Source: Paucidesulfovibrio longus DSM 6739 (GTDB lineage: Bacteria > Desulfobacterota > Desulfovibrionia > Desulfovibrionales > Desulfovibrionaceae). Taken from it: a stretch of 64,000 nt of DNA. Positions 1 to 64,000 of this stretch are shown piece after piece. A model generated the notes under the pieces. The model saw only the letters and a list, made by a program, of their open reading frames with translations. It was not told the origin of the DNA and did no database searches. The DNA lies in the NCBI RefSeq assembly GCF_000420485.1, contig NZ_ATVA01000016.1:250501-314500 (forward strand), written 5' to 3'. Position 1 is the stretch's first letter, and every line of letters begins with the position of its first letter. A program made the translations under genes and the position numbers.

Positions 1-2405
1 TGCAGGGCTACCTTTCGCAGCTTCTCGCCAAAGGATACAAGGTCGCTGTCTGCGACCAGGTCGAGGATCCAAAGCAGGCAAAGGGACTCGTCAAAAGGGA
101 AGTCACCCGTGTTCTCACTCCCGGAACCCTGTCCGAAGACGACAGTCTTCCGGCAAAGTCGCACAACTACCTTGCGGCCCTGGTCTGGGACGGCGATGCG
201 GGCCAGGGCGGCCTGGCCTGGCTTGATTTTTCCACCGGCGAATGGACGGGCTTGACCTCGCGGCGCGAGGAAGAACTCTGGCAATGGGCGATCAAGGCCG
301 AACCCAGCGAATTGCTTCTGCCCAAGGGAACGGATCTCCCGGCCGCCTATGCGGACCTTGGCTCGCGGGTAACGCATCTTCCGCTCCTGCCTCATTTCGA
401 CCTGGAAACAGCACGACGCGCGCTGCTTGAAAATCAGGGCGTGGAGAGCCTGGAAACCCTGGATCTCAAGGGATCTCCGGAGCTGGTCCGGGCGTGCGGC
501 GCGCAGCTTCTCTACCTGCGGCAGACCCAGTTGCGCGAGATGGACCACCTCGGCGAATTCAAGCAGTTGAACCTTTCCAGGCACTTGCTCCTGGACGAGG
601 TCACTGAACGGAATCTGGAGATTTTCCGGCGCCTGGACGGGCGCACCGGGCGCGGCACGCTCTGGAACGTGCTGGACAGAACCATGACTCCCATGGGGGG
701 ACGGCTTCTGGAAGAAAGGCTCAAGCGCCCCTGGCGGGAGCCCGGCCCCATCCGCGCCAGCCAGGAAAGCGTGGCTTTTTTTGCGGAGCGCGACGGCCTG
801 CGCGCCGAGCTGCGCCGCCTGCTCGACGCGGTCTACGACATGGAACGGCTGACCACGCGCGTCACGCTTGGGCGGGCGACCCCAAAGGATCTTCTCGCGC
901 TGCGCCGCAGCCTGGAGACCCTGCCGCCCGTGCGGACGCTGCTTCTGGAGGCGGAAACGCCCGCCCCTGCGATCCGCGACCTGCTCGGCAGTTGGGATTC
1001 GCTCGAAGATCTGGCGGAACTGCTGGCCACTGCCCTGTCGGACTCCCCTCCTCCGCAGATTACCGAGGGCGGGCTTTTCCGCATGGGCTACCGGCCCGAT
1101 CTGGACGAACTGATCGAGCTGACCGAACATGGCGAGGCCGCGATTCAGCGGCTGCTCGAAAAGGAACGGGACGAATGCGGCATCCCCAAGCTCAAGCTCG
1201 GATTCAACAAGGTCTTCGGATATTTCCTTGAAGTTTCCAAGGCCTACAAGGGGCAGGTGCCGGACCATTTCATCCGCCGACAGACGCTGGTCAATTCCGA
1301 ACGCTACGTGACCCCGGCACTCAAGGAAATGGAGGAGCGTCTTCTTTCCGCCTCGGATGAACGCAAGGCTCTGGAATACAATTTATTCATCGAACTCCGC
1401 GACATTCTTTCCCGCGCCAGGGAACGTTTCATGTTCATGGCCGGGGCCTTGGCCGCGTTGGATCACTGGCAGGGCCTGGCCGAGGCGGCACGCTCCCAGG
1501 CCTGGACCGCGCCTGAGCTCCACGAAGGCATGGAGATCGAAATCGAGGACGGCAGGCATCCGGTGGTGGAGGCGGCTGTGGGCGGCAACTACATCCCCAA
1601 TTCGCTTACGATTTCTCCCGAACGCAGAATCCTCCTGATTACCGGGCCGAACATGGCGGGGAAGTCCACCGTGTTGCGGCAGGCGGCCATCATCCTCATA
1701 CTGGCCCAGATCGGTTCGTTCGTTCCTGCGCGTCGCGCGCGTCTGGGGCTTGCGGATCGCATCTTCTCCCGCGTCGGAGCTTCCGACAACCTCAGCCAGG
1801 GGCAGTCCACATTCATGGTCGAGATGATGGAGACCGCGCGCATCCTGCGGCTGGCCACCAAGCGCAGCCTCGTGATTCTCGACGAGATCGGCAGGGGCAC
1901 GAGCACCTTCGACGGGCTTGCTCTCGCCTGGGCCGTGGTCGAGGAACTTTCGCGCCGGGCCAGAGGCGGCATCCGCACTCTCTTCGCCACCCATTACCAC
2001 GAGCTGACCTCGCTTGAAGGCCGCATCGACGGCCTGCGCAACCTGAACATCGCGGTCAAGGAATGGAAAGGCGACATCGTCTTTCTGCGCAAGCTGATCC
2101 CCGGTCCAGCGGACAAGAGCTACGGCATCGAGGTGGCCCGGCTGGCCGGAGTGCCCATGCCCGTTGTCCAGCGTGCACGCGAGCTGCTGGCCCGGCTGGA
2201 GGAAAAAAGCAGCGGAGACAAGGCCCGCGCCGTGGAGCGCGCTTCCCAGTCCCTGCTGCCCGGCATGATCGCCCAGCGGCAGAGCGATCCTGTGGAACCA
2301 CAGGAGCATCCGCTGCTGGAGGAATTGCGGGCCCTCGACCTGAACGACTTGACTCCGCTCCAGGCCTTGACCATTCTGCACCAGTGGAAGCGGTCCCATG
2401 CATAA
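1..2405 (+). CDS. mutS: DNA mismatch repair protein MutS (5' truncated)
   Basis: This is the mismatch-recognition ATPase of methyl-independent or methyl-directed repair, acting with MutL. The reading frame is open from base 3, so the N-terminal start lies outside the window; the first visible residues (QGYLSQLLAKGYKVAVCDQV) belong to the mismatch-binding domain I. The clamp/lever region follows. The ATPase domain has Walker A GPNMAGKST near base 1645, Walker B VILDEIGRGTSTFDG near 1875 and the LFATHYHEL signature near 1980. The gene ends by overlapping the first codons of a possible longer form of the downstream lipoprotein. About 800 residues are visible, close to full length for the family (about 850-900). 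Confidence 0.97.
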   Translation, partial: QGYLSQLLAKGYKVAVCDQVEDPKQAKGLVKREVTRVLTPGTLSEDDSLPAKSHNYLAALVWDGDAGQGGLAWLDFSTGEWTGLTSRREEELWQWAIKAEPSELLLPKGTDLPAAYADLGSRVTHLPLLPHFDLETARRALLENQGVESLETLDLKGSPELVRACGAQLLYLRQTQLREMDHLGEFKQLNLSRHLLLDEVTERNLEIFRRLDGRTGRGTLWNVLDRTMTPMGGRLLEERLKRPWREPGPIRASQESVAFFAERDGLRAELRRLLDAVYDMERLTTRVTLGRATPKDLLALRRSLETLPPVRTLLLEAETPAPAIRDLLGSWDSLEDLAELLATALSDSPPPQITEGGLFRMGYRPDLDELIELTEHGEAAIQRLLEKERDECGIPKLKLGFNKVFGYFLEVSKAYKGQVPDHFIRRQTLVNSERYVTPALKEMEERLLSASDERKALEYNLFIELRDILSRARERFMFMAGALAALDHWQGLAEAARSQAWTAPELHEGMEIEIEDGRHPVVEAAVGGNYIPNSLTISPERRILLITGPNMAGKSTVLRQAAIILILAQIGSFVPARRARLGLADRIFSRVGASDNLSQGQSTFMVEMMETARILRLATKRSLVILDEIGRGTSTFDGLALAWAVVEELSRRARGGIRTLFATHYHELTSLEGRIDGLRNLNIAVKEWKGDIVFLRKLIPGPADKSYGIEVARLAGVPMPVVQRARELLARLEEKSSGDKARAVERASQSLLPGMIAQRQSDPVEPQEHPLLEELRALDLNDLTPLQALTILHQWKRSHA

Positions 2406-2424
2406 GCCGCACAGGAGGCGTCGG

Positions 2425-2859
2425 ATGTCCCGCATGTTTTTGGCCGTTTTCGGTCTTGCCTGCCTTTTGCTTTCGGGCTGCGCCCTGGGCTACAAGGGCT
2501 GGCCGCAGCCCCAGAGCGCGGACGACCAGTTTCTTTGGCGTTTGGTCACCGGGGAACGCCAGGGGAGTTGCCTCGTCATCGAAGGACGCCTGGAAGGTGC
2601 GTATCAGAATCTCGCCTCGGTGACGGTGCAGCTGGAAGGGCTGGGGCCGGATGCGGGCTGCGTCGAATGTCCGTTCAGCCCTGACCGGCTCGTGGATCTC
2701 GCTCCTGGAGATTCCGGCTACGAGGAAATCGGGCCTTATGTGCGCCTGGTGGTCTGCGACGTCGAGCCTGCGCGCGAGTACAAGTTCAGAATCGTGGGGC
2801 ACAGCTCCCTGCGTTCGCTCCAACCAGTGCGCAGCAGCGTGCTCATATCCTCGCCTTAA
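2425..2859 (+). CDS. Small secreted lipoprotein, unknown function
   Basis: A 144-residue protein with a typical lipoprotein signal: MSRM, a hydrophobic run and the lipobox LLSGC, placing the lipidated cysteine at residue 19. I chose the ATG at 2425 because AGGAGG lies at 2413-2418 with a 6-nt gap. An in-frame ATG at 2398 would overlap mutS and add a basic leader before the signal, and it has no comparable ribosome site. The mature part contains scattered Asp, Glu and Cys residues and looks like a small beta-rich envelope domain; I recognise no family. It lies between mutS and lysA and is probably cotranscribed with mutS. Confidence 0.75.
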   Translation: MSRMFLAVFGLACLLLSGCALGYKGWPQPQSADDQFLWRLVTGERQGSCLVIEGRLEGAYQNLASVTVQLEGLGPDAGCVECPFSPDRLVDLAPGDSGYEEIGPYVRLVVCDVEPAREYKFRIVGHSSLRSLQPVRSSVLISSP

Positions 2860-2917
2860 CATAGTGGATCGATCAAACAGGGAAGATTGCCTTCCATAGA
2901 AAAGGAGCAATACAGAT

Positions 2918-4156
2918 ATGAACCATTTCGAATACAGAAAGGGTGAACTTTTCGCCGAGGAAGTGCCGGTTCGCAAGCTGGCCGAAGAATACGGGACCCC
3001 GCTCTACGTCTATTCCGCCTCGACCATTCGTCGCCACTTCAAAGCCTTTGACTCGGCGTTCGACGGACTGGCCCACATGACCTGCTTCTCCGTCAAGGCC
3101 AATTCCAATATCGGCGTTCTGCGGCTCATGGCCGAAATGGGCGGCGGCGTGGACATCGTTTCCGGCGGCGAGCTTTATCGAGCGCTCAAGGCGGGCGTTC
3201 CCGGAGAAAAGATCGTCTATTCCGGCGTAGGCAAGAAGGCCCATGAAATCCGGGAGGCCCTTGAAGCCGACATCTTGATGTTCAACGTCGAATCCATGCC
3301 CGAACTGGAGCGCATCAACGACATCGCCCTGAGAATGGGCAAGGTCGCTCGCGTCAGCTTCCGCATCAATCCGGACGTGGATCCCAAGACCCATCCGTAC
3401 ATTTCCACCGGCATGAAGAAAAACAAGTTCGGACTGGACATCGAGCACTCCCGCATCGCCTATGCTCTGGCCCAGGAACTTCCCGGCATCGAACCCATCG
3501 GCATCGACTGCCACATCGGCTCCCAGCTCACGACCATCGAGCCTTTTCTTGAAGCTCTTCAGAAGATTCTGAAGTTTTACAAAGAGCTTCAGGCAATGGG
3601 CATGGACATCCGCTATCTTGATCTCGGCGGCGGGCTGGGCATCACCTATGACCAGGAAGAACCGCCCCATCCCGAGGTTTTCGGCAAGGCCCTTTCGGAC
3701 GCGATCAAGGATCTGCCGCTGACGCTGATCCTGGAACCCGGTCGGGTCATCGCCGGGAACATGGGCATCCTCGTGACCGAGGCGCAGTATCTCAAAAGCA
3801 CGCCGAGCAAGAATTTCGTCATCGTGGATGCGGCCATGAACGATCTGGTCCGTCCCGCGCTCTACCAATCCTTCCACGGCATCGGCGAGGTCGTCCAGCA
3901 CGGTCGCGCTCCGCAGATGTACGACGTGGTCGGCCCGATTTGCGAGTCCAGCGATTTTCTGGCCCGTGACCGCGAGTTGCCGGAAATCAGGCAGGGCGAG
4001 CTGTTGGCGGTCTTTTCCGCCGGAGCCTACGGTTTCACCATGGCTTCGAATTACAATTCGAGGCCTCGTACCGCGGAACTGATCGTGGACGGCGACAAGG
4101 TCACGGTGGCGCGACGTCGTGAAACCTATGAAGATCTCGTTGCGCTGGAACTCTAG
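2918..4156 (+). CDS. lysA: Diaminopimelate decarboxylase
   Basis: Catalyses the last step of lysine synthesis, decarboxylating meso-diaminopimelate to L-lysine with pyridoxal phosphate. The 412-residue length is usual. The PLP lysine is K60 in FSVKANSN, the phosphate-binding GGGLGITY run is at about 237-244, EPGR at about 273-276, and the substrate-binding cysteine of CESSDF is C342. The start follows AAGGAG with a good gap (2901-2906). It is followed 18 nt later by rsmE, so the two are probably cotranscribed. dapA, an earlier enzyme of the same pathway, is far away at 61 kb and is not part of this cluster. Confidence 0.97.
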   Translation: MNHFEYRKGELFAEEVPVRKLAEEYGTPLYVYSASTIRRHFKAFDSAFDGLAHMTCFSVKANSNIGVLRLMAEMGGGVDIVSGGELYRALKAGVPGEKIVYSGVGKKAHEIREALEADILMFNVESMPELERINDIALRMGKVARVSFRINPDVDPKTHPYISTGMKKNKFGLDIEHSRIAYALAQELPGIEPIGIDCHIGSQLTTIEPFLEALQKILKFYKELQAMGMDIRYLDLGGGLGITYDQEEPPHPEVFGKALSDAIKDLPLTLILEPGRVIAGNMGILVTEAQYLKSTPSKNFVIVDAAMNDLVRPALYQSFHGIGEVVQHGRAPQMYDVVGPICESSDFLARDRELPEIRQGELLAVFSAGAYGFTMASNYNSRPRTAELIVDGDKVTVARRRETYEDLVALEL

Positions 4157-4174
4157 TCCGGCCGCAGGCGCGTC

Positions 4175-4912
4175 ATGAGCCGCTTGAATTCCTTTCACCT
4201 GTCGGCGGACAGCTGGCCCGCTCCGGGCGGCGAGGTGCTCCTGGAAGGGCCTGAAGCCAAGCATATGCTTCAGGTGCTGCGCACTCCCCCCGGAAGCGAG
4301 GTCCGGCTTTTCGACGGTCAGGGACGGGATGGCCTCTTCGAGCTCTTGCCCGGCGGCAAGAAGGCGGCCCGGCTCAAGGCTCTCGAAATTGCGGATCACC
4401 CCCGGCCTTTGTCGGGGCTGACGCTGGCTTTGGGCTGGAACAAGTCCTCCCGACGCGGCTGGCTCATGGAAAAGAGCGTGGAGCTGTGCGCCGGAGGAAT
4501 CGCATTCTGGAGAGCCGCCAGAAGCCAGGGGGAACCGCCGCCGGTCAAGGATTCCTGGCGCGAGAAGCTGGTCCAGTCGGCCAAGCAGTGCGGCAATCCC
4601 TGGCTTCCTGAACTGGACTCCCTGCACGGGGGGATCGAAGCGTTGGAGGAGTTCGGCACCCGTTTCGAGAGGCGCTTTCTGCTCTGGGAGTCCTCGGAGG
4701 CCCCTGCCCTGCTCCGGCCCGCCATGCTCGCCACGGGACGATGCCTGGCCGCGCTCGGCCCGGAAGGCGGACTGGACAATGCGGAAGTCCGACGACTTCT
4801 GGATGCGGGATTCGAGCCCGTGACTCTGGGGCGAAGCGTCTTGCGCTGGGAAACCGCCGCCCTGCACTGTCTATCTCTGGCCTTTCATGGTGCCGAAGAG
4901 GCCGCAAACTGA
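4175..4912 (+). CDS. rsmE: 16S rRNA m3U1498 methyltransferase RsmE
   Basis: A SPOUT-family methyltransferase that methylates N3 of U1498 in 16S rRNA, using S-adenosylmethionine. At 245 residues it has the family length. The C-terminal trefoil-knot signatures are visible: ALGPEGGLDNAEV and LGRSVLRWETAAL. The N-terminal PUA-like part includes the HMLQVLR-type segment near residue 30. It sits 18 nt after lysA and 12 nt before rarA, so the three genes form one transcription unit. The start ATG at 4175 has only a weak purine stretch upstream, so translation may rely on coupling to lysA. Confidence 0.93.
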   Translation: MSRLNSFHLSADSWPAPGGEVLLEGPEAKHMLQVLRTPPGSEVRLFDGQGRDGLFELLPGGKKAARLKALEIADHPRPLSGLTLALGWNKSSRRGWLMEKSVELCAGGIAFWRAARSQGEPPPVKDSWREKLVQSAKQCGNPWLPELDSLHGGIEALEEFGTRFERRFLLWESSEAPALLRPAMLATGRCLAALGPEGGLDNAEVRRLLDAGFEPVTLGRSVLRWETAALHCLSLAFHGAEEAAN

Positions 4913-4924
4913 CGGATTATTCCC

Positions 4925-6163
4925 ATGCAGCTCCATCTTACCGAAAACCAACCCCTGGCTGACAGGATTCGTCCGAAAAATATGGATGAATTCGTGGGCC
5001 AGCCCCAGCTGCGCGAGCGGGTGGACGCCTTTCTTCGCGTCAAGCGGTTGCCGAGCCTTCTTTTCTTCGGTCCGCCCGGTTGCGGAAAGTCAACCTTGGC
5101 CCTGCTTCTGGCCAAGGTCACGGGCAGACCCTTCATCCGCGTGAGCGCACCCGAAGCCGGACTGCCTGTCCTGCGCAAGAAAATGGCGGGCTACAACCTG
5201 CTCATTCTTGACGAACTGCATCGTTTTTCCAAGGCGCAACAGGACTTTTTTCTTCCCGGCCTGGAAAGCGGCGAGCTGACCCTCATCGCCACCACCACGG
5301 AAAATCCGTCCTTCAGCATCACGCGCCAACTGCTGTCACGTCTGCATGTGCTCCGCTTTCGCGGTCTCAGCCGTGAGGAACTGGCCGAGGTGGTCCGTCG
5401 TGGCGAAAAGGACATGGAAACCGAGCTTGGGGACGAGACGAGGGACTATCTTTGCACCATGGCGGGCGGCGACGCGCGCACCCTGCTGAACCTGCTGGAA
5501 TACAGTCTGGCCCTGCCTGCGGAAAAGCGCACTCCGGAAGAGCTGGCCAAGAGCCTGCCCGAATTGGTCATTCGCGGGGACCGGGGCGGCGATTCGCATT
5601 ACGAGCTGGCTTCTGCCCTGATCAAATCCATCCGGGGCAGCGATCCGGACGCGGCGCTCTACTATCTGGCCTGTTTGCTGGAATCGGGCGAGGATCCTCG
5701 CTTCGTGACCAGAAGACTGATAATCTCGGCCAGCGAGGATGTCGGACTGGCCGATCCCCAGGCCCTGCCCTTGGCCGTGGCCTGTCACCAGGCCGTGGAA
5801 GCTGTCGGCATGCCCGAAGGACGTATTCCGCTCGCGGAAACAGCCGTCTATCTGGCTTTGGCTCCGAAGAGCAATTCAACGTATGCTGCCTACGCCAACG
5901 CCCAGAAAGAAGTACGGCAAAACGGGATGCAGCCGGTTCCGCTGCATTTACGAAATGCCAGCACCGCGCTGCAGAAGGAATGGGGCTACGGACGGAACTA
6001 CCAGTACCCGCATTCGTTTCCAGGAGCTTGGGTCGATCAGCGTTATCTGCCCGACAATCTTGCGGAGCGCAGGTTCTACGAACCCAAGGACCAGGGGGCG
6101 GAACCCAGGATTCTGGCCTGGCTCAAAGCCCATCTTCGCTCCGCAAAGATTCCCCGCCGCTGA
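4925..6163 (+). CDS. rarA: Replication-associated recombination protein A (AAA+ ATPase, RarA/MgsA)
   Basis: A clamp-loader-like AAA+ ATPase that acts at stalled replication forks. Walker A GPPGCGKS is at residues 49-56, Walker B LLILDELHRF at about 92-101, and sensor 1 TTTENPSF follows. The C-terminal tetramerisation part contains the family signatures SEDVGLADP and KSNSTYAAYANA. The 412-residue length is typical. The Walker B reads DELHRF where most members have DEIHRF, a conservative change. It is the last gene of the lysA-rsmE-rarA unit and converges with the glycosyltransferase at 6257; I see no clear terminator in the 93 nt between them. Confidence 0.95.
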   Translation: MQLHLTENQPLADRIRPKNMDEFVGQPQLRERVDAFLRVKRLPSLLFFGPPGCGKSTLALLLAKVTGRPFIRVSAPEAGLPVLRKKMAGYNLLILDELHRFSKAQQDFFLPGLESGELTLIATTTENPSFSITRQLLSRLHVLRFRGLSREELAEVVRRGEKDMETELGDETRDYLCTMAGGDARTLLNLLEYSLALPAEKRTPEELAKSLPELVIRGDRGGDSHYELASALIKSIRGSDPDAALYYLACLLESGEDPRFVTRRLIISASEDVGLADPQALPLAVACHQAVEAVGMPEGRIPLAETAVYLALAPKSNSTYAAYANAQKEVRQNGMQPVPLHLRNASTALQKEWGYGRNYQYPHSFPGAWVDQRYLPDNLAERRFYEPKDQGAEPRILAWLKAHLRSAKIPRR

Positions 6164-6256
6164 AGGCCGCTTGCGGTTCGTTTCGCACGAGGTGCGCCTC
6201 TTGCCTTGGAGAAAACGCGGGGCTCTCCGTTCGTCGTTCTCGTGCTCGCCAAAAGC

Positions 6257-7528
6257 CTATGTCTTTGAAGCGTAAAGCTTCTTCCATTCGTCCAGGAAGA
6301 GCAACGCGGTTTCCAGTCCGGAAAGCCTGCCTTTTTGCTGGCGCAATGCCCAGATCAAATCATCGAACCCGACATCTCCCGGCAGGCCCAAACGCTGAAT
6401 CAGTGCGTCGATTTCCGCTGCCAGCTCCGGCGGCAGGTCGCTGGCGGCCTTGCTTCCCGCGCGGGGCGACGGCCAACCGGGAATCTGTCTGGCGGTAAAT
6501 TCCACAAGGCTTGCCATGCGATGGGCGTAGGTGTGTTCCGCAAGCACGCGCTCCCGCCCTCGTTGCGCAGTGGCCTCGCGTTCTTCCGGCCTGGAAAGAT
6601 AGTAGGCGATCTTTTCTTTCAGATCTTCAAGACTGGTGAAGGTCGCCATTTCATCGTCGCGGAAAGATTCCGGAAGCAGGCTGCGCTCGTCCACAAGCTG
6701 GAACGCGCCGCATCCGGCCACCTCGAAGGTGCGGGGATTGACGAAATCGCCCCGGCTGACAAGCTGCTCCACATGCACGCTGGAGTGCAGATTCAGGTTG
6801 ATCTTGGTGGCGTTGAAGATGCGCACGCACTCTTCGGAACTGACGCGCGCGCCTCCCATCTGGAGGTAAGGCGCGAGCACATGGTCGCCGTCCCAGTCCG
6901 AGCCCCAAATCTTGAAGTCGAAGCCGAGCAGTTCCCGAAACGCCAAGCGCCTGTTGGGATATCCCGCGCCCATGAAGGAAACGTCCGATCCCCACTTGCG
7001 CCGCTCCACCGAAGAAAGTTCCAGAGGGCGGTGGAAATCCGGCTGCGCCGCCAAGGGCAGGTAGAGAACGTTTTCCTGGCCTATGGCCTTGAGTTCATCG
7101 AATATTTGATCCTTCTGGATGACGGCGAACACATCATACAGTGGGGCGAAGGTTTTCCAGTAGGTGAAGAGCCTGAAGTCCTCCACGAACCACATGGCCG
7201 TAACGACATGGTCGTTGCGCAAGCGCTTGAGAACCTGTCGGGTCAGGGGCGCCTGGGCCAGGGCCAGGACCATGTCCGGTTCGAAGGTCTCCACCTTGGC
7301 CAGCACGCCCTGGGAGACGATCTGGACATAGCTGTTTTGCAGATAGTCGAGACGATCCGTGGTTACGCGCAGATTCTCGAATGAGCGATACGCCGGATAA
7401 AATTCGGGAGCGTTGAAGACCTCCACGAGATGTCCTTCCTGGCGCAGGGCTTGGGCGCAGAATTGGCCCACGGGAAGCGATCCGCCGTACATCGGCAAAA
7501 CAACGAGTATTCGCAGAGGTTTGTTCAT
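6257..7528 (-). CDS. CgeB-like glycosyltransferase
   Basis: A 423-residue cytoplasmic glycosyltransferase of the GT-B fold. The N-terminus (LRILVVLPMYGGSLPVGQF) is a Rossmann start. The C-terminal half has the spore-maturation CgeB-like signature, with NLHSSVH, NPRTFEVAGCGAFQLVDER and a following YYLSRPEEREATAQRGRERV stretch that resembles the GT1-type donor-binding region. The last ~70 residues are a variable helical tail. It lies 21 nt downstream of the GT9 gene on the same strand and shows no Shine-Dalgarno sequence, which suggests coupling. The sugar and acceptor cannot be told from sequence; surface polysaccharide or flagellin glycosylation are both possible. Confidence 0.85.
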   Translation of the reverse strand: MNKPLRILVVLPMYGGSLPVGQFCAQALRQEGHLVEVFNAPEFYPAYRSFENLRVTTDRLDYLQNSYVQIVSQGVLAKVETFEPDMVLALAQAPLTRQVLKRLRNDHVVTAMWFVEDFRLFTYWKTFAPLYDVFAVIQKDQIFDELKAIGQENVLYLPLAAQPDFHRPLELSSVERRKWGSDVSFMGAGYPNRRLAFRELLGFDFKIWGSDWDGDHVLAPYLQMGGARVSSEECVRIFNATKINLNLHSSVHVEQLVSRGDFVNPRTFEVAGCGAFQLVDERSLLPESFRDDEMATFTSLEDLKEKIAYYLSRPEEREATAQRGRERVLAEHTYAHRMASLVEFTARQIPGWPSPRAGSKAASDLPPELAAEIDALIQRLGLPGDVGFDDLIWALRQQKGRLSGLETALLFLDEWKKLYASKT

Positions 7529-7549
7529 AGTCTATACTTTTTCTATAGT

Positions 7550-8833
7550 TTATCTAGACAAATCATGCTGCTGCTTGTCGATACAATCCGAGGAGATGTC
7601 CGGAGAGCGTTTTTCATCCGGAGACACGATCCAATTGCGGTCCAGGTACAGCCTGTCGGCGAATTCCGCGCCCATGTTCGTCGCTGCCGCAGGTTTTGCC
7701 AGACCGAGATGGTCCGCCAGGAAGCAACGGAACGCGCTGCGCCGCGCTGCATCCGCGTCTTCCCCGCCGAAGCAGTCGTAGACAACGCCCAGAGAATCGA
7801 ATCCGCTCTTCAGGCCGATGATTCCCGGCACAGCGTGGGAGACTTTGCCCGTGGAAAGAAACCGCAGGAATCCGGGATCGGAAAAGGCCTGGACGCAGCG
7901 CACGTCGTGCGGGCAGGGCTTGGTTTCGAGGCAGGGCAGGCAGGGCTGCACGGCTTGATAGACGGTGTGACCGAGTCCATAAGGCCCGGTTTCGAAACAC
8001 CAGGCGGAAGAAAGGAAAAAGGCGGTCACAGGCACGCCGAGATGTGCTGCAAGGTGCATGATGCCGGTATCCGGAGTGAGCACCCTGTCCAAACCGGCAA
8101 CGATTTCGACCAGGGAACCCCAATTCGTCTTTCCGGTCAGGTCCGTGGCGACGCTGCGCAAGGGCGCAGGGGCCAGCTTGAGGAATTGCCGGGCCGCGGG
8201 ACTCTCCGTGGCGGAACCGAGCAGGAACACCCTGCCCTCCCCCGCGGATCTCCATGCGGCCTGGGCCACGTTGGCCAGCACGGGAATGGGCAGGGAGCGC
8301 CGGGATTCGCGTCCGGCCATGACGATGCCGATTCCGCCGCCTTTGGGAGCCGCTTCCGGGTTGATCAAACCGGGGGCACGCATTTTTGCGGCGTATCCGG
8401 CCCAGAAGTCCACGAGGTTGAGTCCGATGCGGCGGTCGCGCGACCAGCGCATGGCCATGGCAGGCCAGGGATCCATGAGTTGCTGGCCGTTTCGGACCTT
8501 GTAGCCCCGGACAGAATCCGCGTCGAAAAGCGTGGCCAATTGAAAATTCAATCCGGAATAATTGAGATTGTACACCGATTCGAAGTCGAGAGCCGTCAGA
8601 GCGTCAAAAGCGGCGCGGTTTTCGAGCAACACGCGCATCGGGTCGCTGTCCGCGCGGTGCGCGGCAACGGGGTGCACTACGGCTTGGGGGAAAAGCAGCT
8701 CAGCAAGGGAGGCCAGAGAACGATCCAGGCAGAAATGGACTTCGTGTCCGAGATCCTGGAGCGACGAGACGAGCCGTCCGGTCTGAACAAGATCTCCGAA
8801 ACGGGCCAGCTGGACGATGAGCACCTTGGACAT
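7550..8833 (-). CDS. Glycosyltransferase family 9 protein (heptosyltransferase-like)
   Basis: A 427-residue protein of the ADP-heptose:LPS heptosyltransferase family (GT9). It begins MSKVLIVQLARFGDLVQT, the family's N-terminal Rossmann signature, and carries the C-terminal donor-site motif TPDTGIMHLAAHLGVPV. A cysteine-rich segment (CLPCLETKPCPHDVRC) follows, which resembles the C-x-x-C-containing tails seen in some GT9 enzymes. It starts 6 nt after the diguanylate cyclase stop, with GGAG inside that gene serving as the ribosome site. It probably acts in surface glycan synthesis together with the downstream CgeB-like enzyme. The exact acceptor is unknown. Confidence 0.9.
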   Translation of the reverse strand: MSKVLIVQLARFGDLVQTGRLVSSLQDLGHEVHFCLDRSLASLAELLFPQAVVHPVAAHRADSDPMRVLLENRAAFDALTALDFESVYNLNYSGLNFQLATLFDADSVRGYKVRNGQQLMDPWPAMAMRWSRDRRIGLNLVDFWAGYAAKMRAPGLINPEAAPKGGGIGIVMAGRESRRSLPIPVLANVAQAAWRSAGEGRVFLLGSATESPAARQFLKLAPAPLRSVATDLTGKTNWGSLVEIVAGLDRVLTPDTGIMHLAAHLGVPVTAFFLSSAWCFETGPYGLGHTVYQAVQPCLPCLETKPCPHDVRCVQAFSDPGFLRFLSTGKVSHAVPGIIGLKSGFDSLGVVYDCFGGEDADAARRSAFRCFLADHLGLAKPAAATNMGAEFADRLYLDRNWIVSPDEKRSPDISSDCIDKQQHDLSR

Positions 8834-8839
8834 GTGCGA

Positions 8840-10117
8840 TTACTCCGAAACCACTCGGTTTCTGCCGCTTTCCTTGGCCCGGTAAAGCGCCTGATCGACC
8901 CGTTTGGTCAAGTCGTCCATGTCCTCGCCAGGCCGATGCTGCACGACTCCGAAACTGCTCGTTACGGGGCGCGGCACTCCGGTGAAGTGATGCGCCGCAA
9001 TGCCTTCGCGCAGGCGTTCCGCCAGACGCGCGGCAGAGTCGAGTCCTGCGCGCGGTTCAAGGAGCATGAATTCCTCGCCGCCCCAGCGTCCCAGGGAGTC
9101 GCCCTCGCGGACGTTTTCCAGCACGAGATCCGTGAGCTGCTTGAGTACGGTGTCGCCCACGTCGTGACCGAAACTGTCGTTGATGGATTTGAAGTGATCG
9201 ATGTCGAACATGATCAGGCTGAAGGGCTCCCCGCCCCGAAGCGTGCGCATCTGCTCCCTGGCGAGGCGGTCCATGAAGCTGCGGCGGTTCAGCGCTCCGG
9301 TCAGCGGGTCGATGAAGGCCCGCGATTCCAGGGAGGCCCGTTCCTCGTCCAGTTCGCTGACCTCGGTGAAGGTGAACAGATAGCGGCCGGGAATGGGAAA
9401 CTGGTTGAAGGCCACGATGAAGGTCTGGGGGCGGCGTTCCGGGTGGCGCGGATTGGAAAGGCGGAGCATGTGGTCCCGGTCCAGGGGGTCGTCCGTCAGC
9501 AGAGCTGCCCAGGCGCCGTCCGTTTTGCTGTACGGGTGGCCGTTGATCTCGCGGATGTGGGAGTCGAGTCCTCCGGGGCTGTTTCGAAACTGCTCGAAAT
9601 TCTTGAATCCGAGGTATTCAAGGAATCTGCGGTTGAGATAGGCTATCTTGCCGTCCTCGACCATGGCGGCGAAGCTCGGATACATGTTCAGGAGATGTTC
9701 GAGCGTGTAGCGGGCTTCGAGCAACTGGCGCTTGAGAAAAAGCGTTTTTGCGATGCGCCCGACATGCATGCGCAGCTTTTCCGGCGACACGGGCTTGAAG
9801 AGAAAGGCGGAAACGTTGAGTTCCAGGACTTTGAGCAGGCTGCTCGGAGAGTAGCCGTCGTAGAGAACGAGAAAAGGTGCTTCCGGGTCGAGTTCGCGGA
9901 TTCTGACCATGAGCTGACGTCCGTCCATGTCCGGCAGGACCATGTCCACCACGACGATGTCGGGGACGTGCTCTTCGTAAAGGCGAAAGGCCGATTGCCC
10001 ATCAGCGGCCTGGTGGACCCTGCTTACGCATCGGCTCAGGAATCCTGCGGTTTCCTGGCGACTGTATTCGTCGCCGTCCGCCACCAGGGCGGAAAGGCTG
10101 AAGGCGCTCGCTTGCAA
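8840..10117 (-). CDS. Response regulator with PAS and GGDEF domains (diguanylate cyclase)
   Basis: A 425-residue signalling protein. The receiver domain spans about 8-125 with the phospho-acceptor D58 (VVVDMVLPDMDG) and the conserved Lys in FLFKPVSPE near 108. A PAS-like sensor follows at about 140-255 (MVEDGKIAYLNRRFLEYLGF). The C-terminal GGDEF domain has an intact active site GGEEF at 346-350 and an RxxD inhibitory site REGD at 337-340, so it should synthesise cyclic di-GMP with product inhibition. It is the first gene of a unit with two glycosyltransferases, which suggests c-di-GMP control linked to surface glycans. No partner histidine kinase is in the window. Confidence 0.93.
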   Translation of the reverse strand: MQASAFSLSALVADGDEYSRQETAGFLSRCVSRVHQAADGQSAFRLYEEHVPDIVVVDMVLPDMDGRQLMVRIRELDPEAPFLVLYDGYSPSSLLKVLELNVSAFLFKPVSPEKLRMHVGRIAKTLFLKRQLLEARYTLEHLLNMYPSFAAMVEDGKIAYLNRRFLEYLGFKNFEQFRNSPGGLDSHIREINGHPYSKTDGAWAALLTDDPLDRDHMLRLSNPRHPERRPQTFIVAFNQFPIPGRYLFTFTEVSELDEERASLESRAFIDPLTGALNRRSFMDRLAREQMRTLRGGEPFSLIMFDIDHFKSINDSFGHDVGDTVLKQLTDLVLENVREGDSLGRWGGEEFMLLEPRAGLDSAARLAERLREGIAAHHFTGVPRPVTSSFGVVQHRPGEDMDDLTKRVDQALYRAKESGRNRVVSE

Positions 10118-10234
10118 TGGACCTCCGGCAAGGCGGTTTGAAACGTTCCGGTTCGTCGCGGCAAAGCCCGATCCGGAAGATGCAAAATGTACCCAATCGC
10201 ATCGGCCCTGGCAAGGAGCCTTGGAGATTCGTGT

Positions 10235-10263
10235 TTTACAGCCCGGAACGCATGGTATATGAT
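10235..10263 (+). promoter_or_regulatory. Sigma-70-type promoter for the tetrapyrrole cluster
   Basis: TTTACA at 10235-10240 and TATGAT at 10258-10263 are separated by 17 nt, a near-consensus housekeeping promoter. Transcription would begin at about 10270, which is the A of the ATG of the downstream gene, so the message would be leaderless. Confidence 0.6.
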
Positions 10264-10269
10264 AATGAG

Positions 10270-10947
10270 ATGCGCTATTACCCCATTCTGCTCAACCTCG
10301 CGGAGAAAAGCTGTCTTGTGGTCGGTGCGGGCCAGGTCGGCATCCGCAAGATCAAGAGCCTGCTGGAAAGCGGCGCGGGCGGCGTTCTCGCGCTCGACCT
10401 TTCGGCTCCCGCGCCCGAGCTTGAATCGATGCTCGCCGATCCGGCCTTGCGCTTCGAGCAGCGCGCTTTTCGCGAGGACGATCTGGATGGGCGTTTTCTG
10501 GTCATCGCGGCCACGTCCAATTCTGCGCTGAACAGCCGGATCGGCGAGCTTTGCCGCCGACGGGGCCTGCTCTGCAATGTCGCGGATCAACCCGACAATT
10601 GCAGCTTCATCGTTCCCGCGACCTTGCAGCGCGGCGATCTGATGCTTACGGTATCCACCTGCGGACAGAGCCCTGCCCTGTCCCGGAAGATCCGCAAGGA
10701 ACTTGAAGAGAGCTTCGGTTGCGAATACACTCTGCTGCTCGCGATCATGGGTCGGATTCGTCCGCTTCTGCTGGCTCTGGACAAACCCACGGCCGACAAC
10801 ACGCGGATCTTTCGGTCCCTCGTCGCCTCGGACCTGTTGCATTTTCTCGAAACCAAGGATGCGGACGCGATTTGGCGTTGCCTGACCGCGAACCTGCCTC
10901 AGGAACTGCATCCCAACATCCCGGAGCTGCTCGATGGAATCATTTGA
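10270..10947 (+). CDS. Precorrin-2 dehydrogenase / sirohydrochlorin ferrochelatase-type protein
   Basis: Homologous to the N-terminal half of CysG and to yeast Met8p; it oxidises precorrin-2 to sirohydrochlorin with NAD and may insert iron to form siroheme. At 225 residues it matches stand-alone members. The NAD-binding GAGQVG is at 19-24 and the family signature ALSRKIRKELE is near residue 135. I start it at MRYYPILLNL because that matches the usual N-terminus; an open frame extends upstream to 10117 but that part is unlike the family. It overlaps the next gene by 14 nt. In sulfate reducers siroheme is both the cofactor of sulfite reductase and a heme precursor. Confidence 0.9.
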   Translation: MRYYPILLNLAEKSCLVVGAGQVGIRKIKSLLESGAGGVLALDLSAPAPELESMLADPALRFEQRAFREDDLDGRFLVIAATSNSALNSRIGELCRRRGLLCNVADQPDNCSFIVPATLQRGDLMLTVSTCGQSPALSRKIRKELEESFGCEYTLLLAIMGRIRPLLLALDKPTADNTRIFRSLVASDLLHFLETKDADAIWRCLTANLPQELHPNIPELLDGII

Positions 10948-11743
10948 GCTCCTTCCCCTTGCCGTCATCGGGTTCTATTTCCTGGGCGCGCTGCTGTTCT
11001 TCATCGGCCTGACCGTCAAGAACGACCGTCTTTCCTCTGTCGCGGGCGGTCTGGCCATCGGCGGTTTCGCCCTGCACAGCCTGGATCTCGCCCTGGTCTT
11101 CGTCCGTCTCGGCAAGGCCGCGCTGCTCGGCGGCGCGTTCTACTTCAGCTTCGTCGCCTGGACCCTGCTGGCCATCCACCTGCTCCTGCGCTGGCGCTTG
11201 AAGTCCTCGTTCCTTTCGCTTACGGCCCTGCCCCTGGCCCTGCTGCTCTATTCGTCCTCCCTGGCCGCGGGCGATCTGGTCATCAAGATCCCACCGCGCC
11301 TCACGGCGCTGTTCTTCGGCCTGCACGTGGGCAGCTTGGCCGTGACCCTGGCGCTTTTGGCGCTGGCTTCCGGCGCGGGCCTCGCCTGGCTGAGCCTGAA
11401 CCGGAAGATCAAGAGCAAGACTTCCCTCGGCAACATGAACACCGCCATGCCATCGCTGGAGGTGTTCGACCGCGTCAACCATTGGGCGGTGAGCCTCGGC
11501 TTTCCGCTCTACACGCTGGGCATCTTCTCCCTGGCCATCTGGTATTGGATCGATCCGGAAAAGGCTTTTCGCTGGGACGCCATGAAGTTCACCTCCCTTG
11601 GCGTCTGGCTGCTTTTCGCGGTGCTGTTTCATCAGCGCGTCATCATCGGCTGGCGCGGGCGCAAACCCGCATGGCTGGCCATCTGGGTCTTTGCGCTCAT
11701 GGTAGTCTCCCTCATCCATCACACCATCACGTTCAAGTCGTAG
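10934..11743 (+). CDS. CcsA/HemX-like integral membrane cytochrome c assembly protein
   Basis: A 269-residue protein with about eight hydrophobic segments, of the CcmC/CcsA/HemX family that handles heme at the membrane. Conserved histidines are visible in FGLHVGSLAV, FDRVNHWAVSLGFP, LLFAVLFHQR and the C-terminal SLIHHTITF. It overlaps the preceding precorrin-2 dehydrogenase and ends 3 nt before hemA. The hemX-hemA pairing occurs in other bacteria, where HemX affects GluTR level. It could be either a regulator of HemA abundance or a cytochrome c synthase subunit; the sequence alone does not decide. No RBS is obvious because the start lies inside the upstream gene. Confidence 0.88.
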   Translation: MESFELLPLAVIGFYFLGALLFFIGLTVKNDRLSSVAGGLAIGGFALHSLDLALVFVRLGKAALLGGAFYFSFVAWTLLAIHLLLRWRLKSSFLSLTALPLALLLYSSSLAAGDLVIKIPPRLTALFFGLHVGSLAVTLALLALASGAGLAWLSLNRKIKSKTSLGNMNTAMPSLEVFDRVNHWAVSLGFPLYTLGIFSLAIWYWIDPEKAFRWDAMKFTSLGVWLLFAVLFHQRVIIGWRGRKPAWLAIWVFALMVVSLIHHTITFKS

Positions 11744-11746
11744 ACA

Positions 11747-13141
11747 ATGAATAAATTCATATACCTGACCGGCCTGAATCACCGCACCGCCGCCGTCGAG
11801 ATCCGCGAGCGCTACGCCCTGACGAGCCTTGAAGGCTTTGAGGCAGGACTTCTGGAGAGTTGCCCCGTGCGCGAGGTCATGGCGCTTTCCACCTGCAACC
11901 GGGTGGAATTGCTCTGCGTCAGCGAGCACGCCCCGGAGTCCGGCACGGATGTTCTTGCCGAGGTCCACGCCTACTGGGCGAAGCGTTGCAACGGCAGCGT
12001 TTCGGAAGTTGCCGAGCACACGTACAATTTCGAAGGCCTCGCCGCCGTGGAGCATCTCTTCACCGTGGCGTCGAGCCTCGATTCCCTGGTCATGGGAGAA
12101 CCGCAGATCCTGGGACAGCTCAAGGACGCCTACCGCCACGCCGTGGATTGCGGCACTGCGCGGGTGATCATCAACCGCCTGCTGCACAAGTCTTTTTCCG
12201 TGGCCAAGCGGGTTCGCACGGAAACCGCCGTCGCTTCCAGCGCCGTATCCATCAGCTTCGCGGCCGTGGAGCTTGCGCGCAAGATTTTCGGCAGCTTCCA
12301 GGGCAAGGCCGCCATGCTTGTGGGCGCTGGAGAAATGGCGGAACTCGCGGCGACGCATCTGCTCCACAACGGCGTGGAAAAATTGATCATCGCAAACCGC
12401 ACCCTGGCCCGCGCCCAGAACCTGGCCGCCAACCTCGGCGGCGAGCCCATCCCCATCGAGAGCCTGCTTGACCGTCTTGCAGAAGTCGACATCGTGATCA
12501 GCTCCACGGGTTCGCCCACGGCGGTCATCCGCGCCCGCGACGTGCAGGCGGTGCTCAAGCGGCGCAAGCAGCGCTCCATGTTCTTCATCGACATCGCCGT
12601 TCCGCGCGACATCGATCCGGACGTGAACAGCCTGGACAACGTCTATCTCTACGACATCGACGATCTCAAGGAGGTCGTCGAAGAGAACATGGCCCAGCGG
12701 CGCGACGAAGCCGTGAAGGCGCGCGCCCTGGTGGGCGAGGAAACACGGGCCTTCGCGCATTGGCTCACGACTCTTGATCTGCAGCCGACCATCGTGGATC
12801 TGCTTGGTCGCGCGGAGGATGTCGCCCGCAAGGAATTGGCCAAGACGCTCCGGCGCATCGGCGATGTGGACGAGCAAACCCGCGACGCGCTTGAAACGCT
12901 CGTTATGTCCGTAAGCCGCAAGGTGCTGCACGAGCCGGTCTGCTTTCTCAAAAGGCGCACGCGCGAAGACGGCGTTGCGGACAGGGTCATCGACACGGCG
13001 CGGCGGTTCTTCAATCTCGACAACGATTGCATTCCGCCGGACGCCCATGCCGACCGCCGTTCCAGCGACGACTGCGAATGCGACATGGAGCAGGACGACT
13101 CCGAATTCCAAAACCATGACAATTCGAACGAGGACTGTTGA
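11747..13141 (+). CDS. hemA: Glutamyl-tRNA reductase
   Basis: Reduces glutamyl-tRNA(Glu) to glutamate-1-semialdehyde with NADPH, the first committed step of tetrapyrrole synthesis by the C5 route. The catalytic nucleophile C50 lies in LSTCNRVE, GLNHRTA is at 9-15, and the Rossmann motif VGAGEMAE begins near 190. At 464 residues it is about 40 longer than the usual 420. The extra C-terminal tail is rich in Asp and Ser and has four cysteines after residue 430, with a Cys-Glu-Cys and a terminal Cys just before the stop. Its stop overlaps the ATG of the next gene (TGATG), so the two are translationally coupled. Confidence 0.96.
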   Translation: MNKFIYLTGLNHRTAAVEIRERYALTSLEGFEAGLLESCPVREVMALSTCNRVELLCVSEHAPESGTDVLAEVHAYWAKRCNGSVSEVAEHTYNFEGLAAVEHLFTVASSLDSLVMGEPQILGQLKDAYRHAVDCGTARVIINRLLHKSFSVAKRVRTETAVASSAVSISFAAVELARKIFGSFQGKAAMLVGAGEMAELAATHLLHNGVEKLIIANRTLARAQNLAANLGGEPIPIESLLDRLAEVDIVISSTGSPTAVIRARDVQAVLKRRKQRSMFFIDIAVPRDIDPDVNSLDNVYLYDIDDLKEVVEENMAQRRDEAVKARALVGEETRAFAHWLTTLDLQPTIVDLLGRAEDVARKELAKTLRRIGDVDEQTRDALETLVMSVSRKVLHEPVCFLKRRTREDGVADRVIDTARRFFNLDNDCIPPDAHADRRSSDDCECDMEQDDSEFQNHDNSNEDC

Positions 13142-13488
13142 TGCGCTGCTATCTGATTGAGGACATCTACGAGGACAACGCCATAAAAATCGCAACCGCC
13201 CTGGATGAGAAGGGCTGGCGCGGCCCCATCGAAGCCATCTGGTACCTGCCGGTCCCGGAGGAACGCCTGACCGACGAGCAGCGCGAACACCTCGGCGAGT
13301 GCGGTCCGTACATGATGGCGCTGGAAAAGGTGGACCGGGTCGAAGAACATGATTTCAAGCTGGAGCTGCTTGTCCGCGCCCGCAACAGGATTCGCTGCTC
13401 CTGCGTCGCCTATGCCACCAAGGAGCAGCGCGAGCATATGATCGGCCTGCTCGACGACTTTTTCCGCGACCAGGATGTGCCTGTCTAG
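13141..13488 (+). CDS. Small conserved-looking protein coupled to hemA, unknown function
   Basis: A 115-residue soluble protein beginning MRCYLIEDIYEDNAIKI. The ATG at 13141 shares its A with the hemA TGA stop; a TTG one codon upstream is less likely. Codon use matches the neighbours and the stop-start overlap is typical of a real operon gene. The sequence has a YLPVPEERLTDEQ segment and a C-terminal DDFFRDQD; I recognise no domain, no signal peptide and no membrane segment. Its last codons overlap a possible start of tilS. Context suggests a role near heme synthesis, but that is only inference from position. Confidence 0.75.
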   Translation: MRCYLIEDIYEDNAIKIATALDEKGWRGPIEAIWYLPVPEERLTDEQREHLGECGPYMMALEKVDRVEEHDFKLELLVRARNRIRCSCVAYATKEQREHMIGLLDDFFRDQDVPV

Positions 13489-14545
13489 GCACGCAGGGAT
13501 CGCCGTGCGCCCGCCCCGCTCCCTTCAGGAACTCCCGCCCCGGCCGGCACATTTCTGTCTCGGCGTGGAGCGGTTCATCCGCCAGCACACGGGATGCGAG
13601 GCTGATCTTCAATTCGGCTCAGGCGACCTTGTCGCCGCCTGTTCGGGCGGCGCGGATTCCACAGCCCTGACGATCATCCTGAATTGCCTCGCGAAACGTT
13701 GCGGCGTCCGCGTCGTCGTGGTTCATCTCGACCACTGCCTGCGGCCGGAATCGGCCGAGGACGCGGAATTTGTCCGGCAGCTCTGCGAAGCGCTGGAACT
13801 GGAGCTTGTCTGCGAACGGCTGGATGTCGCGGCGCTGGCTGCGGAGCGCGGTCTGGGCCTGGAAGAGGCCGGGCGCGAGGCACGCTATGCCCTGCTGGAA
13901 CAGGTGCGTGGCGAATGTGGCGCTCAGCTGATCTGCACGGCCCACCACCTCAACGATCTTGCCGAAGACGTGCTCCTGCGGCTCGCCCGGGGAGCGGGCT
14001 GGCCCGGGCTCGGCGGTCTGCCCTGCTTCGATTCCCGCCGCCATCTGCTGCGCCCCCTGCTCTTGACCCCCAAGGCCATGCTTTTGGACTTCCTGCGTGA
14101 CTGCGGGGTGAGCTGGCAACAGGACGCGAGCAATGTCTTGGCCTCGGCCGCCAGAAACCGCATGCGCAATACCGTGCTGCCTCTCCTGATCCGGGAAAAT
14201 CCGAACTATCTTGAAAGCGTTGCCCGACTCTGGAGGCAAGCGCGCACCGACGAGGATTTTTGGGATGATCGATTGGCAGAAGCAGAGCCGGAACTGCGCG
14301 GCGATTGCCTGTTTCTTGCCCATGGACGGCTGAAATCGCTGCACCCGGCCGAGCGCTTGCGGCTGTACAAGTCGCTGCTCGACCGTCTCGGTGCCGGACA
14401 GGCGCTCAGCGATGCCTTGTATCAGTTGGACGAGGCCGCCATGGAAGGTCGGGATGCCTCTATTCAGTTTCCGGGACTGAAGCTGGCGAAGGTCACTTCC
14501 AAAGGAATTCTCTTCGGCCCGGACCCAAGAGCTTCGAATCGATGA
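13475..14545 (+). CDS. tilS: tRNA(Ile)-lysidine synthetase
   Basis: An ATP-dependent N-type PP-loop ligase that adds lysine to C34 of the CAU anticodon in tRNA(Ile2), changing its decoding from AUG to AUA. The PP-loop SGGADS is at 58-63 counted from the ATG at 13475. The family's HLDHCLRPES and CTAHHLNDLAED motifs follow, as does the R-N-R-x-R-N segment (SAARNRMRN). The 356-residue length fits short TilS forms. The start is uncertain: the ATG at 13475 overlaps the preceding gene, and the first ~25 residues look non-conserved, so a GTG at about 13505 is an alternative. It converges with the membrane protein gene at 14556. Confidence 0.92.
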   Translation: MCLSRHAGIAVRPPRSLQELPPRPAHFCLGVERFIRQHTGCEADLQFGSGDLVAACSGGADSTALTIILNCLAKRCGVRVVVVHLDHCLRPESAEDAEFVRQLCEALELELVCERLDVAALAAERGLGLEEAGREARYALLEQVRGECGAQLICTAHHLNDLAEDVLLRLARGAGWPGLGGLPCFDSRRHLLRPLLLTPKAMLLDFLRDCGVSWQQDASNVLASAARNRMRNTVLPLLIRENPNYLESVARLWRQARTDEDFWDDRLAEAEPELRGDCLFLAHGRLKSLHPAERLRLYKSLLDRLGAGQALSDALYQLDEAAMEGRDASIQFPGLKLAKVTSKGILFGPDPRASNR

Positions 14546-14555
14546 CGACAACGGC

Positions 14556-14942
14556 TCATGTTGGGAAGAAATCCCTCCAGGTCTTCCTGCCTACCAGAAA
14601 GGCCGGAAGAAACATGGCCATGAGCGCGAGCATGCTCCATACAAAATGACGCGAGCCTTCTTCATAGAGCCTGTAGCGCAGCGTGAAGAAGACAGCACCG
14701 CCGAGGATGGACCCCAGGCAGATCGAAAGGAGCTTCCAGAGCGGAACGCCGGGATTGCGCCATGGGGACAGATACCAGCTCATGCCGAGGCAGGCGCCGT
14801 ACCATCCCGTCCCTACGATGCCCCCGGTGGCATCCCCGGCCGACAGCACGCTCCAGGTCAGAACCGGCATCCAGACGCTCGCTCCGGCCAGCCCCAGCAG
14901 CCAGGCGGCGCGAAGGCTCCGTTCCAGGTTCGATTTCGGCAT
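14556..14942 (-). CDS. Small integral membrane protein, unknown function
   Basis: A 128-residue protein with about four hydrophobic segments (WLLGLAGASVWMPVLTW, GWYGACLGMSWYL, LLSICLGSILGGAVFFTL and WSMLALMAMFLPAFLV). I start it at MPKSNLERS because AAGGAG precedes that ATG; the frame is open 16 codons further upstream but without a ribosome site. The C-terminus is basic. I recognise no family. It ends 10 nt from the end of tilS on the opposite strand and is divergent from adk, so it appears to be a single-gene unit. Confidence 0.65.
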   Translation of the reverse strand: MPKSNLERSLRAAWLLGLAGASVWMPVLTWSVLSAGDATGGIVGTGWYGACLGMSWYLSPWRNPGVPLWKLLSICLGSILGGAVFFTLRYRLYEEGSRHFVWSMLALMAMFLPAFLVGRKTWRDFFPT

Positions 14943-15017
14943 TTCCGTCTCCTTGCGGATTGATCGTAGCAGAGATGCAAAGATCGGCAAACCCGCAACC
15001 CCGCGAGTCCCCAGTCA

Positions 15018-15046
15018 TTGACACTGCTGGGAACTAGGGATAATGA
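15018..15046 (+). promoter_or_regulatory. Promoter of adk
   Basis: TTGACA at 15018-15023 is a consensus -35 box. An AT-rich GATAATGA follows at 15039-15046, giving a spacer of 15 or 17 nt depending on which hexamer is used. The adk start at 15090 with its AGGAGG leaves a leader of about 35-40 nt. Confidence 0.6.
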
Positions 15047-15089
15047 ACCTTGTTACGTTTTGCACAATCGAGTCTCTAGGAGGAAGAGC

Positions 15090-15761
15090 GTGAACATTCT
15101 GATCTTCGGCCCCAACGGCAGCGGCAAAGGCACCCAGGGCTCCCTGGTCAAGGAAAAATACAATCTGGATCACATCGAGTCCGGCGCCATTTTCCGCAAG
15201 CACATCGGCGGCGGCACCGAGCTGGGCCTCAAGGCCAAGGCTTACATCGACAAGGGTGAGCTCGTCCCCGACGACATCACCATCCCCATGGTTCTGGACG
15301 TTCTCAAGAACGCCAGCTCCAACGGCTGGCTGCTGGACGGCTTCCCCCGTTCCATCGTCCAGGCTGAAAAGCTTTGGGACGCTCTGCAGAAGGACGGCGT
15401 GAAGCTGGACTACGTCATTGAGATCCTGCTGCCGCGCGAAGTGGCTGCCGCCCGCATCATGGGCCGCCGCCTCTGCGCCAACGACCCGAACCATCCGAAC
15501 AACGTCGGCATCCCGGCCATCGCTCCCAAGGACGGCAAGTGCCGTGTCTGCGGCGGCGCTCTTTCCGAGCGTGCCGACGACGTGGACGAGTCCGCCATCG
15601 CCAAGCGCCACGACATCTACTACGACACCAAGACCGGTACCCTGGCCGCTTCCTATTTCTACAAGGACAAGGCCCCGACCGGCGGATTCAAGTACATTGA
15701 GCTTGATGGTGAAGGCACCATCACCGAGATCAAAGAAACCTTGCTCGCTCAGCTCGACTAG
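15090..15761 (+). CDS. adk: Adenylate kinase with metal-binding lid
   Basis: Interconverts ATP + AMP and 2 ADP. I start it at the GTG at 15090, because AGGAGG lies at 15078-15083 with a 6-nt gap; an upstream ATG at 15018 would cross the promoter. The product has 223 residues. The P-loop is GPNGSGKGTQ (7-16), a variant of GPPGAGKGTQ. LLDGFPRS is at 81-88. The lid holds C129, H135, C151 and C154, spaced C-X5-H-X15-C-X2-C. This is the zinc/cobalt/iron-binding motif I recall for the Desulfovibrio gigas enzyme, and it differs from the four-cysteine lid of Gram-positive enzymes. It is a single-gene unit with its own promoter and terminator. Confidence 0.97.
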   Translation: MNILIFGPNGSGKGTQGSLVKEKYNLDHIESGAIFRKHIGGGTELGLKAKAYIDKGELVPDDITIPMVLDVLKNASSNGWLLDGFPRSIVQAEKLWDALQKDGVKLDYVIEILLPREVAAARIMGRRLCANDPNHPNNVGIPAIAPKDGKCRVCGGALSERADDVDESAIAKRHDIYYDTKTGTLAASYFYKDKAPTGGFKYIELDGEGTITEIKETLLAQLD

Positions 15762-15784
15762 ACTCCGATCGCACTGGTTGACAA

Positions 15785-15822
15785 GGGGCTCGCGGATGTA
15801 TTTCCGCGGGTCCTTTTCTTTT
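15785..15822 (+). terminator. Rho-independent terminator of adk
   Basis: The stem GGGGCTCGCGGA / TCCGCGGGTCC is interrupted by one bulge, has the loop tgtatt, and is followed by ttttctttt. It lies 24 nt after the adk stop. Confidence 0.8.
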
Positions 15823-15881
15823 GCGGCTCGTGTTGAAGGCTCCCGTTCCACGGCACGGTTTCGGGCCATGTTCCTGGCCAG

Positions 15882-15911
15882 AAAAAAGGCCTCCGCTCGG
15901 AAGCGAAGGCC
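15882..15911 (-). terminator. Rho-independent terminator of secF
   Basis: Read on the minus strand: GGCCTtCGC, loop, GCGgAGGCC, then TTTTTT. It lies 25 nt past the secF stop and ends the long glutamate synthase-yajC-secDF stretch. Confidence 0.85.
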
Positions 15912-15936
15912 TTTGCAGGTGCGATGGATACGGCGG

Positions 15937-17019
15937 TTAGGCTTTTACGGCCTTTGAGGGAGCTTCGCCATCCGTGGGCACGGAGGGGCCGAATCCGAGC
16001 AGGATCGGGCTCGCCACGAAGATGGAGGAATAGGTACCGATCCCGATGCCGACAAGCATGGCCAGCGCGAAGTCGTGAATGGCGCTGCCGCCGAAGGCGA
16101 AGAGCGCAAAGACGACGAGCAGCGTCGTTCCCGAAGTCAGGATGGTCCGCGAGAGGGTTTGGTTGACGCTCAGGTTGATGATGCTCTTGAGCTTGTCGCC
16201 GGAACGCCCTTTGACGTTCTCGCGAATGCGGTCGAAGACGATGATGGTGTCGTTGAGCGAGTAACCGATGATGGTCAGCAGCGCCGCGATGATGGTCAGG
16301 TCGAATTCCTTGTCGAGCAGGGAAAAGACGCCCACCGTGATCATCACGTCGTGCACCAATGCGGCTACGGCTCCTAGCGCATAGTTGAGCTTGAGATACC
16401 AACAGAGTCCGAGCGTGATTGCCAATGCCCCGATAATGAGCACCGACATGGACATGCCCAGGAACTGCAAGGCCGTTATGCCCGCGAAGAGTCCCGCGGC
16501 CATGACCGCCGCCGCCATCCAGCGCTGCTCGAAACGCCCGGAGATGTAGATGGCGATGAGCAGCACCGCGTAGAACATGGCTTCAAGCGCTTTGGAACGA
16601 AGGTCGTCCGAAACCTTGGGGCCGACCATTTCCGTTCGCCGTACGTCCACTCCCGCGCCATTGAAGGCGGTGGAAATGGCATTGACCAGCTCTTCCTTGA
16701 CCACTTCGGTGTCCACGTCGGAAGCCGAGGTGCGGATCAGGTATTCGTTCTTTTCGTCCAGGATTTCCTGCACGACCAGGCCGGGCAGCTTGACGCTTTT
16801 GACGGCGTCCTGCACTTCGCGGATGTTCAGGTCGTGGTCGGCCTGGACCTTGGCCTGGATGATGATGCCGCCGGCGAAGTCGATGCCGTAGCGCGGGCCG
16901 CCCTTGACGAACAGGGAAGCCAGTCCGACGAGGATCAGGAGCGCCGAAAAGGCGAAGGCCCAGCGACGATAACCGATAAAGTCGAGCCTGGTGTCAGGCT
17001 TGATGATCTGCAATCCCAT
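15937..17019 (-). CDS. secF: Protein translocase subunit SecF
   Basis: Membrane subunit of the SecDF complex, which uses the proton gradient to pull exported proteins through SecYEG on the periplasmic side. The 360-residue protein has an N-terminal membrane segment ([17 protein letters not shown]), the GIDFAGG motif at about 44-50, a periplasmic domain and five more C-terminal membrane segments. The family signature [16 protein letters not shown] is present with the conserved Asp of TM4. It begins 11 nt after the secD stop and is clearly cotranscribed with it. Confidence 0.96.
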
Positions 17020-17030
17020 ATGCCCCCCCT

Positions 17031-18602
17031 CTAGATGCTGATCTTGGCCTGGGAGTCTTTGTTCTGCGTGTAGAGCTCAAAGAGCACGCGCGACACAAAG
17101 ATGGCCGTGAACATGGAGGTGATGATACCGAGCGTCAGGGTCACGGCGAAGCCGCGCACCGGGCCGGTGCCGAATTGGTAGAGAATCATGGCGGCGATGA
17201 CCGTGGTCACGTTGGCGTCCATGATGGTCAGCGTGGCGCGACCGTAGCCTTCCTGCACGGCGGCCTTGGGCGTCAGCCCTCGCCGCAGTTCCTCGCGGAT
17301 GCGCTCGAAGATGATGACGTTGGCGTCCACCGCCATGCCCATCGTGAGGATGATGCCCGCAATGCCCGGCAACGTCAGCGTGGCGCCGAAGGCGCCCAGA
17401 CCGGCCAGGATCAGGATGATGTTCAGCACCAGCACGATGTTGGCGAAGAGTCCGGCGACCCCGTAGTAGATGACCATGAAGACGACCACGAGGGTCAGGC
17501 CGATGATGGCGGCGTTGATGCCCTTGTCGATGGACTCCTGTCCCAGGGAGGGGCCGATGGTGGACTCGGCGGCCTTTTCAACCGGGGCGGGCAGCGCGTC
17601 CTTGAGCACCGTGACGAGGTCTTTGGCCTTCTGCACGGTGAAGTTGCCGGTGATGCTCGCCCTGCCGCCGCCGATGCGCTCGTTGATCACGGGCGCGGAA
17701 TACACCCGGCCGTCCAGGATGATGGCCAGCCGCTTGTTCACGTTGGCAGCGGTGACCTGCTCGAAGATGGTCGCGCCGCGGCTGTCGAGTTCGAGCATGA
17801 CGTAGGGGCGGTTGTTGCGGTCGAACTGCGGCGCGGCGTCGGCGATGTATTCGCCGGTGAGCACCGGGTTCTTGCGCAGCACGATGGGCGCGCCCGGATC
17901 GTCCTGCACGAAGGCGACTTCGTACTCGAGCGGGTTCTGGCGGGCCTGCTCCACGCTGACGCCGGAGGCTTCGATCTTGAATTCGAGCTGGCCCATCTGG
18001 GTGATGACCTTGATGGCCTGCTCGGCATCTTCCATGCCCGGCAGCTGAATCTGGATGCGGTTGCCTTCCTGCTCGCGGATGTCCGGCTCGACCACGCCGC
18101 GTCGGTCGATGCGGTTTCGGACGATTTCCACGGTCTGGCGCATGGTTTCCGTCTTGAATCGTTCGATGTAATCGGGCGAAACAGTCAGGACGTAGCGCAG
18201 TCCGCCATTGGGCAGGGACTCGACGGAAGGCGTCATGATGGAGAAATTGTCGGAAATCACGTTGTCCAGGGTATCCTGGTGCGCAGTGTCATGAAGGTTT
18301 ACTTCAATGGTGCCGTCGTCGAGAACCTTGGGGTTCAGGAAGCCGACGCCGCGTTCCTCGGCGTAGTCCTTGAGTTCCTGTGCCAGCCTGCGGAGCTTGG
18401 TGTCCACGGCCTTGTCCATGTTGACTTCCAGGGTCAGGAAAATGCCGCCCTTGAGGTCAAGGCCGAGGTTGATGGCGTCGTGGGGCAGGATCTTTTCCAG
18501 GGCTGTACCTTTGACTCCCGGCAGAGAGGGCAGCGCGAGGTAAAAGCCCAGGAGTACGACCGCCACGGTCAGGATGATTTTCCAGCGCAGAATCGTATTC
18601 AT
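17031..18602 (-). CDS. secD: Protein translocase subunit SecD
   Basis: Larger partner of SecF. The 523 residues comprise an N-terminal membrane segment, the [16 protein letters not shown] motif, the large periplasmic P1 domain and five C-terminal membrane segments. The C-terminal part holds [20 protein letters not shown], with the proton-path Asp. The order yajC-secD-secF is the standard operon. The 122 nt separating it from yajC contain no terminator that I can see. Confidence 0.96.
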
Positions 18603-18724
18603 TTAGAGTATCCTTGGCGAGGTTTCGCACATACGTACAGACGCACGAAAGGCAAGTGCGGCCGGAGGACGGTAAGCCCGACGCAGCCGCATGCTTGCCC
18701 TTCGTCAAACGAGGTGGCGAACGC

Positions 18725-19081
18725 CTATTTGGCGTTGTCGACCTTCACGGAAGCGTCGGCGGGGCCGGCGATGTATCCTCTGTTGATCTTGACGCGGACG
18801 TTCTCGGCGATTTCGACAGTCAGGATGTCCTGGTCGATTTCAGTGATGCGTCCATAGAAGCCGCCTCCGGTCATGACCTTGTCCCCGACCTTCATGGCCG
18901 CAAGCATTTCCTTGTGCTGCTTGGCCTTTTTCTGCTGCGGACGGATGAGCAGAAAATAGAAAATGGCGAACATGAGAACGAGCATGGGCAGGGGACCGGC
19001 AAGCAGTCCGGCGAGGCCCTCGGGGGCTCCCTGTCCGCCCTGCGGGGCGGCGCCCATGGCGTGAGCGATGGAAGTGAACAT
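18725..19081 (-). CDS. yajC: Preprotein translocase accessory subunit YajC
   Basis: A 118-residue single-pass membrane protein that associates with SecDF. The hydrophobic segment MLVLMFAIFYFLLIRPQQKK is followed by the family's KEMLAAMKVGDKVMTGGG and a small cytoplasmic domain. I start it at MFTSIAHAMG, with AGGAGG just upstream; the longer open frame continues into the stop region of the glutamate synthase gene. Only 25 nt separate it from that gene, with no hairpin, so it is likely read through from upstream. Confidence 0.93.
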   Translation of the reverse strand: MFTSIAHAMGAAPQGGQGAPEGLAGLLAGPLPMLVLMFAIFYFLLIRPQQKKAKQHKEMLAAMKVGDKVMTGGGFYGRITEIDQDILTVEIAENVRVKINRGYIAGPADASVKVDNAK

Positions 19082-19106
19082 GGATTCCTCCTGAAATCGA
19101 TTCGTC

Positions 19107-19865
19107 TTAGGTCGGCACGTACATGTTGCCGTACGGACGGTGGGAGAAAGGCCGGACCTTGGTGAAGGACTCGGAGAGGATCTCTTCCGCGTCCAGTCCG
19201 AGTTCATCGGCGTAATCCCTGACGATTTCCTCAAGAACCTTCATGTCGGCGGTATCAACCGGCCGGGAGCGCAGTCCGGGTCCGAGCTGGTGCTCGGGAA
19301 CTTCGCCCCGAATGTAGATCACGCCGCCGTGCATTCCGGTCCCAAGGCTTCGTCCCGTAATCGGCGCATCTGGCTTATCAGAAAACATTCCGAGAAGCAA
19401 AATAATTCCACCGGCCATATATTCGCCGAGGAAATCGCCCGCCTTGCCGCCGATGACGATGGTCGGCTGCTTGTCCAGGTAGGATTTCATGTGGATGCCG
19501 ACGCGGTAGCCCACGTCCGTGCGGATGTAGATCTTGCCGCCGCGCATGGCGTAGCCCACCACGTCGCCGCCCATGCCGTCCACGACGATCTTGCCGTCGT
19601 CCATGGTGTTGCCGACGCCGTCCTGCACGTTGCCGTTGACTCGGATGATCGAGCCGCGCGTGAAGGCCGCAAGATCCTGGCCGGGCACGCCGTTGATCAC
19701 GAATTTGTATTCGCCCTCAAGCCCGGTGGCGATGTAGCGCTGGCCGTTGACGTTGTTCAGGATGAACTCGGTCTTGCCTTCGCGGACCAGAGCGCGGATC
19801 TGCTCGTTGAACTGCTTGTAGTAGATATCGGTCGCGTCCAGGACCGCCTGGTTGTTCTTGGTCAT
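19107..19865 (-). CDS. Glutamate synthase GXGXG-domain subunit (GltB3-like)
   Basis: A 252-residue stand-alone version of the C-terminal right-handed beta-helix of glutamate synthase, which has a structural role. Repeated Gly-x-x-Gly-x-x-x-Gly turns are visible (VDGMGGDVVGYAMRGGKIYI, IVIGGKAGDFLGEYMAGGII, GTGMHGGVIYIRG). It begins 3 nt after the amidotransferase gene. With the FMN subunit (22785-24311) and amidotransferase (19869-20966) it reconstitutes the domains of the large GOGAT subunit as separate proteins, as in archaea. Confidence 0.93.
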   Translation of the reverse strand: MTKNNQAVLDATDIYYKQFNEQIRALVREGKTEFILNNVNGQRYIATGLEGEYKFVINGVPGQDLAAFTRGSIIRVNGNVQDGVGNTMDDGKIVVDGMGGDVVGYAMRGGKIYIRTDVGYRVGIHMKSYLDKQPTIVIGGKAGDFLGEYMAGGIILLLGMFSDKPDAPITGRSLGTGMHGGVIYIRGEVPEHQLGPGLRSRPVDTADMKVLEEIVRDYADELGLDAEEILSESFTKVRPFSHRPYGNMYVPT

Positions 19866-19868
19866 GCG

Positions 19869-20966
19869 TTATGCCTCCAGATCGACGATGACGGGCTCGC
19901 CCGCCTTGGGCATCCAGACCCGGTCGAGTTCCGGGCAGACCTTGCGCACTGCGGATTCCTCGCTGGACATGAAGACCTTGTTGTCCTTCTCGGCAACCAG
20001 CAGCGGACGCAGCTTGATGCGGTCGTTGAGCCCCCAGAGACCCTGGCTGTTGCCCACCAGGATGGCGAAGGGGCCGTTGAGCATCCCCGGACCATAGGTC
20101 ATGCGCAGCGCGGTGTAGACCTGCTTTTCCCGTTCGGGCATGCGCTCGATCTCGTCCCAGAACGGCGGGGCGAAGACCTTGCTGCACATCTCGCGGGAGA
20201 GGCCGTGCTTGCGCACGAGCAGGTCGAGCTCGTAGGCCACGACCTCGGTGTCCGTCATCATGGTGCAGAGATAGTCGTTTTCGCAAAGCCAGCGGCGGTT
20301 GATGCCGTAGGAGCTGATCTCGCCGTTGTGCACGATGGACCAGTCCAGCAGCGTGAACGGGTGCGCCCCGCCCCACCAGCCGGGGGTGTTGGTGGGAAAG
20401 CGGTTGTGCGCCGTCCAGATGTAGGCCTCGTATTCGTCCACGCGGAAGAACTCCGCAATGTCTTCGGGAAAGCCCACGCCCTTGAACGCACCCATGTTTT
20501 TCCCGCTGGAAAAGACGAACGCACCGGGAACCGTGGTGTTGATCTTCATGACCAGGGCGACCACGAAGTCCTGCTCTGCAAGGCCCTTGCAATCCTTGGG
20601 GCAAACGGCCTTGGGCGTGGCGAAGAAGCGCCAGACCACGGGCGGGTTCTTGATTACCGGGGTTTTCCGGGTGGGAATGGGTTCGTCGTGCTCCACGTCG
20701 AAATACTCGAAGATGATCTTCCGCGCGGACGCGAGCGAAGGCTCGTCGTCGCACATCAGATGCAACGCGTACTTGTCGGCGTGGTCCGGATAGATGCCGT
20801 AGGCGGCAAAACCGCCTCCCAGGCCGTTGCCCCGGTCGTGCATGCAGGCCATGCCGTCGATGGGCACCTGGCCGGGAATCAACTCACGCTTGGTGTCGAT
20901 GACTCCGAAGATGCCGCAGCCGGAGATGTCTTTCTGAAAATCATAATATCTTTCAGGCGCTTTCAT
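19869..20966 (-). CDS. Glutamate synthase class II glutamine amidotransferase subunit (GltB1-like)
   Basis: Hydrolyses glutamine and delivers ammonia to the FMN subunit. The Ntn nucleophile is C17 in SGCGIFGVID; substrate-site motifs HNRFPTNTPGWWGG and IVHNGEISSYG follow. The 365-residue length fits split forms. The cysteine is preceded by 16 residues (MKAPERYYDFQKDISG) in frame with a good AGGAG ribosome site, so it needs propeptide cleavage to free its N-terminus. The following GXGXG gene starts 3 nt after this gene's stop. Confidence 0.94.
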   Translation of the reverse strand: MKAPERYYDFQKDISGCGIFGVIDTKRELIPGQVPIDGMACMHDRGNGLGGGFAAYGIYPDHADKYALHLMCDDEPSLASARKIIFEYFDVEHDEPIPTRKTPVIKNPPVVWRFFATPKAVCPKDCKGLAEQDFVVALVMKINTTVPGAFVFSSGKNMGAFKGVGFPEDIAEFFRVDEYEAYIWTAHNRFPTNTPGWWGGAHPFTLLDWSIVHNGEISSYGINRRWLCENDYLCTMMTDTEVVAYELDLLVRKHGLSREMCSKVFAPPFWDEIERMPEREKQVYTALRMTYGPGMLNGPFAILVGNSQGLWGLNDRIKLRPLLVAEKDNKVFMSSEESAVRKVCPELDRVWMPKAGEPVIVDLEA

Positions 20967-20993
20967 CCCTTCTCCTCATACGCCGCCGCACGG

Positions 20994-22280
20994 CTAGTCC
21001 TTGTCCTGCCAGTTGGGATTCCAGGTCTCGTCGAAGAACCGATCCGGCCACATCAAGACATCCGGCTGCCCCGAAGCCAGCTTCTGGCGCATCTCCGGGG
21101 TCAGGCTCATTTTGAACTTGATGAAGGCCGTGTACAGACCGGCCTGATCGATGTCGCCCACGAGCACATAGCCCACCAGCCGATTCTTGTGGAAGACGAG
21201 CTTTCTGTAGGTCTGCTTGCGTTCGTCCAGCGAGGCTTCGATGTCGTAGCCCTGCTCGCCTTCGGGCGGGTTGACCGTGCCCACGGATATGGTCGGCAGT
21301 CCGTAGAAGCTGATGGAGTTCATGGCCAGGCCGCCGATGTAGGGCGTTTCCTTGGAGGCCATGTTCTTTCCGGCGCAGTAGCCCTGGTTGTAGGCGTTGG
21401 TCCAGATCGGCACCACGCGGTTCTCGCCGTGGAGCAGATCCCTTGCCTGGGCCACGTCGCCGGCGGCGAACACGTTTTCGTCGCTGGTGCGCATCAGGTC
21501 GTCCACCACGATGCCCCGGTCAACCTTGAGCCCTGCGGCGTTGGCCAGGTCCGTGTTCGGCACGACGCCGATGGCGATGACCACGATCTCCGTGGGGATG
21601 TAGGTTCCGTCCGTGCATTTCACGCCCAGAATCTTTCCGGAGGCGTCGCGTTCGATCTCTTTGGCGGAAACGCCGCAATGCACAGACAGACCGACTTCAT
21701 CCAGCCGCCGCGCGGCCAGACGGGCCGCATTGGCGTCGAAGGCCAGCGAGAGGATGCGCGGCGAAAGCTCCAGAATCGCCACTTCAACGCCCCGGTCGAA
21801 CAGGGATTCCGCAGCCTTGAGGCCGATGAGCCCGCCGCCGATGACCACGGCCTTCTTCACGTCCTTGGCCAGGGTGATCATGGTCTGGGCGTGGTCGAGG
21901 TTGGTGAAGTTGTAGACGCCCTCGCCGTCCCCGCCGGGAATGGGCGGGGTGAAGGGCTTGCCGCCCGTGGCGATGAGCAGCCGGTCGTAGGCGATGTCCT
22001 CGCCCTTGTCGGTCTTCACGACCTTGTGCGCGCGGTCGATGCCCGTGACCGTGGTGCCGAGACGCAGCTCGACATTGCTCTTGCGGTAGAATTCCTCGGG
22101 ACGCAGCGCGAGCTGATCGGGGCTGATCTTTCCGGCCAGCAGATAGGAGATCAGCGGCCGTCCGTACGGAGCCGCCACTTCACTGCCGACGGCAATGATC
22201 TCGCTGGTCTTGTCGTGCTTGCGGATGCCCTCGATGGCACCGATGGTGGCCACTCCGTTGCCGATGAGTACGTATTTCAT
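20994..22280 (-). CDS. NAD(P)/FAD-dependent oxidoreductase of the glutamate synthase cluster
   Basis: A 428-residue pyridine nucleotide-disulfide-type flavoprotein. The FAD motif is YVLIGNGVATIGAIEGI at 3-19, the NAD motif VVIGGGLIGLKAAESL near 145, and the second FAD site SDENVFAAGDVAQ near 275. No redox-active CxxC is present. It resembles NADH-rubredoxin reductase and the FAD part of NirB. Its place between the ferredoxin and amidotransferase genes suggests it supplies electrons to, or shuttles them within, the glutamate synthase complex; its electron donor is not proven by sequence. Confidence 0.9.
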   Translation of the reverse strand: MKYVLIGNGVATIGAIEGIRKHDKTSEIIAVGSEVAAPYGRPLISYLLAGKISPDQLALRPEEFYRKSNVELRLGTTVTGIDRAHKVVKTDKGEDIAYDRLLIATGGKPFTPPIPGGDGEGVYNFTNLDHAQTMITLAKDVKKAVVIGGGLIGLKAAESLFDRGVEVAILELSPRILSLAFDANAARLAARRLDEVGLSVHCGVSAKEIERDASGKILGVKCTDGTYIPTEIVVIAIGVVPNTDLANAAGLKVDRGIVVDDLMRTSDENVFAAGDVAQARDLLHGENRVVPIWTNAYNQGYCAGKNMASKETPYIGGLAMNSISFYGLPTISVGTVNPPEGEQGYDIEASLDERKQTYRKLVFHKNRLVGYVLVGDIDQAGLYTAFIKFKMSLTPEMRQKLASGQPDVLMWPDRFFDETWNPNWQDKD

Positions 22281-22319
22281 GTCGCCCTCTTGGGTCTCTG
22301 TCGCGGTCGAATTGGCGAC

Positions 22320-22772
22320 CTAGTCGTCGCGGTCCTCGAATTTCAGCGCCTTGTTCGGGCAGGCCTCGACACAGGCGGGGCCGCCTTCGCGGCCGTGGCA
22401 CAGATCGCACTTGACGATCTTGTTCATCTTGGGGTGACGGCGGATGGCGCCGTACGGGCAAGCCATGAGGCAGGACCAGCAGCCCACGCACTTCTCGCGG
22501 TCGTAGACGGTCTCGCCCGTTTCGGGATCCTTGTGCAGCGCGCCCGAAATGCAGGCGGCGACGCAGGAAGGGTCGTCGCAATGGCGGCAGCTGATGGCCA
22601 CGCATTCCGAGCCTTTCTGGAAGATCTTCTTGCACGGGGAGAGTCCGTCCTCGTCCCGCTCCTCGGTATAGGCGATGATCAGGTCGCCGGACTTGGAGTG
22701 GGCCGTCATGCAGGCCAGCTCGCAAATATGGCAACCGATGCAGTATTCTCTGTTCGGATACACTCGTTTCAT
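22320..22772 (-). CDS. Four-cluster ferredoxin (HycB/DmsB-like)
   Basis: A 150-residue iron-sulfur protein with sixteen cysteines in four [4Fe-4S] motifs: CIGCHICELAC near 11, CRHCDDPSCVAAC near 62, CVGCWSCLMACP near 91 and CDLCHGREGGPACVEACP near 122. This four-cluster layout is that of electron-transfer subunits of molybdopterin enzymes. There is no signal peptide, so it is cytoplasmic. It lies 12 nt downstream of the FMN subunit gene and probably carries electrons between the flavin subunits of this glutamate synthase. Confidence 0.92.
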   Translation of the reverse strand: MKRVYPNREYCIGCHICELACMTAHSKSGDLIIAYTEERDEDGLSPCKKIFQKGSECVAISCRHCDDPSCVAACISGALHKDPETGETVYDREKCVGCWSCLMACPYGAIRRHPKMNKIVKCDLCHGREGGPACVEACPNKALKFEDRDD

Positions 22773-22784
22773 GTTCGGCCTCCC

Positions 22785-24311
22785 CTACCTTCCGGCGTAC
22801 TTGACGCCGAGGATGTCCAGTTCGGTGTCGTTCAGGCCCACTCCCCGCAGCTTGTCGCGGTTGCCGCGCAGGCTCTCGATGGAGTTGAGGCCCATGCCGC
22901 CGAGCATTTCCTGGATTTCGTGGCTCCAGGCCTTGACCAGGTTGACCATCTTGGTGGAAGCCACGTCCGGGTTCTGGCGCTTGGAGAGCCGCGGGTCGTT
23001 GGTGGCGATGCCCCAGGGGCATTTGCCCGTGTAGCAGCGCCCGCAAAGCGTGCAGCCCACGGAGAGCAGCGTGGCCGTGCCGATGTACACGGCGTCCGCG
23101 CCGAGCGCGATGGCCTTGACCACGTCCGCGGAGCAGCGGATGCCTCCCGCGGCGACCACGGAAGCCTTGTGGCGAATGCCTTCGTCGCGCAGCCGCTGGT
23201 CCACCGCGGCCAGGGCCAGCTCGATGGGAATGCCCACGTTGTCGCGGATCATGGCCGGGGCCGCGCCCGTGCCGCCGCGCATTCCGTCCACGGTGACGAT
23301 GTCCGCTCCGGCGCGCACAACGCCCGAAGCGATGGCGGCCACGTTGTGCACGGCGGCGATCTTGACCGAAACCGGCACGCGGTACTCGCTGGCTTCCTTG
23401 AGCGCGAAGATCAGCTGGAGCAGGTCTTCGATGGAGTAGATGTCATGGTGCGGCGCCGGGCTGATGGCGTCGGACCCGATGGGGATCATGCGGGTTTCGG
23501 AAACCTTGTCGTTGATCTTCTCGCCGGGGAGGTGGCCGCCGATGCCGGGCTTGGCTCCCTGGCCGACCTTGATCTCGATGCCGCAGCCCGCGTTCAGGTA
23601 GTCGCGGTGCACGCCGAAACGGCCCGAGGCGACCTGCACGATGGTGTTGGCTCCGTACTTGAACAACGAGCGGTGCAATCCGCCCTCGCCCGTGTTGTAG
23701 ACGGTGCCGAGTTCCGTGGCGGCGCGCGCCATGGCCCGGTGCAGGTTGAAGTTGATGGCGCCGAAGCTCATGGCCGCGAACATGATCGGCGTTGCCAGCT
23801 CGATCTGCGGGGTAAGCTCGGTTTTCAGGCTCGGCTTGCCGTCTTTGTCCACATTCAGCTCGATGCGGTCGGGCTTGGCGCCGAGGAAGGTCTTCAGCTC
23901 CATGGGTTCGCGCAGCGGGTCGATGGACGGGTTCGTGACCTGGCTGGCGTCGAGCAGCATGCGGTCCCAATAGATGGGAATGTCCACGGGGCTGCCCATG
24001 CCCGCCAGCAGCACGCCGCCGGTGTCCGCCTGTTTGTAGATGTTCTGGATGAAGACCGGACGCCAGTTGGCGTTGGGTCGAAATTCAGAGGGGGTCCGAC
24101 GAATCGTCAGGGCCGCCGTGGGACAGAGCGCCTCACAGCGGTGGCAGCCGATGCACTTGGTATTGTCGTGCATGACTTTTTGCCGGTTTTCGTCCCAGTA
24201 GTGCGCCTCGTAGGAGCACTGTCGAACACAGACCTGGCAGTTGATGCACCGGTCCTTGTCGCGTTCGATCTGAAATTCGTAGTAGTTTTTGTTGATAGGC
24301 TGAAACAGCAC
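22785..24311 (-). CDS. Glutamate synthase FMN-binding subunit with N-terminal ferredoxin domain (GltB2-like)
   Basis: Reductively aminates 2-oxoglutarate on FMN. The N-terminal ~75 residues hold two [4Fe-4S] motifs (CINCQVCVRQC and CIGCHRCEALCP). The TIM-barrel domain follows, with MSFGAINFNLHRAMARAATE, GEGGLH and the GMRGGTGAAP loop. The 3Fe-4S site is CTLCGRCYTGKCPWGIAT. I prefer the GTG at 24311, because GAGAGG ends 9 nt upstream; a GTG at 24320 abuts that site. It is the first gene of a five-gene split glutamate synthase cluster. Confidence 0.94.
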   Translation of the reverse strand: MLFQPINKNYYEFQIERDKDRCINCQVCVRQCSYEAHYWDENRQKVMHDNTKCIGCHRCEALCPTAALTIRRTPSEFRPNANWRPVFIQNIYKQADTGGVLLAGMGSPVDIPIYWDRMLLDASQVTNPSIDPLREPMELKTFLGAKPDRIELNVDKDGKPSLKTELTPQIELATPIMFAAMSFGAINFNLHRAMARAATELGTVYNTGEGGLHRSLFKYGANTIVQVASGRFGVHRDYLNAGCGIEIKVGQGAKPGIGGHLPGEKINDKVSETRMIPIGSDAISPAPHHDIYSIEDLLQLIFALKEASEYRVPVSVKIAAVHNVAAIASGVVRAGADIVTVDGMRGGTGAAPAMIRDNVGIPIELALAAVDQRLRDEGIRHKASVVAAGGIRCSADVVKAIALGADAVYIGTATLLSVGCTLCGRCYTGKCPWGIATNDPRLSKRQNPDVASTKMVNLVKAWSHEIQEMLGGMGLNSIESLRGNRDKLRGVGLNDTELDILGVKYAGR

Positions 24312-24320
24312 TGTGGACAC

Positions 24321-24492
24321 CTCTCACGCGATGTTGGGTGGTTGCTCTGGGTGACGAATCCCCCATCATATCTTGGATAAGGAGGGTCAAAAAAGCACAA
24401 AGGACAGCGACGTGTCAATAGGCAATTTTTTAACAAAAAAGTGAAAGCAAGAGTGGTCGGTCTGAATTTGGATGGATAAAATGCGAAATATG
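24321..24492 (-). promoter_or_regulatory. Leader and probable promoter region of the glutamate synthase cluster
   Basis: This AT-rich stretch contains several partial promoter elements on the minus strand: a TTGACA at 24413-24418 and a TATGAT at 24365-24370, but no pair has normal spacing. I see no T-box, riboswitch or clear sigma-54 element. The actual start is therefore undecided. Confidence 0.3.
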
Positions 24493-24518
24493 AAAAAGGG
24501 CCCCTTGCGAGGCCCTTT
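24493..24518 (-). terminator. Terminator of glgP
   Basis: AAAGGGCC and GGCCCTTT form 8-bp arms around an 8-nt loop. On the minus strand they are followed by a run of T (plus-strand aaaaa at 24493-24497), 12 nt after the glgP stop. Confidence 0.8.
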
Positions 24519-24529
24519 CGCGTAATTTG

Positions 24530-27103
24530 CTACTCGGTTTGAGCCCAATGAATCAATCCGAGACTGTGCGGATCGGGCAGATACGGGTGGCTCGGCATGA
24601 TTCTGACGGTAAATCCAAAGCGGCCAGGGTCATGCGGCTGAATTTCACAGCGATAAAGCCTCCAGCCGTCCCCGAGATCCTTGTCTTCGCGCATCGACGT
24701 GGTCGATCTGCGGGAAAAGACCCCGTCCTTGTCGAGCAATCCGTGGTAGACTTCGACCTGAACGTTGTTCGGACCCACCCCGTTGAGGTGCACTTCGGCC
24801 CAGACCTTGATGGGTTCCTGCACGAAGATGCGTTCCTTGGCGTCGCTGCGAACGTTGCGGATGGCGAGTCCGCCCCACTGCGTCATCAGGTCCATGCGCC
24901 AGGAGGCCAATTCCTTGGCTGGTTGGAAATCGTTCTGTGCCAGGGCCGTGCCGTTTCGATACGCCGGGATATAGGCCTTTTCCGTATAGTCCTCGACCAT
25001 GCGGTGGGCGTTGAAGATCGGGCCGAGATCGCCGATGCCCCGCTTCATCTTGTGAACCCAGCTGCGAGGGAGGTTGCCGTGTCCGATGTCGTAGAAATCC
25101 GGCACGACGTCGCTTTCCAGCACGGTGTACAAGGTCTGGCTTTCCACGAAATCCTGGTAGGCATTGTCCTCGTACTCTTCGCCCATGCCGATGGCGAAGC
25201 CCACGGAATTGTCCGAGCGATAGGCTTCGTCCCACCATCCGTCGAGCGTGGAAAGCTGGAGCACGCCGTTGGCCATGGCCTTCATGCCGCTGGTGCCGCA
25301 GGCTTCCAGGGGCCGGCGGGGCGTGTTCAGCCAGACGTCGCAGCCCTGGACCATGCGCATGGCGATCTTCATGTCGTAGTCTTCGAGAAAGACCATGGAA
25401 TACCGCGTTTCCTCGCGGCGGCAGAGTTCGATGAGCTTCTGGATCAGGCGCTTGCCGTCGTTGTCCGCGGGGTGGGCCTTGCCCGCGAAGATGAACTGCA
25501 CGGGCCGCTCCCGGTTGGTCACGAGCCGGATCAGGCGCTCTTCGTCCATGAGCAGCATGTTCGCGCGCTTGTAAGTGGCGAATCGTCTGGCAAAGCCGAT
25601 GGTCAGGGCGCGCGGGTCCAGCACCTCCTCGGCGGTTTGAAGCTCCTTGGCGCGGGCGCCCTTGTCCATGAGCTGTCGCCGCAGGCGCTTGCGCACGAAG
25701 TCCACGAGCCTTTCGCGCAGTCTTTCGTGCGTGCGCCAGAGTTCGGCGTCGGGAATGCTGTCCGCGTTTTTCCAGACCCGCGTGCAGTCCGGATCCTCGC
25801 GCCAGTTGGAGCCGAGATAGCGGTCGTAGACCAGGGCGAGGTCCGGGGCGACCCAAGTGGGCATGTGCACGCCGTTGGTGATGGCGCCGATGGGCACGTC
25901 CTCCACGGGGAACTGGGGCCAGACCCGCTTCCACATGTTTCGGGAAACCTTGCCGTGCAGGACGCTCACGCCGTTGTTGAATCGTGAGAGCCGCAGCGCG
26001 AGCACGGTCATGCAGAACGGTTCCTGGTCGTTGCGGGGATCTTCCCTGCCCAGGGCCAGAAAGACCTTGAAGGAGAGTCCGATGTCGCGTGCGTAGCTTT
26101 CGAAATAGCGGGCCATGAGATCCGCGGGAAAACGGTCGTTTCCTGCCGGAACCGGAGTATGCGTGGTGAAGACGCTGGTGGAGGCCGCCATTTCCAATGC
26201 AGCCTCGAAACTGAGGCCCTTCTCCCGCATGAAGGTGCGGATGCGCTCCAGGGCGGCAAAGGCGGAGTGCCCTTCGTTCATGTGAATGACCGTGGGACGC
26301 AGCCCGAGCTTGTCGAGCAGACGGACGCCGCCCACTCCAAGAAGCATTTCCTGGCGAAGACGCATTTCCAGGTCGCCGCCGTAGAGCCGCGAGGTCACCT
26401 GCCGCAGCTCCGGCGAATTTTCCGGAATGTTCGCGTCGAGCAGATACAGACGGATCCGGCCCACGGCGCAGAGCCAGACGCGCGCCGTGAGGCGCTGTCC
26501 CGCGAGGTCGACCTCCACGGTCAGGGGCTGGTTCTCGGCATCCTTGACGGGCTTGAGGGGCAGCTCCTCGAAATCGTAGTCCGGGTAGCGCTCCTGCTGC
26601 CAGCCGTCCGGCGTCATGTATTGCCGGAAGTAGCCTTCGCGGTAGCAAAGCCCCACGCCGGTCAGCGGCAGGTTCAGGTCGGAAGCTGATTTGAGATGGT
26701 CGCCGGCCAGAATGCCCAAGCCGCCGGAATAGATCGGCAGACAGGACGCAATGCCGTATTCAAGGCTGAAATAAGCCACGGCGGGTTTGTTTTCGGGCTG
26801 GTCCGGAAAGGTCGTGCTCGACCCTTCCTTGGAAAGATATTGCCGCAGAGTGCCCAGGGCTTCTTCCAGCCGCTGGAGGAAGAACTCGTCCTGGGCGAGT
26901 TCCATGAGGGTCTGCTGCGGCACGCGGTTCAGGAAGACCACCGGGTTTTCCCGGCAACTCGCCCAGAGGCCGTGATCTATGGTGGAAAAGATGTTCGCTA
27001 TCTCGCTGTTCCAGGCAAACCAGCAATTATAGGCCAGCTCCCAGAGACCGGAAAGGCCGTCGGGCAACCGCGGAACAGCACTGAAAGTTTTCAGGGGACG
27101 CAT
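24530..27103 (-). CDS. glgP: Alpha-glucan (glycogen) phosphorylase
   Basis: Releases glucose-1-phosphate from storage glucan with PLP. I start it at MRPLKTFSAVPRLP (27103), preceded by AGGAG; an open frame runs 32 codons further upstream through a palindrome. The product is 857 residues. It belongs to the subgroup with an N-terminal DUF3417-type extension (LSGLWELAYNCWFAWNSEI). HMNEGHSAFAALERI and the PLP-lysine segment EACGTSGMKAMANG are visible. It stands alone between its terminator and the divergent dut gene. Confidence 0.95.
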   Translation of the reverse strand: MRPLKTFSAVPRLPDGLSGLWELAYNCWFAWNSEIANIFSTIDHGLWASCRENPVVFLNRVPQQTLMELAQDEFFLQRLEEALGTLRQYLSKEGSSTTFPDQPENKPAVAYFSLEYGIASCLPIYSGGLGILAGDHLKSASDLNLPLTGVGLCYREGYFRQYMTPDGWQQERYPDYDFEELPLKPVKDAENQPLTVEVDLAGQRLTARVWLCAVGRIRLYLLDANIPENSPELRQVTSRLYGGDLEMRLRQEMLLGVGGVRLLDKLGLRPTVIHMNEGHSAFAALERIRTFMREKGLSFEAALEMAASTSVFTTHTPVPAGNDRFPADLMARYFESYARDIGLSFKVFLALGREDPRNDQEPFCMTVLALRLSRFNNGVSVLHGKVSRNMWKRVWPQFPVEDVPIGAITNGVHMPTWVAPDLALVYDRYLGSNWREDPDCTRVWKNADSIPDAELWRTHERLRERLVDFVRKRLRRQLMDKGARAKELQTAEEVLDPRALTIGFARRFATYKRANMLLMDEERLIRLVTNRERPVQFIFAGKAHPADNDGKRLIQKLIELCRREETRYSMVFLEDYDMKIAMRMVQGCDVWLNTPRRPLEACGTSGMKAMANGVLQLSTLDGWWDEAYRSDNSVGFAIGMGEEYEDNAYQDFVESQTLYTVLESDVVPDFYDIGHGNLPRSWVHKMKRGIGDLGPIFNAHRMVEDYTEKAYIPAYRNGTALAQNDFQPAKELASWRMDLMTQWGGLAIRNVRSDAKERIFVQEPIKVWAEVHLNGVGPNNVQVEVYHGLLDKDGVFSRRSTTSMREDKDLGDGWRLYRCEIQPHDPGRFGFTVRIMPSHPYLPDPHSLGLIHWAQTE

Positions 27104-27164
27104 GGGGACTCCTAGCGTGATGAGATTTCTCTGTTCATCTTCTAACGGGACATGGGGCAAAGCG

Positions 27165-27178
27165 CAATACGCGTATTG
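27165..27178. repeat. Perfect 14-bp palindrome between glgP and dut
   Basis: CAATACGCGTATTG reads identically on both strands. It lies 62 nt upstream of the glgP start and 15 nt upstream of the dut -35 box, an apt place for a dimeric repressor or activator. The regulator is unknown. Confidence 0.6.
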
Positions 27179-27192
27179 GGACAAATCGGCGT

Positions 27193-27221
27193 TTGACACC
27201 CGTGCCCTTTCGGTTCATTTA
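27193..27221 (+). promoter_or_regulatory. Candidate promoter of dut-argD
   Basis: A consensus TTGACA at 27193-27198 is followed after 17 nt by CATTTA (27216-27221), a weak -10. The dut start lies 26 nt further on. Confidence 0.5.
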
Positions 27222-27247
27222 CAACCCTTGCGACATAAGGAGATCAG

Positions 27248-27721
27248 ATGACGAACGATTTCGGCAGCCCCCTCGACGTGAAGGTCCATTTCACTCATCC
27301 CGTCTGGGAAGAACACAAGCTCGCCTATGGAACCGCCTTTTCCGCGGGCCTGGATTTGCGCGCCTGTTTCGACGCCGAGGAAATGGGCATCGAACCCGGC
27401 GGGCGTCTGGCCCTGGGCACGGGAGTGCGCATCGAGATCGGCGAACCCGGTTGGGCCGGATTCGTCTTCTCGCGCAGCGGCCTCGGCGCAAAAAAAGGTC
27501 TGACCGTCAGCCAGGGCGTGGGCGTGATCGATCCCGACTACCGCGGAGAGATCATCGTCTCCCTGTTGAATACCTCGGGCGAACGACGAGTGGTGGCGCG
27601 CGGGCAGCGGATCGCGCAGCTGGTCTTCCTGCCCGTGCGCCAGGCGCGCATTCTCCCGGTGAACGATCTTTCGGACACGGACCGGGGCGCAGGCGGATTC
27701 GGACATACGGGCACTATTTGA
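27248..27721 (+). CDS. dut: dUTP diphosphatase
   Basis: Hydrolyses dUTP to dUMP and pyrophosphate, keeping uracil out of DNA and supplying dTMP synthesis. The 157-residue trimeric-type enzyme shows motif 1 (AGLDLRA), motif 2 (FSRSGLGAKKGL), motif 3 (GVIDPDYRGEI with the catalytic Asp), motif 4 (GQRIAQLVFLP) and the C-terminal motif 5 (DRGAGGFGHTG). AAGGAG lies 6 nt before the ATG. argD follows after 27 nt and is probably cotranscribed. Confidence 0.96.
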   Translation: MTNDFGSPLDVKVHFTHPVWEEHKLAYGTAFSAGLDLRACFDAEEMGIEPGGRLALGTGVRIEIGEPGWAGFVFSRSGLGAKKGLTVSQGVGVIDPDYRGEIIVSLLNTSGERRVVARGQRIAQLVFLPVRQARILPVNDLSDTDRGAGGFGHTGTI

Positions 27722-27748
27722 AGCCAATCTCATATTCGGAGCAAGATC

Positions 27749-28957
27749 ATGGGTTCAACATATAATAATTGGGTCGAACGCGAAAAGAAAAGCATCATGA
27801 GCACCTACGGCCGGTATCCGCTGGCCGTGGCCCGCGCCGCGGGCAACCGTCTCTACGATCCCGAAGGGCGTGAATACGTGGACCTGCTCGCGGGCATCGC
27901 CGTGAACGGCCTCGGCCACTGCCATCCGGCCTTGAACAAGGCCATGATCGAGCAGGCCGAGACCCTGGGGCATGTTTCCAACCTCTTCTATCAGGAGCCG
28001 CAGATTCTCCTGGCCGAGAAGCTTCTCGCAACCTGCGACGCGGACAAGGTCTTTTTCTGCAACTCCGGAGCCGAAGCCAACGAAGGCGCCATCAAGCTGG
28101 CCCGGCGCTACATGCGCAAGGTGCGCGGGGTGGACGCCCACGAGATCGTGACCCTGGAAGGCTCCTTTCATGGTCGGACCCTGGCCACCCTGACGGCCAC
28201 GGGACAAAGCGGCAAGATCAAGGACGGCTTCGGCCCGCTGCCCTCCGGCTTCCGCACCGTGCCTTTCGGCGACGTCTGCGCCCTGCGGGGCGCCGTCACG
28301 GACGCCACCGCCGCGGTCATGGTCGAAATGGTTCAGGGCGAAGGCGGCGTTCGTCCGCTTCCTGAGGAATTCGTGGACGCCCTGCTCGCCCTGCGCGAGG
28401 AAAAGGGCTTCCTGCTCATCGTGGACGAAGTCCAGACAGGGCTCTGCCGCACCGGCAGCTTCTGGGCGCACCAGCGCTTCAACGTGCGCCCCGACATCTT
28501 CACCACGGCCAAGGCGCTGGCCAACGGCCTGCCCATGGGCGCGGTCCTGGCCACGGACGAAGCGGCCAAGGGCTTCGAACCCGGCAGCCACGCGACCACG
28601 TTCGGCGGCGGCCCCGTCGTTGCGGCGGTGGCGTCCAAGGTTCTTGATCTGATGCTTGAAGAACGGCTGGCCGAACGCGCGGAACTGCTGGGGGCGTTTG
28701 CGCACGAAGCCCTGCGCGGGGTGGTCGCGGAGCATCCGGACAAGATCCTCAGTCTGCGCGGCATGGGCCTGATGATCGGCGTTGAGCTGGCTTTCCCGGG
28801 ACAGGACGTCTGGCGCGCCCTGCTGGACAAGGGGTTCGTGCTCAACCTGACCCAGGGCAGCGTGCTCCGGCTCCTGCCGCCGCTGACCATCGAAGAGGCG
28901 GACCTGACCGCCTTTGCCGCGGCTCTCGCCGAAGTGCTGCGCGACGTGGAGCGCTGA
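27749..28957 (+). CDS. argD: Acetylornithine aminotransferase
   Basis: A PLP class-III aminotransferase making N-acetylornithine in arginine synthesis; many homologues also act on succinyl-diaminopimelate. The 402-residue protein has FFCNSGAEANEGAIKLAR at 102-119, DEVQTGLCRTG with D226, and the PLP lysine K255 in TTAKALANGLPMG. GGAG sits just ahead of the ATG. It follows dut and ends 13 nt before a strong hairpin. The arginine or lysine role cannot be separated from sequence, but argD is the default call. Confidence 0.93.
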   Translation: MGSTYNNWVEREKKSIMSTYGRYPLAVARAAGNRLYDPEGREYVDLLAGIAVNGLGHCHPALNKAMIEQAETLGHVSNLFYQEPQILLAEKLLATCDADKVFFCNSGAEANEGAIKLARRYMRKVRGVDAHEIVTLEGSFHGRTLATLTATGQSGKIKDGFGPLPSGFRTVPFGDVCALRGAVTDATAAVMVEMVQGEGGVRPLPEEFVDALLALREEKGFLLIVDEVQTGLCRTGSFWAHQRFNVRPDIFTTAKALANGLPMGAVLATDEAAKGFEPGSHATTFGGGPVVAAVASKVLDLMLEERLAERAELLGAFAHEALRGVVAEHPDKILSLRGMGLMIGVELAFPGQDVWRALLDKGFVLNLTQGSVLRLLPPLTIEEADLTAFAAALAEVLRDVER

Positions 28958-28969
28958 AGAAACCATTTT

Positions 28970-29012
28970 GCGGACCGGCCCTGTTCGCCGACATGCGTCC
29001 GGGCCGGTCCGC
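28970..29012 (+). terminator. Large hairpin after argD, likely transcription end
   Basis: GCGGACCGGCCC (28970-28981) and GGGCCGGTCCGC (29001-29012) form perfect 12-bp arms with a 19-nt loop. There is no T run on the plus strand, so it may be a weak or Rho-assisted terminator, or it may protect the argD 3' end. Confidence 0.55.
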
Positions 29013-29015
29013 GCA

Positions 29016-29045
29016 TTGACCAGAACCGCCCGACTTGGCTATGGT
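29016..29045 (+). promoter_or_regulatory. Candidate promoter of the small gene-prmA unit
   Basis: TTGACC at 29016-29021 and TATGGT at 29040-29045 are 18 nt apart. The -35 begins 4 nt after the argD hairpin, and the next gene starts 25 nt downstream of the -10. Confidence 0.5.
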
Positions 29046-29069
29046 GGAGAAAATTCCGCAAGGAGTCGC

Positions 29070-29276
29070 ATGTCGAGCATATCCGCCCCGAACCCGGAAG
29101 ACGCCCGTCCAAGACACGAGATGCGTCTTGACGGCTCCGACGCCGTTTTCGGCCCGCAGCATCTCGCCGATGCGGAGAAGCACCTCCGCGTCCAGGATGT
29201 GGTCAAGGCCGAGGAAACCACCGTGTTCAACGCCGCCTACACCGGCAAGGGCTCCATCATCAACGACATGGCCTGA
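29070..29276 (+). CDS. Small protein of unknown function upstream of prmA
   Basis: A 68-residue protein starting MSSISAPNPEDARP, with AAGGAG 5 nt before the ATG and a plausible promoter of its own. Codon choice is GC-rich at third positions, like the neighbours, which supports it being translated. The sequence is hydrophilic with no signal or membrane segment and contains a DVVKAEETTVFNAAYTGKG stretch. I recognise no family. It ends 34 nt before prmA. Confidence 0.55.
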   Translation: MSSISAPNPEDARPRHEMRLDGSDAVFGPQHLADAEKHLRVQDVVKAEETTVFNAAYTGKGSIINDMA

Positions 29277-29310
29277 TTTCCGGGCCGGTCGCCCAACCAT
29301 ACGAAAGAGC

Positions 29311-30168
29311 ATGCTGTACCAAGTGCAATTCACCGTGCCCGCCGAGGCGGGAAAGGATACCGCCGAGGATCTGGCGGCTTTCATGGCAGATCGGACCGCT
29401 TCCGGCTGGGAAGAAGAGGAAACTCCTCAGGGCCTGCGCTGTCGGGTCTTTTTCGAACTTCCTTCCTCCGCCGACAAGGTCGCCGAGGACGCGCGCACCC
29501 GCTGGCCGGGCAGCGAACCTGAGGTGGCCGAGCAGGAGGCCGAAAATTGGGCACTGGCCTGGAAGGACTTCTTCGTTCCCGTTTCCTGCGGCGAACGCTT
29601 CGAAGTGCTGCCGCCCTGGCTCAAGGACTCCGGCTCCCCGGAGATGACGCCCATCGTCATCGAACCCAAGATGGCCTTCGGCACCGGGCACCACGCGACC
29701 ACGTCCCTTTGCCTCTCGTCCATCTCGGACCTCTTCGGCAAAGGAGAGTTCAAGGACAAGCGTTTTCTGGACCTGGGCACGGGCTCCGGGATCCTGTCCA
29801 TCGGGCTGGCCATGCTCGGCCTCACGGGCAGGGGACTCGACATCGACCCTGAAGCCGTGACCTGCGCCGTGGAAAACGCCGAAGCCAACAAAGTCGCGGA
29901 CAAGGTTGCCTACGCCGTGGGCAGCCTGGACCTGCTGGCTGGCGACGAGCGTTTCGACGTGGTCGTGGCCAACATTCTCTCCGGACCGCTCATCGACATG
30001 GCCCCCCGCCTCAGGGCCGCGGTGGCCCCCGGCGGCAGGCTGATCCTGTCCGGCATTCTCGGCGAGCAGGCTCCTGCTGTGATTGCGGCCTACCGCGCCC
30101 AGGGCCTGGACGAGCCTGTTGTCCGGGCCGACGGCGAATGGGTGGCCCTGGTCTGGACGGAGGTCTGA
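29311..30168 (+). CDS. prmA: Ribosomal protein L11 methyltransferase
   Basis: A class I SAM-dependent methyltransferase that trimethylates ribosomal protein L11. The 285-residue product starts at MLYQVQFTVPAEAG; the open frame extends upstream but crosses the preceding gene. The family hallmarks are MAFGTGHHATTSLCL, the SAM loop LDLGTGSGILSIG and VVANILSGPL. The ATG has only a weak purine stretch ahead of it. The DNA glycosylase gene follows 20 nt later. Confidence 0.94.
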   Translation: MLYQVQFTVPAEAGKDTAEDLAAFMADRTASGWEEEETPQGLRCRVFFELPSSADKVAEDARTRWPGSEPEVAEQEAENWALAWKDFFVPVSCGERFEVLPPWLKDSGSPEMTPIVIEPKMAFGTGHHATTSLCLSSISDLFGKGEFKDKRFLDLGTGSGILSIGLAMLGLTGRGLDIDPEAVTCAVENAEANKVADKVAYAVGSLDLLAGDERFDVVVANILSGPLIDMAPRLRAAVAPGGRLILSGILGEQAPAVIAAYRAQGLDEPVVRADGEWVALVWTEV

Positions 30169-30187
30169 GCCGTTGGGCGGGGCCGCG

Positions 30188-30835
30188 ATGCTGGAGCGAT
30201 TCTATCGGACCATGCTGGACCAGCTCGGTCCGAGCGGCTGGTGGCCCGGACAAACCCCGTTCGAAATCGCGGTCGGCGCCATCCTGACCCAGAATACCAA
30301 TTGGTCCAACGTGACCAAGGCCGTCGGCAACCTTGCCGAGGTAGGCGCGCTGGAGCCAGCCTCCCTTCGCGTTCTGCCTCTGGAGCGGCTTGAAGAACTT
30401 ATCCGGCCGTCCGGGTATTACCGCATGAAGGCTCGCAAGCTTCATGCGTTTCTCGATTTTCTGGAGGAGGAATGCGGAGGCGCGGCGGACGCCGCGCTTT
30501 CCGGCCTGCAAGGGCTGGACTGGCGGGAGCTGCGACCGCGTCTGCTCGGAGTCAAGGGAATCGGCCCGGAAACGGCCGACTCGATTCTCTGCTATGCCCT
30601 GGGGCAGCCCGTCTTCGTGGTGGACGCCTATACCGCCAGGATTTGTTCTCGGCACGGCCTGATTCCCGAAGAAGTGGTCTATGACGAACTACAGGCCCTG
30701 TTCATGGACAAGCTTGAACCGGACGCGGCGCTTTGCAACGAATTCCACGCCCTGCTCGTCCGTGTCGGGCACGGCTGGTGCGCAAAGCAAAAGCAGCGTT
30801 GCCGCGGCTGTCCCTTGGAATCCTTTCTGGAATGA
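30188..30835 (+). CDS. Endonuclease III-superfamily DNA glycosylase (MagIII-like)
   Basis: A 215-residue helix-hairpin-helix base-excision glycosylase. The hairpin is LLGVKGIGPETADSIL (119-134), with the catalytic Asp at D146 in VVDAYTARI. Position 128, which in endonuclease III holds the lyase lysine, is Glu, so it should be a monofunctional glycosylase; the pattern recalls Helicobacter MagIII, a 3-methyladenine glycosylase. The C-terminus has C198-X6-C205-X2-C208, but the protein ends before the fourth cysteine of the iron-sulfur loop. The ATG at 30188 is preferred over a TTG at 30173. It overlaps envC by 4 nt (ATGA). Confidence 0.88.
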   Translation: MLERFYRTMLDQLGPSGWWPGQTPFEIAVGAILTQNTNWSNVTKAVGNLAEVGALEPASLRVLPLERLEELIRPSGYYRMKARKLHAFLDFLEEECGGAADAALSGLQGLDWRELRPRLLGVKGIGPETADSILCYALGQPVFVVDAYTARICSRHGLIPEEVVYDELQALFMDKLEPDAALCNEFHALLVRVGHGWCAKQKQRCRGCPLESFLE

Positions 30836-31935
30836 ACATGCGCGCGCTTTCTCTTCTGCTTCTATTGCTGGCGGTTTCGTCCGCAGCCCTCCCCGCCGCG
30901 CAGGCGCAGGATATGCGCAAGGCGCTTGAGCAGACCAAGGAGGAGGCGGCCCAGCGCCAGGACACGCTCAAGGAGCTGGAAGAGCGGGAACAGGCCATGC
31001 ATCGCGATCTGCGGCGGGTCGAGGCGCAAATCGACGAGCTCCAGCGATCCGTGCGCAAGCAGGAAGCCGAGTTGGACGCCCTGCGCGGCCGGGAGGTGGA
31101 GCTTCGCGCGGAGTATTTCCGGCTTGAAGCCCGGCGCGACGCCATCGGCAAGGAACTCGTCCGTCTCGTGCAAGGCATCTGGCCCATTCACATGCGCAAT
31201 ATGCGCAACCGTTTTTCCGGATTGACCTCCTGGGAGGACGCGGACCGACGTTTCCAGTGGCTGGCCGCCGTGTACAGGCAGGTCTTGGGCGTGATGAAGG
31301 AAGCGGCCGCCGCTGCCCTGGAGCGCGCGGACAACCTGCGCAGGCAGCAGGCGCTCAGCCAGGAAGCGTCAAAACGGCTCGAGGCGGTCAACAAGGACAA
31401 GGACGAGCTGCTCCGGCAGCGGCTGAAGCTGCGCTCCGGGCTGCGCAGCGTCCAGGGCGAAAAGGAAAGCCTGGAAGCCGAGCTGCGTTCCATCCTGGCG
31501 ACCATCAAGGAACTGAACTACCAGCTCAAGAGCCAGAAAACAAAACGTTTTTCCGAGAGCAAAGGCTTCCTGCCCTGGCCCGCCAAGGGCGAACTGGCCA
31601 AAAAATTCGCCCCCTCCGCCGACCCGCCCTTCCGAGGCATCGGCATGCGTACCGAGTCGGGTGCCCAGGTCCGCTCCGCATTCTGGGGAAAGGTGGTCCA
31701 CAACGACATCCTGCGCGGGTTCGGGCGCGTGGTGATCATCTACCACGGCAACGATTATTACAGTCTCTATGCATATCTCGGCGAAAGCCCGGTCACGGTC
31801 GGTCAGGAAGTGGAAAAAGACGAACCCATCGGGTCCGCCGGGTTCTACCCCGACGTGCAAGGGCCCGGTCTCTATTTTGAATTGCGTTTTGGTCAGAAAC
31901 CAATTAACCCCATTGTGTGGCTTTTCCCGAAATAA
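30832..31935 (+). CDS. envC: Murein hydrolase activator EnvC-like (degenerate M23/LytM)
   Basis: A 367-residue periplasmic protein. A signal peptide (MNMRALSLLLLLLAVSSA, cleavage near AAQAQ) precedes a long coiled coil to about residue 235. The C-terminal LytM domain lacks the zinc ligands: the HxxxD position reads FRGIGM and the HxH position reads GLYFELR. That is the pattern of E. coli EnvC, which activates amidases rather than cutting peptidoglycan. The start overlaps the upstream stop (ATGA). ctpA and a polysaccharide deacetylase follow, the usual neighbourhood of this gene. Confidence 0.92.
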   Translation: MNMRALSLLLLLLAVSSAALPAAQAQDMRKALEQTKEEAAQRQDTLKELEEREQAMHRDLRRVEAQIDELQRSVRKQEAELDALRGREVELRAEYFRLEARRDAIGKELVRLVQGIWPIHMRNMRNRFSGLTSWEDADRRFQWLAAVYRQVLGVMKEAAAAALERADNLRRQQALSQEASKRLEAVNKDKDELLRQRLKLRSGLRSVQGEKESLEAELRSILATIKELNYQLKSQKTKRFSESKGFLPWPAKGELAKKFAPSADPPFRGIGMRTESGAQVRSAFWGKVVHNDILRGFGRVVIIYHGNDYYSLYAYLGESPVTVGQEVEKDEPIGSAGFYPDVQGPGLYFELRFGQKPINPIVWLFPK

Positions 31936-31986
31936 TCTAGTCCGGATACGCGTCCGGTCGCTCCCATATCCTTCCCGGAGGCAGAT

Positions 31987-33279
31987 ATGCGAATTGCGCT
32001 TTGGCTGTTTACCTTTACACTGATGTTCGCCCTGACGCTCTCCACAGGCCCGGTTTCCAATGCGGCCGAAGAGAGCCACCTGGATGCGCTCAAACGGTTC
32101 AGCCAGGTGCTGGACATCGTGGAAAGCTCCTATGTCGAGGACATCTCCCGGACGCAGCTCATCGAAGACTCCATCAAGGGCATGCTGGAACAGCTCGACC
32201 CCCATTCCGCCTACCTCACCGCGCAGGACTTCCAGGACATGCAGGAAAGCACCAGCGGCAAGTTCAGCGGAATCGGCATCGAGATCAGCATGGACAACGG
32301 CCGCCTCGTGGTCGTCTCCCCCATCGAGGACACCCCCGCGTACAAGGCGGGCCTCCAGGCCGGAGACTTCATCCTCGAGATCGACGGCGAGAGCACGGAA
32401 GGCATGTCCCTGACCGACGCCGTGGACCACATCCGCGGCGAGAAAGGCACCTCCGTGACCCTGACAATCCTGCATCGCGATTCCAACCGTCCCGATGAAG
32501 TGGAAATCACCCGCGGGACGATTCCCATCATCAGCGTCAAGACCGAGGAATTGGACGAAGGCTATCTCTACGTCAGGCTGACTCGCTTCAATGAGGACAC
32601 CACGCGCGATCTGCATGACAAGATCAACGAGTACCGCAGCAAGCACGAGCTCAAGGGCGTGGTGCTCGACCTGCGCAACAACCCCGGCGGCTTGCTCGAT
32701 CAGGCCGTCCAGGTGTCCGACACCTTCCTTTCCGACGGCCTGCTGGTCTACATCCAGGGCAAGGGCGGCATGGGCCGTCGGGACTTCCTGGCCCGCAAGC
32801 AGGATACCGACGTGAACGCTCCCCTGGTGGTGCTCGTCAACGCGGGTTCCGCCTCGGCCTCGGAAATTGTGGCCGGAGCGCTTCAGGACCACAAACGCGG
32901 CCTGCTCCTGGGCGAACGTTCCTTCGGCAAGGGCTCGGTGCAGCAGATCATTCCCCTGCCGGACGGCGCGGGCATCAAGCTGACCACCGCCCTTTACTAC
33001 ACGCCCAGCGGCCGCTCCATCCAGGCCGAGGGCATCGTTCCCGACCTGGAGATTCCTTTCGCCCCCTCCAAGATGGACGCGGAAGCCGACGCCCTGCGCG
33101 GCATGACCCTGCGCGAGAAGGATCTCTCCGGTCACCTGGAGAACGCCAACGGCGACGCTCCCCGCCGCGCAAAGAAGGAAACGGAAAGCAAGGCCGCGGA
33201 AATGCTGGCCAAGGACAACCAGCTCCGGCTGGCCCTGGAGATGGTCCGCAAGCTTCCCCGGATCACTCAGATTCACTAG
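31987..33279 (+). CDS. ctpA: Carboxy-terminal processing protease (S41, CtpA)
   Basis: A 430-residue exported serine protease with a Ser-Lys dyad. A signal peptide or anchor covers residues 1-27. The PDZ domain runs from about 95 to 165 (SGIGIEI ... AGLQAGDFILEIDG). The catalytic Ser lies in GSASASEI (287-294) and Lys is K315 in SFGKGSVQ. GGAGG lies 5 nt before the ATG. It is the middle gene of envC-ctpA-deacetylase and probably trims envelope proteins in cell-wall remodelling. Confidence 0.95.
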   Translation: MRIALWLFTFTLMFALTLSTGPVSNAAEESHLDALKRFSQVLDIVESSYVEDISRTQLIEDSIKGMLEQLDPHSAYLTAQDFQDMQESTSGKFSGIGIEISMDNGRLVVVSPIEDTPAYKAGLQAGDFILEIDGESTEGMSLTDAVDHIRGEKGTSVTLTILHRDSNRPDEVEITRGTIPIISVKTEELDEGYLYVRLTRFNEDTTRDLHDKINEYRSKHELKGVVLDLRNNPGGLLDQAVQVSDTFLSDGLLVYIQGKGGMGRRDFLARKQDTDVNAPLVVLVNAGSASASEIVAGALQDHKRGLLLGERSFGKGSVQQIIPLPDGAGIKLTTALYYTPSGRSIQAEGIVPDLEIPFAPSKMDAEADALRGMTLREKDLSGHLENANGDAPRRAKKETESKAAEMLAKDNQLRLALEMVRKLPRITQIH

Positions 33280-33281
33280 CA

Positions 33282-33315
33282 GGATTTCCTGCCGGGGTTC
33301 CTCTTGAGGAAATCC
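33282..33315 (+). other. Hairpin between ctpA and the deacetylase gene
   Basis: GGATTTCCT (33282-33290) and AGGAAATCC (33307-33315) are perfect 9-bp arms around 16 nt. No T run follows. It could attenuate readthrough or shield the ctpA 3' end. Confidence 0.4.
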
Positions 33316-33339
33316 GGCGGAAAACCCTACGATACCGGC

Positions 33340-34614
33340 ATGGCAGAATCCCGCCGCCCCGATCAAGAACAACAGCCCCTCAATCCGGACGGCTCCGAAC
33401 AGGAGCCGTCCGGTCCGGGGCGTTCCGTCCCCGCCGCCCTTCTCGATTCATTGCTTCGGCCCGTCCCGTTGGTCACTCTCGGGCTGGCCGTGGTCTTTTG
33501 CGCCTTGCTCCTGCTCTTCCTCCGTTCCGGCGCGGAGCAGGATCCGCAGGGCGTTCAGACGCCGCAGGCGATTGCGGATCCATCCGTGATCCGTTCACGG
33601 GCTTTGCCCGAAGGCAGCGAAGTCTATCCCGCCGGCAGTCTGGAAGCGGGCGTCCGGGTCGTGGACCAGGCCCTGGTCGACGCCATGCACGCTCTGGCCA
33701 TGGATCCTTCCGGCATTGCCTTCCTGGATGTCCACCGGGAGGAGCACGACGGGGAATCCTATACGTTTCAGACTCTTCATCTGCCTGAAAACATTTCCTT
33801 CACCCAGCTTCTCGCCGCGTTGAAGAGCGCCCTGCCCGAAGAACGCTACGCCATAACCCCCGGCGAGCGCGGGGAGATTCTCGTCAGCGTCGACGGCGTG
33901 CCCACGCATCGATTCGTGGGCGTTCCCCTGCCCTATCTGCCCTCCACCAAAGGCCCCAAGGTCGTGGTGGTCATCGACGACATGGGCGAGAACATGACGG
34001 TGGCGCGCTCCCTGGCCGCCCTGCCGGTCCCCGTGGTCTTCGCCGTCTGGCCCAACGCGTCCCAGGCCGCCGCCGTGCGGGAGCTGGCCGTGCGGAAAGG
34101 ACTCGACCTGCTCGTTCATCTGCCCATGGAGCCGATCGGCTACCCCAAGGACAATCCCGGCAAACAGGCGCTTTTCGCGTCCATGAGCGACGAGGCTCTG
34201 GACAAGACCATCGCGGCGAACCTGGCCAAAGTTCCGGAAGCCGTGGGCGTGAACAACCACATGGGCTCGCGGTTCACCAGCGACGCGCACGGCATGGATC
34301 GGTTGATGCGCCTGCTCAAAAAGCGCCATCTCTTCTTCCTGGACAGCCGCACCACGGCCAAGAGCGTCGGCCGCGCCCGCGCGCGCGCAGCAGGCTTGCC
34401 CTTCTACGGGCGCGACGTTTTTCTGGACAACTCCCTGGCCGTGCCCGACATCGTGCTTCAGCTCAAGAAGGCCGAACGGCTGGCCCTGCGCAACGGAGTG
34501 GCCATCGCCATCGGGCATCCCCACCCCCAGACCGTGCAGGCCCTGAGCGAATGGCTCCGAGGTCTCGACCCCGCGGTTTCCGTGGTTCCGTTGACTTCCC
34601 TCGCGCCGCAATAG
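33340..34614 (+). CDS. Divergent polysaccharide deacetylase family protein
   Basis: A 424-residue protein with a cytoplasmic Pro/Glu-rich head, one membrane segment (VTLGLAVVFCALLLLFLRSG) and a periplasmic domain of the divergent polysaccharide deacetylase family. VVVVIDDMGEN, DLLVHLPMEPIG, GVNNHMGSRFTSD and FFLDSRTTAKS match the NodB-related fold, with the metal-site Asp and His retained. Its start is uncertain: the ATG at 33340 has no ribosome site, and a TTG at 33304 lies in the loop of the preceding hairpin. It follows envC and ctpA, as in many proteobacteria. Confidence 0.88.
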   Translation: MAESRRPDQEQQPLNPDGSEQEPSGPGRSVPAALLDSLLRPVPLVTLGLAVVFCALLLLFLRSGAEQDPQGVQTPQAIADPSVIRSRALPEGSEVYPAGSLEAGVRVVDQALVDAMHALAMDPSGIAFLDVHREEHDGESYTFQTLHLPENISFTQLLAALKSALPEERYAITPGERGEILVSVDGVPTHRFVGVPLPYLPSTKGPKVVVVIDDMGENMTVARSLAALPVPVVFAVWPNASQAAAVRELAVRKGLDLLVHLPMEPIGYPKDNPGKQALFASMSDEALDKTIAANLAKVPEAVGVNNHMGSRFTSDAHGMDRLMRLLKKRHLFFLDSRTTAKSVGRARARAAGLPFYGRDVFLDNSLAVPDIVLQLKKAERLALRNGVAIAIGHPHPQTVQALSEWLRGLDPAVSVVPLTSLAPQ

Positions 34615-34669
34615 CTTCGGAAATCGTCGTTTTTTTGACCTCCTTTTCTCTTCCCGTCCGTCTGCGGCG

Positions 34670-34699
34670 TTGCCAGTCCAAAGCGGACTGGTGTAGGGT
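34670..34699 (+). promoter_or_regulatory. Candidate promoter of fliM
   Basis: TTGCCA at 34670-34675 and TAGGGT at 34694-34699 are 18 nt apart. A hairpin CCAGTCC/GGACTGG (34673-34691) overlaps the spacer, so it may be an operator instead. Confidence 0.35.
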
Positions 34700-34774
34700 C
34701 GCGACATGCGGCCGGGAAGCGGTCGATATTTCCTTCGGTCCGGATTTTGCTTTCACTTTTTGGTGAAACGGACC

Positions 34775-34797
34775 GCCGCCGTCAGCGCGACGGCGGC
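34775..34797 (+). other. Strong hairpin in the fliM leader
   Basis: GCCGCCGTC and GACGGCGGC form 9-bp arms with the loop agcgc, ending 43 nt before the fliM ATG. No T run follows, so it is a leader structure rather than a terminator. Confidence 0.5.
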
Positions 34798-34840
34798 ACG
34801 ACAGTGAGAACATTCGCCCAGCTTTTCGAGGACCACGGGT

Positions 34841-35818
34841 ATGAGCAAGATTCTTGAACAGGATGAAGTCGATGCGTTGTTGCGCGGACTTTCGGGCGGC
34901 GATGTCGAAACGGAGACGGACCTGCCGGAGGACGACTCCGGCGTCGTAGCCTTCGACCTCGCCAACCAGGACCGCATCATTCGCGGCCGCATGCCGGTTC
35001 TGGAAATCGTCAACGACCGCTTTGCGCGGCTGGCCACCAACGCCCTGGCCAACACCATGCGCAAGCGCGTGGACATCAACCCGATTTCCATCGACATGTC
35101 CAAGTTCGGCGATTTCATGCGCTCCCTGCCCGTGCCGACCTCCATCTCCATCTTCAAGATGGACCCGCTGCGCGGAAACGCCATCCTCGTGGTGGATTCG
35201 CGGCTGGTCTTCGCCCTGGTGGAGAGCTTCTTCGGCGGCGCAGGCAGCCAGCCCAAGGTCGAAGGACGCGATTTCACGCCCATCGAGCAGGCCATCGTGG
35301 ACCGTGTGGTCAAGATCGCCCTTTCGAACATGGAAGATTCCTGGAAGCCCGTGCACGAGGTACATGTGGAGATGGTGCGCACCGAGGTCAACCCCCAGTT
35401 CGCGGCCATCGTGCCCCCTTCGGACGTGGTCATCGTCGTCACCTTCGAGGTGGAGCTGGAAAACGCCATCGGCTCGCTGATCGTCTGCCTCCCCTACGCC
35501 ACCATGGAGCCGATCCGCTCCAAGTTGCACGCCTCCTTCCAGTCCGAGCGGCTGGAAGTGGACCACGTCTGGATCAACCGCTTCAAGGAACGGCTCATGG
35601 AAACTCCGGTGGAAATGGTCGTCCGCCTCGGACACACCACCCTCACGGGGCGACAGCTCATGGATCTGCACAAGGGCGACATCCTGCTGCTGGACACGGA
35701 CGAGGACAACCTTCTTGAAGCCGAGGTCGAAGGCGTGCGCAAGTTCTTCGGTCTGCCCGGAAGAGTGAAGGGCAACAAGGCGTTCCAGGTCATGAAGGAA
35801 GAGGAAATCCGTTTCTGA
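34841..35818 (+). CDS. fliM: Flagellar motor switch protein FliM
   Basis: C-ring protein that binds phospho-CheY and sets the rotation direction of the flagellum. The 325 residues comprise the N-terminal CheY-binding peptide (LEQDEVDALLRGLSG), the middle CheC-like domain (GDFMRSLPVPTSISIFKMDP) and a C-terminal SpoA-type domain. The shape matches FliM and not FliN, which is much shorter. GAGG precedes the ATG. It is a lone flagellar gene here with its own leader and terminator; no other flagellar gene lies beside it. Confidence 0.95.
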   Translation: MSKILEQDEVDALLRGLSGGDVETETDLPEDDSGVVAFDLANQDRIIRGRMPVLEIVNDRFARLATNALANTMRKRVDINPISIDMSKFGDFMRSLPVPTSISIFKMDPLRGNAILVVDSRLVFALVESFFGGAGSQPKVEGRDFTPIEQAIVDRVVKIALSNMEDSWKPVHEVHVEMVRTEVNPQFAAIVPPSDVVIVVTFEVELENAIGSLIVCLPYATMEPIRSKLHASFQSERLEVDHVWINRFKERLMETPVEMVVRLGHTTLTGRQLMDLHKGDILLLDTDEDNLLEAEVEGVRKFFGLPGRVKGNKAFQVMKEEEIRF

Positions 35819-35846
35819 TCCCTTTCGGCATCTCCTTGCCGTACGA

Positions 35847-35874
35847 ACGGGCCGATTGAATATCGGCCCGTTTT
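35847..35874 (+). terminator. Terminator after fliM
   Basis: ACGGGCCGAT and ATCGGCCCGT form perfect 10-bp arms with the loop tgaat, followed by TTTT. It lies 28 nt past the stop. Confidence 0.9.
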
Positions 35875-35938
35875 GCATTATATGTCCCCCCTCTACTTTG
35901 CATCAGGCAACATGGTTTCTAACCGAGGGGGAACCCCA

Positions 35939-36982
35939 ATGAAACGATTCATTTCGCCGCTTCTGGCGCTGCTGTTCAGCCTGGCCCTGCTCGCCGGGTG
36001 CGGGTCCGACAAAACCGCGGAACAGGCGGAGTCCGGGACCAAGACTCCGGAGCAGGTCCAGGAACAGGCCCCGGCGGCTTCCGAGACTGCGGAGAAAAAG
36101 CCGTTCGCCATTTCCATAACCCAGATCGTGGAGCATCCCTCCCTCGACGCCATGCGCCAGGGATTCAAGGATCGCTTTGCTGAAAAAGGCGTGCCCGCCG
36201 TCTTCACCGACCACATCGCCCAGGGAGACATGGCCACCAACGCCCAGATCGGCAAGCAGATCAAGGGCGAGGAGCCGGACCTGATCCTGGCCATCACCAC
36301 TCCCTCGGCCCAGGCCGTTGTCCAGGCCATCGACGACCGTCCCATCGTGTTCACGGGCGTGACCGATCCGGTCAGCGCCAAGATCGTCGCAAGCCTGGAA
36401 CATCCCGGCGCCAACGTCACGGGCATGACCGACATGAGCCCCCTGGACAAGCACGTGGAGCTGATCCGGACCTTCCTGCCGGAAATCAAGAAGCTCGGCG
36501 TGATCTACAACGCAGGCGAAACCAACTCCGTGGTCCTCGTGAACCTGCTCAAGGCCCAGTGCGCGCCTTTCGGCATCGAAGTGGTCGAGGCCACCATCGA
36601 CAACTCCAGCGGCGTCTACCAGGCGGCCAAGAGCCTCGTGGGCCGCTGCGAGGCCATCTACGTGCCCGTGGACAATACCGTTGTCTCGGCCCTGGAATCG
36701 GCCATCAAGGTCTGCGAGGAGAGCAAGCTGCCCCTCTTCACGGGCGACACCGACTCCGTGGCGCGCGGCAGCATCGCTGCCCTGGCCGTGGACTATTACA
36801 AGATGGGCGTGCAGACGGCCGACATGGCCATCCGCATTCTTGTGGACGGCGCGAATCCCGCGGACACTCCGGTGGAATACATCCGCGACCTTTCCCTGCA
36901 CGTGAACAAGAAGGCCGCCGCGGCCATGGGCGTGACGATCCCGGAGTCCGTGCTCGAAAAGGCTTCCAAGGTCATCGAATAG
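35939..36982 (+). CDS. ABC transporter substrate-binding lipoprotein (TrpX-like family)
   Basis: A 347-residue exported lipoprotein with lipobox LLAGC (cysteine near residue 21) followed by a Glu/Gln/Thr-rich linker. The binding domain (FAISITQIVEHPSLDAMRQG, ITTPSAQAVVQ, VFTGVTDPVSAK) is the family used by the TrpXYZ-type importers. I chose the ATG at 35939, preceded by GAGGGGG, rather than an earlier ATG. The ligand may be an aromatic amino acid or another small molecule; this is inference. It heads a transporter whose permease and ATPase follow. Confidence 0.88.
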   Translation: MKRFISPLLALLFSLALLAGCGSDKTAEQAESGTKTPEQVQEQAPAASETAEKKPFAISITQIVEHPSLDAMRQGFKDRFAEKGVPAVFTDHIAQGDMATNAQIGKQIKGEEPDLILAITTPSAQAVVQAIDDRPIVFTGVTDPVSAKIVASLEHPGANVTGMTDMSPLDKHVELIRTFLPEIKKLGVIYNAGETNSVVLVNLLKAQCAPFGIEVVEATIDNSSGVYQAAKSLVGRCEAIYVPVDNTVVSALESAIKVCEESKLPLFTGDTDSVARGSIAALAVDYYKMGVQTADMAIRILVDGANPADTPVEYIRDLSLHVNKKAAAAMGVTIPESVLEKASKVIE

Positions 36983-37012
36983 CATCCATTGCGATTCAAC
37001 CGGATTCGATGT

Positions 37013-37041
37013 ATGGGCGCGGTGACTGCCGCGCCCATTTT
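37013..37041 (+). terminator. Hairpin between the binding protein and permease genes
   Basis: ATGGGCGCGG and CCGCGCCCAT form perfect 10-bp arms with the loop tgactg, followed by TTTTCG. This placement usually makes binding protein exceed membrane subunits by partial termination or 3'-end protection. Confidence 0.75.
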
Positions 37042-37074
37042 CGTTCCGCGCGGGTCCAGGCCCAGGAAAACGAC

Positions 37075-37980
37075 ATGACGCTATACGCCTTTTCCGGAGC
37101 GCTCGAGCAAGGCTTCGTATACGGGATCATGGTTCTCGGAGTCTATCTGACCTTCCGTGTGCTCGACTTCCCGGATCTGACCGTGGACGGCAGCCTGCCT
37201 CTGGGCGCGGCCATTTCCGCCGTGGCCATCTCTTCGGGCCACGCCCCCTGGGCCGCCTGCCTCATGGCCGCCGGAGCCGGCTTTCTCGCCGGAATGGTCA
37301 CGGGCTTTTTGAACACCAAGCTCAAGATCCTGCATCTGTTGGCCTCGATCCTGACCATGATCGCTCTTTACTCCATCAATATAAGAATCATGGGCAGACC
37401 GAACATGGCCCTGCTCGGCGAGCGGACCGCCGTGGAGCAGTTCTCGGACCTCACCGGACTGACCGCCAGCGTTTCCTCGCCGATCCTCTTCGGCATCATC
37501 GGCGTGGTCGCGGTGCTGGCCCTGATCTGGTTTTTGCGCACGGAGATCGGCATGGCCGTCCTGGCCACGGGCGACAACCCCCGCATGATCACGGCCCAGG
37601 GCGTGAATACGCACAATGTGATCATCTTCGGCGTGGGGCTGTCCAACGCCATGGTGGCTTTTTCCGGAGCGCTCGTGGCCCAGAGCCAAGGCGCGGCGGA
37701 CGTGAACATGGGCGTGGGCACCATCGTGGCCGGTCTGGCCTCGGTGATCATCGGCGAAACCGTGTTCGGGGACCGGACCATAGGCCGGGCGCTCTTCGCG
37801 GCCCTGCTCGGCTCCGTGCTCTACCGGGTGGCCATCGCCCTGGCCCTTTCCCTGGACCTGGGCGTTTTTTCCGTCACGCCGAGCGACCTCAAGCTCATTA
37901 CCGCGCTGCTGGTCGTCCTTGCGCTGACAGCGCCAAGGCTCAAGGCCAAGGTTCTGGCCAGGGGAGCGAAAAGCGCATGA
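37075..37980 (+). CDS. ABC transporter permease
   Basis: A 301-residue integral membrane protein with about eight to nine hydrophobic segments, in the branched-chain amino acid / ribose permease superfamily. FRVLDFPDLTVDGSLPLGAA is the conserved start of the TM1-2 loop, and TGDNPRMITAQGVNTHNV is the coupling segment to the ATPase. I start it at MTLYAFSGAL; AGGAAA lies 7 nt upstream. Its last codon overlaps the ATPase start (ATGA). With the flanking genes it forms one importer. Confidence 0.92.
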   Translation: MTLYAFSGALEQGFVYGIMVLGVYLTFRVLDFPDLTVDGSLPLGAAISAVAISSGHAPWAACLMAAGAGFLAGMVTGFLNTKLKILHLLASILTMIALYSINIRIMGRPNMALLGERTAVEQFSDLTGLTASVSSPILFGIIGVVAVLALIWFLRTEIGMAVLATGDNPRMITAQGVNTHNVIIFGVGLSNAMVAFSGALVAQSQGAADVNMGVGTIVAGLASVIIGETVFGDRTIGRALFAALLGSVLYRVAIALALSLDLGVFSVTPSDLKLITALLVVLALTAPRLKAKVLARGAKSA

Positions 37981-38771
37981 TCCGGGTCCATAAGCTGACG
38001 AGATATTTCAACCGGGGCGAGATCAACGAGGTTCTGGCTCTGCGCGGCGTGGACCTGGACGTCCGCGAAGGCGATTTCATCACGGTCATTGGTTCCAACG
38101 GCGCGGGCAAGTCCACCTTTCTCAACGCGCTCGCCGGAGTGTTTCCCATTGACGAGGGCAGCATCGAAATCGCCGGACAGGATGTGACCTCCTGGCCGGA
38201 ACACAAGCGGGCGGCCTTCATCGGGCGCGTGTTTCAGGATCCGCTCCTCGGCACCTGCCCCCACGCCACCATCGAGCAGAATCTCTCCCTGGCCGCCAAG
38301 CGCGGCAAGCGGCGCGGACTCGGACGCGGCGTACGCCGCTCCGACCGCGAGCTTTTCCGTGAACGGCTGGTCACGCTGGGACTGGGGCTGGAAGACCGCC
38401 TCGAGGACGCCACAGGACTGCTTTCCGGCGGGCAGCGACAGGCCCTGACCATGCTCATGGCCACCCTGGTGCGGCCCAAGGTCTTGCTGCTGGACGAACA
38501 CACCGCGGCGCTCGACCCGAAAACCGCGGCCCAGATCATGAACCTGACCGACGAACTGGTGCGCAAGGGCAATCTGACGACCATGATGGTCACGCACAAC
38601 ATGGCCCAGGCCATCGCGCACGGCAATCGGCTGATCATGTTTCACCAGGGACGCATCATCCTGGACATTGCGGGCGAGGAAAAGAATCGTCTCAAGGTCC
38701 AGGATCTCCTGGAACGCTTTCAGGAGCTTGGCGGCGACGGCTGCGTAACGGACCGCGCCCTGCTCGGCTGA
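37977..38771 (+). CDS. ABC transporter ATP-binding protein
   Basis: A 264-residue ATPase that drives the importer above. Walker A is IGSNGAGKST, the signature LLSGGQRQALTM, Walker B VLLLDEHTAALDP, and the switch His lies in MMVTHNM. The Q-loop is VFQDPLLGTCPH. It overlaps the permease by 4 nt. It resembles the single-ATPase members of the branched-chain/TrpX group, so it would act as a homodimer. Confidence 0.94.
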   Translation: MIRVHKLTRYFNRGEINEVLALRGVDLDVREGDFITVIGSNGAGKSTFLNALAGVFPIDEGSIEIAGQDVTSWPEHKRAAFIGRVFQDPLLGTCPHATIEQNLSLAAKRGKRRGLGRGVRRSDRELFRERLVTLGLGLEDRLEDATGLLSGGQRQALTMLMATLVRPKVLLLDEHTAALDPKTAAQIMNLTDELVRKGNLTTMMVTHNMAQAIAHGNRLIMFHQGRIILDIAGEEKNRLKVQDLLERFQELGGDGCVTDRALLG

Positions 38772-38818
38772 CATATTTGAGGGGAATTGAAACACTGCAA
38801 CTTCGAGGAGGATTATTC

Positions 38819-39238
38819 ATGACCGAACTGACCTTTTCCATCATCAAGCCCGACGCCGTGGCCGCCGGCAACATCGGCAACATCCTGCAGATGATCAGCG
38901 ACAGCGGCCTGAAGATCAAGGCCACCAAGATGATCCACATGACCAAGGCCCAGGCCGAAGGTTTTTACGCCGTGCACAGCGAGCGTCCCTTCTTCGGAGA
39001 GCTGGTCGAGTTCATGACTTCCGGTCCCTGCGTCGTCAGCGTTCTGGAAGGCGAGGACGCCATCAAGCGCTACCGCGATCTGATGGGTCCGACTAACTCC
39101 ACCCAGGCGCCCAAGGGCACCATCCGCGGCGAATACGGCACCGACATCCAGAACAACGCCTGCCACGGTTCGGACGGCCCGGATACGGCCAAGACCGAAG
39201 TGGCTTACTTCTTCAACCGTTTGGAAATGGTGGGATAA
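38819..39238 (+). CDS. ndk: Nucleoside diphosphate kinase
   Basis: Transfers gamma-phosphate between nucleoside di- and triphosphates through a phosphohistidine. The 139-residue protein has the catalytic H116 in NNACHGSDG, where the consensus is NxxHGSD. FSIIKPDAV and GPTNSTQAPKGTIRG are the other family marks. GAGGAGG sits 6 nt before the ATG. proC starts directly after its stop (TAAATG), so the two are coupled. Confidence 0.97.
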   Translation: MTELTFSIIKPDAVAAGNIGNILQMISDSGLKIKATKMIHMTKAQAEGFYAVHSERPFFGELVEFMTSGPCVVSVLEGEDAIKRYRDLMGPTNSTQAPKGTIRGEYGTDIQNNACHGSDGPDTAKTEVAYFFNRLEMVG

Positions 39239-40030
39239 ATGACAGCGAGCATCGGTTTTATCGGTCTGGGGAACATGGGCGCCGCCATCGTGCGGGGCCT
39301 GAAGGGAGTCGAGCTGCACGGCACGGACCTGAACGCCGCCAACGTCGAGACTCTGGCCAGGGAGTGCGGGCTGAAGGCCGCCAAGAATGCCGGAGAACTC
39401 GCCGCCTGTTGCGACTACCTTGTCCTGGCCGTGAAGCCGCAACATGCTCGCAGCGTCTGCAAGGAACTGGCTCCCCTGCTGAAAAAGGAGCAGTGCCTGA
39501 TCTCCATCTGCGCCGGGCTGACCTCCGAGAAGCTCAAGGGCTGGCTCGACAAGGCTTGCCCCGTGGTCCGGGTCATGCCGAACACCCCTGCCCTGGTCAA
39601 TGAAGGCGTTTTCGCCGTCTGCCTGGACGACAAGGAACTGAGCGCCGCCCAGAAGAGCTTCGTTCAGGAAATCTTCCAGGGACTCGGACAGGTGCACGCC
39701 CTGCCGGAAAAGGACTTCGATGCGTTCACGGCGGTCATCGGCTCCGGCCCCGCCTATGTCTTCTACTTCATGGAAGCCTGCATCGAGTCTGCCGTGTCGC
39801 TCGGCCTTGCCCGGCCCATGGCCACCAAGATGGTCGAGGGCCTGTTCACGGGATCGTCCAAGCTCGCGGCCCAGTCCGACCAGCATGTGTCGGTGCTGCG
39901 CGAGATGGTCACCTCCCCTGCGGGAACCACGATCCAGGCGCTTATCCACATGGACAGAACCGCCATGCGCGCGTCCATCATCGACGCCATCCGCGAATCC
40001 TACGAGCGCAGCATCGAGCTCGGACAGTAA
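39239..40030 (+). CDS. proC: Pyrroline-5-carboxylate reductase
   Basis: Final enzyme of proline synthesis, reducing pyrroline-5-carboxylate with NAD(P)H. The 263-residue protein has IGFIGLGNMGAAIVRGL at 5-21, the VKPQ motif, VRVMPNTPALVN and the C-terminal signature MVTSPAGTTIQALIHMD. It starts on the base after the ndk stop. A strong bidirectional terminator follows, shared with cbiB on the other strand. Confidence 0.96.
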   Translation: MTASIGFIGLGNMGAAIVRGLKGVELHGTDLNAANVETLARECGLKAAKNAGELAACCDYLVLAVKPQHARSVCKELAPLLKKEQCLISICAGLTSEKLKGWLDKACPVVRVMPNTPALVNEGVFAVCLDDKELSAAQKSFVQEIFQGLGQVHALPEKDFDAFTAVIGSGPAYVFYFMEACIESAVSLGLARPMATKMVEGLFTGSSKLAAQSDQHVSVLREMVTSPAGTTIQALIHMDRTAMRASIIDAIRESYERSIELGQ

Positions 40031-40055
40031 CGGAAATCGCGTTTTCAGAATATGC

Positions 40056-40089
40056 AAAGCCCCCGACGCCGCGTGCGACGGGGGCTTTC
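40056..40089. terminator. Bidirectional terminator between proC and cbiB
   Basis: AAAGCCCCCG and CGGGGGCTTT, extended by a CGC/GCG pair with one mismatch, form a long stem. T runs exist on both strands, so it can serve proC and the opposite cbiB. Confidence 0.85.
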
Positions 40090-40120
40090 TCGTTGACGGA
40101 CGATCCGATGCGGCTTTCGG

Positions 40121-41059
40121 CTACAACAGCGCCAGGGAAAGCCACTGCCCCAGCAAGGCAACCAGGAGCGCCGACCAGAACAGCAGCCGTTCGAGCGCTC
40201 CGAGCATGGACGAGGTCCAGACAGAGGCTTCCGGACCGACCGCGGGCTTGTGTTTGATGATCCCGAAATAGATTGCCGAGCCTCCCATGCCGCCGCCGCA
40301 GAGCCAGGCGCAGACGGCCATGGGCCAGCCGGCGTTGGGGCTATCCATTTTCCTGGCGTCCGCGGGCGCCCTGCGCCAGGCCTCGCGCCAGTCGAGTCCC
40401 ATGATCCAGCCGCAGAAAAGCAGCGCGCCAAAGCTGAGACGGGCTGGAATCCAGGCCAGCAGATCGTCGGTGCGGGCCGCGAACCAGCCGAGGTTTTCAT
40501 ACTCGGCGGTGCGGTAGCCCCACATGGAATCCAGCGTGGAGACGGTCTTGTACAGCCAGAGACCAAAAGGCCCGGTCAGGCAGAGCCAGAAGAACGGGGC
40601 GACGAAACCGTCGTTGAAGTTCTCGCTCAGGGTTTCGGCCAGGGTCCGGCGGCAGTCGTGCTCGTCAAGCGCGGAGGTGTCCCGGCTCACGAGCATGGAC
40701 AGTGCAGTGCGGGCCTTTTCAAGCTCTCCCGCGTCGAGGAGCGCGGACACGCGGCGGCCCTCCTTGAAGAGACACCCCAAGGCAAGCCCGGCATAGGCGA
40801 AATAGAACATCGCCAGCCAGCCGATCAGCGGCAAAATGGTGACGAAGCCGTAGCCGAACGCGGTGACGGCGAGCAGGGCCAGGGACGCCCCCGTGCCGTA
40901 CGCGCGGCTGGGACAACCGCCGCAGAACAGCCTTCCCGCATCTTCCAGCCGTCTGGCCAGCCAGCCGATCCAGCGCACGGGATGGGGCCAGCCCTGCGGG
41001 TCGCCCAGGACGAGATCAAGCCCGAAGGCGATCAACGGAAGAAAATCCATGAGTTCCAT
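40121..41059 (-). CDS. cbiB: Adenosylcobinamide-phosphate synthase (CbiB/CobD)
   Basis: Attaches aminopropanol phosphate to adenosylcobyric acid in cobalamin synthesis; an integral membrane protein. The 312-residue sequence shows DLVLGDPQGWPHPVRWIGW near residue 14, SALDEHDCRRTLAETLSENFNDGFVAPFF and DSMWGYRTAEYENLGWFAARTDD, all conserved in the family. GGAGG lies 5 nt before the ATG. It is downstream of rpoD and its strong terminator, so it is a separate unit. No other cobalamin gene is present in the window. Confidence 0.94.
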   Translation of the reverse strand: MELMDFLPLIAFGLDLVLGDPQGWPHPVRWIGWLARRLEDAGRLFCGGCPSRAYGTGASLALLAVTAFGYGFVTILPLIGWLAMFYFAYAGLALGCLFKEGRRVSALLDAGELEKARTALSMLVSRDTSALDEHDCRRTLAETLSENFNDGFVAPFFWLCLTGPFGLWLYKTVSTLDSMWGYRTAEYENLGWFAARTDDLLAWIPARLSFGALLFCGWIMGLDWREAWRRAPADARKMDSPNAGWPMAVCAWLCGGGMGGSAIYFGIIKHKPAVGPEASVWTSSMLGALERLLFWSALLVALLGQWLSLALL

Positions 41060-41093
41060 CGACGCCTCCGTACTTCAAGTTTTGATGAATGGC

Positions 41094-41133
41094 AAAAAAA
41101 AGGGGAGGAAGGCCTTTGGCGGCCCTCCTCCCC
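41094..41133 (-). terminator. Terminator of rpoD
   Basis: Minus strand: GGGGGAGGA, GGCC arm, loop gccaaa, GGCC, TCCTCCCC, then eight T residues. It lies 17 nt after the rpoD stop. Confidence 0.92.
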
Positions 41134-41149
41134 CGATGGGATGCTTGGT

Positions 41150-42893
<1,744 letters not shown>

Positions 42894-42907
<14 letters not shown>

Positions 42908-44621
42908 CACTCCTCCCCAAGAAATCGTTCAGGGCCTTGGTGCATTCCGCCACCGCCTGTTCATCGCCCCGCTCTTGCGCCAGCTTGAGAGCCTCGATCA
43001 ATTCACGGCGCCGGTACTTTTCGCGGACGCCTTCGATTCGGTCGCAAATGTGGTTCCATTCCTCTTGCAATTCTTCGCCGGAAAAGGCGAGCGTCTGCTC
43101 GAGTTCCAATCGGCACTCGGCCCAAAACCGTTTTTCCTGGTCATCCAGGTTGGGGAGGAGATCCTGCCCGTGCAGCTTCACGAGCTTTTGCCAGAGCTTT
43201 TCGCCCCAGTCCGTGGTCAGGATCGTTCCGAAACCCCTTTTGCAAAGGTCGGGCACATAGTCCGGATATTGAATGGGAAACCGCAGGAAATACCTGTCGT
43301 CCTTGTCCTCCCTTCCCACCTTCGGCGCGGGCCGTGGTGCGGAACTTCTGGCCTGGGGCCGGGGAACTCCGGTCGTGGAACGCAGTATAGCCTCGGACAG
43401 GCCCAGTCCCTGCGCCATGCGGGGCAGGTAGAAGGCCTTGAGCGAGGCGTCTTGCAGTTTTTGCAGGAATCCTTGCGCCCAGTCCATGATCTCCTTGGGC
43501 GAATGTTCCTTGCACAACGTGCTCATGGCGAAGGTAAGACCGTCTTCGGCAGCGTCAAGACACGCCTCAAAGCCTCTCTTGCCTTGAGTCTGCAAAACGC
43601 TGTCCACGTCCTCGCCTTCCGGCAGGAGCACCACGTTGACTCTGAGTCCCTGCAACAGGATCATTTCCGCGCTGCGAAGCGCGGCTTTCCTGCCGGGAGC
43701 GTCTCCGTCGAAAACGAGATCGACCCGATTGCAGAAACCCGCCAGCCGCCGGACCTGATCCGGGGTCAGTGCCGTGCCGAGCACGCCGCAGGAGTCCTTG
43801 AATCCGAACTGATGCAGCGAGAGCACGTCCACGTAGCCCTCGGTCAGCAGCGCCCTTCTCGTCCGGGTCATGTGTCTGCGGGCCTGGTAGAGCCCGTAGA
43901 GGTGATCGCCTTTTTTGTAGATCGGGGAATCACTGCTGTTCAGGTACTTCGGTTCCCCTTCAGTAATGATTCTTCCGCCAAAGGCAATGACCTGACCCGA
44001 TAAATCTTGAATTGGGAAGACCAGACGGGCGCGGAAACGATCATATATAGACCCTTTCTGATTGCTTGACAAGAGCCCGGACTCCACTCCCTGCTCCGGA
44101 GTAAAGCCCTTGGATTGCAGGAAATGATCCAGCGCATGCCAGTCTTCGAGACTGTATCCCAGGCCGAATTCGGAGACGATTTCCGGACTCATGCCGCGCC
44201 GCTGCAAATAATCCCGGGCAACGCTTCCGGCAGGCAGGCGCAGGTTGTCCGAAAAATGCCGCGCGGCCCAGGTGTGCATGTCCAGGTACAAACGCTTCAT
44301 CTTGCGGCGCTCGTCCGCCTGCGGGTCCGGGCGAACGTCCCCGAGATCCACTCCCGCCTCTGCGGCGAGCTGTTCCAGGGCGTCCCGAAACTCCAATCCA
44401 TTGATGCGTTTGTAGAAGTCGATCACGTCCCCGGAAGCCTGGCAGCCGAAGCAATAGAAAAAGCCTTCCTGCTCATTCACGGACATGGAAGGCTTGGTTT
44501 CCTGGTGAAACGGGCACGCGCCCATCCAGCGCCCTGAAACGGGCTTGAGATCGACGTAGCGGCGCACCACGTCGGCGATGTTCAACTTGCTCTTGATGAG
44601 CTGTATGGGGTCAGACTGCAT
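42894..44621 (-). CDS. dnaG: DNA primase
   Basis: Synthesises RNA primers at the replication fork and binds DnaB helicase. The 575-residue protein has the N-terminal zinc ribbon (C36, H39, C57, C60), the catalytic core with [18 protein letters not shown], and the TOPRIM domain (LTEGYVDVL and [12 protein letters not shown]). The C-terminal helicase-binding part is variable. GGAGGAG lies ahead of the ATG. It is between mutS2 and rpoD. Confidence 0.96.
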
Positions 44622-44645
44622 TCCCCTCTCCTCCGGGCGTCGGCC

Positions 44646-46949
44646 CTATTTGAGGGTCACTTCCGTCATTCCGTCCCCGCCCCGCTCTTCCGTGGCCAGG
44701 GCAAAAGATTCCACCGCAGGGTAGTTCCTCAAAAATTCGTGAACTTCTCGGCGCAGAGCGCCGGTGCCTCGACCGTGAATGATCTCAAGCTGGCTTGCGC
44801 CTCGCAGCAGAGCGCCGTCCAGGAATCGCTCCGTCTCGCTCAAGGCTATATCGGCACGCATTCCCCGCAAGTCCAGGGTCAGGGTCGGGCCGGGAGCGGT
44901 TTTCGCCGTGACGACGACGGTGGATTTCTGTTCGCGGCTTTGCGCCGGACCGAGATCGGCACCATTGACCCACATGGCCACCCCGTCCATATCCACCTTG
45001 ACGCGCCGTTTCTTTTCGTCCTTTTCCACGACGCGGCCGCGCTTTCCCCAAGAAATGTAGAGGATGTCCTCGCCGACGACAATATCGTCCCAGCCGAATG
45101 CGGGCTGATCGGGGTCGGCCATGGCAGGCGACGCCGAATCCGGCGCGATTTTTTCGCGCACTTCGGACAGCTTCTTGAGCGCCTGCTTGCGCCCTGCCTT
45201 GCCTTCCTTCCACTGGCGAAGAACCGTCTGCGCCGTGCCGCGCACCTCTTCGAGAAGCTTGACCTTGTCCTTCTCGAATCCGGCTTCCAGCTTTTCTCGG
45301 CGGGCCTTGAGGCGCTGCTGCTCTTCGGCCAGCTCATCCAGTTCGAGCTGTCTGCGCACGGCGAGTTCATTCAGCCGGGCAAGCACGGTTCCGGTTTCTG
45401 AGCCTTCAAGCAAAAGATATTGTTCGGCTTTTTCAAGAATCTCCGCAGGCAGGCCGTGTTCGCGGGCCACATCCAGGGCGATGCTCGCGCCGACCTGGTC
45501 GTAGGCCAGCCGGAAAAGAGGTTTCTTGGTTCGCGGATCAAAGAGCACGCTTGCGGCGCGCACGTGGTCCGAAGCCAGCGCATACGCCTTCAGCGCCGGG
45601 AAGTGCGTTGCGGCCAGGGTCACGCCCCCCTTGGCCGTGAGCCTGTCGAGCACGGCCTGGGCCAAGGCCGCGCCCTGGGTCGGATCGGTCCCCGCGCCGA
45701 ACTCGTCGAGCAGAAAGAGACTGCGTTCATCCACGCTGCTCCACGCTTGGCTGACGTAGCGGATTTGGGCGGTAAAGGTGCTCACATGGCTTTCAAGACT
45801 CTGCTCGTCGCCCATGATCACGTAGATGTGCGGAAGATACGGCAGGGAGCCGCCCGCTCCGACGGGCACGGGCAGGGCCGCATAGGCCATCATGGCGCAA
45901 AGGCCCACGGTCTTCAGGGTCACGGTCTTGCCGCCGGCATTGCCGCCGCTGATGACCAGGGTGCGGTCGCCGGGACGAAGGACGACGTCCACGGACTGCA
46001 CGTCGTACCCGGCCAGCACCAGAAGCGGATGGCGGGCATCGGTCAGCCGCAGGGGCGCGCCTTCGGAAACTTCCAGGGGGGAGGCGTCGAGCCTCTCTCC
46101 CAGGGCCACCTTGGCCAGGAGCACGTCCAGGCGGAGGAGAAATTCGTAGCCGCCCTGCACGCCTGCGCGTTCGGAGCGGAACAGTCCGGTGAGATAGTCG
46201 AGAATCTTCTTCTCCTCGACGGCTTCTTCCTTCTTCAGTTCCTGAAGCTGGTTGTTCAGCTCCACCAGGAACATCGGCTCGAAATAGCAGGTCTCGCCGG
46301 TCTGGGAATAATCATGGATGATGCCCTGGAAGCGTCCCTTGAAATTCGCCTTGAGCGGCAGGACGTAGCGATCCGAGGCCAGGGTCATGAAATCGTCCTG
46401 GAGATAGTGCGAGAGGTCGCGTCCCAGAATGAAATCCTTGACCTTCTTCGTGCAGCGCTGATGGATGCCCCGAATCTCGGAACGCACGGCGGCCAACTCC
46501 GGGGTGGCCTCATCACGGATGCGGCCTTCGGCGTCGATGCAGCGAAAAACGGCGGAAGCGATCTTGGCGGGCCAAGGACTGGGGCAAAGCGCGTCACGCA
46601 GGCGCAAATAGCGATCGTCGCCGCTTTGCAGCGCGTCGAGCGCTTCGCGCGCCAAGCGCAACACCTGTCCCAAGGCGGTGAAATCGTCGATATCCAGGCT
46701 GCCGTGCTCGCGTGCGTCCAGGAAATGGAACAGCCCGGCCAGGGAGGGAAATCCGGTCAGCTGGAACCCGGACACGCCGGACCACTCCCGCGCCAGGACG
46801 AGCAGATCGGTCTGGCGGCGGATTTCGTCAAGGGAATCATACGGCGCGAGTTCCCGACACGCCTCAGCCCCAGGCTCGGATGCGGCGAGCTCTGCCAAGG
46901 CTGAAAGTATCTTGGGGAACTCCAGCAACAGTGCGGTTCTGGAATCCAT
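44646..46949 (-). CDS. mutS2: Endonuclease MutS2
   Basis: A 767-residue MutS homologue without mismatch-recognition domain. The ATPase has Walker A ISGGNAGGKTVTLKTVG and LLDEFGAGTDPTQGAAL. The C-terminal Smr nuclease domain (LDLRGMRADIALSETERFLD ... LEIIHGRGTGALRREVHEFL) is complete with LDLRG and HGRGTG motifs. MutS2 proteins are linked to suppressing recombination or to ribosome rescue, depending on species. No Shine-Dalgarno precedes the ATG; it starts 16 nt after yqeY and may be translationally coupled. Confidence 0.94.
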   Translation of the reverse strand: MDSRTALLLEFPKILSALAELAASEPGAEACRELAPYDSLDEIRRQTDLLVLAREWSGVSGFQLTGFPSLAGLFHFLDAREHGSLDIDDFTALGQVLRLAREALDALQSGDDRYLRLRDALCPSPWPAKIASAVFRCIDAEGRIRDEATPELAAVRSEIRGIHQRCTKKVKDFILGRDLSHYLQDDFMTLASDRYVLPLKANFKGRFQGIIHDYSQTGETCYFEPMFLVELNNQLQELKKEEAVEEKKILDYLTGLFRSERAGVQGGYEFLLRLDVLLAKVALGERLDASPLEVSEGAPLRLTDARHPLLVLAGYDVQSVDVVLRPGDRTLVISGGNAGGKTVTLKTVGLCAMMAYAALPVPVGAGGSLPYLPHIYVIMGDEQSLESHVSTFTAQIRYVSQAWSSVDERSLFLLDEFGAGTDPTQGAALAQAVLDRLTAKGGVTLAATHFPALKAYALASDHVRAASVLFDPRTKKPLFRLAYDQVGASIALDVAREHGLPAEILEKAEQYLLLEGSETGTVLARLNELAVRRQLELDELAEEQQRLKARREKLEAGFEKDKVKLLEEVRGTAQTVLRQWKEGKAGRKQALKKLSEVREKIAPDSASPAMADPDQPAFGWDDIVVGEDILYISWGKRGRVVEKDEKKRRVKVDMDGVAMWVNGADLGPAQSREQKSTVVVTAKTAPGPTLTLDLRGMRADIALSETERFLDGALLRGASQLEIIHGRGTGALRREVHEFLRNYPAVESFALATEERGGDGMTEVTLK

Positions 46950-46965
46950 GATTATGAAGGAGGTA

Positions 46966-47409
46966 TTATGCGAGGCGGGCTCGGACCAGAGCGCTGGCGG
47001 TTTTGCCGTCGATCTGCCCCTTGTGCTTCGCTTGCAGGGCCTGCATGACGCGGCCCATGTCTTTCATTTCGGATGCGCCCGTCTCTGCGACAATCGCATC
47101 GATGGCGCGTTCCAGCTCTTCGGCGGTAAGCTGGACAGGCATGTAGCTCTGAAGGACAACCATCTCCAGTCGTTCCTGTTCGGCCAACTCCGGTCGACCG
47201 CCCTTGGTGTACTGGTCGATGGACTCCTTGCGTTGCTTGAGCTGACGGGCGACGAGATCAAGCACCTCGTCATCGGTCGGATCACGCCGAAGTTCAATCG
47301 AAGCGTTTTTGATGGCCGTCTTGAGCATTCTCAAGACGGCCACTTTGACGTCTTCTTTGGCCTTGTAGGCCGAGAGATAGTCTTTTTCGATGGCTTTCAG
47401 AAGGCTCAT
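46966..47409 (-). CDS. YqeY/GatB-domain protein
   Basis: A 147-residue helical protein of the GatB/YqeY family, related to the tRNA-binding C-terminal part of the amidotransferase GatB. The sequence LRMLKTAIKNASIELRRDP is the conserved N-terminal signature. Its function is not established, but it is often found between rpsU and dnaG, as here. Its ATG overlaps the rpsU stop (TGATG), giving coupled translation. Confidence 0.93.
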   Translation of the reverse strand: MSLLKAIEKDYLSAYKAKEDVKVAVLRMLKTAIKNASIELRRDPTDDEVLDLVARQLKQRKESIDQYTKGGRPELAEQERLEMVVLQSYMPVQLTAEELERAIDAIVAETGASEMKDMGRVMQALQAKHKGQIDGKTASALVRARLA

Positions 47410-47609
47410 CAGCTGGACTTCATCTTGCGCATTTTCTTGGCCAGACGCTTCTTGGCTGCGGCCTTCTTCTTCTTGCGCTGAACAGACGGCTTTTCATAAT
47501 GCTGCCGCTTCTTCAGCTCGGAAAGAACGCCAGCCTTCTCCACCTGCTTCTTGAAGCGGCGCAGAGCCACGTCAAAGCTGTCGCTGTCGTCGAGATACAC
47601 TCCGGGCAA
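47409..47609 (-). CDS. rpsU: 30S ribosomal protein S21
   Basis: Small basic ribosomal protein needed for mRNA selection at initiation. The start I prefer is a TTG at 47609 ([12 protein letters not shown]), because AGGAGG sits 7 nt upstream and homologues begin MPGV. A GTG at 47618 would touch that ribosome site. This gives 66 residues. The C-terminus is strongly basic. It heads the macromolecular synthesis operon. Confidence 0.93.
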
Positions 47610-47663
47610 AGGAATCACCTCCTCTTACTTACTTCGGACGCAATGCGCCCTGAAGAACAAAAA

Positions 47664-47692
47664 TTTATACACCTGATCATCGATCTAGGCAA
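47664..47692 (-). promoter_or_regulatory. Promoter of the rpsU operon
   Basis: On the minus strand TTGCCT (47692-47687) and TATAAA (47669-47664) are 17 nt apart, leaving a leader of about 45-50 nt before rpsU. Confidence 0.6.
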
Positions 47693-47721
47693 GGAGAAAT
47701 ATCAACTCATTTTTGAAATGC

Positions 47722-47757
47722 AAAAAAGCGAGGCGGCCTGCCGAAGCGGGCCGCCTC
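47722..47757 (-). terminator. Terminator of the HU-small membrane protein unit
   Basis: Minus strand: GAGGCGGCC, a 10-nt loop, GGCCGCCTC, then GCTTTTTT. It lies 22 nt past the small gene. Confidence 0.9.
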
Positions 47758-47778
47758 ACTCGCTTGACGTGGTCGTGA

Positions 47779-47952
47779 CTAGTGAGAATCGCCGTTGCGG
47801 GTTTCCCACCAGGACTTGATGATGGTGTAACCCATGCCGATGCCAAGTACGGCAATAACGATGTACAGGACACCGAAAAAAATGGCATGGTCCGGCTGCC
47901 ACCAAGGAAGATCCTGAGGAAGCGGACTGTGAACGGTTTCGCCGTGCAGCAT
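47779..47952 (-). CDS. 57-residue membrane protein cotranscribed with HU, unknown function
   Basis: The product begins MLHGETVHSPLPQDLPWWQP and has one membrane span (FGVLYIVIAVLGIGMGYTII) followed by KSWWETRNGDSH. GGGGAGGA lies 5 nt before the ATG and a strong terminator follows, so the gene has proper translation and transcription signals despite its size. It starts 12 nt after the HU stop. The N-terminus is likely periplasmic and the short basic tail cytoplasmic. I recognise no family; a small accessory subunit of a respiratory complex is one possibility. Confidence 0.7.
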   Translation of the reverse strand: MLHGETVHSPLPQDLPWWQPDHAIFFGVLYIVIAVLGIGMGYTIIKSWWETRNGDSH

Positions 47953-47964
47953 TGTATCCTCCCC

Positions 47965-48237
47965 TTACTTGACGGCTTCCTTCAGAAGCTTTCCGGGGCG
48001 GAACTTGACGACCTTGGTGGCGGGAATCTTGATCTCGGCACCGGTGCGGGGGTTGCGGCCAACGCGCTCTTTGCGCTCCTCGACCACGAACGTTCCGAAT
48101 CCGGTCAGAGTCAGCTTGCCTTCGCTCACCAGGTTCCCTTCGACAGTCTCAAGAAAGGCGTTCAAGGCGCGCTCAGCGTTGGCTTTGGTGAGATTAGCCT
48201 TCTCAGCGATCTTGACTACCAACTCAGCCTTAGTCAT
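47965..48237 (-). CDS. HU-family DNA-binding protein
   Basis: A 90-residue nucleoid protein. The arm signature [21 protein letters not shown] is present with the Arg and Pro residues that intercalate DNA. I start it at [10 protein letters not shown] with GAGGAAGGA upstream; an open frame extends about 35 codons further but would cross the leader. It is one of two HU/IHF-type genes in the window (the other at 59830). It is followed by a tiny membrane protein gene in the same unit. Confidence 0.95.
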
Positions 48238-48434
48238 CTGTCCTTCCTCCTCATAGATGGTTAATCGACCAATGATGGACTTGGTGACCGCCGTCGGCGG
48301 TGGTCCTTGGCACCTGTCGTGCCCGGACGCTCCCAAATTCACTTAAAGCAAACTCGTAATTCTGTCCAGGCCGATCCCGGGAAAATGGCCGATGAACTTG
48401 GCCCTGCGTGGATTTCCCAGAATCGATTGAGAAT

Positions 48435-48463
48435 CTAAAACAGATTTCTCCAGTTCAAGTCAA
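48435..48463 (-). promoter_or_regulatory. Candidate promoter of the HU gene
   Basis: Minus strand TTGACT (48463-48458), 17 nt, TTTTAG (48440-48435). It implies a leader near 190 nt that includes an ACCGCC/GGCGGT hairpin around 48286-48300. Confidence 0.4.
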
Positions 48464-48475
48464 TAAGAAAAAAGC

Positions 48476-49264
48476 CTAAAGAGCCTCGCAATCCGTGACG
48501 ATTCGGGTCGAAAGCTCCTGAAGTTGGACGGGGGTGAGTGCTTCCGGCCGCAATTTCAATCCGATGCCCTGCTCTTCAAGCCAGGCTGTCAATGCGTCGT
48601 TTAGTTGCGATTTCAGTATGTTACCAAGCTGTTTGCGCCGCTGCTGAAAGCACAGGCGCAGCAATCCCGACAATGCTTCCGGATCACGGGGACGCTTATC
48701 CAGCTTTTGCGGAAAAAGAACCACCACAGCGGAGTCCACCTTGGGTTGCGGGCGAAAAACGGTCGGCGGAACCTTGAACAGGAGCCGGGGAATGCTGAAA
48801 CTTTGGACCCAGACGCCGAGCGCGCCGTAGGTTTTGCTGCCAGGAGCCGCCGTAAGCCGCTGGGCGACCTCGTACTGCACCATGAAGACGGCCCGTTCAT
48901 ATTTCGTTGTCCGGCTGACGATGTCCCAGATCAGTCGAGATCCTACATTATATGGTAGGTTGCCTGCGATGCGCAGCGCAGGGTCGTCCAGCGATTCCCA
49001 GGGGAATTCCAGGGCGTCCATGGCCCGCACGTCCGCATGCGGATGCGAAAGCCGAAGCTCCCGGGCAAGGTCCGTGTCTTTTTCGATGGCCAGGTAGGAA
49101 GCGGGAGATGCGTCGAGAATATGTCCGCTGATCGCACCTTTGCCCGGACCGATCTCCAGCACGCTGGAAGATGCGTCGATTTCCAGTGCTGCGACGATCT
49201 TGCGGCAAATGTTGGCATCCACCAGGAAATTCTGTCCGAGGCTGCGCTTGGCGCGATGTTCCAT
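48476..49264 (-). CDS. rsmA: 16S rRNA dimethyladenosine transferase (KsgA)
   Basis: Dimethylates A1518 and A1519 in 16S rRNA with SAM. The 262-residue protein has LGQNFLVDANI at 9-19, the SAM loop VLEIGPGKGAIS and the NLPYNV catalytic motif. GGAGG sits 4 nt upstream of the ATG at 49264, so the much longer upstream open frame is not used. It is divergent from apt. Confidence 0.96.
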   Translation of the reverse strand: MEHRAKRSLGQNFLVDANICRKIVAALEIDASSSVLEIGPGKGAISGHILDASPASYLAIEKDTDLARELRLSHPHADVRAMDALEFPWESLDDPALRIAGNLPYNVGSRLIWDIVSRTTKYERAVFMVQYEVAQRLTAAPGSKTYGALGVWVQSFSIPRLLFKVPPTVFRPQPKVDSAVVVLFPQKLDKRPRDPEALSGLLRLCFQQRRKQLGNILKSQLNDALTAWLEEQGIGLKLRPEALTPVQLQELSTRIVTDCEAL

Positions 49265-49342
49265 GATTCCTCCGCTGCTGACTCTACGCAAGGCCGCGCC
49301 GGATGTACATGATCGGCGGATGACGCGCAAGCCAAAGGTACA

Positions 49343-49371
49343 TTGACACGGTACGTGCCAGCCATTAGGGA
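49343..49371 (+). promoter_or_regulatory. Promoter of apt-mtnP
   Basis: A consensus TTGACA (49343-49348), 17-nt spacer and TAGGGA (49366-49371). The apt start is 31 nt downstream with AGGAGG at 49391-49396. Confidence 0.6.
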
Positions 49372-49402
49372 TGTTACTGAAATTTCGACAAGGAGGATTC
49401 GT

Positions 49403-49915
49403 ATGGATCTGCGAAGCTGTATCCGTGATATTCCTGATTATCCCAAAGAAGGCATCGTCTTTTTTGATATTACCCCCCTGTTGAGCAACCCGGCTGCATT
49501 TCGCTACACCGTGGACGCGCTTGCCGAGCGATTTTCGGATTGCGGAGCCACGAAGATTGCTGCCGCCGAAGCGCGCGGCTTCTTGTTCGGCGCCCCCCTG
49601 GCCTACAAGATGGGAATCGGCTTCGTGCCCGTGCGCAAACCCGGAAAACTGCCCTACCAGACCGCGCAGGTGACTTACGATCTCGAATACGGCACGGACA
49701 CGCTCTGCATGCATGTGGACGCCATCGAAAAGGGCGACAAGGTTCTTGTCATCGACGATCTCCTGGCTACGGGGGGCACCGTGGGCGGAATGCTTCAGTT
49801 GCTCAAAAACAACGGAGGCGACATCGTGGGCATCGGCTTCGTCATTGAGCTCGGATTTCTCGACGGAACGGCCAAGCTCCAGGGCATCCCGCACGAATAC
49901 CTTCTCAAACTATAG
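49403..49915 (+). CDS. apt: Adenine phosphoribosyltransferase
   Basis: Salvages adenine to AMP with PRPP. The 170-residue protein starts at MDLRSCIRDIPDYPKEGIVF; AGGAGG is 6 nt upstream. The PRPP-binding motif VLVIDDLLATGGT is at 114-126 and the purine loop VRKPGKLP at 77-84. mtnP follows within 10 nt: MTA phosphorylase releases adenine, the substrate of this enzyme, so the pair forms a salvage module. Confidence 0.96.
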   Translation: MDLRSCIRDIPDYPKEGIVFFDITPLLSNPAAFRYTVDALAERFSDCGATKIAAAEARGFLFGAPLAYKMGIGFVPVRKPGKLPYQTAQVTYDLEYGTDTLCMHVDAIEKGDKVLVIDDLLATGGTVGGMLQLLKNNGGDIVGIGFVIELGFLDGTAKLQGIPHEYLLKL

Positions 49916-49924
49916 AGATTGCGC

Positions 49925-50683
49925 ATGGATACCATCGGCATCATCGGCGGCAGCGGCCTGGACAATCCGGACATCCTCAAGGACGCCCGCGATGTGACGG
50001 TCGGCACGCCCTACGGCCCGCTGACCTCGCCGCTCAAGGTCGGCACCATCGGCGGCTGCAAGGTCGTGCTGTTGGCCCGCCACGGCAGGGAGCATACCGA
50101 CTCCCCCACGCGGGTGGCCAACAGGGCCAATGTCTGGGCTCTCAACGAGCAGGGCTGCCAGTGCATCCTGGCGACCACGGCCGTGGGATCCCTGCGCGAG
50201 GAAATCGACCGCGGCCATCTCGTGATCCTGGACCAGTTCATCGACTTCACCCGGCGGCGGGAACTGACCTTTCATGAGGTCTTCGCCCCGCACCAGCCCG
50301 TGCACACTCCCATGGCCGAGCCCTTTTCCGCGCCGTTGCGAGAGCGTCTTATCAAGGCCTGCAAAAAACAGGGCATCCCTTTCCACGAGAAGGGAACCGT
50401 GGTCACCATCGAGGGGCCGAGGTTCTCCACCCGCGCCGAGTCGAACATGTTTCGTGCCTGGGGCGCGGACGTGATCAACATGAGCACCGCGCCGGAATGC
50501 ATCCTCGCCAACGAGCTGGGAATTCCGTATGCAGCGGTGGCCATGAGCACGGACTACGACTGCTGGAAGGTGGATGAGGCTCCCGTGACCTGGGATGAAA
50601 TCCTGAAAACCTTCAACGAGAACGTCGGCAAGGTCACACGCGTGCTTTTGGACGCCGTGGCAGGATTGGCCGCGGGGGAATAG
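49925..50683 (+). CDS. mtnP: S-methyl-5'-thioadenosine phosphorylase
   Basis: Cleaves methylthioadenosine with phosphate into adenine and methylthioribose-1-phosphate. The 252-residue protein has IGIIGGSGL at the N-terminus, RHGREHTDSPTRVANRANVW, the phosphate-site FSTRAESN and NMSTAPECILANELGI. The Ser-Thr-Ala rather than Asn near the base site favours MTA over guanosine-type substrates. It follows apt in the same unit. Confidence 0.93.
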   Translation: MDTIGIIGGSGLDNPDILKDARDVTVGTPYGPLTSPLKVGTIGGCKVVLLARHGREHTDSPTRVANRANVWALNEQGCQCILATTAVGSLREEIDRGHLVILDQFIDFTRRRELTFHEVFAPHQPVHTPMAEPFSAPLRERLIKACKKQGIPFHEKGTVVTIEGPRFSTRAESNMFRAWGADVINMSTAPECILANELGIPYAAVAMSTDYDCWKVDEAPVTWDEILKTFNENVGKVTRVLLDAVAGLAAGE

Positions 50684-50715
50684 CCCTCCAATCCAAAAAA
50701 ACGTCCTCCTGGCCC

Positions 50716-50745
50716 TTGACAATACGGGGGTGCTCCGCATATTAA
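50716..50745 (+). promoter_or_regulatory. Promoter of the PxxKW gene
   Basis: TTGACA (50716-50721), 18-nt spacer, TATTAA (50740-50745). The leader is about 75 nt and contains a TGCCG/CGGCA arm near 50773-50790. Confidence 0.6.
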
Positions 50746-50827
50746 TGCCGCCTCCCTATTTCTTTGATTGAATGCCGGCCGCAGTCGGCACTACGCAGCC
50801 ATAATTACGATTTCAAGGAGCGCTACC

Positions 50828-51145
50828 GTGGCGAGCATCAACAAGCCCAATGCCAAGAAGGCTAAGAAAGTTCAGAAAGGGTCCCTGGCCGAAGCGAAGA
50901 TGACCGAGGCCGGTCTCGAGTACAAAGGCATGATCATGGAACCCGTGGTCGAAAAATGCGAAGGCTGCGACCGCATGGTCGAAGCCGAAGGCGGCAGCTA
51001 CTGCCCTTCCTACGCGCAGCCCGCCAAGAAGTGGGCCTCCGGGGTCTGCAACTTCGCCACCCATGTCCGCGCCACCGTGGACAAGGAAGGCAAGGTCAAG
51101 ATCAACCCTCTGAAGGCCTCCAAGCGCGCCGCCCGCGGTCGCTAG
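50828..51145 (+). CDS. PxxKW family cysteine-rich protein
   Basis: A 105-residue cytoplasmic protein. The N-terminal ~35 residues are Lys-rich. The central part holds CEGCDRMVEAEGGSYC and QPAKKWASGVCNFATHVR, giving four cysteines (CxxC plus two more) and the PxxKW element that names the family in sulfate reducers. The four cysteines could bind zinc or an iron-sulfur cluster. I start at the GTG at 50828 with AAGGAG 8 nt before. It has its own promoter and a strong terminator, suggesting high expression. Confidence 0.85.
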   Translation: MASINKPNAKKAKKVQKGSLAEAKMTEAGLEYKGMIMEPVVEKCEGCDRMVEAEGGSYCPSYAQPAKKWASGVCNFATHVRATVDKEGKVKINPLKASKRAARGR

Positions 51146-51166
51146 GTTGTTCTTGTCCGTTTTCTC

Positions 51167-51198
51167 GCGGGGGTCTTTGGACCCCCGCTTTTTTTTTG
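51167..51198 (+). terminator. Terminator after the PxxKW gene
   Basis: GCGGGGGTC and GACCCCCGC form 9-bp arms with the loop tttg, followed by a run of nine T. Confidence 0.95.
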
Positions 51199-51271
51199 CT
51201 CTCGTCCGGCCTTTTCTTTATTGTTCGCTTTTGCAGCCCTCATGAACCGGATCGCATCAGGGAGATTTTTC

Positions 51272-52495
51272 ATGTCCGATCGAGTTTTCAAGCATATCGA
51301 CACGCTGGTTTCCGAACTGGTGGAACTCCAACGCAACCTGGTGGCCATTCCCGCCCTGGGACCGCTCAATGGCGGCCCCGGCGAGAAGGACAAGGCCGAC
51401 TGGCTGAAGAAGCGGCTCGAGGAAATGGAACTCGGCCCTGTCCGGGAGATGAACGCCCCCGCCTCGGACGTGCCCTGCGGGTATCGTCCCAACCTCGCGG
51501 CCGTGCTTCCCGGCAAGGACACGACCCGGACCTTCTGGGTCATTTCCCATATCGACGTGGTGCCTCCGGGAGACGACTCGCTCTGGAACGACGATCCCTA
51601 CACCCTCGTGCGTGACGGGGACACGCTGATCGGCCGGGGGGTGGAGGACAACCACCAGGGCATGGTCAGCTCCCTGCTGCTCGCGCGTGCCTTGAAGGAT
51701 CTGGATTTGACGCCGCCCATGAATCTCGGCCTGCTGCTCGTGGCCGACGAGGAAACCGGAAGCCATTTCGGCCTGGAATACGTGGTTCGGGAGCATGCCG
51801 ACCTCTTCGGGGAAAAGGATCTCTTTCTCGTGCCGGATTTCGGCACCCCGGATGCGGAGACCGTGGAAATCGCGGAGAAGAGCATGTGCTGGATCAAGGT
51901 CGTAGTCACCGGCAAGCAGTGCCACGCCTCCACCCCGCACGAAGGCGTCAACGCCCTGGTGGCCGCATCCGACCTGATCATGCGTGCCCGCGCGCTCTAT
52001 GAAATCTTCAACGACACGAATCCGTTGTTCGATCCTTCCGGTTCCACCTTCGAACCGACGAAGAAGGAAGCCAACGTCCAGAACATCAACACCCTGCCCG
52101 GACGGGACGTCTTTCATTTCGATTGCCGGGTGCTTCCCCACTACGACCTCGAAGACGTTCTCGGCGAACTGCGGCGCATGGCCGACGAAACCGAAAAGGC
52201 CTTTGGCGTGCGCATCGAGATCGACACGGTGCAGCGGGAACAAGCCGCTCCGCAAACCCCTGAAGACAGCGAAATCGTGCACCGCGTCATGAACGCGATC
52301 CGCACGGTCTACGGCTGCAATCCCCGGCCCGTGGGCATCGGCGGCGGAACCGTGGCCGCCATTCTGCGCCGCAAGGGGCACGACGCCGTGGTCTGGTCCA
52401 AGCTGAACCACCAGGCCCACCAGCCCAACGAGCGCAGCTCCATCGCAAACACCCTGGGCGACGCCAAGGTCATGGCCGCCGTTCTGCTGGCCTAG
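51272..52495 (+). CDS. M20-family metallohydrolase (DapE/ArgE-like)
   Basis: A 407-residue zinc aminoacylase or dipeptidase-type enzyme. WVISHIDVVPPGDDSLW holds the first metal His-x-Asp, the bridging Asp lies in GRGVEDNHQGM, and ADEETGSHFGLEY holds the catalytic and metal Glu pair. A terminal metal His is in LNHQAHQPNE. I start at MSDRVFKHIDT, with GGGAG 8 nt upstream. It could be a succinyl-diaminopimelate desuccinylase or another amidase; the sequence does not decide. mnmG starts 7 nt later. Confidence 0.9.
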   Translation: MSDRVFKHIDTLVSELVELQRNLVAIPALGPLNGGPGEKDKADWLKKRLEEMELGPVREMNAPASDVPCGYRPNLAAVLPGKDTTRTFWVISHIDVVPPGDDSLWNDDPYTLVRDGDTLIGRGVEDNHQGMVSSLLLARALKDLDLTPPMNLGLLLVADEETGSHFGLEYVVREHADLFGEKDLFLVPDFGTPDAETVEIAEKSMCWIKVVVTGKQCHASTPHEGVNALVAASDLIMRARALYEIFNDTNPLFDPSGSTFEPTKKEANVQNINTLPGRDVFHFDCRVLPHYDLEDVLGELRRMADETEKAFGVRIEIDTVQREQAAPQTPEDSEIVHRVMNAIRTVYGCNPRPVGIGGGTVAAILRRKGHDAVVWSKLNHQAHQPNERSSIANTLGDAKVMAAVLLA

Positions 52496-52502
52496 AGCAG
52501 CG

Positions 52503-54386
52503 ATGATCAGGAAACCTTCTCCTCCCGAGATCCTCGATCTCATCGTGGTCGGCGCGGGACATGCCGGATGCGAGGCGGCCATGGCCGCCTCGCGCCTGGG
52601 CATGGCCACCCTGCTGCTGACCATCAACGTGGACCACATCGGCCAGCTCTCCTGCAACCCGGCCATCGGCGGACTCGCCAAGGGACACATGGTCCGGGAG
52701 ATCGACGCGCTGGGCGGCATGATGGGTCTGTGGGCGGACGAGGCGGGCATCCAGTTCCGCACCCTGAATACCCGCAAGGGACCGGCGGTGCGCGCCACAC
52801 GCGCGCAAATCGACCGCGCCGCCTACCTCCGCGCCGTGCAGCGGGACGTTTTCAGGCAGCCGAATCTCTGGATCAGGCAGGACACGGTCCACTCCCTGCT
52901 CATGGAAAACGGCCGCGCTGCGGGGGTGCGCTCTTCGCTGGGCGAACGCCTGCTCTCCCGCGCGGTACTGCTGACCACGGGCACGTTTCTTCAGGGCCGC
53001 ATCCACATCGGATTGGACAATTTTTCCGGCGGCAGGCTCGGCGAGGCCGCGTCGAACACTCTCAGCGATTCGCTTCGCGCGGTCGGCCTGGAGCTGGGAC
53101 GTCTCAAGACCGGGACCACTCCCCGGCTGCTCAAGGACAGCGTGGACTTCGAACGCATGGAAGTGCAGCCTGGCGATGATCCGGCTCCGCTTTTCAGCTT
53201 CCGTTCCAAGGCGGCCGCTCTGCCCCAGGTGCCCTGCCACCTGACCTGGACCAACGAAACCGCCCATGCCGCCATCCGTTCCGGCTTCGACCGCTCGCCC
53301 ATGTTCACGGGCGTGATTACGGGCACGGGCGCCCGGTACTGCCCTTCCATCGAGGACAAGGTCGCCCGCTTTCCGGAAAAGGATCGCCATCAGGTGTTCG
53401 TGGAACCGGAGGGGCTGAACAGTCCGGAGGTCTATCCCAACGGCATCCCAACCAGCCTGCCCTACGACGTGCAGGTGCGGATGATCCGCTCCATCGTCGG
53501 ACTGGAACAGGCCCAGATCGTTCGACCCGGATACGCCATCGAATACGATTATTCGCCGCCCACGCAATTGCTTCCGACCCTGGAAAGCAAAGCCCTGCCG
53601 GGCCTGTTCCTCGCCGGGCAGATCAACGGCACTTCCGGCTACGAGGAAGCGGCGGCGCAGGGCCTTTGGGCCGCGCTGAACGCCTGCCGCTCCCTGCGGA
53701 ACGAGCCTCCCTTCCTGCTGCGCCGCGACCAGGCCTACATGGCCGTGCTGGTGGACGACCTCGTGACCAAAGGCACGCAGGAGCCTTACCGGATGTTCAC
53801 TTCCCGTGCGGAACACCGCCTGCTGTTGCGCGAAGGCAATGCGGACCAGCGCTTGACGGCCCTGGGACGGGACATGGGCCTTGTGGACGACGCGCATTGG
53901 CAGCTTTTCAGCATCAAGAAGGACCGCCTGGAGTCGCTGCTTGCGGCGCTTCGGGGCGTGACCATCCGGCCGGACGCGGCCACGCGCGAGATCATCCTCG
54001 GCCTGGGGGGAACCCCGCCGGGCAAGGCTGTTCCCCTTTCCGCCCTGCTTCGCCAGCCCGAAGTCCGCATCCGTCAGCTGGTTCCGTTTCTGCCGCAGAT
54101 CGCCGAAATGGATGAAGCCTTGCTGGAGGAAGCGGAAACGCAGGTTCGCTACGAGGGCTACATCGAGCGTCAGGAGGAACTGGTGGCCCGCTCCCGCGAC
54201 CAGGAGTCCTTGGAACTGCCCATTGACCTGGACTACAAGGCCGTGGCCGGGCTGACCCGGGAAGCCGTGGAAAAACTCGGCGCGGTGCGGCCGCTGACCC
54301 TTGGACAGGCGGGGCGCATCTCCGGAATCACCCCTGCGGCCCTTTCCTGTCTTCAAGTCCATCTCAAAAAGATCAATCTCTTGTAA
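52503..54386 (+). CDS. mnmG: tRNA uridine 5-carboxymethylaminomethyl modification enzyme MnmG
   Basis: With MnmE it modifies U34 of several tRNAs using FAD and methylene-tetrahydrofolate. The 627-residue protein has the FAD motif VVGAGHAGCEAAMAA near 15, SCNPAIGGLAKGH with the active cysteine, and GQINGTSGYEEAAAQGL near 380. The Cys that follows YCPSIEDK is also present. The start overlaps nothing and is 7 nt after the M20 gene; the partner mnmE is not in the window. Confidence 0.97.
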   Translation: MIRKPSPPEILDLIVVGAGHAGCEAAMAASRLGMATLLLTINVDHIGQLSCNPAIGGLAKGHMVREIDALGGMMGLWADEAGIQFRTLNTRKGPAVRATRAQIDRAAYLRAVQRDVFRQPNLWIRQDTVHSLLMENGRAAGVRSSLGERLLSRAVLLTTGTFLQGRIHIGLDNFSGGRLGEAASNTLSDSLRAVGLELGRLKTGTTPRLLKDSVDFERMEVQPGDDPAPLFSFRSKAAALPQVPCHLTWTNETAHAAIRSGFDRSPMFTGVITGTGARYCPSIEDKVARFPEKDRHQVFVEPEGLNSPEVYPNGIPTSLPYDVQVRMIRSIVGLEQAQIVRPGYAIEYDYSPPTQLLPTLESKALPGLFLAGQINGTSGYEEAAAQGLWAALNACRSLRNEPPFLLRRDQAYMAVLVDDLVTKGTQEPYRMFTSRAEHRLLLREGNADQRLTALGRDMGLVDDAHWQLFSIKKDRLESLLAALRGVTIRPDAATREIILGLGGTPPGKAVPLSALLRQPEVRIRQLVPFLPQIAEMDEALLEEAETQVRYEGYIERQEELVARSRDQESLELPIDLDYKAVAGLTREAVEKLGAVRPLTLGQAGRISGITPAALSCLQVHLKKINLL

Positions 54387-54413
54387 AAGATTCGCCCAGA
54401 GCGTCTCTTGCGG

Positions 54414-54442
54414 TTGACAGTCACGGTTTGACATCATACTCC
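54414..54442 (+). promoter_or_regulatory. Promoter region of the CBS protein-lnt unit
   Basis: Two TTGACA boxes (54414-54419 and 54428-54433) overlap the same stretch. The first pairs with TACTCC at 54437-54442 over 17 nt, or CATACT at 54435-54440 over 15 nt. Confidence 0.5.
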
Positions 54443-54507
54443 ATTTGTCATTGCAAGGTGCTGTCTTCTTTGACGCCCAAGCATATTTGCAGCAAGGAGG
54501 CCTCTGC

Positions 54508-55344
54508 TTGGACGAAGGTTCCGACAGTCGATTCTGGATGAGAATGCGCAGTATTTTCAAAAGGAACGGCCATGATCTGGAAGAACAGATCATGGATGCC
54601 CAGGACGGCGGCGCGCTGAAGCACGAGGACGCTTCGATGCTCCTCAACGTGCTTGATCTCGGAGACACCACGGCGTCGGACATCATGGTGCCGCGTACCG
54701 ACATCATTTGCGCCGAGGTGGGCGGCAGCCTGGACGAAGTCGCGCAGCTCATCGTCGCGCACGGCCATTCGCGCATTCCGGTATACGAGGAAACCCGCGA
54801 CCGCATGATCGGCGTCATCCACGCCAAGGATCTGCTCAGCTCTCTTACGCAGCATGAGAAATCCGCCACGCCGCTGCGGGATTTGCTCCGTGAGCTGCTC
54901 TTCGTGCCGGAAATGACCAACGTCAAGTATCTGCTGGCCACCATGCGCGCCCGAAGGACGCATATGGCCATCGTCGTGGATGAATACGGCGGCACAGCGG
55001 GGCTGGTCACGCTCGAAGACGTCATCGAGGAAATCGTGGGCGACATCGAGGACGAATACGACGTGCTGCGTCCGGACGACATCCAGGTTCTGGACAACGG
55101 CTCCCTGCTCGTTTCCGGCCGAACGGAACTGGAAGAGCTCAACGAGCGTTTTCAGCTCGGCGTGACCTCGGAACAGGTGGACACCCTTGGCGGATATCTC
55201 AGCGAGATCGCGGGGCGCATCCCCCTGCCGGGCGATTCCTTCGAGCTCCACAACCGCCGCTTCAGCGTGCAGGACGCGGACGCCAAGCAGATCAAGACCA
55301 TTCTTATCGAACCGATGGAAACGCAATCTTCCGAACAAGGATAA
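54508..55344 (+). CDS. CBS-domain transporter-associated protein (CorC/HlyC family)
   Basis: A 278-residue cytoplasmic protein with two CBS domains (MVPRTDIICAEVGGSLDEVA ... and THMAIVVDEYGGTAGLVTLE) and a C-terminal CorC_HlyC transporter-associated domain. It has no membrane segments, so it is the CorC rather than the HlyC/YfjD membrane type. I start it at the TTG at 54508: AAGGAGG ends 7 nt before, while earlier starts lack a site. Gene pairs of corC and lnt are common, and lnt starts 2 nt after the stop here. Confidence 0.92.
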   Translation: MDEGSDSRFWMRMRSIFKRNGHDLEEQIMDAQDGGALKHEDASMLLNVLDLGDTTASDIMVPRTDIICAEVGGSLDEVAQLIVAHGHSRIPVYEETRDRMIGVIHAKDLLSSLTQHEKSATPLRDLLRELLFVPEMTNVKYLLATMRARRTHMAIVVDEYGGTAGLVTLEDVIEEIVGDIEDEYDVLRPDDIQVLDNGSLLVSGRTELEELNERFQLGVTSEQVDTLGGYLSEIAGRIPLPGDSFELHNRRFSVQDADAKQIKTILIEPMETQSSEQG

Positions 55345-55346
55345 CC

Positions 55347-56876
55347 GTGCCCCTGCTTTGCCTTCTCGCCGTTCTTGGCGCTTTCATGGGTTATCCCAAC
55401 CCCTGGGTCCACCTGCCCCCGCTGATGCTGCTCTACCCGGCGGCGCTCTGTCTGATCGCCTTTCGCGCCACAGGTTCGGCCAAGGCTTTTTTCTGGTCGC
55501 TGCTGGCGGCGGTCCTGGCGCACACGGCTTGCCTCTACTGGGTGGCCGCTCCTGTCGCGCAGTACGGCGGCCTGCCCTGGTGGCTGGCCCTTCCTTGTCC
55601 TGTCGGAGTGTCGCTGATCATGGGCCTTTACGGAGCCGTCTTCGGCTGGGCCCTCCACCGCGCCGCAAAACGCCTTCCCCCTCTGCTACTCTGCTTTTTC
55701 GCGGGCACGCTCTGGACAGCCCTGGAACAGACCGGCTCCTGGCTGTTCAGCGGCTTTCCCTGGGTCACGCTTTCCGCAGCCTTTGCGCCCTGGCCCTTGT
55801 TCATTCAGGCAGCGTCCCTCGTCGGCGCGTACGGCCTGTCCGGCCTGTTCGTCAGCCTCGTGACGGCGCTGACGCTCTGGAACACGGCTCGTTCGCCTCG
55901 CCTTCTCGTGCTTTTCCTCTGCCTGTTCCTGCTCGGTTTCGGTGCCTACCGCATGGCGGGATTCGCCCCATCCGGCGTGGACAAGCGCATCGCCCTGATC
56001 CAGGGCAACATCGACCAGGGCGAGAAATGGGAAGCCCCCTTCCAAATCGGGACGGTGCAGAAATATCTTGATCTGAGCAGGAAGGCACTGGCTGACTCCT
56101 CTTCCACGGCCCAGGCCGAAGCAGCTCCGCCCGACCTGATCGTCTGGCCGGAAACCGCCATGCCGTTTTATCTTCAGGACGCCGGAGTCTACAGCAACCA
56201 AGTCACGGATTTCGTGCGCCGCATCGGGGTACCCCTGATCGCGGGCGCTCCTGCCTATACCCAGCGTGAAGACGGATCGTTCAACTTCTACAATCGTGCC
56301 TTCCTCTTCAATCCTCACGACAATTCCGTGAGCTGGTACGACAAGGTCCATCTCGTGCCTTTCGGCGAATACGTTCCGCTGAAGGAGTGGCTGCCCATCG
56401 AGAAGCTGGCCAGCGGCGCAGGAGATTACCTGCCCGGCGCCAAGCTCGATCCCCTGAACGCCGACGGCATGCATCTCGGCCTCCTGATCTGCTACGAGGC
56501 CATCTTCCCGGAGCTGGCGCAGGAACGCGTGGCCAGGGGGGCGGACATCCTCGTCAACATCAGCAACGACGCCTGGTTCGGCCGCTCCTCCGCGCCCTGG
56601 CAGCACCTGGCCCAGACTCGGATGCGCGCAGTGGAGCAGTGCCGTTGGATAGCGCGGGGCACCAACACCGGCATCAGCGCCTTCATCGACCCTCTCGGCC
56701 GTCTTGCGGCTTCCTCGGACCTCTTCCAGGACGAAGTCTTGACCTGGGCGGTCAAACCTGTTCATGTGACTACGTTCTACCATGACGCCTACCATTGGCT
56801 GAACGTGGCGGCGTACCTTCTGGCCGGGCTGATGTCGGCCTGGGTGGTGCTCTGCCCGGCCTTGCGGCGGCCTTAA
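55347..56876 (+). CDS. lnt: Apolipoprotein N-acyltransferase
   Basis: Adds the third acyl chain to lipoproteins in the inner membrane. The 509-residue protein has about six to seven N-terminal membrane segments followed by the periplasmic nitrilase domain. The catalytic triad is visible: E269 in VWPETAMP, K333 in DKVHLVPFGEYVP and C382 in ICYEAIFPE. The start is a GTG with AAGG 8 nt upstream, 2 nt after the CBS-protein stop. The window encodes two lipoproteins (2425, 35939) that would be its substrates. Confidence 0.96.
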   Translation: MPLLCLLAVLGAFMGYPNPWVHLPPLMLLYPAALCLIAFRATGSAKAFFWSLLAAVLAHTACLYWVAAPVAQYGGLPWWLALPCPVGVSLIMGLYGAVFGWALHRAAKRLPPLLLCFFAGTLWTALEQTGSWLFSGFPWVTLSAAFAPWPLFIQAASLVGAYGLSGLFVSLVTALTLWNTARSPRLLVLFLCLFLLGFGAYRMAGFAPSGVDKRIALIQGNIDQGEKWEAPFQIGTVQKYLDLSRKALADSSSTAQAEAAPPDLIVWPETAMPFYLQDAGVYSNQVTDFVRRIGVPLIAGAPAYTQREDGSFNFYNRAFLFNPHDNSVSWYDKVHLVPFGEYVPLKEWLPIEKLASGAGDYLPGAKLDPLNADGMHLGLLICYEAIFPELAQERVARGADILVNISNDAWFGRSSAPWQHLAQTRMRAVEQCRWIARGTNTGISAFIDPLGRLAASSDLFQDEVLTWAVKPVHVTTFYHDAYHWLNVAAYLLAGLMSAWVVLCPALRRP

Positions 56877-56896
56877 CCAGCAAAGACAAGAAGCAT

Positions 56897-58010
56897 ATGC
56901 ACCAGTATTCCGAGCTCAAAGGCAACAGCGCCACTCTTTTCGGCAAGTACGAGACTCTTTGGGGGCGGCTTTGACTACTCCAAGCTCGCCGAACGTCTCG
57001 CCGCGATAGAAACCCAGATTTCCCAGCCCGACGCCTGGAACCAACCGGAAAAGCTCACGCCTGTCCTGCGGGAAAAGAGCCAGCTGGAACACAAGCTGTC
57101 CACCTACGACGGCCTGCGCAAGGCCAAGGAGGATCTTGAGGTCTGGTTGGAGCTGGCCGCCGAGGACGAAGCTTCCCTGGACGACCTGCATCGCTCCATG
57201 AAGGAGTTCGAGAAGATTCTCCGCCAGACCGAGATGGCCACGCTTCTCGGCGGCGAGCAGGACGGCAGCAACGCCATTCTCGAAATCCATCCCGGCGCAG
57301 GCGGCGTGGAATCCCAGGACTGGGCCGAGATGCTGCTGCGCATGTACACGCGCTGGGCCGAGGACAAGGATTTCAAGCTCACGGTGCTCGACGTGCAGCC
57401 TGCCGAGGAAGCGGGCATCAAGAACGCCGCCTTGCAGATCGAAGGCCCCTACGCCTATGGATTTTTGCGCGGCGAGGCCGGAATCCACCGCCTGATCCGC
57501 ATTTCCCCGTTCGACGCATCCGGGAGACGGCACACCTCGTTCGCTTCGGTGGACGTCTATCCCGATGTGGACGACGACATAGAAATCGAGGTCCGCGAGG
57601 AAGATCTTCGCGTCGATGTGTTCAGGGCCAGCGGTCCGGGCGGTCAGCATGTGAACAAGACCAACTCCGCCGTGCGCATCACCCACCTGCCGACCAACAT
57701 AGTGGTGCAGTGCCAGAATGAAAAATCCCAGCTGCGCAACCGCCAGACGGCCATGAAGATGCTCAAGGCCCGATTGTATGAGCAGGAACTGCGCAAGCGC
57801 GAAGAGTCCCAGCGCGTGGATTACGCCAGCAAGGACGCGATCAATTTCGGAAGCCAGATCAGAACGTACACGCTCCAGCCCTACCGGCTGGTCAAGGACC
57901 ACCGTTCGAACACCGAGGACGGCAACGTGGACGCCGTATTGGACGGCGCGCTGGACCGACTCATGCGCAGCTACCTCTTGTACGCCCATGCCGGAAAACA
58001 GAACGCCTGA
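56897..58010 (+). CDS. prfB: Peptide chain release factor 2, with +1 programmed frameshift
   Basis: Terminates translation at UAA and UGA. Zero-frame translation from the ATG at 56897 gives 25 codons up to CTT followed by TGA at 56972-56974; the rest continues in the +1 frame from GAC at 56973 to the stop at 58010. The joined product, about 370 residues, has the UGA-recognising SPF tripeptide in ISPFDASG and the GGQ motif in SGPGGQHVNKT. Release factor 2 thereby controls its own level: low RF2 slows the stop and favours the shift. The gene is intact despite the frame change. Confidence 0.97.
56961..56975 (+). other. RF2 recoding site
   Basis: GGGGG (56961-56965), three nucleotides, then CTT TGA C. 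Both the slippery CTT and the spacing from the internal Shine-Dalgarno-like run match the E. coli prfB site (AGGGGG-N3-CTTTGAC). Confidence 0.95.
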
Positions 58011-58026
58011 CCCGAAGGATGCGGCC

Positions 58027-58887
58027 ATGGCCCATTCCGTGCCGGATACGGCCCTTGAGCGCGAACTGCTCAAAGAACTGACGCGCCTGCGGGATGAAAT
58101 CTGCGCGGCGGCCAGAACCCCCTGCGAGGACATGGACGCGCGGACCAACCTCGGCGTGTTTCGACTGTTCAGCGGCATCAGCCTCCAGCAGTGGCGATCC
58201 ATCGTTCGCCGTCTCGAACTCAAGGGCTGGCTGACCCTGCCCATCGACCGGGACATCTATCCGCACCTCACGGTGCTCCAGGAAAGCCTGGACGAGCTTT
58301 CCTACCAGTCCGAACACGACGCGCTCACGGGACTTGCCAACCGTCGATCCTTCGACCGCTTCCTCGATCTTGAAATGGAACGCGCACAACGGGCCGGAAC
58401 GGCCCTGAGCCTTGCCGTCATCGACCTGGACGATTTCAAGCTCGTCAACGACACTTACGGTCATGTGGCCGGGGACGAGGTTCTTGTCCGCCTCGCGAAG
58501 ATCATCACGGGCAACAAGCGCCGCTACGATCTGGCCGCGCGCATCGGCGGGGAGGAATTCGCCATCGTCCTGCCCGGCATAGGCCAGGTGCGCAGCGCCA
58601 AAGTCGTGGACCGCATTCGCCAGGATCTTGAGGAAAGCGCCTTTTCCTTTCCCGGCGGCGAGGGCGTCGTATCCGTGAGCTGCTCCGCGGGCATTGCCAG
58701 CTATCGCGGAACGACGCGTTTTTCTCCCAAGGATTTTTTCGAACTTGCGGACAAGGCTCTCTACGCTGCCAAGACAGCTGGAAAGAACCGCACCGAGCTG
58801 GCCCCCATGCCCGACATCGAGCAGGCAATCCGCCCCTCTCTGGTACAGGCCAGCGAAAAGCGTTTCCTCTTCACCGGAAAACCGTAG
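58027..58887 (+). CDS. Diguanylate cyclase
   Basis: A 286-residue protein with a ~90-residue N-terminal helical region unlike known sensors, then a GGDEF domain. The active site GGEEF is at 174-178 and an RxxD product-inhibition site (RRYD, 165-168) precedes it. AAGGA lies 7 nt ahead of the chosen ATG; an ATG at 57988 would overlap prfB. It has no membrane segment. It is 16 nt downstream of prfB and 12 nt upstream of a MinD-like ATPase, so a shared transcript is likely. Confidence 0.93.
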   Translation: MAHSVPDTALERELLKELTRLRDEICAAARTPCEDMDARTNLGVFRLFSGISLQQWRSIVRRLELKGWLTLPIDRDIYPHLTVLQESLDELSYQSEHDALTGLANRRSFDRFLDLEMERAQRAGTALSLAVIDLDDFKLVNDTYGHVAGDEVLVRLAKIITGNKRRYDLAARIGGEEFAIVLPGIGQVRSAKVVDRIRQDLEESAFSFPGGEGVVSVSCSAGIASYRGTTRFSPKDFFELADKALYAAKTAGKNRTELAPMPDIEQAIRPSLVQASEKRFLFTGKP

Positions 58888-58899
58888 GATCCGTGGACC

Positions 58900-59760
58900 A
58901 TGATCAACCCGAACATGACTCTGAGCCTGGCCGTCATGAGCGGCAAAGGCGGCGTCGGCAAGACGAGCATTTCGCTGAACCTCGGCTATGCGCTCCACGC
59001 CGCGGGTCTGAAGACCTTGCTTATGGATTGCGACCTGGGGCTCGCCAACCTGGACGTGCTCCTGGGCATCGCCCCGGAGAAGAATCTTCAGGATCTGCTC
59101 AAGCACGACATCGACACCTCGGACGTGGCGGTCGCCGTGGAGCCGGACGGGCTGGACGTGCTCCCCGCGGCCAGCGGCGTGCCGGAGCTTGTGGAAATGG
59201 ATGAAGACATGCAGAACGTCATGCTGGACAAGATCGTCCAGCTTGCCGGAAGCTACAACATGCTCATCCTCGACCTGGGCGCCGGCATCAGCCGAACCGT
59301 CATGACCTTCGCCTCCATGGCGCAGCTTCGTCTGGTAGTGGTCACGCCGGAGCCGACCTCGCTCACGGACGGCTACGCCGTCATCAAGGTGCTGGCCACG
59401 GAGCACGGCGTGCGTGATTTCCTGGTCGTGGTCAACCAGGTGGAATCCAAGGCCGAGGCCGAGCGCACCTTCACCCGGCTGTCCGAAGCCTGCAAGACCT
59501 TCCTGGGGATCGAGATCCGCAATCTCGGACACATACGCGACGACCGCAATGTTTCCGAAGCGGTCCGGCGCCAGAAGGCGTTGCTGAAAATCGCGCCTTC
59601 CTCGCCCGCGGCCCAGGATATCGTCAAGCTCGGAAGAATATTTCTGCGATATCGGACTGATAACGCTGAGAGCATAGCGCAGCGTCCTGTGCTTAAACAA
59701 TTTCCGGGGACGAGGCGTAATTTGGGCTTGACGGAAGTCCCTGTTTTTCGGCATAGATAA
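58900..59760 (+). CDS. MinD/ParA-family ATPase, FlhG-like
   Basis: A 286-residue P-loop ATPase of the MinD superfamily. The deviant Walker A is SGKGGVGKTS at 14-23, switch I is DCDLGLANLDVLLG, and Walker B LILDLGAGIS. The sequence resembles FlhG/YlxH, which control flagellar number and place, more than cell-division MinD, whose C-terminal amphipathic helix is not obvious here. It sits next to a diguanylate cyclase. The ATG at 58900 has AGGATCC upstream; an ATG at 58915 is an alternative. Confidence 0.87.
   Translation: MINPNMTLSLAVMSGKGGVGKTSISLNLGYALHAAGLKTLLMDCDLGLANLDVLLGIAPEKNLQDLLKHDIDTSDVAVAVEPDGLDVLPAASGVPELVEMDEDMQNVMLDKIVQLAGSYNMLILDLGAGISRTVMTFASMAQLRLVVVTPEPTSLTDGYAVIKVLATEHGVRDFLVVVNQVESKAEAERTFTRLSEACKTFLGIEIRNLGHIRDDRNVSEAVRRQKALLKIAPSSPAAQDIVKLGRIFLRYRTDNAESIAQRPVLKQFPGTRRNLGLTEVPVFRHR
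59728..59757 (+). promoter_or_regulatory. Candidate promoter of the HU/IHF-selenoprotein unit
   Basis: TTGACG (59728-59733), 18 nt, CATAGA (59752-59757). It overlaps the 3' end of the MinD-like gene and leaves about 65 nt before the next start. Confidence 0.4.
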
Positions 59761-59829
59761 GACACTTGGAATTTTTATTCACCGGGAGTCCACAGGGGAA
59801 GCCCGAAAACCGGCAATACCGGAGCCCAC

Positions 59830-60105
59830 ATGAACAAGAGCGAACTGATTAAGGCACTGGCCGAGCAAAAAAAGCTCCATGTGGATGAGTCCACCAAGAT
59901 CGTCAGCGCGTTCATCGATTCCATCAAGGAAGCGCTTGTGCGCGGAGACCGTGTGGAAATCCGCGGATTCGGCAGTTTCAAGATCAAAGATTACGAAGGC
60001 TATGTCGGCCGCAACCCCAAGACGGGCGACGTCGTGCACGTACATCCGAAGAAGCTGCCTTTCTTCCGTCCCGGCAAAGAATTGAAGGAATTCATCAACG
60101 GTTGA
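59830..60105 (+). CDS. HU/IHF-family DNA-binding protein
   Basis: A 91-residue DNA-bending protein starting MNKSELIKALAEQ. The arm GFGSFKIKDYEGYVGRNPKTG is typical; the tail FFRPGKELKEFING is close to IHF-beta, so it could be either an HU or an IHF subunit. No clear Shine-Dalgarno precedes the ATG (ggagcccac). The selenoprotein gene starts 1 nt after its stop, so the two are cotranscribed. Confidence 0.93.
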   Translation: MNKSELIKALAEQKKLHVDESTKIVSAFIDSIKEALVRGDRVEIRGFGSFKIKDYEGYVGRNPKTGDVVHVHPKKLPFFRPGKELKEFING

Positions 60106-60106
60106 T

Positions 60107-60985
60107 ATGCGTATACGAATTTTGTTTCTGCTGGCTGCGATGCTTTTCGCCGCCAGCACTTCTGACGCGCTCGCTGAAAGCTCCCTGACGATCCTCTACA
60201 CCGGCAACAATTACGGAACGCTTCGCCCCTGCCCCACCTGAGGCGGCCGAACCGTCGGCGGCGTGGCCCGGAGGGCCACCTTTCTCAACTTGGCGAGGAA
60301 AGACCAACCCAAGAATGTTCCCCTGCTGACGTTGGCCGGAGGCTACGAGTTCGGCCGTGAGGCGCTCGGCTCCAAGGACGCCGAAAGCCTCAAGGCTTTG
60401 GCCGTCAGTTACGGAATGATGGGGTACGATCTCGGCCTTCTCACCGGATTCGAACTCAAGGAATTCAAAGAAAACGGCCTGACGCCCCCCGACCATTGGG
60501 TGCATCCCGATGAAGTGCGCTTCATGCGTCTGGATCGGGACGGGGTCGCCGTCGGCGTGCTTCTGTTTCCCGAGATGCCCGCCGAGGCCAAGACGCCTCC
60601 GCAGCGCGTGCTCAAGGAAATCGAGAATATCTTGCGGCAGCAGCGCGGCAAGGTGGACCTGCTCGTGGGCCTGTCCCCCTGGGGGTTGTGGGTCGAAAAA
60701 ACCTACCTCGAATCCGGAGCCGACACGCCCGACATTTTGTTCGGCAGCGGTCCCGGCGTGGAGGTTCCCGGCAGCATCATAGCCGGCGGCCGGACATTCT
60801 GGACCCGACCCTATGCCAAGGGCAAAAGCGTGACGCGCATCGACATTCTCGATCTGCCGCGCGGCAAGGCATCCTTCGCATGGGCCGAGAACGGAAACAT
60901 CCGGATCGAATCGCCCGCATTGACTGACAGTTATATTGAAGATATTGATGTTCTTTCCGCATTAGTCGGTGCCGGTGCCGAATAA
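60107..60985 (+). CDS. Putative selenoprotein, secreted, related to the 5'-nucleotidase/UshA fold
   Basis: A 292-residue product if the in-frame TGA at 60239-60241 (codon 45) is read as selenocysteine. It starts with a signal peptide (MRIRILFLLAAMLFAAS, cleavage near ALA). The Sec lies in RPCPTUGG, giving a Cys-x-x-Sec pair (C42, U45). The preceding LTILYTGNNYGTLRPC and following GGVARRATFL resemble the start of metallophosphoesterase/5'-nucleotidase proteins (TGNNxGxLxPC ... GGxxRRA), but the metal-binding His and Asp motifs of active members are absent. It is probably a periplasmic thiol/selenol redox protein. The reading frame before and after TGA is GC-rich at third positions and continuous in both parts. 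Confidence 0.82.
60239..60279 (+). promoter_or_regulatory. Candidate bacterial SECIS element
   Basis: The UGA at 60239-60241 is followed by GTGGCCC (60263-60269) and GGGCCAC (60273-60279), 7-bp arms with the loop GGA. The apical loop lies 28 nt after UGA and opens with G, meeting the spacing (about 16-37 nt) and loop rule for SelB-recognised hairpins. Confidence 0.75.
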
Positions 60986-61030
60986 TCGCACCGTGCAGTC
61001 AGAAACCCGGCAGACCCAAAGGAGGATCAC

Positions 61031-61915
61031 ATGAACTTCAGCGGCGCGTTCACCGCATTGGTCACGCCTTTCCGGGATGGTGCCATCGACGAGGACGCAT
61101 ACCGCGCCCTGATCGAATGGCAGATCGAACAAGGAATCGACGGCGTCGTCCCCTGTGGAACCACCGGCGAAGCAGCGACCATGACTCATGACGAACAGGG
61201 CGAGGTCATTCGCATTTGCGTCGACCAGGTCAAAGGACGCATTCCTGTCATCGCCGGGGCGGGCTCCAACAACACCAAGGAAGCCATCCAGCTTACCCAG
61301 CTCGCCAAGAGGGCCGGAGCAGACGCCGCCCTTCAGATCACCCCCTACTACAACAAACCCACGCCCGGCGGGCTGGTGGCCCATTTCAAGGCCATTGCCG
61401 CCGAGTGCTCGATCCCCATGGTGCTCTACAACGTTCCCGGACGCACCGGCCTGAACTGTCTTCCGGCCACTGTCGCGCGCATCGCCCGCGAAGTGCCCGA
61501 AGTCAAGGCCGTCAAAGAGGCCACGGGCAATCTTTGCCAGTGCGCCGAGGTCGTGGAGCTCTGCGGCCCGGACTTCGCCCTGCTCTCCGGAGACGATTTC
61601 ACGGTTCTGCCTCTTTTGGCAGTCGGCGGCTCCGGCGTGATTTCGGTGGTTTCCAACATCGTTCCGGGACTGATGAGCGGAATGTGCAAGGCGTTCGCCG
61701 AGAAGGACACCAAAAAGGCGCTCGAACTGAGCCTGAAGATGGCTCCTCTCAGCCGGGCCATGTTCATGGAAACCAACCCCATCCCCGTGAAGACCGCCCT
61801 TTGCTATATGGGCGTGATCGAGCGTGCGGAATTCCGCCTGCCCATGGTCCCGCTGCTTGAGGAAAACCGCGAACCCTTGAAGAAGGTGCTGCGCAACAGC
61901 GGCCTGATGGCTTGA
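61031..61915 (+). CDS. dapA: 4-hydroxy-tetrahydrodipicolinate synthase
   Basis: Condenses pyruvate with aspartate semialdehyde, the first committed step to diaminopimelate and lysine. The 294-residue protein has GTTGEAAT at 43-50, the catalytic Y133 in YNVPGRTG and the Schiff-base K162 in VKEATGN. AAGGAGG is 6 nt ahead of the ATG. It is followed by a strong terminator and is not linked to lysA. Confidence 0.97.
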   Translation: MNFSGAFTALVTPFRDGAIDEDAYRALIEWQIEQGIDGVVPCGTTGEAATMTHDEQGEVIRICVDQVKGRIPVIAGAGSNNTKEAIQLTQLAKRAGADAALQITPYYNKPTPGGLVAHFKAIAAECSIPMVLYNVPGRTGLNCLPATVARIAREVPEVKAVKEATGNLCQCAEVVELCGPDFALLSGDDFTVLPLLAVGGSGVISVVSNIVPGLMSGMCKAFAEKDTKKALELSLKMAPLSRAMFMETNPIPVKTALCYMGVIERAEFRLPMVPLLEENREPLKKVLRNSGLMA

Positions 61916-61930
61916 TTCGAAACATCCGCC

Positions 61931-61964
61931 AATAAAAAAGGCCTCTTCGGAGGCCTTTTTTATT
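61931..61964. terminator. Bidirectional terminator with UUCG tetraloop
   Basis: AATAAAAAAGGCCTC and GAGGCCTTTTTTATT form perfect 15-bp arms around ttcg. It serves dapA and also contains the TAA stop of the opposite HD-GYP gene (61960-61962). Confidence 0.95.
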
Positions 61965-62997
61965 GGGGACAGCTTGTGGGATCCTGGAGCTTGATGAGGA
62001 CTTCCCAGAGTTCATCCTCTTTCCTGAGAAACGCCTCCACGATGGCCGGATCAAAATGCTTCCCGCGTTCGCTGACGATGATGTCCCGGCAGCGTTCGCG
62101 CGAAAAGGAAGGTTTGTAGCAACGCTGGCTGCCCAACGCGTCGAATACGTCGGCAAGGGCCACGATGCGGGCCGCAAGCGGAATGTCCTCCCCGGCGAGC
62201 TGCTGCGGATATCCGCTGCCGTCCCATTTCTCATGGTGGTGCATGACGATGTCCTTGGCCACCCGGAGTTGTTCCGATCCAGTTTCCTTGTAAATATTCT
62301 CCAGAAGCTCTCCGCCGACCTCGGTGTGCTTGCGCATGATCCGGTATTCGAGCTTCGTGTACTTGCCCGGCTTGTTCAGGACGCTGTCCGGAACGGCCAC
62401 CTTGCCGATGTCGTGCAGAACCGACATGGACTCGATGGTGGAAATTCTGGCGGATGTGAGCACGGAAAAGCCGTTCTCCGCAAGATCTTCACAAAGCAGA
62501 CGGGTGCAGAGCTTGACTCGGCGCAAATGGTTGCCGGTCTCCTCGCTGCGGCAATCCGCAAGCTGGGCCAGGGCGAAGATGAGCTTGTCCTGGCTTTGCA
62601 GTTTGAAGATGCGCTCCGCCGCGCCGAGCCGCACCTTGAGCTCTTCCAGGTTGACCGGCTTGATGATGAAGTCGTCCGCACCCACCTCAAGGGCCTTGAC
62701 CAGGTTTTCCTTGTCGGCAAGCGCGGTGAGGACAATGATATAGGTATAGTTTATTTCACGCTGGCGAATGGTTCGAATGAGCTCGAAGCCATCCATGACG
62801 GGCATTTCCAGGTCGGTGATGATCAATTTGGGGGAAAAGCGCTCGAATTGGTCAAGCCCGTCCTTGCCGTCGCTCGCTTCCAGGATGTCGAAATCCCATC
62901 CCTTGAGCTGGCGGACCAGGGTTTTCCGCTGAAAGCGCGAATCCTCGACCACAAGGATCGTATGCGCTTTTTCTAAATCCCAGTTGACCAAATTCAT
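61960..62997 (-). CDS. Response regulator with HD-GYP domain (c-di-GMP phosphodiesterase)
   Basis: A 345-residue signalling protein. The receiver domain occupies about 12-130 with phospho-acceptor D62 in LIITDLEMPVMDG. The HD-GYP domain has the metal motif LHDIGKVAVPDSVLNKPG and the HHHEKWDGSGYP signature, so it should degrade cyclic di-GMP. It opposes the diguanylate cyclases at 8840 and 58027. Its stop lies inside the terminator stem. Confidence 0.95.
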   Translation of the reverse strand: MNLVNWDLEKAHTILVVEDSRFQRKTLVRQLKGWDFDILEASDGKDGLDQFERFSPKLIITDLEMPVMDGFELIRTIRQREINYTYIIVLTALADKENLVKALEVGADDFIIKPVNLEELKVRLGAAERIFKLQSQDKLIFALAQLADCRSEETGNHLRRVKLCTRLLCEDLAENGFSVLTSARISTIESMSVLHDIGKVAVPDSVLNKPGKYTKLEYRIMRKHTEVGGELLENIYKETGSEQLRVAKDIVMHHHEKWDGSGYPQQLAGEDIPLAARIVALADVFDALGSQRCYKPSFSRERCRDIIVSERGKHFDPAIVEAFLRKEDELWEVLIKLQDPTSCPQ

Positions 62998-63303
62998 TCT
63001 CGCAATGCTGCAATCGCGTTGGAGGAAGCCCGAGACGCCCCCGGCATTTTCGTGAACATGTATTTTGAAGGCTTTGCGTCAAACTGTCAAAACAAAACCG
63101 GGCGTCGCCCCCCCCTTCGCGGTCTGGAAACGACATGAATTTCCTTTCTTTTCTGCTGCGGGCATCCATGAGTTCAAACTCTCGGTTTGCCCAAATCATA
63201 AGCATGTCGATTTGAGAGGTTATGATTCGTTTTTTTTACCTTGAGTTTGATCGAACTGCAACACTCCCTTGAGGGCATCTCTCTTTTCGGAGTGCCAATA
63301 TTT
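62998..63303. other. Non-coding stretch, no gene supported
   Basis: The bases become AT-rich toward the right end, unlike the rest of the window. Short open frames here are not supported by ribosome sites or codon use. I see no repeat or RNA gene. Confidence 0.6.
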
Positions 63304-63329
63304 ATTATCGATCCAAAATTATTGATAAT
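63304..63329. repeat. Inverted repeat upstream of the cysteine-rich secreted protein
   Basis: ATTATCGAT (63304-63312) and ATTGATAAT (63321-63329) form a dyad with one mismatch per arm around 8 nt. It lies 8 nt before the -35 box, a plausible operator for a metal or redox regulator. Confidence 0.45.
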
Positions 63330-63337
63330 ATTTACTA

Positions 63338-63366
63338 TTGACAGAATCAGCTCATCAACATAATTT
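63338..63366 (+). promoter_or_regulatory. Promoter of the cysteine-rich secreted protein
   Basis: TTGACA (63338-63343), 17-nt spacer, TAATTT (63361-63366). The ATG is at 63376, so the leader would be only a few bases. Confidence 0.6.
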
Positions 63367-63375
63367 CCTATCCTA

Positions 63376-63828
63376 ATGGTATGGAATAAGCAGATAGCTT
63401 TGCGGGCCATCCTCGGCCTGATCCTGAGCGCATTCGTTCTCGCGGCTGGACTTCCCGCGAGTTCGATGGCTTCCAGTTGCGCCCCTTGTACAAATCCGCT
63501 TTCTCATTCCGATGCAGCTTCGGATTGCGAAGATCGCCTGTCCGGGCTCATGCCTTGTTGCGTGGATTTCACGGCCATTTTGGATTCGCCTTCGTCCTGG
63601 TGTTCCCCCCGTCCCTTGCCCTGCGCCTGCTCCATGCAACAGGCAGGAGCCCAGGCGCGAAATTCCGAAGCATCTGCACTTCGAAACCCCGCGTTCTCGG
63701 CCTTATCCATCTCTGGTTCCGTTGTCGCAGGTTCCTACGGCGGCTCTGCATATCTTTCTTCTCAATCCTACTCCTTCCCGATCCCGGACAGCTCGCTCTA
63801 TCTCCGGCATCGGTCGCTCAGGCTGTAA
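63376..63828 (+). CDS. Secreted cysteine-rich protein, unknown function
   Basis: A 150-residue protein with a signal peptide (MVWNKQIALRAILGLILSAF, cleavage near SSMASS). The mature part has about ten cysteines, including SCAPC, MPCCVDF and PCACSM, then a Ser-rich tail. It has a near-consensus promoter but no ribosome site. Its codon use is less GC-rich than the neighbours, a sign of a different origin. It may bind metal; I recognise no family. Confidence 0.55.
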   Translation: MVWNKQIALRAILGLILSAFVLAAGLPASSMASSCAPCTNPLSHSDAASDCEDRLSGLMPCCVDFTAILDSPSSWCSPRPLPCACSMQQAGAQARNSEASALRNPAFSALSISGSVVAGSYGGSAYLSSQSYSFPIPDSSLYLRHRSLRL

Positions 63829-63934
63829 GCCGGCAAAATCCTTCCCCTCTCTATTGTAATCCCCCCTTCCGGGGCTTTCTGTTCATCCGTTCGCCTTGCA
63901 GCGAACTATCGGCCCGTGCCGAAAGGAATGCATC

Positions 63935-64000
63935 ATGTCCAATAAGATTGCCGTGTTTGTTGTGTTGTCTTTTTTCGTAACCATCGTGGTGTCCTTTTCC
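63935..64000 (+). CDS. N-terminus of a membrane or exported protein (3' truncated)
   Basis: The ATG at 63935 with AAGGAA upstream opens a frame beginning MSNKIAVFVVLSFFVTIVVS, a signal peptide or membrane anchor. Only 22 residues are visible, so no function can be assigned. It probably belongs to the same unit as the cysteine-rich gene upstream. Confidence 0.55.
   Translation, partial: MSNKIAVFVVLSFFVTIVVSFS

Follow-up and report, generated by a model that had tools for sequence, protein, structure and literature searches.

UshA-like selenoproteins are listed in several papers. In the excerpts available, the 2008 GOS paper (PMC2398784) tabulates a COG0737 UshA-like family with a CxU motif, PMC9312934 lists the CxU form, and a 2026 review (PMC13188914) gives a table row to the NCBIfam family NF049981, with the motif CxxU and the remark "GenBank annotated". 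The accessible portions of open-licence PMC papers held no function, gene context or structure for NF049981, here called UshA-like selenoprotein family 2 (UshA2), and the family was not found in PMC8318568. A second described system that bears on what follows is the CcmFHI/NrfEFG complex, in which, according to the available part of PMC12285233, CcmH/NrfF is the thiol reductase.

The window analysed here, a stretch of 64,000 nucleotides from Paucidesulfovibrio longus DSM 6739, carries a gene that the original prediction took to encode a selenoprotein of no described function. We likewise found no described function, but the prediction had missed that the family was already named and tabulated: the window gene belongs to a known family, its product matching NF049981 with 286 bits against a cut-off of 140 (residues 27-285 on positions 1-260 of the 262 in the model), and NF049981 is matched by 82 of 82 aligned members. 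Our additions are the comparative tests, the absence of the metal site, the gene block and the contexts of paralogues and fusion proteins. The gene and its elements are the following:

60107..60985, + strand: UshA-like selenoprotein family 2 gene, 292 amino acids with Sec45; signal-peptide-like N-terminus at about residues 1-24, metallophosphatase-fold domain at residues 25-292
60230..60232, + strand: codon of Cys42, partner of Sec45 in the motif P-C-P-x-U-G; Cys kept in 94 of 95 sequences
60239..60241, + strand: in-frame UGA, codon 45, read as selenocysteine on the basis of the Sec/Cys column and the tree
60263..60279, + strand: bacterial SECIS-like hairpin of 7 bp with loop GGA, spanning codons V53-T58; the loop starts at +29 after the UGA

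The signal-peptide-like protein had been described as interrupted by a TGA at codon 45 in RPCPT-UGA-GG, and its coordinates, frame and motif were as claimed, the residues around codon 45 reading PCPT-U-GG. The hairpin, GTGGCCC-GGA-GGGCCAC, was also found as described, 22-38 nt past the UGA with G as the first base of its loop. A protein search returned one copy of the gene in the host genome (G000; 19 contigs, completeness 99.99). UGA is also an ordinary stop here, the upstream HU/IHF-type gene ending with it, and 102 frames in the window, the selenoprotein gene counted among them, fit the pattern of 35 or more open codons, a TGA and 100 or more open codons. The frame, TGA and hairpin of a single gene, taken without comparison, are weak evidence of selenocysteine.

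We aligned 95 sequences, including that of the window, and found that position 45 is UGA in 82, UGC in 13 and anything else in none; the sample was not random (the best 30 matches, mostly one or two per genus, plus 27 genomes partly chosen for lacking selA), so that 13/95 is no population rate. The check for homologues with unrelated residues at this position thus returned only Cys or Sec. The 94 other copies are 22-67% identical to the window protein, the relative at 67% lying on a contig labelled Desulfovibrio sp. (the sole relative from a contig scan with the window protein). Cys42, the other half of the predicted Cys-x-x-Sec pair, is present in 94 of the 95, and P41, G51, G52, R55 and R56 are invariant. 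Rows from duplicate loci (L001-L003, L017, L023, L032, L049, L050, L052 and L053) and fragmented copies (L144, L145, L147 and L148) were dropped before counting, and the 95 cover fetched loci only, further matches of the order-wide NF049981 search being left out. In that search 166 of the 297 genomes of the order matched at E <= 0.001, 161 of them above the family cut-off; across the phylum, 139 of 345 genomes matched, with 5 above the cut-off, all from the window's own family. A tree of the 95 rows, computed with Sec coded as Cys, shows the Cys groups branching from among the Sec groups and requires at least five Sec/Cys changes, a number as low being reached in 0 of 500 label shuffles. One divergent member, L143 (genome G187), reads P-E-A-G-U, having lost Cys42 and kept the UGA and the hairpin. 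At L090, L091 and L092, tandem UshA2 pairs of one Cys and one Sec copy lie behind the HU gene.

The hairpin divides the two classes. A stem of at least five pairs at the fixed position is present in 77/82 Sec copies and 2/13 Cys copies (Fisher 3.9e-9, a test that treats the rows as independent although they are related), and in 82 of 82 Sec copies the loop begins with the second base of the R55 codon, at +29 from the UGA. When codons were drawn synonymously, the stem arose in 11.4 of the 82 on average and in 24 at most (500 draws), so that the observed 77 shows the hairpin to be selected beyond the amino acid motif. The R56 codon ends in G in 76/82 Sec and 4/13 Cys copies; the exact stem is missing from 5 of the 82 Sec copies. 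Plain folding energy carried no such signal: the 39-nt minimum free energy did not separate the classes (mean -15.3 for Sec vs -15.7 for Cys copies; L127, negative in the motif search, was left out of this comparison only), and the local fold at the UGA was barely stabler than shuffled sequence (z -1.73; 13 of 200 shuffles equally stable). Rfam and tRNA scans of the window gave no match. It is the fixed-position stem and the codon null that reveal the SECIS signal, not folding energy.

Coding character on both sides of the TGA, as originally proposed, was borne out by comparison with L081, from which the window gene differs at codon positions 1/2/3 by 9/4/18 changes upstream of the UGA and 70/43/145 downstream. 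Taken together, divergence rich in third positions on both sides of the UGA, the Sec/Cys column and the split of the hairpin between classes settle the selenoprotein observation: by these sequence comparisons, the gene at 60107-60985 very probably encodes a selenium-containing protein. The contrary reading, in which there is no selenoprotein and the UGA is a sequencing error or a point at which translation ends or restarts at the GTG at 60263, can draw on the existence of the restart ORF and on the commonness of TGA-split open frames in the window, but it has to contend with a column in which 82 of 95 sequences share the UGA and the other 13 have TGC, and a product restarted there would lack the hydrophobic N-terminus together with the first strand and its conserved G37, P41 and C42; we regard its chance as negligible. 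An error at the TGA in particular is very unlikely, the same TGA standing in 81 other sequences. Sequencing error, readthrough and restart at 60263 were rejected on the strength of the 82/13 Sec/Cys column.

A search for the selenocysteine machinery found all four genes in the genome: selA (E 3.1e-179), selB (368 bits vs a cut-off of 242), selC, the tRNA-Sec gene (86.3 vs 47), and selD (324 bits vs 125), which itself has an in-frame TGA. Among the 166 family-bearing genomes, 15 gave no selA match, and these comprise 7 with the Cys form (G208, G209, G229, G232, G247, G248 and G255; completeness 86-97%), 6 with UGA (G013, G023, G047, G293, G222 and G270; drafts, completeness 84-94%) and 2 in which the codon was not read (G070 and G081). 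At 95% completeness or above, 4 of the 4 selA-less family-bearing genomes have Cys. G215, also a Cys genome, matches selA only in part (E 7.4e-63), and in clade g26 the Sec/Cys change goes with an apparent loss of selA, yet three g9 genomes (G082, G148 and G267) have selA and no stop. The presence of selA and the Sec form are linked as a trend, not cleanly.

The gene had been placed in one unit with an HU/IHF-type gene, and as a codirectional neighbor this gene was confirmed, the HU stop ending at 60105 and the selenoprotein starting at 60107, with HU at 37 of 40 loci. The surrounding genes form a conserved block:

55347..56876, + strand: lnt (apolipoprotein N-acyltransferase), named by eye from the sequence
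57147..58010, + strand: prfB (release factor 2), open part of the gene, named by eye from the sequence
58900..59760, + strand: MinD/ParA-type ATPase gene
59830..60105, + strand: HU/IHF-type DNA-binding protein gene, its UGA stop one base before the selenoprotein ATG
61031..61915, + strand: dapA, the downstream end of the block, named by eye from the sequence

The lnt-prfB-minD-HU-dapA/F block, whole or partial, is present at 38 of 40 loci (as a rule one locus per genus, with about 4 kb taken on each side, so that some genes may be cut off), and the two loci without any block gene are second copies (L084 and L105). Genes running in the same direction as UshA2 were lnt at 38 of the 40 loci, prfB at 38, HU at 37, the MinD-type ATPase at 36, dapA at 32 and dapF at 14. 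HU lies upstream of 40 of the 43 UshA2 copies at these loci. In 37 the distance between its stop and the start of UshA2 is -4 to 58 nt; the remaining three gaps, of 908-949 nt, belong to the downstream members of three tandem Cys/Sec pairs, judged by spacing. The prfB-minD-HU order is also kept in 11 of 18 family-less genomes; in 9 of these 11, dapA or dapF follows HU at a distance of 118-369 nt and UshA2 is without a match, and in the other 7 genomes the block was not seen. Since the block persists without it, the UshA2 gene is a separable part of what is a housekeeping block; at the main locus, no redox gene was noticed in the block. The prfB product reads UGA stops, and prfB shares the block with a UGA-recoded gene at 38 of 40 loci and stands also at the 11 block loci without the selenoprotein. 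We take DVU1864 of Desulfovibrio vulgaris to be the orthologue of the HU/IHF neighbor. In the part of PMC3897727 available to us, the gene next to the HU/IHF gene is not named.

The N-terminus is hydrophobic in 84 of the 95 sequences by a crude score applied to script-chosen starts, and it forms a helix at residues 2-16 in an AlphaFold2 model; the selenoprotein is probably exported to the periplasm. The model, built from 82 rows (pLDDT 94.6, pTM 0.90), agreed with the predicted UshA-like scaffold without metal ligands, residues 25-292 superposing in Foldseek and VIA-align on the catalytic domain of 5'-nucleotidases and SoxB. The top structural match was SoxB (2wdc; Z 25.1, 245 residues, 2.8 A), followed by a putative 5'-nucleotidase (3ive; Z 24.3) and UshA (2ush; Z 22.9), whereas sequence profiles matched more weakly (5h7w, E 9.6e-5). 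Escherichia coli UshA, a strong match in structure, aligned weakly as a profile (hhalign probability 22.6, E 9e-4), and in that alignment the columns of what we take, in identity and numbering, to be the UshA di-metal ligands (D41, H43, D84, N116, H217, H252 and Q254) hold N34, Y36, Y80, G114, P191, G215 and G217. Stray Asp or His residues do occur at ligand columns (for example, D34 in 7, H36 in 5, D80 in 6 and H191 in 2 of the 95), but position 215 is glycine in 95 of 95, and so no member keeps the ligand set. The C-terminal substrate-binding domain is also absent, the protein ending after the first domain and the alignments covering model residues 25-292. Because both the ligand set and the C-terminal nucleotidase domain are gone, classical metal hydrolysis by family 2 is unlikely. 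The model and the alignment together place the CPxU pair in the loop that follows the first strand, 6-11 residues past the places of two lost ligands.

The likeness to SoxB raises the alternative that the scaffold binds, or reductively releases, the sulfur of a persulfide, polysulfide or sulfonate on a periplasmic carrier. SoxB is the top structural match, the SoxB model is matched weakly by 2 of 82 aligned members, and the hosts look like relatives of Desulfovibrio; set against this, the metal ligands are lost, the lead of SoxB over the 5'-nucleotidases is slight (only about 1-2 Z units), and no SoxYZ-like carrier was noticed at the main locus. We hold sulfur handling of this kind to be quite unlikely. 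Pfam placed the window protein in no family at E <= 1, hence in no thioredoxin or CcmH domain, and gave only scattered weak matches for the 82 aligned members (at most 4 members per family, best E 0.012).

Hints at function came from the sister family, NF041198, and from paralogues. NF041198 proteins, taken from 12 loci, carry four C-terminal CxxCH motifs in 8 of the 8 that were readable, and 3 of 3 scanned matched Cytochrome_C554; no CxxCH occurs in family 2 (0 of 94 relatives). Among 25 weaker phylum loci (L054-L078), 17 matched the query. Seventeen remoter CxxU proteins (16 CPxU and one CHTU; 284-442 amino acids) are found in other families of the phylum (L054-L076). Ten of these proteins were scanned, and none reached the cut-off of either NF049981 or NF041198, which means that the CPxU group extends beyond the two curated families. 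Among the 17, L068 retains SNDTHG at the old metal-ligand site and may represent a stage between the phosphoesterase and the redox form.

Ten paralogue loci were picked from copies listed in the order-wide family searches. Five of them (L190, L191, L192, L197 and L198; three genera, two families) share the order CcmF/NrfE-like heme lyase, TPR protein, UshA2 in its Sec form and heavy-metal P-type (P1B) ATPase. The genes of this module were assigned by family searches on L190 and partly on L192 and L197, the rest by similarity, and the CcmF matches pass Pfam cut-offs but lie below the NCBIfam CcmF/NrfE models (377 vs 569 bits). A frame of the LRCxxC type of at least 60 residues was not found in the L190, L191, L192 and L198 stretches (14-17 kb each), and L197 has one, of 63 residues, that looks like chance. 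L190 also contains a Metal_resist protein and a rhodanese gene, and L197 a MerR regulator. At L193-L196, Cys-form paralogues are surrounded by genes of the prepilin/type II secretion type (Pfam run on L193 alone), with T2SS E/F-type genes beside the Cys-form UshA2 in L193 and L196. Lastly, L199 (6618-9780) reads thioredoxin, DsbD_TM, a split-frame UshA2, rhodanese and MauE/DoxX, the DsbD_TM protein being weakly like the selenoprotein TsoB (NF045694). The rhodanese genes in L190 and L199 and this weak likeness to TsoB would also fit a sulfur-handling role.

The adjoining lyase and TPR genes suggest that the CPxU domain might be a thiol or selenol reductase for apocytochromes, or serve other c-type cytochrome work, and that in the CcmF-TPR module it replaces the LRCxxC reductase CcmH/NrfF. 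This proposal draws on the five paralogue loci at which the CcmF/NrfE-like lyase, TPR protein and UshA2 adjoin, on the want of a gene-length LRCxxC frame near these modules, on the reductase role of CcmH/NrfF described above and on the fusion of the sister family to a tetraheme cytochrome. CcmH may, however, lie elsewhere in these genomes, given stretches of 14-17 kb; the main copy is not beside ccm genes; and the CcmF matches fall under the NCBIfam cut-offs. Genomes of the order without UshA2, to our knowledge, presumably also make c-type cytochromes. We consider the proposal unlikely. The ATPase of the same loci points in another direction, namely that Cys42 and Sec45 bind Zn, Cd, Cu or Hg as a soft-metal sensor or chaperone without redox chemistry. 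A heavy-metal P-type ATPase adjoins the Sec paralogue at 5 of the 10 loci (family search on L190 and L192), in company with the Metal_resist protein of L190 and the MerR regulator of L197; but only two soft ligands are conserved, no metal genes were noticed at the main locus, and Sec is rarely needed for metal binding alone, so that we rate a pure metal-binding role as very unlikely.

We conclude that the best explanation, and in our judgment a likely one, is that the gene encodes what is probably a periplasmic selenoprotein on a metal-less phosphatase scaffold, most likely a selenol/thiol oxidoreductase; its location, chemistry and partner are what we infer. At the UGA, which the hairpin follows closely, SelB and tRNA-Sec would bring in Sec45, a step strongly supported by the sequence comparisons. 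The model indicates a di-metal site that is gone and a C-P-x-U pair placed in the loop after the first strand. The thiol of C42 and the selenol of Sec would most likely cycle to and from a selenenylsulfide, and electrons or disulfides would probably be exchanged with periplasmic thiol or heme proteins, as is suggested by the cytochrome fused to the sister family and by the CcmF and thioredoxin-DsbD paralogue loci. Against such a redox role, 4 of the 10 paralogue loci are of the prepilin/type II secretion type and carry Cys forms, and L143 keeps the UGA without C42. The pilin-type loci thus lend the redox role no support, the ATPase leaves a metal role possible, and the main locus is neutral.

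A bolder extension, which we think unlikely, is that the UshA2 proteins form a class of selenol-disulfide oxidoreductases of the periplasm that do not have the thioredoxin fold, derived from a metal-less metallophosphatase and reducing apocytochromes or other thiol partners, and that CcmF-TPR-UshA2 is a heme-lyase complex in which the selenoprotein replaces CcmH/NrfF. What had been an unexplained catalogue entry becomes a testable case, in which Desulfovibrio-type bacteria would have put the scaffold of a metal hydrolase to use in selenium redox chemistry; it is made testable by the widespread block, the missing metal site, the cytochrome fused to the sister family and, at 6 of 10 paralogue loci, neighbors of the CcmF or thioredoxin/DsbD kind. 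The repeated Sec/Cys change, accompanied in clade g26 by the apparent selA loss, is a natural experiment on why Sec is kept.

How does the window protein compare with described systems? From NF049981, family 2, it shows no difference in membership, and its CxxU motif is as tabulated; the literature entry, as far as the available table and text go, does not describe function, gene block or paralogue contexts. NF041198 (family 1, PCGU/CxU), possibly the COG0737 UshA-like CxU group of the 2008 GOS study, resembles it in that residues 7-108 at the N-terminal end align and the Cys/Sec pair is similarly placed before GG-ARR, but the match is far below the cut-off (37.6 vs 275 bits), one residue fewer separates C and U, and the C-terminal tetraheme Cytochrome_C554 domain is a feature of NF041198 absent from the window protein. 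SoxB and the UshA/CD73 5'-nucleotidases share with it the N-terminal metallophosphatase fold (Z 22-25), and the GG-ARRA stretch is common to it and the 5'-nucleotidases, whereas in the window protein the metal-ligand and catalytic positions are replaced, the C-terminal substrate domain is missing and CPxU has been added. CcmH/NrfF and thioredoxin-type reductases, like family 2, have two redox residues spaced as CxxC/CxxU, and the CcmF, DsbD_TM and thioredoxin neighbors at some paralogue loci fit a role of the CcmH or thioredoxin type; unlike those reductases, the window protein has no Pfam thioredoxin or CcmH domain, and its predicted fold is that of a metallophosphatase.
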